Below are positions 1 through 24,985 of a stretch of 24,985 nt of DNA, piece after piece (the stretch's first letter is position 1; each line of letters opens with the position of its first letter). The notes under the pieces were generated by a model. The model was not told the DNA's origin and searched no databases. It saw only the letters and a list, made by a program, of their open reading frames with translations. Source of the stretch: a virus; IMG/VR virus record IMGVR_UViG_3300045003_000005, positions 1 through 24,985 of that record; one strand, written 5' to 3'. The translations under genes and the position numbers were made by a program.

Positions 1-492
1 CTATTCGCGCGTGCGTGGTGGAGCAAGCAGGCTGAGACAGATAAGAGCGTTGCTGCGTTCCTCAAGTTGGTTCGCGCGTGGAAACCTATTAAGTGGTGGC
101 ACGAAGGCGGACTGATCGACAAGTCTCTCGCGCCCTGGATTCGCAAGGAGATGCGCAACACGCGCACGTTCACCGTGTTAGAAGGGCTCCCGTCGATTCT
201 CGACAAAGGCTTGAAGCTCCAGGCGTTCCACGGTTTGGTGGCTAATGGCATGGTGTACGGCCCATTGGGCGAGCCGTGGTGGGAACGTGTCATGGATCAG
301 CTCATCAAATTCCCTGGCGGGCGGTGGGACGACGCGGCGGACGTGTGCGGGCTCATCGGGCGTGGAATTGACCAGATGTTCGACGCCCAAGTACCATCCG
401 AAGTCAAGAAGCCGATGCTGGTGCCCTACACAGCCGCATGGCTGGAGCACAACTCGATACCCGACAAACCAAAGGTGAGGTATTTCTCATGA
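1..492 (+). CDS. Terminase large subunit, C-terminal part (partial)
   Basis: The frame is open from the first base, so the gene begins upstream and only the last 163 residues are visible. The large terminase is the ATP-driven motor and nuclease that cuts concatemeric DNA and packs it through the portal. The visible part fits the RNase H-like nuclease end: a segment reading FPGGRWDDAADVCGLIGRG matches the family pattern in which a late Asp pair (DD) after a Pro-Gly turn supplies a metal-binding residue. The ATPase motifs would lie upstream. Two small genes and the portal follow, as expected for a packaging module. The TGA stop overlaps the next start (ATGA), suggesting translational coupling. 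The assignment rests on the DD motif and on context. Confidence 0.8.
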   Translation, partial: LFARAWWSKQAETDKSVAAFLKLVRAWKPIKWWHEGGLIDKSLAPWIRKEMRNTRTFTVLEGLPSILDKGLKLQAFHGLVANGMVYGPLGEPWWERVMDQLIKFPGGRWDDAADVCGLIGRGIDQMFDAQVPSEVKKPMLVPYTAAWLEHNSIPDKPKVRYFS

Positions 493-863
493 TACGCTAC
501 AGAGCAGGCTTCGCGCCGGTCGCCGATGAAGGCGAAAAGCTTCCAACAGTTGCCGCGAAAACCAGCGCGGCCCCTACTCTGCCGACAGTCGAGGAGGCGA
601 AAGCCCGAGCAGCGGCACGGCAAACCCAAGTCCTCGACTACACCCGGAAGAAAGACGGGCCGTCGCCGCTGATTCAGAACCTGAGACAAGACGGGCCGAC
701 CCTGGAGAAATGGGTCGAGGCGGGCTACAAGCCCGAGAACTATCCTCCGGTGGGCTATGCCGAGTTGGACAGCCCGGCGCTGACGGAGTACAAAGCGAAG
801 GTCGCGGCGGCCTTGCAGAGTACGCCGCATTCCGTCAACGACAAACCCGAGGTGCAGTCATGA
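489..863 (+). CDS. Hypothetical protein between terminase and portal (124 aa)
   Basis: I do not recognise this protein. The start at 489 is preferred over upstream in-frame codons because it forms an ATGA overlap with the terminase stop and follows an AGGTGAGG ribosome-binding site at about 473-480. It is hydrophilic, rich in Ala, Lys and Pro, with a charged helix-prone stretch (EEAKARAAARQ) around residues 35-45 and no membrane segment or signal peptide. It ends in a second ATGA overlap with the next gene. Position suggests a packaging or head-completion accessory role, but that is inference from neighbours only. Confidence 0.7.
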   Translation: MIRYRAGFAPVADEGEKLPTVAAKTSAAPTLPTVEEAKARAAARQTQVLDYTRKKDGPSPLIQNLRQDGPTLEKWVEAGYKPENYPPVGYAELDSPALTEYKAKVAAALQSTPHSVNDKPEVQS

Positions 864-1030
864 CCGATCTTGCCAACATCGAAACCGCCGCCAAGCAAGA
901 GGTGGCGACCGTCAAGTCGAAGGTAGTTGCCTTCGTCAAGGCGCACATTCCGCACACCGTCGCCGCTGTTGTCGGCTACGTGAGCGGCCACTACGGTCTC
1001 ATCGGAGCGGTGCTGAAGCACCTGTTCTAA
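860..1030 (+). CDS. Small hypothetical protein (56 aa) with hydrophobic C-terminal half
   Basis: A short gene starting in an ATGA overlap with the preceding stop. The first 20 residues are a charged helix (ETAAKQEVATVKSKVVAF). The second half is hydrophobic with Gly and His (VAAVVGYVSGHYGLIGAVL) and could form one membrane helix or an amphipathic helix. The portal start follows one base after the TAA stop, so the four genes read as one coupled unit. I do not recognise a family. Support is the exact overlap and operon position; it is short enough that a proteomic or comparative check would matter. Confidence 0.6.
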   Translation: MTDLANIETAAKQEVATVKSKVVAFVKAHIPHTVAAVVGYVSGHYGLIGAVLKHLF

Positions 1031-1031
1031 C

Positions 1032-3239
1032 ATGGCTGACACATCCACAGACGGCGCGAGCGGTGGCCCTTCCGGGGGCTACGCCGGCATCACTTCCGAC
1101 CCTCGGCAGAACGCTAACGGGGGAATGCAGGACTCTAACACCATCACGGAGCGGGGTGAGAAACCCGAGCGCGATGAGAAAGAGGAAAAGCTCGTCCGCA
1201 AACTGTGGAAGTCATGGGAACAAGCCCGAAAGTTCGATGAGAACTTCCGCAAGCAGGTCGCATTGGATCGGCAGTACGCAGCCGGTACAAGCGACCTGTC
1301 TTGGGCGGTGACAACCAACCTCATCGGCGCATTCATCGACATCCTCGTGGCGCTGCTCTATGCGCGCGACCCTGACGTGAGCGTGAAAAAGGCTCCCCAG
1401 GTGGACGAGGACAACACCGAACAGATGGAAGCCTTCGCGCTCACAGCGCAGATCATCATTTCGCACCTCTGGAAGAAGGGCAAGCTGAAGCGAGCGGCCC
1501 GTAAGAAGGTGCGTAGTATCCTTTCAACCGCTGAGGGTTGGCTGAAGTGCAACCTGCTCAGTGAGAAAGAGCCTCAACCAGAGACGGAGAAGGCTCTCAA
1601 CGATGCGCGCGAGACATACGCGCGGCTTCAGGCCCAACTGAAGCTCATCGAGGACCCGGACGGTAAGAGCGAAGACGAGCTGGAGGCTGAAAAAGCCGAG
1701 AAGGAAGCGCTCATCGCGGAGTTGGAGGGCAAGTTGGAGCTTGCCGTCAACAAACTCTTCGCCATTGACTTCGTTCGCACCGAGCGAATCCAAGTATCCA
1801 CCGATGTTGAGTCCATAGAGGACTATCTCGACGCCGGCTGGATTGGAGACGAGTCGTTCATCAACGTCGAGGACGCCCTGGAGCGCTTCCCGCGCCTGCA
1901 CCCTGACGAACTGAAGACCGCGAAGAAGTACTACCAGCAGGAGCCGAAGGAACTCACGACTCGTGAGAACAACAATGCGCTCCCGCAAGGCACGATGACG
2001 GCCGAAAGCGCGCAAACCTTCAGCCCGAGCCAATCCGGCCCCGAGCAGGAGGCGTTTGTCCACGTCATTGAGATATGGGACCGCCGCGACAAGCGAATCC
2101 GCACTATCATCGAGGGTGTGAACGCCTGGGCGAAGGAACCGTTCTCTCCGCCGTACCCGACGAGCAGGTTCTACCCGTATTTCTACACCGCTTTCTACGA
2201 AGTTGACGGTCAGCGCCACGCGCAGTCTCTTTCCTGGCGGCTTTACAAGCTGCAAGATGAGTACAGCGCGACGCGATCCAACTTCCGGCTTACGCGCGAG
2301 CGTTCGATACCCGGAGTTCTGTTCAACGCCTCGCAGTTGGACGACACCGAGGCACGAAAGTTGGAAGGCTCGAAGCATCAGGAGTACACAGCCCTGAAGC
2401 CGAGCGATCCGAGCGTTGCGCTTGAGACCCTATTCGCTGCGAAGCCCGTCCAGGGCATCGACCCACGGCTTTACGATCCAACATATATCCTGTCTGACAT
2501 GGAGCGCATCTCCGGTGTACAGGAAGCACTCAGTGCTGCGATCAATAAGCCTGGAAACCCGAGCACTGCCACCGAAGCCTCAATTCAGCAACAGGGCACG
2601 AATGCTCGCACGTCCAGCGACCGTGATTACTTGGAGGATACGCTCACCGAGTTGGCGCACTACACGTTGGAGCAAGCGCTCCAGTGCATCACCAACGAGG
2701 AGGCTATCCGTATCGCCGGCTCGAAGGCGTTCTGGCCATATGGCATGTCCATCGAAGACCTGTTCACTATGGCGGAAGTTAGCATCGAGGCTGGCACGAC
2801 CGGCAAACCGAAGGCACCCGTTGACCAACAGGTGTGGGCAACGCTGCTGCCGATCATCAAAGAGACGATCGCGGAAATCCGACAGGCGCTGGCGAACGGC
2901 GACACTGCCACGGTGCAGAGCTTGACGGAACTCATCAAAGAGACCATGAAGCGCCTTGGCGACGAGACAGACTCGGAGCGTTTCATCCCGAAGACTCCAG
3001 CCCCAGGCACACCGGGAGCGGGCACGCCGCCTGCGCCGGTCATGCCGAACGTCAGCGTATCGCTGAAGGGCGAACTTTCTCCCGAGGCTGCGGCTGCGCT
3101 AGTATCTCCTGCCGTCGCCGTTGATCAGGCCGCAATGCCGAAGGTGCCGCCAGCTCCACCCGAGCCCGGCGCGCAGCCGGCACCGCCAGCGACGGGAGTA
3201 CCTGGGATAACACCCCCAGGTGGCGGACCAGCACAATAA
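1032..3239 (+). CDS. Portal protein (735 aa)
   Basis: Likely portal: the dodecameric ring at one capsid vertex through which DNA enters and leaves. The length fits the large podovirus portals (P22-type, about 700-730 residues). The N-terminus (about 1-50) is Gly/Ser-rich and disordered-looking. A conserved-looking core contains an LVALLYARDPDVSV segment near residue 110, followed by helix-rich clip/stem-type sequence. A Glu/Lys-rich coiled-coil-prone stretch lies at about 190-240. The last 80 residues are a Pro/Ala/Gly-rich low-complexity tail, probably flexible and facing the capsid interior. Placement between terminase and scaffold is the classical one. The ribosome-binding site before ATG 1032 is weak, so translation may depend on the upstream coupled genes. 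The fold is inferred from length, order and composition. Confidence 0.82.
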   Translation: MADTSTDGASGGPSGGYAGITSDPRQNANGGMQDSNTITERGEKPERDEKEEKLVRKLWKSWEQARKFDENFRKQVALDRQYAAGTSDLSWAVTTNLIGAFIDILVALLYARDPDVSVKKAPQVDEDNTEQMEAFALTAQIIISHLWKKGKLKRAARKKVRSILSTAEGWLKCNLLSEKEPQPETEKALNDARETYARLQAQLKLIEDPDGKSEDELEAEKAEKEALIAELEGKLELAVNKLFAIDFVRTERIQVSTDVESIEDYLDAGWIGDESFINVEDALERFPRLHPDELKTAKKYYQQEPKELTTRENNNALPQGTMTAESAQTFSPSQSGPEQEAFVHVIEIWDRRDKRIRTIIEGVNAWAKEPFSPPYPTSRFYPYFYTAFYEVDGQRHAQSLSWRLYKLQDEYSATRSNFRLTRERSIPGVLFNASQLDDTEARKLEGSKHQEYTALKPSDPSVALETLFAAKPVQGIDPRLYDPTYILSDMERISGVQEALSAAINKPGNPSTATEASIQQQGTNARTSSDRDYLEDTLTELAHYTLEQALQCITNEEAIRIAGSKAFWPYGMSIEDLFTMAEVSIEAGTTGKPKAPVDQQVWATLLPIIKETIAEIRQALANGDTATVQSLTELIKETMKRLGDETDSERFIPKTPAPGTPGAGTPPAPVMPNVSVSLKGELSPEAAAALVSPAVAVDQAAMPKVPPAPPEPGAQPAPPATGVPGITPPGGGPAQ

Positions 3240-3254
3240 CCCCACAGGTGATTT

Positions 3255-4517
3255 ATGGCGAACGAAGCAAACGGCGAAGGTGCAACCAACGAAGGCGTGT
3301 TGGGTGCGATTGACGAAGCGCTTGGCGAGCTTCTTGGAGGCACCAATGAGACGGATACTGACACTGGTGACACTGGTGCCGAGAGTGGCGACGGTGTGGG
3401 CGAGGAGGGTGGCCATTCGGCTGCTGATGACGCTTCTGGCGAAGCTCATCAGGGCGACGAACATGGAGGGGATGAAGCTGGCGGAGATGAATCAGCGGGC
3501 GAAGGGGCTCAACCCGCCGCTGCCAAAGGCTCCGACGAGTCAGACAAGTCCTATGCCGATACCGTCAAAGACGCAACCAAACTCGGTATTCAGCAGCGGC
3601 ATGACAACGGGCAGATCAAGTCCAAAGCCGAGTTGCAAGCTGAAATCGCCGCCAAGCAACAGGGCGGAGACGGAAAGCAAGGTGGTCAGGCTCCGGCCAA
3701 GAAAGCGGCCGATCCTGTAAACGACCCGATCGACAAGAACCTGTCGCAGCCGACGCAGGAGCGTATCCGCACGCTCATTGGCCGCACGAAAGAAGCGGAG
3801 ACTCGCGCGCAAACGGCTGAAAGCAACTTCAACACGTTCGTCACGGGGCTCCAGTCGGCCGGCGTCACGCCCGAGCAATACGGCGAGACGGTGAGCTTCC
3901 TCGCGCTGTTCAACAGCAACGACCCGAAGCAGCAGTCGCAAGCGTTGGGCATCCTCGAAGACATGGCTGACAAGCTGGCGTCGTACCTGGGTGTCGAGCG
4001 TAAGGCGTCTGACCCGCTGGCAAACCACCCTGACTTGCAGGCGGCGATCCAGAAGCGGGAGATTACGCCGCAGCTCGCTCGGCAAATGGCGGTCACGCGG
4101 AACCAACAGAACTTTCGCCAGGAAATCAACACGCATGCGCAGAACGCGCAGACGGAACAGCAACGGTTCGAGCAGGAGAAGCAGACCGCTATCAACGATC
4201 TGAACCAGCTCGAAGTGCAGCTACAGCAGCAGGACCCGCTGTACGCGCGGAAGAAGGCGGCCATCATCGACTCGTTGAAGGCAACCCTTGTGGACATTCC
4301 GCCGTCGAAGTGGAAAGCGGCTTTCCAGCGCGCGTATGCTTCCGTGAAGGTGACAGCGCCTCCGCCGAAGCCGAAGACACCCGTCAATCAACCGATGCGC
4401 GCCGGCCGGTCGCCTGCGGGCTCTGGTGCGAACGCCAAGACTGGTGGGCCTGGGCTGAACAACGGTGGACCGAAGTCTATGTTCGAGGCGATGTGGGGAA
4501 CAGAGCCTCCCAAGTAA
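3255..4517 (+). CDS. Scaffolding protein candidate (420 aa)
   Basis: Likely internal scaffold that guides capsid assembly and then exits. The first 95 residues are strongly acidic and Gly-rich (repeated GDxGGDE-type runs); residues about 120-150 are Gln/Lys-rich. The middle and late part (about 165-370) is helical and very rich in Gln and Glu, with coiled-coil-like runs such as EQQRFEQEKQTAINDL. The C-terminus is basic and Pro/Gly-rich, as in scaffolds that bind the coat through a basic tail. It sits between portal and capsid genes, and a CAGGTGA ribosome-binding site precedes ATG 3255. There is no Ser-His-Asp protease signature, so I do not call a protease fusion. The identification is from composition and order. 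Confidence 0.75.
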   Translation: MANEANGEGATNEGVLGAIDEALGELLGGTNETDTDTGDTGAESGDGVGEEGGHSAADDASGEAHQGDEHGGDEAGGDESAGEGAQPAAAKGSDESDKSYADTVKDATKLGIQQRHDNGQIKSKAELQAEIAAKQQGGDGKQGGQAPAKKAADPVNDPIDKNLSQPTQERIRTLIGRTKEAETRAQTAESNFNTFVTGLQSAGVTPEQYGETVSFLALFNSNDPKQQSQALGILEDMADKLASYLGVERKASDPLANHPDLQAAIQKREITPQLARQMAVTRNQQNFRQEINTHAQNAQTEQQRFEQEKQTAINDLNQLEVQLQQQDPLYARKKAAIIDSLKATLVDIPPSKWKAAFQRAYASVKVTAPPPKPKTPVNQPMRAGRSPAGSGANAKTGGPGLNNGGPKSMFEAMWGTEPPK

Positions 4518-4524
4518 CAACTTC

Positions 4525-4600
4525 TGGCGTGTAGCTCAGTAGGTAGAGCGCCGCCCTGTTAAGGCGGTGGTCGCAGGTTCGAGCCCTGCCGCGCCAGCCA
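4525..4600 (+). tRNA. tRNA-Asn (anticodon GTT)
   Basis: A complete cloverleaf can be drawn. The acceptor arm TGGCGTG pairs with CGCGCCA (one T-G pair). The D arm is GCTC/GAGC with an AGTAGGTA loop. The anticodon stem CCGCC/GGCGG holds loop CTGTTAA, giving anticodon GTT. The T arm GCAGG/CCTGC has loop TTCGAGC. U1-A72 and discriminator G73 match bacterial tRNA-Asn, and CCA is encoded. It is 7 nt after the scaffold stop and 10 nt before the next start, so it must be excised from a late mRNA or be read as part of it. Bases 4600-4604 (AGGAG) are also the ribosome-binding site of the next gene. The surrounding structural genes use AAC for Asn heavily. Confidence 0.96.
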
Positions 4601-4610
4601 GGAGACTGAC

Positions 4611-5018
4611 ATGGCCGAATTGAAACACATGGCGCGCACCAAGAAGGAGCGCAAAGAGGCGATGAAGCCAAAGGGGTTGGATGGTGACACCTACCCCTAC
4701 GGCCTGCGCGTGCGCCTTGGCCACGAGGAGATGTCGAAGCTGGGCATGGACACGATGCCGAAGGTGGGCGACAAAGTTCACCTCCAATCACACGCACATG
4801 TCGTGTCAGCCAGCGAGCATCACCACGAAGGCGACGAGGAGCCGAACCGCAGTGTTGAATTGGAATTGCGGCATATGGCTGTCGGCAAGCCGAAGGAAGG
4901 CGAAGTTGCCAATCCGACTGCTGATGGCATGAAGAACGCCATGGACGCGGCGCTCTCGAAGCCGGCGAAGGGCAAAGCCGCCAAGAAAGTGGTCGATACG
5001 GACAACGATGAGCGATAG
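4611..5018 (+). CDS. Small capsid accessory protein, capsid staple-like (135 aa)
   Basis: The N-terminus is short and basic (MARTKKERKEAMKPK). It is followed by a compact beta-rich domain (about 24-95): YPYGLRVRLGHEEMSKLG, a PKVGDKVHLQSHAHVVSAS strand pair, then SVELELRHMAV. The C-terminal 40 residues are Lys/Ala-rich and probably flexible. This arrangement (basic arm, YPYG strand, PKVGD turn, final ELRHMAV-type strand) resembles the small capsid staple or minor capsid proteins encoded just before the major capsid gene in some podoviruses; that recognition is from memory of the family pattern. The AGGAG before ATG 4611 overlaps the tRNA CCA end. A strong hairpin follows the stop. Confidence 0.55.
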   Translation: MAELKHMARTKKERKEAMKPKGLDGDTYPYGLRVRLGHEEMSKLGMDTMPKVGDKVHLQSHAHVVSASEHHHEGDEEPNRSVELELRHMAVGKPKEGEVANPTADGMKNAMDAALSKPAKGKAAKKVVDTDNDER

Positions 5019-5028
5019 TTGACGAACG

Positions 5029-5056
5029 ACGCCGGCTATGGTGGCATAGCCGGCGT
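5029..5056 (+). terminator. Perfect 12-bp hairpin in the capsid gene leader (possible terminator or processing site)
   Basis: ACGCCGGCTATG pairs perfectly with CATAGCCGGCGT around a GTGG loop, 11 nt after the staple-like gene stop. The stem is stable, but what follows (TAGACCTTCGG) is not a U-tract, so ordinary intrinsic termination is doubtful. It could attenuate read-through, be an RNase III-type processing site, or protect the 5' end of the capsid mRNA. The remaining leader to 5174 holds a weaker stem (CGCTC/GAGCG near 5091-5106), a GAGGAGGG purine run near 5129-5136, and no clear promoter. Confidence 0.4.
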
Positions 5057-5174
5057 TAGACCTTCGGACGTAACCCTGGCCTCGTCCACCGGGCGCTCAA
5101 TCGAGCGGCGTAGATCGGCTTCGCACGCCGAGGAGGGTAGTGGAAATCCATAACCTTTTTCGGAGTGCAACATC

Positions 5175-6248
5175 ATGCCGTTTACCACAGAGCAATTGGC
5201 CTATGCGGGCAACGCGGCCATCAACTACTACCTGAAGAACGAGCCGATTGACCAGATCAACGTCAATCGCCCGCTCATCAAGAAGCTGATGGAAGGCAAG
5301 AAGCCCTACGTGGGTGGTCTCCAGTACGTTGTCGAGCAGCTTCGCTACTCGAACGACTCCAACTTTCAGTCGTACTTCGGTGACACCCAGGTTACGTACA
5401 ACCGGAAGCGCACGTTGCAACAGGCGAAGTACACCTGGGGCAGCTTCCATGACGGCTTCGGTCTGAACGAGGACGAGCTGGCGCAGAACGGCATCGTCAT
5501 GACCGACGACAAGTCGTCCACGCCGACCGACGCGGAGAAGGTGCAGCTCACCAACCTGCTGCAAGAGAATGCGGAGACCCTGAAGCTCGGCTTTCAGGAG
5601 AACTTCGACTACATGCTGCACTTGGACGGCACGCAGTCGGCAACCAACATCCCCGGTCTCGATCTGTTGATTTCGACCACGCCGGCCGTGCCGATGGTGG
5701 TTGGCGGCCTCGACCAGTCCGTGTATCCCTGGTGGCAGAACAACGCCATCACTGGCGTCAACAGCGGCACTGCGGGCCTCCTGACCGAATCCATGGAGGT
5801 GTTGTGGCGCGACTGTACGCGCTACGGTGGGTTCAGCCCTGACTACATCCTGGCGGGCGAGGCGTTCATCGACGCCTACCGTAAGGACGCCAAGGCGACC
5901 ATCAACCGCACCGTGTTCATGAAGGACAAGGGCGACAACATCGACCATATGGACGGTTCGATTGGTGAGGACGGGCGCACTGGCCTGTACTTCAAGAACC
6001 GCGAAATCATTTGGGACCCGGTGATGACGGTGTTGGATCAGCTCTACGCCCCGAGCATTCCGTGGGCGAAGCGCTGCTACTTCATCAACAGCCGCTTCCT
6101 GAAGTTGCGGCCGATCCAGGGCCACTGGATGATTAACCGGACGCCTCCGCGCGTGTACGACCGTTACGTCCACTACTTCGCGCTGACCGCGAAGGCGGCG
6201 CTGACGACCGGCAAGCGGAACGCCCACGGAGTGTGCTCCATCGCGTAA
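5175..6248 (+). CDS. Major capsid protein (357 aa)
   Basis: Likely the HK97-fold coat subunit that forms the icosahedral shell. The length (357 residues) is typical. The N-terminus starts TTEQLAYAGNAAINYYLKN and runs into PIDQINVNRPLIKKLMEGKKPYVGG, a pattern I associate with podovirus coats (N-arm, then a Pro-Leu-rich helix and a Gly turn). The middle is rich in aromatic and charged residues (FGDTQVTYNRKRTLQQAKYTWGSFHDGF), fitting an E-loop and P-domain. The C-terminal part has the DP..DQLY and INSRFLKLRPI strands expected of an A-domain. It follows the scaffold and staple genes. A CGGAG ribosome-binding site (about 5161-5165) fixes ATG 5175. Its own long leader may allow separate, high expression. 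No cleavage site is evident. Confidence 0.85.
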   Translation: MPFTTEQLAYAGNAAINYYLKNEPIDQINVNRPLIKKLMEGKKPYVGGLQYVVEQLRYSNDSNFQSYFGDTQVTYNRKRTLQQAKYTWGSFHDGFGLNEDELAQNGIVMTDDKSSTPTDAEKVQLTNLLQENAETLKLGFQENFDYMLHLDGTQSATNIPGLDLLISTTPAVPMVVGGLDQSVYPWWQNNAITGVNSGTAGLLTESMEVLWRDCTRYGGFSPDYILAGEAFIDAYRKDAKATINRTVFMKDKGDNIDHMDGSIGEDGRTGLYFKNREIIWDPVMTVLDQLYAPSIPWAKRCYFINSRFLKLRPIQGHWMINRTPPRVYDRYVHYFALTAKAALTTGKRNAHGVCSIA

Positions 6249-6317
6249 GGCGCGATGGCAACGGGGCTGCGTAAGCCGCCCCAAAGCACCAACCAACAAG
6301 TTTTCTGGAGAATCAAC

Positions 6318-6980
6318 ATGTCTTTTCAAGCTCTGAGCGTTACGAACTTGCCGATCTACCTGCCCTTCAACAAGGCTCCGGTTCCGTTCGGTGACGCAAT
6401 CGAAGGTCTGACCTGCACCTCGGCCGCGCCCGGCGTCCTGAACGCGCCCGGCTACGTGCCGACCAACGGTGACTTGGTGGCGATCAGCTATACGGCGGGC
6501 GGGTCATTCCCGGCCGGCCTCGGCATCGGCACCATCGGCCAGTATCCCAACTTCGCGGGCAACAGCTCCGTCAATCCGGTCGGTCTCGCGGCTGCGGCGT
6601 ACTACGTCGTGTCGGCCAACCAGTCCACCGGCAACTTCTCTCTGTCGCTGACCAAGGGCGGCGCGGCGATCACCACGACCAGCACTGGCTCCAACCTCGT
6701 GCTACACCTCCTGAGCGGTCAGGTGGACGGTGTGACTCTGCCGTTCAAGCCGGGCAACACGGTCGTCGTGGAGAACAACACGGCGGGCTCGCTGGTTCTG
6801 CAAGGCGCTCCCGACGCCGGGCAGGCTGCGCCGGGGCAGGGTTACAACCCCCCGACCGGCCCCGGCACCTGGGTCAATCTGGTCACTGTGCCAGCGAACT
6901 CCGTCGCCAGCGGTGTGGTCCTGGCATACGACTGGATTCGCGTCAGCACTTCGGGCACTCTTTCGTTGCAGCAATCCTAA
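6318..6980 (+). CDS. Capsid-adjacent beta-rich virion protein, possible decoration/head fibre (220 aa)
   Basis: Start 6318 is chosen over an ATG at 6255 because TCTGGAG lies just upstream and the 6255-6317 segment encodes an unlikely extension. The protein is rich in Gly, Ser, Thr, Val and Asn with alternating strand-like hydrophobics (YYVVSANQSTGNFSLSLTKGG) and nearly no charged helix, typical of a beta-sandwich virion surface protein. It comes directly after the major capsid gene, where decoration or head-fibre proteins are common. The intergenic 6249-6317 includes a GGGGC/GCCCC hairpin near 6264-6283. Function is inferred from position and composition only. Confidence 0.65.
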   Translation: MSFQALSVTNLPIYLPFNKAPVPFGDAIEGLTCTSAAPGVLNAPGYVPTNGDLVAISYTAGGSFPAGLGIGTIGQYPNFAGNSSVNPVGLAAAAYYVVSANQSTGNFSLSLTKGGAAITTTSTGSNLVLHLLSGQVDGVTLPFKPGNTVVVENNTAGSLVLQGAPDAGQAAPGQGYNPPTGPGTWVNLVTVPANSVASGVVLAYDWIRVSTSGTLSLQQS

Positions 6981-6999
6981 GCTGCAACAGGAGACCCCC

Positions 7000-7386
7000 A
7001 TGTTGTACGAACGAGTAAAGATCACACGGGACCCGCACACGGTTTACAACCGTTCGGTGCTCCCGTGGGAAATCGCCATCCTCGAATTCACGTTCGAGGA
7101 AGGCAATGTGCAACGTCTCGGAACGCAGGAGCGAACCGCTGACGCCTATCCCGATCCGGCAACCGAATTCCAACGGTTGACCGTGGCATACGGGTCGGAC
7201 CCGCAGAGCGGCACGCCGTATGTGGCGTCTGTCTACGGTCAGGCGTCGCAGGGCGTCAATGCGCTGAGGCGTGCCATTGCTGAGGTGAAAGCGGAGGACG
7301 AAGCCACGAAGCCCAAGGCTGCGTCAACCCGGCGAAAGCGGAAGGTGCTCCCGGCCTCCGTGTTGGCTGACCCGCTGATGGCTTGA
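7000..7386 (+). CDS. Hypothetical protein preceding terminator (128 aa)
   Basis: ATG 7000 follows an ACAGGAG site with good spacing, so this start is used rather than upstream frame extensions overlapping the previous gene. The protein has an N-terminal mixed domain (about 1-90; YERVKITRDPHTVYNRSVLPWEIAILEF) and a Lys/Arg/Ala-rich tail (about 95-120; KPKAASTRRKRK) that could bind nucleic acid or an acidic partner. It is the last gene before the clear terminator at 7417-7451, so it belongs to the capsid transcription block. I do not recognise the family; a minor head or head-tail joining role is possible but not shown. Confidence 0.6.
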   Translation: MLYERVKITRDPHTVYNRSVLPWEIAILEFTFEEGNVQRLGTQERTADAYPDPATEFQRLTVAYGSDPQSGTPYVASVYGQASQGVNALRRAIAEVKAEDEATKPKAASTRRKRKVLPASVLADPLMA

Positions 7387-7395
7387 GTGGGGCTC

Positions 7396-7413
7396 CTATC
7401 GCGGTAGCGATAG
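7396..7413 (+). other. 7-bp inverted repeat with GGTA centre
   Basis: CTATCGC pairs with GCGATAG around GGTA, just before the intrinsic terminator. It may be part of the termination structure, an RNA-stabilising stem or a protein-binding palindrome. The sequence alone does not decide. Confidence 0.4.
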
Positions 7414-7416
7414 CTT

Positions 7417-7451
7417 GAGGGCTCGGGCGGCAACTCCCGAGCCCTCCTTTT
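7417..7451 (+). terminator. Rho-independent terminator after the capsid block
   Basis: GAGGGCTCGGG pairs perfectly with CCCGAGCCCTC (11 bp) around an 8-nt loop and is followed by CTTTT. It lies 30 nt downstream of the 128-aa gene stop and 13 nt before the next start. It divides packaging/capsid genes from the tail and ejection genes, and probably sets expression ratios through partial read-through, because no obvious promoter is visible after it. Confidence 0.88.
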
Positions 7452-7464
7452 ATGCGGAGCTGAA

Positions 7465-8550
7465 ATGGCGGCGCAAGGCGGCATAGATGACGTTGTTGGT
7501 ATAGCTGATACGATCGCGAGCCCCGTTGGGGCCGTGACAACTCGGCCGCTTATCCCTGTCGCATGGCAAAGCGTTGCCCCCACATTGACGACTGGAAGCA
7601 GCCCGACCCCACCCGCGCAGGGCGGCCTTGAATCGGATGGACCCAAGGCTACTGATCCTGACTTCTATGTTGGTTCGTTTGCGCTCGCCAGCGTGGCACC
7701 AACACTTGGTGTTGGCTCAACTACGACACCGCCCGGCAAGGGAGATATCGGGGATGTGTTCGGCGCTCCAGACCTTGGCATGGACGCTCAGGTCGCGGGG
7801 CTCGCGGCGTTTCAGAACGTAGCACCGACGATCGGGCCTGTCTCGGGCAGCTACCTTCCGCCTATCGCGCACGGCGACGTGGGCGACACGGGCGGCCCGA
7901 CGACACTTCAAGGTGACACAAACGACTCAAATGCGGGTGCTGGCACGCTCACGTCGTGGTCGAGCGGCACTGTGACGCTTACTTTGGGCAGTATCCCACA
8001 ACCTCGAAATCATGGGGATATAGGTGAGATGTACGGCCAAGGCGAAGGGCCGATTGGGCAAGTCGTTTGGCAGGTTGCAGTACCGACGTTGGGTGTTGGC
8101 GCGCTAGTGACACCCACTGGTAAAGGTGACATCAATGATCCCTACGCATGGATGGACTCCATTGCGTATTTCACTAGCCAACCGTACCCGATTATCTATA
8201 GCGAGAACGTCAGCCCATCGTGCGCGATCACGGGCGGCATCATGTACCTGGGCGTGTACTCCTACAGTGAGAACATGAGCCCATCGGCTACTATCACGGG
8301 CGGAGCATTCACCTCCTCACTGTTCGTTTACACCAACTGGCCGGCTGAAAACATGAGTGCGTCCGCGACCATAACGGGCGGCAGCTTCTTCCTTGGTTTG
8401 GTGGTTTACTCGAACTGGCCGGCTGAGAACATGAGCCCATCGGCTACTATCACGGGTGGAAACTTCTTCCAGGGGCTTGTAACCTACTCGAACTGGCCGG
8501 CTGAGAACATGAGCCCGAGCTGCCATATTACCGGAGGAACTTTCACATGA
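7465..8550 (+). CDS. Repeat-built virion protein, possible fibre or tail appendage (361 aa)
   Basis: The protein is made of two kinds of repeat. Residues about 30-230 hold five degenerate units with a VAPTLGVGS core and a GKGDIGD-type end (variants GQGGLES, AHGDVGD, NHGDIGE, GKGDIND). Residues about 247-361 hold five units with SENMSPSATITGG followed by a hydrophobic YSNWPA-type strand, period 26 residues in the last four. It has almost no helix-forming sequence and few charged residues, which suggests a beta-repeat fibre or solenoid. CGGAG before ATG 7465 and the terminator just upstream make it the first gene of the tail block. It couples to the next gene by ATGA. I know of no function for this repeat combination; virion appendage is inference. 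Confidence 0.75.
   Translation: MAAQGGIDDVVGIADTIASPVGAVTTRPLIPVAWQSVAPTLTTGSSPTPPAQGGLESDGPKATDPDFYVGSFALASVAPTLGVGSTTTPPGKGDIGDVFGAPDLGMDAQVAGLAAFQNVAPTIGPVSGSYLPPIAHGDVGDTGGPTTLQGDTNDSNAGAGTLTSWSSGTVTLTLGSIPQPRNHGDIGEMYGQGEGPIGQVVWQVAVPTLGVGALVTPTGKGDINDPYAWMDSIAYFTSQPYPIIYSENVSPSCAITGGIMYLGVYSYSENMSPSATITGGAFTSSLFVYTNWPAENMSASATITGGSFFLGLVVYSNWPAENMSPSATITGGNFFQGLVTYSNWPAENMSPSCHITGGTFT
8203..8547 (+). repeat. Tandem coding repeats, 78-bp period
   Basis: Units begin (GAGAAC or GAAAAC) at 8203, 8269, 8347, 8425 and 8503: the first spacing is 66 bp and the next three exactly 78 bp. Bases 8269-8300 and 8425-8456 are identical over 32 bp, two units apart, so similarity is at DNA level and points to recent duplication or gene conversion. 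All spacings are multiples of three, so unit number can change without a frameshift. Confidence 0.9.
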
Positions 8551-9530
8551 TTGAGCGCGCACCCCTACTTTGGCTGCCCAAGATCAAGGAATTGGTGGTC
8601 CCAGCGCGGTTTCGCGGAGTCGGTATAGCGGGTTTCTACAAAATGGAAGCTCGCAAACCCGATGGCCGCATTCGCCCGCTCACAGGATGGTTCCCGAACC
8701 TCATCACCAACGGCGGCTTGGACCAGTACGCTGGGTCGAGCTGGAATTCAACATGCGTGGTTGGCACCGGCAACACGGCTCCTGCTTTCACCGATACGCA
8801 GCTCGTGTCGCAAGTCGGCTCTACCACGTCAACGAATTTTATCAACACTGGAGCCCAAAGCTCTCCGCCGTATTACGGTTGGACTCAGACACAGTTCAAC
8901 TTTCCGATCGGTACAGCCACTGGCAACCTGTCTGAGGTGGGAGTTGGAACCTCGGCGACGACGTTGTTCTCTCGTGCGCTGATTCTCGACGGTGGCGGCA
9001 GCCCAACTACGATTACGATTCTCAGCAACGAGGCGCTGTATGTGACCTATCAGGTCAACCACTATGTGCCAACTACTGACTATACCAACTCCTTCACGTT
9101 GAATGGCACGACCTACAACTTCACGCTTCGAGCGGCGACCGCGACCAGCTCCAGCGCGTGGGGTTATCGGCCAAATGACCCTGGCTATCTGTTCGGCGAC
9201 GGCGGCCCTGGCGGCGGCAATTTCTCCTCGCTAAACGTGAGCAACGGCTCGATTGGCGCCATCACTGGCGATATTTCCGGCACCGGGTCCGGTGCGGGCA
9301 GCGCATCGCATAGCGCGTATACCAATGGCACGTACTCCTGGGCCGTAACTGCTACCTGGGGTCTAACCAACGGCAACGTATCTGGCGGTGTGAGCGCAGG
9401 CGACCTACTTTTTGGCGTCAATAACGCGTCGCGCGGTCGGTATCAATGGGGGGTTACCCCCACGATCCCGAAAGACAGCTCTCACGTCTTGACTCTCAAC
9501 TTCACGAACCAATGGGTGCGAGGACCCTAA
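8547..9530 (+). CDS. Virion/tail fibre-like protein (327 aa)
   Basis: The N-terminus carries a pattern I recognise from many phage tail-associated proteins: a short basic lead, then GWFPNLITNGGLDQYAG (about 47-63), later NLSEVGVGTSATTLFSRALI and a GSPTTITILSNEALYVTYQV strand series (about 130-175). The second half is Gly/Ser/Asn/Thr-rich with beta-strand alternation and no charged helix. This suggests a trimeric or surface-exposed beta structure. The start overlaps the previous stop (ATGA) and the stop overlaps the next start (TAATG), so three fibre-like genes are translated together. Which virion part it belongs to is not determined; head fibre or tail fibre are both possible. Confidence 0.7.
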   Translation: MIERAPLLWLPKIKELVVPARFRGVGIAGFYKMEARKPDGRIRPLTGWFPNLITNGGLDQYAGSSWNSTCVVGTGNTAPAFTDTQLVSQVGSTTSTNFINTGAQSSPPYYGWTQTQFNFPIGTATGNLSEVGVGTSATTLFSRALILDGGGSPTTITILSNEALYVTYQVNHYVPTTDYTNSFTLNGTTYNFTLRAATATSSSAWGYRPNDPGYLFGDGGPGGGNFSSLNVSNGSIGAITGDISGTGSGAGSASHSAYTNGTYSWAVTATWGLTNGNVSGGVSAGDLLFGVNNASRGRYQWGVTPTIPKDSSHVLTLNFTNQWVRGP

Positions 9531-10198
9531 TGGCTCTCCCGAACAACACACTTTCCACGACGCCAATCGTTGCGCCGTTCATGGCTCCGCGCACGACACT
9601 ACGGTTCAACCGTAAAGCTGGCGCGACGGACGTTCACCCTGGCGGCATCCATCTCGGAGATGCTAGCCAGGGGTTGAACTATCAGGTGTGGCAGGCGCGC
9701 ACAGACGGAACCAACATTTACCTATCCGCGCCGAACACGCCCGAGTTTGTGCAGCTCTCGAACACGAGCGCGGTTTGGGTGTCCTTGGCGTTCGACCAGA
9801 ACGCGCGCCCTTTCATTGGGTATGTCAACCAGAGCGGACAAGCGTTCTTCTACTGGTTCAGCACATTGGTCAACCAGTTTGTGACGACGCAACTTCCGAC
9901 GACCGGGCTATACGACCGGATTTTTTCAGCCGTCGATGACCTGCGCCCGCTGAATATCTCGGCTTCCGACATCATTTTGGTGTACGTGCGCGGGACAACT
10001 TTGTACATGCGGGTGCAGCGCGACCGCTTCAACGTCGAGTACACCTTGGGCACCGTCCCGTGGGGGAAATTGGTGCAAGTGTACATGAACACCCATTATA
10101 GGTTTCAATTCGCATTCCAGGCGGTACAGCAGGGCCAAGACTCCCCCTTGCCGCCAGGAGAGTGGAACCCGGCCCTCGGGCTCAACGAACCGGCATAG
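9530..10198 (+). CDS. Virion structural protein, beta-propeller-like (222 aa)
   Basis: ATG 9530 is in a TAATG overlap and follows AGGA at 9521, so it is chosen over an upstream in-frame start. The sequence contains VSLAFDQNARPFIGYVNQSGQAFFYW and DIILVYVRGTTLYMRVQRDRFNVEYTLG, strand pairs with the 'DQN-RP' and 'QRDRF' motifs that I associate with a common family of phage structural proteins of the tail module. Repeated aromatic strands suggest propeller-like blades. It lies directly before the adaptor gene. Molecular role is unknown; tail or head-tail accessory structural protein is inferred. Confidence 0.65.
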   Translation: MALPNNTLSTTPIVAPFMAPRTTLRFNRKAGATDVHPGGIHLGDASQGLNYQVWQARTDGTNIYLSAPNTPEFVQLSNTSAVWVSLAFDQNARPFIGYVNQSGQAFFYWFSTLVNQFVTTQLPTTGLYDRIFSAVDDLRPLNISASDIILVYVRGTTLYMRVQRDRFNVEYTLGTVPWGKLVQVYMNTHYRFQFAFQAVQQGQDSPLPPGEWNPALGLNEPA

Positions 10199-10206
10199 GC
10201 AAGCAT

Positions 10207-11379
10207 ATGACACTCGCAGTTACAGGCGCAGACGGACGGTACTACTGGTTCGGCAACAACCAAGCCGGCGTCACAGGCGGGCAGATCAACTTCGTGGGCT
10301 CACCGCAGCTCTTGACGGGCACGGCGGCGCTCACATGGACGATCATGCAGCGCTCCGGTGATGGCAGCTATCCGGTCGTCACGTACTCAACGCACAGCGA
10401 CGGCAGCTCGCCGGTCAGCCAACAGGTTGGCTCAGAAGGCACGCCGCAAGCGACCATCAACGAAAGCGGGCTCATCTCGGTCAACCTGACCGGCGCGACC
10501 GGCTTCATGATTAACGTCACAACGGCAGGCGGCAACCCAACTCCGGGTGCAGCGGATTGGGTGTTGGCACTCGCCATTACGCGCAATTCCGACGAGACGT
10601 TGCCGTGGGATGCGCCCAACCCGTTCGACCCGACAGCATTCAACTTCAGCGAGCCGCCCGACACTACTGGCGACCCCAACACTGACACTCTGGCCAACTT
10701 GCGCCAGCGACTCCTGATTGACTTGGGATTCGCCACTCAGGCGGCCAATCCACCGCCCGGCATGGCGCTCTACTGCAACAATGTGTTGTACGGTGTGCAG
10801 AAGTGGTTGTATCGGAAGTTCCCGGCGCTCAACACTCGGCATTTCTTCCGTTGGAAGATGATACCGGGTCAGCGGTTCTATTCGCTGAAAGACAATGACG
10901 AGAATCCACTTGCCAACTACCGGCTCGATCCGCTGAAAACCATCGAGTGGGCAGGTATTCAAGACACGCGCAACGTCTGGTATCCGCTCATCGAAGGCAT
11001 TCCTCCGCCGCTGTACACGATGATTACGAAGCCGTGGCGGCCGGCGCGGTACACAATCCGTCAGGGCATCGAGGTATATCCGGCTCCCGACCAGACTTAC
11101 TGGCTGTGGATGCGCGGGCATTTCAATCTCATGCCGTTTGCGGCTGACACCGACATCACCACGCTCGACAGTGAGTTGGTGTACCTGTACGCCTTGGCTC
11201 GCGCGAAGGCGCACTACGGCCATCCTGACGCTCGCGACATCGCGGCGCAGGCCAACAGCTATCGTGGTGAGCTGATCGCGGGAACGCACAAGACGGCGCA
11301 CTACGTGCCGGGCACGATTTCTGTGCCACCGGCTGTGCGGCCGACGCTGATTCAATATCAGGACAACCAGAGCGGTTAA
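10207..11379 (+). CDS. Head-tail adaptor with extra N-terminal beta domain (390 aa)
   Basis: Residues about 160-385 resemble podovirus adaptors (tail tubular A / gp4 role), which bind below the portal: a helix LANLRQRLLIDLGFA, then MALYCNNVLYGVQKWLYRKFPALN, a beta middle with RWKMIPGQRFYSL and VYPAPDQTYWLWMRGHF, and a C-terminal helix LVYLYALARAKAHYG. Adaptors are usually about 160-200 residues. Here about 150 residues of Gly/Thr/Val-rich sequence, Ig-like in appearance, precede it. ATG 10207 is used; a GTG at 10162 would overlap the previous gene and its AGGAG is too close. The nozzle-like gene follows, the normal order. The call rests on pattern and order. Confidence 0.65.
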   Translation: MTLAVTGADGRYYWFGNNQAGVTGGQINFVGSPQLLTGTAALTWTIMQRSGDGSYPVVTYSTHSDGSSPVSQQVGSEGTPQATINESGLISVNLTGATGFMINVTTAGGNPTPGAADWVLALAITRNSDETLPWDAPNPFDPTAFNFSEPPDTTGDPNTDTLANLRQRLLIDLGFATQAANPPPGMALYCNNVLYGVQKWLYRKFPALNTRHFFRWKMIPGQRFYSLKDNDENPLANYRLDPLKTIEWAGIQDTRNVWYPLIEGIPPPLYTMITKPWRPARYTIRQGIEVYPAPDQTYWLWMRGHFNLMPFAADTDITTLDSELVYLYALARAKAHYGHPDARDIAAQANSYRGELIAGTHKTAHYVPGTISVPPAVRPTLIQYQDNQSG

Positions 11380-11381
11380 TC

Positions 11382-14099
11382 ATGCGTCCAGTACCCATGA
11401 CAGTGTTGAAGGGCGGTATCAACCGCCTGAAGGTGAAAGGCGGGGCAAGCGCTCAGCAGCTCTACGACCTGACGAATGCTTACATCACCCAGGCAGGTAC
11501 GGTCGTGCCCCGCGAAGGCACGATCCGCTTTGCGACACTCAACAGCTCGACGGTAGGGCTCGCTGCGTTCAAAGGCCAGCTCAACGTGTTCTCCACGTCG
11601 CTTCAGACAGTACCCTCTGGCTTCGTATGCAACATACTCGCCCACCCGACCAATCCAGCCGCGACGCTGAGCATCATTTGGTTTGCCAAGCCATTCATGG
11701 GCTTCCTCTATGTGGTGGCTCAGTTCAGTACGGGCGAGGTGTTCCACTACTGGCTGCAAAGCAACGGCACCTGGGCCGCCAACACCGTCTACAAGACAGG
11801 CAATATCGTCATACCGCTGGCGAGTCCGAATGGCTTAGCCTATCAGGCTACCCGCAACATGCCGCAGAACTCCGTATGGACTTCAAACTCCAACGTGACC
11901 GCCGGCACGGTCATCGAGCCCAGTGAATACACCGGCTTTGCGTATCGCGCCGTGGCTGTGGCCGGCACAACGCCGCACACAGGAACGACGGAACCGACGT
12001 GGCCGACTACTCAGGGCGGCATCGTGCAGGAGTTTGGCGACTTCGACACAACGCAGGCTGCTAATACCGGATCGTCCAACACCGCCCAGCCGTTGGGTCA
12101 GAACATCACAGACCGATATGGTGACTCTGAGACGATCGCGGGCAACACCGGCACGGTCAGCAGCATTACGACAACCGCCCAGGCCAGCACGACTGTTACA
12201 ACTTGGGCTCCCGGCACAACCTATGCGCCGGGTAGCGTCGTGCAGCCTAGCACCGGCCAAGGCGCTTTCATCAACGCCATTCCGAACGGCGACTTCGAGG
12301 CGGGCAACGATGGCAACTGGACGTTCAGCTCTGGCAACGTGACGATTCAGAGCAGCAACGTCTACCAGGGTAGCTTTGCGGTGAAACTCCAGCCGGGCTC
12401 AGGCCACGGTACGGAGTACACGCGCATGTTCAATTTCGGCACGGTTACGCCGGGCCAGAGTGTGACCGCGAGCGCCTATGTGAACCCAAACAACAGCGGC
12501 GCTGACACGACGATGTACCTGTTCTTGGACTGGTATAACAGCTCCGACGTGCTACTCAGCTCGACGCAGAGCAGCGGTCAGCAGGGCGGCGGCTACCGGC
12601 AGGTCAGCGTTACTGGCAATGCGCCCACTGGCGCGGCTCACGTGCGCGTGCGCATTCAGTCGCAGACCGGCACGAGCCCGAACCCGAGCTACGCAGACTT
12701 GGTGACGTGGAACTTGGAGACCCCGGCATCGGTATCCAACTTCCTCTATGAAGCTGTGCAGGCGGCGGCCGGCGCTTCAGGTTCCACGGAGCCAACTTGG
12801 CCCACCACGGCAGGAAACACCGTTGTTGACAATCAGGTGACGTGGAAAGCCATCGGCACCTCGATCATCACGTGGCAGGCCATTCCGATCATGCAGTCAG
12901 GCGCGACGGAGCCGACGTGGCCGACTTCTATCGGAAACACGGTCAACGATCCGAGCACGTACACGACGCAGGATGGTCATGTGACTAATACCAGCATGTC
13001 GTGGACCACTATCAATCGGCAGGTCACGGACACCAACAATCCGAACACGACGGCTGTCGTCCTGGGAGCTTCGCATGTATTCGCCGGCAACGCCGACATC
13101 TGTTCCTATTCCGCTGCCGTTGACCCTATGGACTGGACCACAACGAACAACGCGGGTTATCTACCCACCGGGCTCAACAACTACGGCGACAATCCAGTTG
13201 CCGTGTTGGCTCTATACCGCTCCAACCTGATCGTCATGAACTCGGGCGGCTACCAGATGTGGCAGATCGACCCCGATCCGCAAAACATGGCGCTGCTCGA
13301 TGCTCAGCCGGTCGGGTCTATCTGGACCCGCGCCGCGCAGTCGGTTGCGAACGACCTGCTGTTCTTGACAGAGGTTGGTGTGCGCAACTTGGGCACGGTT
13401 GGGGCCACGGCGAACATGGCGGTGGGCTCGACAGGTCAGCAGGTTGACCCGTTGGTGAAAAAGCAGATCGACAACGGCATCTACACGCCTATCTCCCTGT
13501 ACTATCCTGGGCGCGGCCAGTATTGGCTGTTCTTCGGGCCGCAGGCGTTCGTGCTGACCGTCAACGGCACGAACCAGAAGACGTGGAGTCGGTACACCTT
13601 CCCCGACACCATCACTGACTGGTGTTTGAACGGCGAGACGCTGTACATGCGCTCGGCTGGTAATCTCGTTTGGCAGTTCGACTACAACACGCTGGTCGAT
13701 GACTCGGGCGGAGCGAACACGGCTTTCACCTCGGTCATTCAGTGGCCGTACCTCGACGCGGGCTCCATCGGGTTCAACAAAGACATGGTTGGCTTCGACC
13801 TGATTGGCACGGGAGCTGTGACCGTGCAATTCGGTTGGAATGAGCAGGACAAGACGACGTTCTCAGACGATCCTGGCTTTGCGACCAGCACGAACGTTTC
13901 CGCGCCGTACACGCTGAACATCATGGACACCGTGCCAGGGCAGCCTGTGCCATTCCCAATGTCTGCGCCGAGCTACACGATGATTTTGAAGTTCAACTCC
14001 AACCAGCCCAACCTCGGCGCGAAGAACTCGCAGTCCTGGGAATGGGAAGCGGCCAACATTTACGTCAACGATTTCCGGGGCGGAGGCTCAACAGGATGA
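11382..14099 (+). CDS. Tail nozzle (tail tubular B-like) protein with inserted carbohydrate-binding-like domain (905 aa)
   Basis: The likely role is the tube or nozzle below the adaptor. The N-terminus (about 1-130; GGINRLKVKGGASAQQLYDLTNAYI) and C-terminal half (about 560-900; GGYQMWQIDPDPQNMALLD, WTRAAQSVANDLLFLTEVGVRNLG) fit this class, which tends to be propeller-like. Between them lie three TEPTWPT motifs (residues 203, 469 and 509), each after a YxAV-type strand, resembling carbohydrate-binding modules, and a jelly-roll-like segment at about 298-446 beginning NGDFEAGNDGNWTFSSG, a typical CBM4/9-like opening. Several insertions would explain why it exceeds the 590-800 residues usual for nozzles. 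It ends in an ATGA overlap with the next gene. Confidence 0.65.
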   Translation: MRPVPMTVLKGGINRLKVKGGASAQQLYDLTNAYITQAGTVVPREGTIRFATLNSSTVGLAAFKGQLNVFSTSLQTVPSGFVCNILAHPTNPAATLSIIWFAKPFMGFLYVVAQFSTGEVFHYWLQSNGTWAANTVYKTGNIVIPLASPNGLAYQATRNMPQNSVWTSNSNVTAGTVIEPSEYTGFAYRAVAVAGTTPHTGTTEPTWPTTQGGIVQEFGDFDTTQAANTGSSNTAQPLGQNITDRYGDSETIAGNTGTVSSITTTAQASTTVTTWAPGTTYAPGSVVQPSTGQGAFINAIPNGDFEAGNDGNWTFSSGNVTIQSSNVYQGSFAVKLQPGSGHGTEYTRMFNFGTVTPGQSVTASAYVNPNNSGADTTMYLFLDWYNSSDVLLSSTQSSGQQGGGYRQVSVTGNAPTGAAHVRVRIQSQTGTSPNPSYADLVTWNLETPASVSNFLYEAVQAAAGASGSTEPTWPTTAGNTVVDNQVTWKAIGTSIITWQAIPIMQSGATEPTWPTSIGNTVNDPSTYTTQDGHVTNTSMSWTTINRQVTDTNNPNTTAVVLGASHVFAGNADICSYSAAVDPMDWTTTNNAGYLPTGLNNYGDNPVAVLALYRSNLIVMNSGGYQMWQIDPDPQNMALLDAQPVGSIWTRAAQSVANDLLFLTEVGVRNLGTVGATANMAVGSTGQQVDPLVKKQIDNGIYTPISLYYPGRGQYWLFFGPQAFVLTVNGTNQKTWSRYTFPDTITDWCLNGETLYMRSAGNLVWQFDYNTLVDDSGGANTAFTSVIQWPYLDAGSIGFNKDMVGFDLIGTGAVTVQFGWNEQDKTTFSDDPGFATSTNVSAPYTLNIMDTVPGQPVPFPMSAPSYTMILKFNSNQPNLGAKNSQSWEWEAANIYVNDFRGGGSTG

Positions 14100-14617
14100 T
14101 AGTCCGTTGCTACAACGATCCATACCTACTGGATTTTCTGAAGGTCTGCGCCTCCATGCCGAAAGACGAGCAGGCGCAGCTCGAAGCATTCACCGGAGTC
14201 AAATACGATGTCGATGGTGCGGCTGTGGGCAACTTTACGTCTCCTGGCCCGAAGTGGGTCATCAAAGCTGCCGAGACCGAAGCGGAATTCGATGCTGGGC
14301 TCGCCCAGCCGATCGTCGTCGGCGGCTTCAACCCCCAACGGCCTGGAGTCTTCCGCGACTTCCTCCTCACCACTCCCCAGGCATGGGAAGGGCGAAACTG
14401 GTATCACGTGACGCGCATTTGCAAGCGCATCATGGACGACATGCTCCACAGTGGTTTTTGCCACCGGCTGGAATGCGTTGTGCCGGCCGCCAGGGTGGAA
14501 AGTCGCCCCGAGCTGGTCAGATGGTATAAAGTCCTGGGCTATAACAAAGAAGGGCCCCACTACGGGTACTGCGCGAACGGCGCGGATGCGATCAGTTTTG
14601 CCCGAGTGAGACACTGA
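14096..14617 (+). CDS. GNAT-fold internal virion-type protein (173 aa)
   Basis: Residues about 75-172 look like a GNAT (N-acyltransferase) fold: a beta strand, helix RICKRIMDDMLHSGF, strand HRLECVVPA, then WYKVLGYNKEGPHYGYCANGADAISFARV, the usual 'LGF..EG' ending. The acetyl-CoA loop (Q/RxxGxG/A) is not evident, so it may have no enzymatic activity. T7 gp13-like internal virion proteins have a similar position after the nozzle and before the ejection proteins, and some carry this fold. The start is in an ATGA overlap (AGGATGA). An alternative is a virion-carried acetyltransferase acting on host proteins, but nothing in the sequence proves catalysis. Confidence 0.6.
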   Translation: MIVRCYNDPYLLDFLKVCASMPKDEQAQLEAFTGVKYDVDGAAVGNFTSPGPKWVIKAAETEAEFDAGLAQPIVVGGFNPQRPGVFRDFLLTTPQAWEGRNWYHVTRICKRIMDDMLHSGFCHRLECVVPAARVESRPELVRWYKVLGYNKEGPHYGYCANGADAISFARVRH

Positions 14618-14618
14618 C

Positions 14619-15200
14619 ATGGGTACGAACAACTCTGCTGCCAATGCGGCGAACGCTGCGAATGCCGATCGGCAGAATCAGATCAATGCATCGATCGCGC
14701 AGATCACGAGCGCGTATGCATCGCCGCAGCGGCAGGCGCAGATCGACCAGTATGGCCAGCAAGTCGGCAACTACCTCACCGGGCAGGTCAACGCACAGGA
14801 GGCGACCAATGCGCGCAACCTGAAGTTCGCCATGGCTCGCTCTGGTTTGACTGGCGGCTCGGCCAATGTCGATGCCAACACGCAGCTCTCGAAGGATTAC
14901 TCGACTGCGTTGCTCCAGGCGTCGCAGCAGGCGCAGAACGCCAAGGCAAGCTTGCAGCAGTCGGATATCAGCGCGAAGAACCAGCTCATCGGGCTTGCGC
15001 AGAACGGCTCGTACATCGGGCAAATTCCGACACAGATTGCTCAGGCTCAGAGCGCGAGTCTCGGGGCTGCGCAGAACTTCGCGAACCCCCAAGCTTTGGG
15101 GAATTTGTTCGCGAACACGGCGCAGATTTACAATAACGAGCAGACGGCTTCTGCCAACCGCAGGGCGCAGGCGTCGCCAATCGGTAGCTTGTACGGGTGA
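14619..15200 (+). CDS. Internal virion / DNA ejection protein candidate (193 aa)
   Basis: Ala/Gln/Asn/Ser-rich, helical sequence with no domain signature: N-terminal AANAANAANADRQNQ repeat, then ASQQAQNAKASLQQSD-type heptads. Such composition is typical of podovirus ejection proteins (T7 gp14 and P22 gp7 class), which leave the capsid first and form a channel through the envelope. It begins MGTNNS, one of four consecutive genes with an MGT start. A GAGTGAGA ribosome-binding region precedes ATG 14619, and it begins one base after the previous stop. A bona fide ejection role is inferred from order and composition. Confidence 0.6.
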   Translation: MGTNNSAANAANAANADRQNQINASIAQITSAYASPQRQAQIDQYGQQVGNYLTGQVNAQEATNARNLKFAMARSGLTGGSANVDANTQLSKDYSTALLQASQQAQNAKASLQQSDISAKNQLIGLAQNGSYIGQIPTQIAQAQSASLGAAQNFANPQALGNLFANTAQIYNNEQTASANRRAQASPIGSLYG

Positions 15201-15203
15201 TGC

Positions 15204-15548
15204 ATGGGCACTGGAACCTTTTTCAGCAAAATGGCGAGCTTCGACCCGTTGGCGCATGCGTTGCATTTGCCGGGTGCCAACAAGTACGAGCAGCTTCAAG
15301 CGAGTCAGGCGGCCGGTAACTCCAGCCGTGGGCCGTACCAGGGCGTCGCGCCAACGCTCGCGGGGGCCAACGCGGGATACGCTGCTGGTGGGCCGGGCTC
15401 GAACCCGAACTATACGCCGTGGACGATGCCGACGATCGGCAACGGCTGGCAGCGGTTCGCGGCAAGTCAGGGTAGCAAGATGGCGAGCCCGTGGGGGCCA
15501 CAGGACAACTCTGGCGTGAAAACGCAGAACATGGGCGGTGGGTTCTAA
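15204..15548 (+). CDS. Small ejection-region protein, MGTxxF family (114 aa)
   Basis: Starts MGTGTFFSKMASFDPLAHALHLPGANKYEQ, after which the protein is Gly/Ser/Pro/Asn-rich and probably unfolded, with a C-terminus NMGGGF. A GGGTGA ribosome-binding site overlaps the end of the previous gene. No family recognised. The N-terminus matches those of the two following genes (MGTKNFF, MGTEEFW), so it may be targeted to the same place in the virion. Confidence 0.6.
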   Translation: MGTGTFFSKMASFDPLAHALHLPGANKYEQLQASQAAGNSSRGPYQGVAPTLAGANAGYAAGGPGSNPNYTPWTMPTIGNGWQRFAASQGSKMASPWGPQDNSGVKTQNMGGGF

Positions 15549-15549
15549 C

Positions 15550-15762
15550 ATGGGCACCAAGAATTTCTTCGTCAAGCATGCAATGCCAACACAGGGCATG
15601 AACATGGAGGCTCGGGCTATTAGCTCGGGTGGGTACGCGGCGCGAGCTGCCGGCATGCAAGGCAACAAGGACTTGGGCGCTGCAATGGCGGCTGGACGAC
15701 ACGGCCTGAAGGCCACAACGAAGGACGCGGCAAGTAACGCGCCCGGTCCCAAGAGGACGTAA
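15550..15762 (+). CDS. Small ejection-region protein, MGTxxF family (70 aa)
   Basis: Starts MGTKNFFVKHAMPTQG; the rest is Ala/Gly/Met-rich with a basic C-terminus (GLKATTKDAASNAPGPKRT). ATG 15550 lies one base after the preceding TAA and is chosen over a GTG at 15538 that would overlap the previous gene. No known family. Size and composition suggest a minor virion component or a chaperone-like partner of ejection proteins, which is inference. Confidence 0.55.
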   Translation: MGTKNFFVKHAMPTQGMNMEARAISSGGYAARAAGMQGNKDLGAAMAAGRHGLKATTKDAASNAPGPKRT

Positions 15763-15764
15763 CC

Positions 15765-16469
15765 ATGGGTACGGAAGAATTTTGGGTTCCAGCCGTCCTG
15801 GCCGCCGTAGGCACCGGGGCGAGCTACGTGAACCAACAGCAGGCCAACGAGCGGCAGAATGAGTCTGAGGTTCAGGCGATCCAGAACCAACAGGCCATCA
15901 CCGACAAGGCGAATCAGGCGACACGCGCGCTCACGCAGCAGATTGCGAAGAACAACCCGCAGTCTATTGCTGGCAAGGCGACGGGCGACTATGTGGCGCA
16001 ACTTCGGAAAAACGCGGCGGGCTCCACTCAAGGCGGCTCGACCACAGGAGGAGCGCAGACATTCGGTCAGTCAACATCCTCGTTGGCTCCGGTGTCTGCA
16101 AGCTCCCGCTACGCGAAGGACACCGCAGCCGCGCAGCAAGAGGTGCAGGACTACGGCGATACCTACGCCAAAGAGCTGGGCGATATCGACGCGGCAACGC
16201 GCATGCGTCAAAACGAGGGGCTATCCATGCAAACCTTGGGTACTCAGCTCAACACGCTGGGCGCTCAGAGCTACGGGCAGAACTTCGTTGACCAGCTCCG
16301 CGCGCAAGCGGCTGGCCAGACGAACCCATGGATCAGTTTGGCCTCCGGGTTGTTGGGCAACGCGGCTCGGGCGTACTCTATGAACGCTGGCGGCAAGACG
16401 CCGGGCTCCATCCCGTTCAGTTCAACATACGTCGGTGACACGACAGGCGCAACGGCAAACTACGCATAG
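15765..16469 (+). CDS. Internal virion / DNA ejection protein, T7 gp14-like candidate (234 aa)
   Basis: Starts MGTEEFWVPAVLAAVGTGASYVNQQQ: a short hydrophobic Ala/Gly helix (about residues 7-21) followed by long Gln/Asn/Glu-rich helix (to about 70), a Gly/Ser/Thr linker (about 86-110), and a second helical region (RYAKDTAAAQQEVQDYGDTYAKELG). This N-terminal hydrophobic helix plus Gln-rich coiled coil resembles T7 gp14, which forms the outer-membrane pore at DNA ejection. AGAGGACG precedes ATG 15765. Similarity is by architecture, not by a diagnostic motif. Confidence 0.65.
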   Translation: MGTEEFWVPAVLAAVGTGASYVNQQQANERQNESEVQAIQNQQAITDKANQATRALTQQIAKNNPQSIAGKATGDYVAQLRKNAAGSTQGGSTTGGAQTFGQSTSSLAPVSASSRYAKDTAAAQQEVQDYGDTYAKELGDIDAATRMRQNEGLSMQTLGTQLNTLGAQSYGQNFVDQLRAQAAGQTNPWISLASGLLGNAARAYSMNAGGKTPGSIPFSSTYVGDTTGATANYA

Positions 16470-16476
16470 GTGATTC

Positions 16477-17703
16477 ATGGCTGGTCTCGGAGACTTTCTA
16501 GCGGGCGTTGGTGGCGCTCCGGTCAATCGGCCGGGGCTTGAGGCGTTTGTCGCCAACAGCCAAGCAATGAACGGGCTGCGCACCGCGCAGACCGAGGAAG
16601 CGCTGTTGAATGCGCAGAACATACGCGACGAGCTGGACGCAAAGGGTCGCGTTGAGCAGGCGTTGGGTGACTTCCTGGGCACGCAGAACGATCCGCACGC
16701 CAAAGAGCACGCTTCGCTCATCAGCAACGTCATGCGCGCGAAGTTCGGCAGCTTCAAAGACTCTGAGGCTGGCCTTGGGGATGCACTGAAGAACATCAAC
16801 ACTCAGACCCTGATGAATCCGAACGCAGCCCCGGCTGCGCGCACGGCTGCGGACCAAGCCAACAACCCGAATGCCAACCCCTATCAGGTTGACCAAGGGC
16901 AGCTCATTCCGCGCTTTCAGGCGGACCCCAACCATCCGACCGTCATTCAGACGCCGGGCTCAGTGGCGACGCAGCACTCCCAGGAAGAGACTGCGCGGCT
17001 ACACGGCGCTCAGGCTGACGCGGGCGGCTTCAACCCCCATACGGCCGGCGTCAGCAGTTTGCCCCCTGAGCAGCAGGCGGCGATCCAACATGCTGTGGAC
17101 GAAGGGCGACTGAACTTCAAAGACATCAACAGCCGCAATGCGAACATCATCGGGAGCCTTGCGCTGAACAACCCGACGTACAACTTCAACCGTGCGGCGG
17201 CTGACGCGGCGTTGAGCCGGAACTCGACCTTCCAGCAGCGCGCCATGGTTGTGGACTCTCTGCCTGGGCTCATCTCGAACACGGCGTCGCTGGGCAAGAA
17301 GCTCAACTACCCGGACGTGCAGGTTGTTGGTCAGGCGAAGAAATGGCTGCTCGGACAGACCAACGACCCCGATCTGACGGAATACATGACCGCTCGCAAC
17401 GACGTGCTCATGAAGATCGCGAACGTCATGCGCGGCGTCGGTATGTCTGACAAGGCGCACGAGGCGGAAGTCGAGGCGATGAACCCGACTCTATCTCCGG
17501 CTGCACTCGATGCCTGGGTGAAGGGTCAGATGACCGCTATTGGTCCGTTGATGGAGGCGCAGAAACGTGCGGCTCACATTGGCGAGCCGGGCGTGAATGG
17601 CTCGACACCGCAAGGTGGAACGACTGCTGCCGCGCCACCGGGCAACGATCTGGCGGCTTTGGCGAAGGCCGAACTTCAACGTCGTGGGATTAAGGTGCCG
17701 TAA
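16477..17703 (+). CDS. Internal virion / ejection protein (408 aa)
   Basis: The N-terminus (MAGLGDFLAGVGG, then helical EEALLNAQNIRDELDAKGRVEQALGDFL) resembles helical ejection proteins. A Pro/Gln-rich middle (about 130-200) links to a helical C-terminal part (about 215-370; VDSLPGLISNTASLGKKLNYPDVQVVGQAKKWLLG, LMKIANVMRGVGMSDKAHEAEVEAM). No lytic transglycosylase motif was found. The AGGTGATTCATGG start context is nearly the same as that of the scaffold gene. The stop overlaps the next start (TAATG), coupling it to the largest ejection gene, so the two products probably act together, as P22 gp20/gp16 or T7 gp15/gp16 do. Confidence 0.62.
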   Translation: MAGLGDFLAGVGGAPVNRPGLEAFVANSQAMNGLRTAQTEEALLNAQNIRDELDAKGRVEQALGDFLGTQNDPHAKEHASLISNVMRAKFGSFKDSEAGLGDALKNINTQTLMNPNAAPAARTAADQANNPNANPYQVDQGQLIPRFQADPNHPTVIQTPGSVATQHSQEETARLHGAQADAGGFNPHTAGVSSLPPEQQAAIQHAVDEGRLNFKDINSRNANIIGSLALNNPTYNFNRAAADAALSRNSTFQQRAMVVDSLPGLISNTASLGKKLNYPDVQVVGQAKKWLLGQTNDPDLTEYMTARNDVLMKIANVMRGVGMSDKAHEAEVEAMNPTLSPAALDAWVKGQMTAIGPLMEAQKRAAHIGEPGVNGSTPQGGTTAAAPPGNDLAALAKAELQRRGIKVP

Positions 17704-20078
17704 TGGACCTGTCGCAACTTTCAACAGAGGACCTACAGGCGATCAGCAGCGGAGACATGAGTAAGGTCTCCGAGGCCGGTCTACGCTTGCTATCCGGTGC
17801 GCCGGCCGCTCCCACTGCGCCGAAGGAAGACCCGGCCAACATGAGTTTCGGCCGACAGCTTCTCGGCAACGCTGAGCTGGCCGGAAGCGCCATCGGTAAC
17901 ATTCCGCACGGGATCGCACATGCCGTGTCGGACCTATACCACCGGCTGAGCGGCGATCCCAACGCGAAGGACCCCAACTGGATCAACTCACTTCATGTGC
18001 CGACCGGAGAAGCCGGCCAGGAGTTGAGCCAAGCCCTCGGCAACAGTCTCACGCAGACAATCGACTCTACCGGCGCTGGCGGTGCGGTAGAGCGCGGCGT
18101 GAAAGCGATCAACGAGTACATGACAGGCGATCCAACGTCGCACACCCAGGCCATTGTGCAGGCGACAGCGCCGGCCGCGCTCGACATCGCCACCATCGCT
18201 GGTGCCAAGGGTATCCCCGGTGCTGTGCGCGGCGCTGCGGGTGATGTGGCAAACGCGGCTCGTGGTGTTGGGGAAGCCGTGCGCGGCACGGGTTTCGATA
18301 TCCCCGAGGAACCGAGTCCGGGTGACGTTGGGTTGAAAGCTCCAAGCAACCCGCCGTTGAAGCCACACCAACAGGTTGGCAACACGATCGGCAGCGCTGA
18401 GGCTGGTGTTCCCAAGGGAACACCGATCACTCCCGAGGCATTGGCCGAGGCGCGCAAGGCTCCTGGCGCTGTCATGGGGCGCGTCGCGGCAGCAACACCT
18501 GATGGCCCGATGAGCGCGGATGAGCTGGCGCAGCTCGACACCATTGGTGGCTCTGGCGTACCTGTCTCTGGCCAGGGCTCGATTGCCAACATCGAAGGTC
18601 TGCGCGGCAACCTGAAGAACATACTCGGGGCTGATGGTGTCACCGGCCGACAGAAAGTTGATTGGCTCCAAGCGCTCCGCACGAAGGGCTACAAAAACTC
18701 GGCTTCCCAGGACCCCGGTGCGCAGGAGTTGGGCGACGCTCAGCTCGACGCGGCCAACATACTCGAAGGTCACATCGAGCGAAGCTTGCCGAAAGATGCC
18801 GATGTTGATATCGACCAGTTCCGTGCCGCGCGCACTGCTCTGGCGAAGAACCACACCGTCGAGGCAGTCTCGAAGGGCGGCAACATCGACATGGCGGCAC
18901 TTGGCCGCATGTTTCAGCGCAACCCGAACCTGCTGACGGGCGGCCTGGGAATGCTCGGGCGCTTCGCGTCGGAGAACCCTGAACTGGTTGGCATGGGCAA
19001 CCGCTTTCAGGAGTCGCTGGGCGACATCGCCAATGGGGTGGACCTGACGAAGCCGGCGACGTGGCTCAAGCCCGTCACCGGAGTCGCCGGCCGGATTAAG
19101 GCAAATAGGGAAGCGGCGGCAGGAGTCGAGGCGGCGCAGCGCGCCTTCCCTGGAACCCCTCCCGAGCGCTTTGCGCCGATTGAGCGCGGACCCCCGCAAC
19201 CGCCGCCAGGGATGACGGCAGGCCCAATGGGCTCTCCGCCTGCGCCCGCTGGGCAGCCTGCCGACTTCTCACTCGCGGACGTGCTATCGCACGGCGTCGA
19301 GCAGAACCCGCCAGCGGGGCTCTCATTGGCTCCTGAAGTGGGTCTCGGCAATGAGCTGGCGGGCGTTACGTTCCGCAGCTCGCCCGAAGCTGTAGGGGCG
19401 CGGCCGGTGCAAGGCGGTGCCCCGCCGATGGCTCGGCGCTTTACAGACGACTTTGGTAACGAAGTGAATCCGAATGCGGAGCAGCCTCCTGCGCCGCCTA
19501 TGCTCGTCCAGCGTCTTGCTGGTGAGGCTCCGGCTACTGCCGATCGTGGCACGGTAAGCCGGTTAGGCAACATCCTAGCGGATATTGGCTCAGAAAGCCG
19601 CGTTGAGTCTACTCCTGTAGGCCAAGGGCGCTCCCCTACGTTCACTGGTGGTGTTCCCGAGGGAACACCGACCCGAACCGGCCCGACTCCGAAGGTTCAG
19701 CACGAAGTGGATGAGGAGACTGGCGCGCACACTGTCACTTCGAAGAACGGCGAGACGCACGGACAAGAAAGCGGCCCGTACCTGCTGGTCAAGAGGACCG
19801 ACACTGCAAAAGGCGCTCAGGGTAATGGTGAAGGCACCGCGAGAATGGAGGCGCTGATTCAGCAAGCCGAGGCTCGCGGGTTGAAGCTAGGCTCCGATGT
19901 GAGCGTATCGCCAGCTCAGGCGAAGGTGTACGAACGTCTCGGACGTATGGGATACCACGTCGTGAAAAACGACTTCGAGAAGTCCCCCACCACGGGCAAC
20001 CTTGTCTCGAAGGACCCTCGCAAGCCAGTGTTTGAGGTAAGCTCGCCGCTGGGCAGGGCGCTAGCGGCAGGGCAATGA
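17703..20078 (+). CDS. Large internal virion / ejection protein with C-terminal GNAT-like domain (791 aa)
   Basis: Largest protein of the ejection block. Residues about 40-180 are helical with small hydrophobic stretches. Residues about 290-470 include FRAARTALAKNHTVEAV at about 373-389 and GNIDMAALGRMFQRNPNLLTGGLGMLGRFA, a pattern I know from the C-terminal parts of large phage internal proteins. Residues about 470-680 are Pro/Ala/Gly-rich and probably disordered. The end (about 690-770) looks GNAT-like: QGNGEGTARMEALIQQAEARG (706 onward), SDVSVSPAQAKVYERLGRMGY (731 onward), where GxGxGT-like glycines would bind acetyl-CoA. A transglycosylase or protease motif was not found. Two identical-core palindromes encode GVPKGTP and GVPEGTP. 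DNA-ejection function is by context; the acetyltransferase call is tentative. Confidence 0.65.
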   Translation: MDLSQLSTEDLQAISSGDMSKVSEAGLRLLSGAPAAPTAPKEDPANMSFGRQLLGNAELAGSAIGNIPHGIAHAVSDLYHRLSGDPNAKDPNWINSLHVPTGEAGQELSQALGNSLTQTIDSTGAGGAVERGVKAINEYMTGDPTSHTQAIVQATAPAALDIATIAGAKGIPGAVRGAAGDVANAARGVGEAVRGTGFDIPEEPSPGDVGLKAPSNPPLKPHQQVGNTIGSAEAGVPKGTPITPEALAEARKAPGAVMGRVAAATPDGPMSADELAQLDTIGGSGVPVSGQGSIANIEGLRGNLKNILGADGVTGRQKVDWLQALRTKGYKNSASQDPGAQELGDAQLDAANILEGHIERSLPKDADVDIDQFRAARTALAKNHTVEAVSKGGNIDMAALGRMFQRNPNLLTGGLGMLGRFASENPELVGMGNRFQESLGDIANGVDLTKPATWLKPVTGVAGRIKANREAAAGVEAAQRAFPGTPPERFAPIERGPPQPPPGMTAGPMGSPPAPAGQPADFSLADVLSHGVEQNPPAGLSLAPEVGLGNELAGVTFRSSPEAVGARPVQGGAPPMARRFTDDFGNEVNPNAEQPPAPPMLVQRLAGEAPATADRGTVSRLGNILADIGSESRVESTPVGQGRSPTFTGGVPEGTPTRTGPTPKVQHEVDEETGAHTVTSKNGETHGQESGPYLLVKRTDTAKGAQGNGEGTARMEALIQQAEARGLKLGSDVSVSPAQAKVYERLGRMGYHVVKNDFEKSPTTGNLVSKDPRKPVFEVSSPLGRALAAGQ
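18405..18424 (+). repeat. 20-bp palindrome, copy 1 (inside ejection gene)
   Basis: GGTGTTCCC, AA, GGGAACACC: a perfect 9-bp inverted repeat with a two-base centre. In frame it encodes Gly-Val-Pro-Lys-Gly-Thr-Pro. As RNA it can form an 8-bp hairpin with a CAAG tetraloop. The second copy 1.24 kb downstream differs only in one centre base. Confidence 0.85.
19650..19669 (+). repeat. 20-bp palindrome, copy 2 (inside ejection gene)
   Basis: GGTGTTCCC, GA, GGGAACACC: identical to copy 1 apart from one centre base, on the same codon phase, encoding Gly-Val-Pro-Glu-Gly-Thr-Pro. I saw no third copy in the window. Confidence 0.85.
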
Positions 20079-20079
20079 C

Positions 20080-21165
20080 ATGGCAGGCAAGAAGGTACAG
20101 GTTCCGGTGTTGGGTGGGCTGCGTAAGGTCATCCAAGTACCCACCTCGCAAAACGTCGGCACTACCATTCAGGAGTTTGGCTCCCAGGTAGTGTCGCTGG
20201 CGCAGCTCAAAGCTGCGCTGGGCATCACCAACACGAAGACCACGACTACCGGAGGCGGCGGTTCTCTCGGAACCACGTCGCTGATCGTGGGTCCTGGCAT
20301 GTCTGGTGGCGGTGTACTGACCGGCGCGGTCAACATCGGTTTGCTCCAACCTATCTCGCCCGTCGTTTGGCAGGATGCCTTGTTGCCGGATGATTGGGTT
20401 GGTAGTGGTGGCTCGGGCGGTGGAAGCGGAGGTGGCGGTTTAAGCACGGTGGCCACTGCAAATTCCGTTACTGGGAATGGCACTACCGGATCACCAGCGC
20501 AGTTAGTTGGTGACTCCGCGTCGCCGGGCGCCAGCATGCTTTACGGCACGAATGGTTCAGGAACGAAAGGTTGGTACGCACAGCCGGGCGGAGGGGCATC
20601 AGGTCAGTGGACAAACATAGTGACGCAATCGTTTGCCTCCAGTACTACAGGCTGGGCCAGCAACGGAAGCGGCACGTGGGGCATAGTTAGCGGTGTGCTA
20701 AACCAGAGTGCTAACAATACAAATGGTCCATGCTTCATATATCAAACACAGATACCGTTTGCTCTTTGCAGAATTCAAGTAGATGTGATGCTTGTATCGG
20801 CGGGCTCCGGCAGCACCCAGGCAACAGGTTTTTGTTTGTCTAATTCTGCCTCCCCTGGCACTACACCGACTAACAATATTGTTGATGAGTGTATGCGATA
20901 TGTTTCTGGAACTCCTAACTACTCTTCTGACTATTTCGGCAGCTCAACGATAGCTTCCTTTGCGTACAATTGGGGCGCCAGAGACGTGTACCATCATCTG
21001 GAACTCATCATCAATGGGCTAGTGCGCATAGCTTATATCGATGGTGTTGCAGTCGGATCGTGGGTGGCCAATGGGAGCTATGCGCAATTTCAGTACTTCG
21101 GGCTGTTCGCGTATGGTGGCGCGGCAAACTTCAAGAATTTTACATTGGACACGCTCACGCCTTAG
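20080..21165 (+). CDS. Tail fibre / receptor-binding protein candidate (361 aa)
   Basis: Residues 1-60 (KKVQVPVLGGLRKVIQVPTS, then SLAQLKAALGI) look like an attachment domain. Residues about 60-175 are a Gly/Ser/Thr linker region with GSGGSGGGSGGGG, ending in ASMLYGTNGSGTKGWYAQPGGG, a segment typical of phage fibre shafts. Residues about 180-361 look like a lectin-type jelly roll (FASSTTGWASNGSGTWGIVSGVLNQ, IQVDVMLVSAGSG, HHLELIINGLVRIAYIDGVAVGSW), as in LamG/concanavalin-like carbohydrate-binding domains. The DNA for this last part is markedly AT-richer than its surroundings (see findings), a sign of module exchange. Expected to recognise the host surface. The identification is from architecture. 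Confidence 0.68.
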   Translation: MAGKKVQVPVLGGLRKVIQVPTSQNVGTTIQEFGSQVVSLAQLKAALGITNTKTTTTGGGGSLGTTSLIVGPGMSGGGVLTGAVNIGLLQPISPVVWQDALLPDDWVGSGGSGGGSGGGGLSTVATANSVTGNGTTGSPAQLVGDSASPGASMLYGTNGSGTKGWYAQPGGGASGQWTNIVTQSFASSTTGWASNGSGTWGIVSGVLNQSANNTNGPCFIYQTQIPFALCRIQVDVMLVSAGSGSTQATGFCLSNSASPGTTPTNNIVDECMRYVSGTPNYSSDYFGSSTIASFAYNWGARDVYHHLELIINGLVRIAYIDGVAVGSWVANGSYAQFQYFGLFAYGGAANFKNFTLDTLTP

Positions 21166-21177
21166 ACTTGGTGAATT

Positions 21178-21552
21178 ATGGCTACCCCGAACAAAATCCC
21201 GAACATTCAGCCGATTGCCATTGGCACATCGGTCTCGAACCTTTTGAACTGCGCGGTCAGCTCTTTGACCGGGCCGGTCGGCTTCACCTTGACGCAGCCG
21301 TGGCTGAACATTAAGCACATCCGTCTCAACAACAAGACGGGTGCGGCGATCACCGTAACGCTGTACAAAGGTGCCTCGGGCGCTTCGGCGGCCGGCACGG
21401 AGTTTGCGTTCTCGGCTGTGAGCATCCCAGCGAATAGCTCGCTGGACTACAACAGCCCAGGCACGCCGTTCTACTCAACCGATTTCCTCACGGGAGTTGC
21501 GAGCGCCACAGGCGTTACGATGAACGTCGAGGCCGAAGTTGGCTTCTCGTAA
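21178..21552 (+). CDS. Small beta-sandwich virion protein (124 aa)
   Basis: Thr/Ser/Ala/Gly-rich with clear alternating strands (IKHIRLNNKTGAAITVTLYKGASG, FAFSAVSIPANSSLDYNS, TGVTMNVEAEVGFS). No charged helix, no signal peptide. This looks like a small virion surface or tail accessory protein next to the fibre gene. No specific family recognised. GGTGAATTATGG at the start is a weak ribosome-binding context 12 bases after the previous stop. Confidence 0.6.
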   Translation: MATPNKIPNIQPIAIGTSVSNLLNCAVSSLTGPVGFTLTQPWLNIKHIRLNNKTGAAITVTLYKGASGASAAGTEFAFSAVSIPANSSLDYNSPGTPFYSTDFLTGVASATGVTMNVEAEVGFS

Positions 21553-21561
21553 AGGTGCAAC

Positions 21562-21867
21562 ATGGCAAATCTACGAATCACTGGTTTTATGGGACTTGGC
21601 GGCGGCCAAAACGACGACGTGCAAGCCGTCGCGGGACCACCGACTGAGGAACAGGTTGTTGCCATCGGCGGTGCTTCTGCGCCATCGGCGGCGTTCAACA
21701 AAAACACTACAATCGTGCGGCTACACGCTGAGGCTATCTGCGCCGTGTATGTCGGCGGTCAGAATCCGACTGCAACTGCTGGTCAAAGTGCGCGAATGCT
21801 CGCTGGCCAGACTGAGTATTTCCGGGTTTTGCCCGGTGATAAAGTTGCCGTCATTCAGGACACCTGA
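21562..21867 (+). CDS. Small virion-associated protein (101 aa)
   Basis: The middle and C-terminus read AAFNKNTTIVRLHAEAICAVYVGGQNPTATAGQSARMLAGQTEYFRVLPGDKVAVIQ, a beta-strand series with the NPTAT and LPGDKVAVI turns that I associate with small phage structural proteins of the tail or head-fibre region. The N-terminus is Gly-rich. AAAGGTG precedes ATG 21562. It probably works with the 124-aa neighbour. Exact role unknown. Confidence 0.6.
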   Translation: MANLRITGFMGLGGGQNDDVQAVAGPPTEEQVVAIGGASAPSAAFNKNTTIVRLHAEAICAVYVGGQNPTATAGQSARMLAGQTEYFRVLPGDKVAVIQDT

Positions 21868-21869
21868 CA

Positions 21870-22028
21870 ATGGTCGGCGTACTCGGAATGCTAGGCAATA
21901 TGCTATACCCTGATCCGATTCAACTCGGATTGCAGGCTAGCTCATCAGGCGCGGCTATTCTCACTGAAGCCGGCCCCGCTTTGGCGACGGAAAGCGGCTC
22001 AACTCTCGAAACGGAGAATGGTCCATGA
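21870..22028 (+). CDS. Small hypothetical protein with triple acidic repeat (52 aa)
   Basis: A 53-codon frame from ATG 21870 to TGA 22028, preceded by CAGGA with good spacing and two bases after the previous stop; its stop overlaps the next start (ATGA). The product begins MVGVLGMLGNMLYPDPIQLGLQ and ends in three short imperfect repeats: LTEAGPA, LATESGS, LETENGP. Leaving it out would leave an unusual 157-nt gap in a region of coupled genes, which supports it being real. No family is recognised; a short structural peptide or coupling element is possible. Confidence 0.6.
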   Translation: MVGVLGMLGNMLYPDPIQLGLQASSSGAAILTEAGPALATESGSTLETENGP

Positions 22029-22573
22029 AGACTCGTATACTTGCTTTTGCGCTCGGCATCGTTATTGCCGTCGCGGCGTTCGCTGATACCAAAATTAGCG
22101 CCCTTCCGGCTGCGTCCGCCCTGACAGGCACCGAAGTCGTGCCTATCGTTCAAAGCGGGGCGACCAAGGGGGCAACAGTCAACCAGATCGCAACTCGGGT
22201 GCTTACGGGTAACGCCGCCACGGCTACCGCCTTGGCGAGCGCACCGACCGCTTGTACCGCGCCGCAGTTTGCAACGGGTATCTCTGCCAACGGAAACTCG
22301 GTAGGCTGTGCAGCAGCTTACAGTGTGGCAACAACGACAAACATTGGAGGTTCGGCGTTAGCAGCCGGCGCTTGTGCATCTGGCACGGTTACTACGTCGG
22401 GCGTAACGACATCTACTTTGGTTGGTATCGTTGTGACACCGCAAACCTACCCCGGAGACGGGTTTACATGGTACGGCTATATCAGCGCCACCAACACTGT
22501 CACGGTGAAGGTATGCGCGATTGTAGCCGGTACACCGACTTCTTCGAGTTACGCGGTGCGAGTGCTGTTCTAA
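22025..22573 (+). CDS. Secreted tail-fibre-like protein with signal peptide (182 aa)
   Basis: The first 21 residues form a classical Sec signal: basic n-region (MKTR), hydrophobic core (ILAFALGIVIAVAAF), AFA cleavage site before Asp. The mature start DTKISALPAASALTGTEVVPIVQSGATKGATVNQI is the repeat motif common at the N-termini of phage fibre and adhesin proteins. The remainder is Thr/Ala/Gly/Val-rich beta sequence with four Cys (in CTAPQF, VGCAAA, ACASG, VCAIV) that could form disulfides in the periplasm. ATGA overlap with the preceding gene, GGAG at about 22014-22017. Why a virion-like protein should be exported is unclear; envelope display or a periplasmic assembly step are both guesses. 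Confidence 0.7.
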   Translation: MKTRILAFALGIVIAVAAFADTKISALPAASALTGTEVVPIVQSGATKGATVNQIATRVLTGNAATATALASAPTACTAPQFATGISANGNSVGCAAAYSVATTTNIGGSALAAGACASGTVTTSGVTTSTLVGIVVTPQTYPGDGFTWYGYISATNTVTVKVCAIVAGTPTSSSYAVRVLF

Positions 22574-22583
22574 GGAGATAGTC

Positions 22584-22958
22584 ATGGCCGCCGATCCGAT
22601 CACAGGTGCAGAGGAAGCTGTTTCGAGCATTGCGAACCTCGTCAGCAAATTCTTTCCTGACAAGACCGAAGTGGAAAAGGCTCAGCTCGCAGGTGTGCTT
22701 TCGATCATCCAAGGGCAGCTCGCGGCCAACACGGCTGAGGCGGCGCAGCCCGGCTTGCATTTCAGAGATGGTGCAGGTTGGGTGTGCGTCGCCGGGTTTG
22801 CACTTCTGGTGCTGAAAGCGCCAATCGAGTGGGCTTGCGCGCTCGCCGGCCATCCGATTACGCTGCCGGCTCCTGACACGAGCATCAGCACGGACATGCT
22901 GCTCGGGCTCCTCGGCTTGGGCGGAATGCACGTCTACCAGACGAGCAAGGGGAAGTGA
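22584..22958 (+). CDS. Holin, three-TM type (GTA_holin_3TM-like) (124 aa)
   Basis: Holins make inner-membrane lesions that release the endolysin at the programmed time. The sequence fits the gene-transfer-agent/phage 3TM holin pattern: helical lead with PDKTEVEKAQLAGVLSIIQGQLAANTAEA, then LHFRDGAGWVCVAGFALLVLKAPIEWA as a first hydrophobic hairpin and TDMLLGLLGLGGMHVYQTSKGK as the last membrane segment with a basic end. Size is usual. An excellent AAGGAGA site precedes ATG 22584. It opens the lysis cassette. The family is called from motif memory. Confidence 0.78.
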   Translation: MAADPITGAEEAVSSIANLVSKFFPDKTEVEKAQLAGVLSIIQGQLAANTAEAAQPGLHFRDGAGWVCVAGFALLVLKAPIEWACALAGHPITLPAPDTSISTDMLLGLLGLGGMHVYQTSKGK

Positions 22959-22959
22959 G

Positions 22960-23103
22960 ATGAACAGCAGTCTCAAATGGGCATGCACGAGCCTCGGGAC
23001 GTGCGTCGGGAGCTTCCTGGCATACGCTGTGCCGGTGTTGCAAGTTGTCGCGCTGTGCATCTCGATCTACGCCGGTATTCAGGCGTTGAGGTATAAGAAG
23101 TGA
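22960..23103 (+). CDS. Small membrane protein of the lysis cassette (47 aa)
   Basis: ATG 22960 is one base after the holin stop and follows AAGGGGAAGTGAG. The product has a short polar start, then hydrophobic LGTCVGSFLAYAVPVLQVVALCISIYAGIQAL (about 12-43) and a basic end RYKK, so one transmembrane helix or a short hairpin with positive-inside C-terminus. The stop is shared with the endolysin start in a GTGA overlap. It could be a second holin, an antiholin or a lysis regulator; sequence alone does not choose. Confidence 0.65.
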   Translation: MNSSLKWACTSLGTCVGSFLAYAVPVLQVVALCISIYAGIQALRYKK

Positions 23104-23537
23104 AGCTCGGGCAGAAAGGCGCGGCGCTCATCAAAGCGCGAGAGCAGCTTCGGCTGACGGCCTATAAGCCGACCCCAACCGACAAATGGACGATCGGTTG
23201 GGGTCACACCGGCCCCGAGGTTGTGGAAGGTCTCACTTGGGTTCTCTCCCAGGCCGAGGCCGCGTTCGAGCGCGACGTACAATGGGCTGCAACAGCCGTC
23301 ATGAAGCACGTCGATGTCCCGCTTACCCAAAACCAGTTTGACGCCTTGGTGGCCTTCGTATTCAACGTGGGCGAGCCGCAGTTCGCCGGCTCGACGCTGC
23401 TGAAGCTGTTGAACGAGAACCGGCCGCAGGACGCCGCTGAGGAGTTTGAGCGGTGGACTTATCAGGACGGGAAGCACTTGGCCGGGCTTGCCGTGCGGCG
23501 CGGCCAGGAGAAAGCGCTTTTCCTACAACCGGCCTGA
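23100..23537 (+). CDS. Endolysin, GH24 lysozyme (145 aa)
   Basis: Cleaves the N-acetylmuramic acid to N-acetylglucosamine bond in peptidoglycan. The N-terminus ALIKAREQLRLTAYKPTPTDKWTIGWGHTG matches GH24 phage lysozymes: Glu15 is the expected acid, Thr31 in WTIGWGHT the expected Thr. The central Asp seen at about Glu+9 in T4-like enzymes is replaced by Pro24, with Asp28 after a PTPTD insertion. Later PLTQNQFDALVAFVFNVG and STLLKLLN are family hallmarks. No signal or SAR sequence, so it needs the holin to reach the wall. Start is GTG 23100, supported by GAGGT upstream and the GTGA overlap. Length is normal. Confidence 0.9.
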   Translation: MKLGQKGAALIKAREQLRLTAYKPTPTDKWTIGWGHTGPEVVEGLTWVLSQAEAAFERDVQWAATAVMKHVDVPLTQNQFDALVAFVFNVGEPQFAGSTLLKLLNENRPQDAAEEFERWTYQDGKHLAGLAVRRGQEKALFLQPA

Positions 23538-23805
23538 GTGCCTGAGTGTAGAGCCCTGCCACCATATCCACGAACGCCTCATTGGCGCAGAGCTTCGTGC
23601 CCATGTAGTACAGCACGGCGTGTGTCAGCTCGTGGAAGAACGTATGCCAGAGTAGAGACTCTGGCATGGTCGCGTTGAGATGGATTTCCTGCTTCTCGAA
23701 GTCGCAGTACCCCTTGCACTCGTCGCCATCAGGGGCGATTGCGTAGCCGTTGTGCAGAACCACGGCCCAGGTGTGGCCAAGTAGTTGAATTCGCTTGGGG
23801 ATCAT
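23362..23805 (-). CDS. HExxH zinc metallopeptidase-like protein (147 aa)
   Basis: Read leftward. HTFFHELTHAVLYYMG carries HELTH (His58, Glu59, His62) with a likely third ligand Glu76 in NEAFVDMVAGL, the glutamate-zincin arrangement of ImmA/IrrE- and SprT-like phage peptidases. A beta strand pair GYCDFEKQEIHL precedes it. ATG 23805 is chosen because GAGGAG lies 7 nt upstream; an ATG at 23820 has no such site. Residues from about 90 on are Arg/Ser/Ala/Pro-rich low complexity and lie antisense to the endolysin 3' end, so the folded domain probably ends near residue 92. In phages such proteins may cleave repressors or host regulators; none is identifiable here. Confidence 0.7.
   Translation of the reverse strand: MIPKRIQLLGHTWAVVLHNGYAIAPDGDECKGYCDFEKQEIHLNATMPESLLWHTFFHELTHAVLYYMGTKLCANEAFVDMVAGLYTQALRPVVGKALSPGRAARQARPSASRPDKSTAQTPQRRPAAGSRSTASAASSRRTAARPR
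23644..23667. repeat. Perfect 10-bp inverted repeat within the metallopeptidase gene
   Basis: ATGCCAGAGT and ACTCTGGCAT around AGAG. It lies in the codons just before HELTH, 107 nt beyond the endolysin stop. It could stop rightward late transcripts, but neither side has a U-tract; it may also be chance in a coding sequence. Confidence 0.6.
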
Positions 23806-23847
23806 AGCTGCGCTCCTCATCAGTGAGGGAGCACGCTAGCAGCCTTT

Positions 23848-23911
23848 CCCGAGCCGCCGCAATCTTGACACGGCGACTCGGGCGAGCGCGCGGACTTGAC
23901 TCCGCGCGCTC
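23848..23911. other. Two adjacent stem-loops between two leftward genes
   Basis: The first stem (23848-23859 with 23871-23882) has 12 pairs with one mismatch and an 11-nt loop. The second (23884-23894 with 23901-23911) is a perfect 11-bp stem, GAGCGCGCGGA with TCCGCGCGCTC. Both loops contain CTTGAC on the + strand. They fill most of the 129-nt gap between the phosphoesterase stop and the metallopeptidase start. Neither strand has a U-tract after the stems, so this is a weak terminator at most; it may be a regulatory or replication-associated structure. No promoter is clear in the gap. Confidence 0.6.
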
Positions 23912-23934
23912 CAGCAGTTTCAAGAGCTTACGAC

Positions 23935-24985
23935 TCACACCCGAGGCACCGAGACCCACGGCGTCTCTTTGCCCTTCGCCACCTTGTCAGCGAACACCTC
24001 CATCTCCCAATTGACCCCCAGGTCCGCGTGAACAGTCCAGAGGTTCTGGCTGGCGCGCGAGAAGCGGAAGTTGTGTTGGGCGGCGTACTCGTCATAACCC
24101 TTCAGAGAGTTGTTGACGATGAGGTGGCTGAGCGTGATGCGCTGGTGCCAGTGCCCACACTCCAGAATGTCGAAGCTCTGATCGACCGCCGAGTTGCGTT
24201 GCTGCTTCTTCTGCGTGCCGCGCATGAGGCTGCCGATAGGCCCAATGATGGAGTCAGAGGCGGGGAACTGGTCGCCGTGCGTCAGCAGCATGCGCGTGTT
24301 GTAGACCTTGTACAGCGCATCGGCCGAGTCAGGGATGTAGAACTGGAAGCGCTTGTCGGCGGCGAAGTGCTTGGCTAACATCTGGTATAGCAGCCAGCCG
24401 AAGCTGGTCGCGTTGCGATCTTTGTTCCACGTCTTCTTGGTGTCGCGGTCATGGTTGCCCGAGACGCACGGCACAAACACGTTGCCGAAGATATCAGCGA
24501 GGTAGCTCAGCGCCGATACCAAGTTCTCGAACAGGTCGAGCCATGTCGGCATGATGCCCTTCTCGTTGGTCGCGGCAAGCTCCTCGTGGATGTTGCCACC
24601 AACCATGTCGCCGCCGAGCTTGACCACGATGCCAGGGTAGCGCATGTCCGGGTCGAGAATCTTCAGCAGATAGGGCACGGTCTCCACGACGTGCCGCAGA
24701 CGACGGCGCGCAATGGCGAGGTTGTACTCGTTGACGCCGTTGACCTGCTCTTTGAACACCCGCTCGCCCCAATGCAGGTCAGACAGCAGCAGGTTGGGCA
24801 CGCCCGGCGCAGCCGAAGTGATGCGCTGGGAGTAGAGCCACTTCGGCGGTTGGAGTTGGTTCGTCTGGAGACTGAGCGTGCCGAGGTAATCGCGGATTGC
24901 ATCCGCAGTGATTTCCTTCTCGCGGGCAATCTCCAAGTCGGCCTTGAGCTGACGGATGATACGCGCCGGGTCGTTCTCAGCCAGG
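23935..24985 (-). CDS. Calcineurin-like metallophosphoesterase (5' end beyond window)
   Basis: Leftward gene, open to the window edge, so its N-terminus is missing. It has all motifs of the dimetal phosphoesterase family; numbering from the TTG at 24936: LLLSDLHWGE (Asp53, His55), VKLGGDMVGGN (Asp110), VSGNHDR (Asn161, His162), LLTHGDQF (His220), CGHWHQ (His262, His264). These bind two metals and cleave phosphodiesters or phosphomonoesters. The visible lead LAENDPARIIRQLKAD continues into EKEITADAIRDYLG, a helical region that may be a small HTH or dimerisation domain. The substrate is unknown: DNA or RNA processing is likely in a phage, but not shown. It lies in the same direction as the metallopeptidase, probably one leftward unit. 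Confidence 0.88.
   Translation of the reverse strand, partial: LAENDPARIIRQLKADLEIAREKEITADAIRDYLGTLSLQTNQLQPPKWLYSQRITSAAPGVPNLLLSDLHWGERVFKEQVNGVNEYNLAIARRRLRHVVETVPYLLKILDPDMRYPGIVVKLGGDMVGGNIHEELAATNEKGIMPTWLDLFENLVSALSYLADIFGNVFVPCVSGNHDRDTKKTWNKDRNATSFGWLLYQMLAKHFAADKRFQFYIPDSADALYKVYNTRMLLTHGDQFPASDSIIGPIGSLMRGTQKKQQRNSAVDQSFDILECGHWHQRITLSHLIVNNSLKGYDEYAAQHNFRFSRASQNLWTVHADLGVNWEMEVFADKVAKGKETPWVSVPRV

Follow-up and report, generated by a model that had tools for sequence, protein, structure and literature searches.

Twin palindromes in a putative ejection gene belong to a scattered site family that accompanies a mostly basic, predicted helical phage protein

We analyzed the whole record of an uncultivated virus, 24,985 bases long (the window), in which one gene carries two near-identical palindromes. 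These palindromes belong to a family of sites that is restricted to particular phage lineages, co-occurs with one phage protein and varies in concert within genomes. Judging from sequence alone, the two palindromes are probably scattered binding sites of a phage-encoded dimeric protein, for which a mostly basic protein predicted to be helical is the best candidate.

The window covers late genes of a podovirus-like phage, with capsid and portal genes recognized via PHROG and a lysozyme via Pfam. Site 1 (18405–18424) reads GGTGTTCCC-AA-GGGAACACC (GGTGTTCCCAAGGGAACACC) and encodes GVPKGTP; site 2 (19650–19669) reads GGTGTTCCC-GA-GGGAACACC (GGTGTTCCCGAGGGAACACC) and encodes GVPEGTP. As an earlier note had reported, both are perfect 9+2+9 palindromes of 20 bp in the same codon phase. 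They lie in phase 0 (offsets 702 and 1947, both multiples of three) of a plus-strand ORF at 17703–20078 encoding a putative internal or ejection protein of 791 aa, and are spaced 1245 bases (3 × 415) apart. The earlier note called this the largest ejection gene. That label derives from the position and the length of the ORF, which has no matching Pfam or PHROG model; its only named relative is a protein of Xanthomonas phage PBR31 annotated as “putative internal protein C” (28% identity). The two sites are the sole matches in the window with up to three mismatches allowed. Dinucleotide shuffles of the window gave a mean of 0.03 matches, and two were reached in 0 of 100. Elsewhere, the window has a tRNA-Asn (GTT) amid structural genes (4525–4600), and G001, a complete relative of 47,158 bases, has this tRNA too. 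In-frame tandem repeats of ~66–78 nt (ENMSPSATITGG) at 8203–8513 close the ORF 7465–8550, and a hairpin at 23884–23911 (GAGCGCGCGGACTTGACTCCGCGCGCTC), probably a terminator, is kept in G001 (reverse complement, 5887) within an otherwise diverged stretch.

We compared the palindromes with the peptide that they encode. GVPxGTP is written GGN GTN CCN NNN GGN ACN CCN, in which six of the nine pairs are self-complementary whatever the wobble bases and only pairs 3–18, 6–15 and 9–12 are free. Because the peptide forces these six pairs, a perfect palindrome is much less surprising than it may seem. ORF homologues with ~28–39% identity retain GVPxGT at site 1 (GVPHGT, GVPPGT, VPEGTP) in non-palindromic codons, such as GTA CCG CAT GGC ACG for the GVPHGT of G112, and several retain GVPEG[TI] near site 2. 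The peptide is therefore older than the palindrome, and the alignments indicate that the GVPxGT peptides of the 791-aa ORF are ancestral linkers. L004, a nearer relative of the window than these homologues, keeps GVPKGVP at site 1 (GTG CCA AAG GGC GTG) with the palindrome absent, and keeps the palindrome at its second site. G001 has both ORF palindromes; its homologue of site 1 is GTGTTCCC-AA-GGGAACAC, and one of the two carries a double compensated change (CCT GAA GGA for CCC GAG GGA). The counterpart of site 2 (GVPEGT) is found in G001, L004 and a further relative, G123, at a different alignment position. In the window lineage, the palindromic DNA word is used at 10 of 11 VPxGT, against none of eight among the other relatives; the expectation is ~0.2% (p about 0.002) each. 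Palindromic codons are likewise used at 24 of 28 VPxGT in the 53-kb phages described below, which had been found by the motif (p about 0.002 each). The DNA motif is real and goes beyond conservation of the peptide. The earlier note was half right in holding the symmetry to be independent of the peptide: identity at the DNA level is supported, whereas six of the nine pairs are forced. It had also named relatives that keep GVPxGT without the inverted repeat as evidence against a DNA-level signal. Such relatives exist, but the motif, whose absence elsewhere the note would also have counted against the signal, is present in other genes and between genes in close relatives.

The core of the site family is GTTCC[CT]-N2-[AG]GGAAC (GTTCCY-N2-RGGAAC). 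G001 contains eight such cores, with none for the reversed-pattern control, and six are exact GTTCCC-N2-GGGAAC against ~0.003 expected; the 14-base form also gives eight matches and a reversed control of zero. Two of the cores are in the homologous ORF, and one each is in a DUF2800 (exonuclease-like) gene, the gene at 3624–4280 and the terminase gene. Those at 41575 and 45132 are intergenic, ~25–35 nt 5' of start codons, and the one at 31297 falls where the sole ORF called is doubtful. The terminase site (G001 29206, G123 23902) was counted as weak because the gene is conserved and the site, which encodes EWFPREHW, is probably peptide-driven. In a blind search for repeated half-sites, GTTCCC-N2-GGGAAC ranked first in the window, in G001 and in G123, and most other capsid relatives had no comparable repeat. 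G123 has three exact cores in 24 kb. Its two ejection-gene sites share a compensated change of the outer pair (GGTTCCC..GGGAACC); the first occupies a different linker than site 1 of the window. Most sites in the relatives, and both in the window, lie within ORFs as mechanically called, unlike the extragenic location of REP-type elements.

We scanned viral contigs with the 14-base form and found, among the matches listed, diverse and otherwise unrelated myophages of ~53 kb with many copies. These carry 5–8 copies each; the matches listed from the scan number at least nine in G129, seven in G132, six in G131 and five in G135, and four of the five listed for G135 have the shifted form TGTTCCT..AGGAACA. 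Most of the myophage sites are intragenic and read VPxGT, a frame that is favored by chance matches as well. Multi-site genomes carry about 4–8 sites each, and over the genomes tested the spacing is slightly more even than random (combined fraction 0.002). A literature search on the motif turned up only CRISPR and unrelated papers. Other repeats are also present. In an unrelated phage of 51 kb, GGTGTTCC/GGGAACACC half-sites cluster within ~200 bp 5' of a helicase-like ORF (L003:570–780). G130, G131, G132 and G135 have a second scattered palindrome, CTGACG-N4-CGTCAG, with variants and partly intergenic (L376–L387); several copies of this type lie just 5' of the candidate-protein gene in G132.

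The candidate binder is encoded at 37148–37855 of G001 (235 aa; 210–246 aa across the family). In an ORF comparison, it was the only family common to all nine multi-site genomes, and it was present in one of 15 site-free capsid relatives. Of 25 records retrieved through the motif, it occurs in exactly the four with at least five matches and is absent from the other 21, counting among the matches listed. We also scanned for the protein only, with a four-row alignment of the family as the query. Seven of the records retrieved in this way (G154–G160) were read throughout, and all of them contain repeated sites; they carry the protein by construction, and the informative part is the presence of sites. 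G154, G155, G156 and G157 have six, four, two and four cores, respectively, with an A-T outer pair in nearly all, and G159, G158 and G160 have three, two and two copies with a 0-nt spacer. Two short fragments found by the protein have one match (G161) and none (G162). Exceptions in both directions occur: no site was detected in G122, which has the protein, and the protein is missing from G130 and G142, with three sites each. For motif-independent records, the association of sites with the protein gives a Fisher p of 5e-5, which ignores shared ancestry. Relatedness among the genomes of each group makes the counts non-independent, and the tests overstate independence. The window itself has two sites only and ends before the region of the candidate gene.

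The candidate is predicted to be all-helical and has a pI of 9–10 in most members (6.5 in G160 and 8.2 in G158). A small ORF overlaps or closely trails its gene in most genomes examined. Searches of Pfam, PHROG and NCBIfam gave no match of note and no recognizable DNA-binding domain. Foldseek gave no match at E<0.1, the AF2 models being of medium confidence, and fold searches returned nothing convincing: helical rows reached Z of up to 6.5, which may reflect only a common arrangement. Comparison of the profile with solved structures retrieved designed proteins only. Neither a match nor a cultured-phage relative was found among 50,697 annotated phage records, and the protein was not detected in the 297 Acidobacteriota genomes searched, in a search that had no positive control. 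An HTH (HTH_3-like) protein of G001 (38157–38414) was rejected as the binder because it is also present in eight relatives without the repeated palindrome. A hairpin with 13-bp arms (AGTCGAGGTTCCCGCTGGGAACCTCGACT, 38073–38101) lies between the candidate operon and this HTH gene; it has the GTTCCC half-site in common and was not counted as a site because its spacer is 3 nt.

Site variants were compared with the protein and with the phage backbone. The sites of G154–G157 have the form AGTTCC..GGAACT. Within this group, the DNA polymerase of G156 is only about 24–26% identical to those of the other myophages, with no sheath or helicase match, and the polymerase of G154 is closest to those of G132 and G135. 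The backbone of G131 is closest to G155 and G157 (helicase 70% and 60%); its sites are not of the A-T type, and its candidate protein shares only about 38% identity with theirs. As read from these comparisons, the outer base pair and the spacer change genome-wide in step with the protein, not with the phage backbone.

The main rival is a host factor. A partition, nucleoid or repair protein would recognize the sites, phages of the same host would converge on them and the phage protein would be a mere passenger. This would fit a site that is common to two unrelated phage groups. The 5 Mb of an Acidobacteriaceae MAG (G004) contain 43 GTTCCC-N2-GGGAAC cores, against none for the reversed control, with five cores within 620 bp directly 5' of the chromosomal parA-parB (L186/L391, C40:24260–24879), and TGTTCCCNNGGGAACA agrees with the general parS sequence at 10 of 14 positions. 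However, the shifts in outer pair and spacer between genomes follow the phage protein. The 18-base form (one mismatch) was matched in only six of 100 sampled genomes of the G004 family, and the 96 sites in 257 Gb of genomes are near chance (~60 expected). We consider a host factor unlikely. An Acidobacteriaceae origin was rejected: the G004 elements are intergenic and REP- or parS-like, and only those six of the 100 family genomes sampled had any match. The G004 palindromes are often paired ~26 bp apart and might be a variant parS or a REP family. An immunity repressor could instead use the sites as operators or stoperators, blocking transcription initiation or elongation, a reading that we find somewhat more doubtful. 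Repressors with sites scattered over each genome are known (PMC9283540, PMC10516654), and the two intergenic G001 sites are close to start codons. Against this, most sites are intragenic, which argues against both promoter operators and cluster A stoperators. L5-type stoperators are asymmetric and oriented, but the site here is symmetric. Eight site-free relatives conserve the HTH gene of G001, and no integrase was noticed in those G001 ORFs that were read.

Far less probable is that repeated GVPxGT linkers alone produced the palindromes, with codons self-complementary by happenstance. The ancestral peptide and the six forced pairs speak for it, as do exact matches to the motif elsewhere among viral contigs, which are mostly in the VPxGT frame (73, 25, 19). 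The peptide-only reading is strongly contradicted by the site-bearing phages, which use identical codons at 34 of 39 VPxGT compared with ~0.2% expected and none of eight in the other relatives, and by copies of the site that are intergenic or in other frames. The remaining suggestions of the earlier note, namely paired RNA hairpins, a mobile palindromic element or recombination that deletes 1245 bp, draw on the perfect symmetry and on the spacing by a multiple of three, and together they are the hardest to credit. Site 1 aligns without gaps to homologues that lack the palindrome, so there was no insertion at site 1, and a mobile element is disfavored. Among 43 T-type sites, 15 depart from the outer pair, and only T/G (3) is compatible with G.U pairing; the rest are mostly G/A, T/C and C/A. 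These departures do not track G.U pairing, which disfavors RNA hairpins, and are as expected of degenerate DNA half-sites. The 1245-bp region is kept in all relatives compared, which leaves a deletion unsupported. Binding sites for a protein were the fourth suggestion of the earlier note, and the scattered sites, the protein co-occurrence and the concerted variants favor it over the other three.

We infer that the candidate protein binds the sites directly, as a dimer, because the sites are symmetric, the half-site is degenerate (GGGAACM), the changes are concerted genome-wide and the sites are linked to one protein clade. One subunit would occupy each arm, each reading GGGAACM. Its role would be genome-wide, since there are ~4–8 sites per genome, mostly intragenic and spaced somewhat more evenly than random: the protein may organize or silence the phage DNA or mark it as self, rather than control a single promoter. 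An intragenic site would be tolerated mainly in the VPxGT frame and gained there through synonymous changes. More tentatively, the protein and its small partner could form an undescribed module that binds a 14–18-bp palindrome every several kb, mostly within genes, and organizes, silences or marks the phage chromosome. Such a module would move between podoviruses and myoviruses, with sites rebuilt partly by synonymous changes at VPxGT. If protein binding is correct, an unnamed phage protein family would be tied to a defined DNA target by sequence analysis, with the half-site, the spacing and the clade-specific base pair predicted. The outer-pair forms would be GTGTTCCC-N2-GGGAACAC for the G001 candidate versus TAGTTCCC-N2-GGGAACTA for that of G157. 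The site system would be genome-wide and largely intragenic and would leave a peptide signature, VPxGT, with which similar phage systems could be found.

We compared the site family with known systems. The sites of ParB and Noc (parS, NBS) are 14–16-bp palindromes with TGTT..AACA ends that are bound by genome-scale binding proteins. The general parS sequence, TGTTTCACGTGAAACA, agrees at 10 of 14 specified positions and differs in the centre (CCC-N2-GGG here). The candidate is not recognizable as ParB, and no ParB-family protein stood out among the G001 ORFs or among the ten early G001 proteins scanned, a subset of the genes. The start-associated sequences of cluster K mycobacteriophages are also short repeats scattered in a phage clade, with inverted repeats in about half and clade-specific bases; they are tied to translation starts and their binder is unknown (PMC3203893), whereas most copies here are intragenic. 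Cluster A mycobacteriophages have near-identical stoperators scattered over the genome and bound by one phage protein, the L5 repressor, whose HTH monomer binds 13-bp asymmetric, oriented sites in promoters and short intergenic gaps (PMC9283540). The sites here are palindromic, with no defined orientation, and mostly intragenic, and the candidate has no recognized fold. SPBRE of SPbeta is a 15-bp promoter motif whose master repressor, MrpR, is tyrosine-recombinase-like (PMC10516654). The candidate bears no recognizable relation to MrpR, but SPBRE too was a repeated element found in silico, and it was later shown to be the target of an unsuspected phage DNA-binding protein (PMC10516654).
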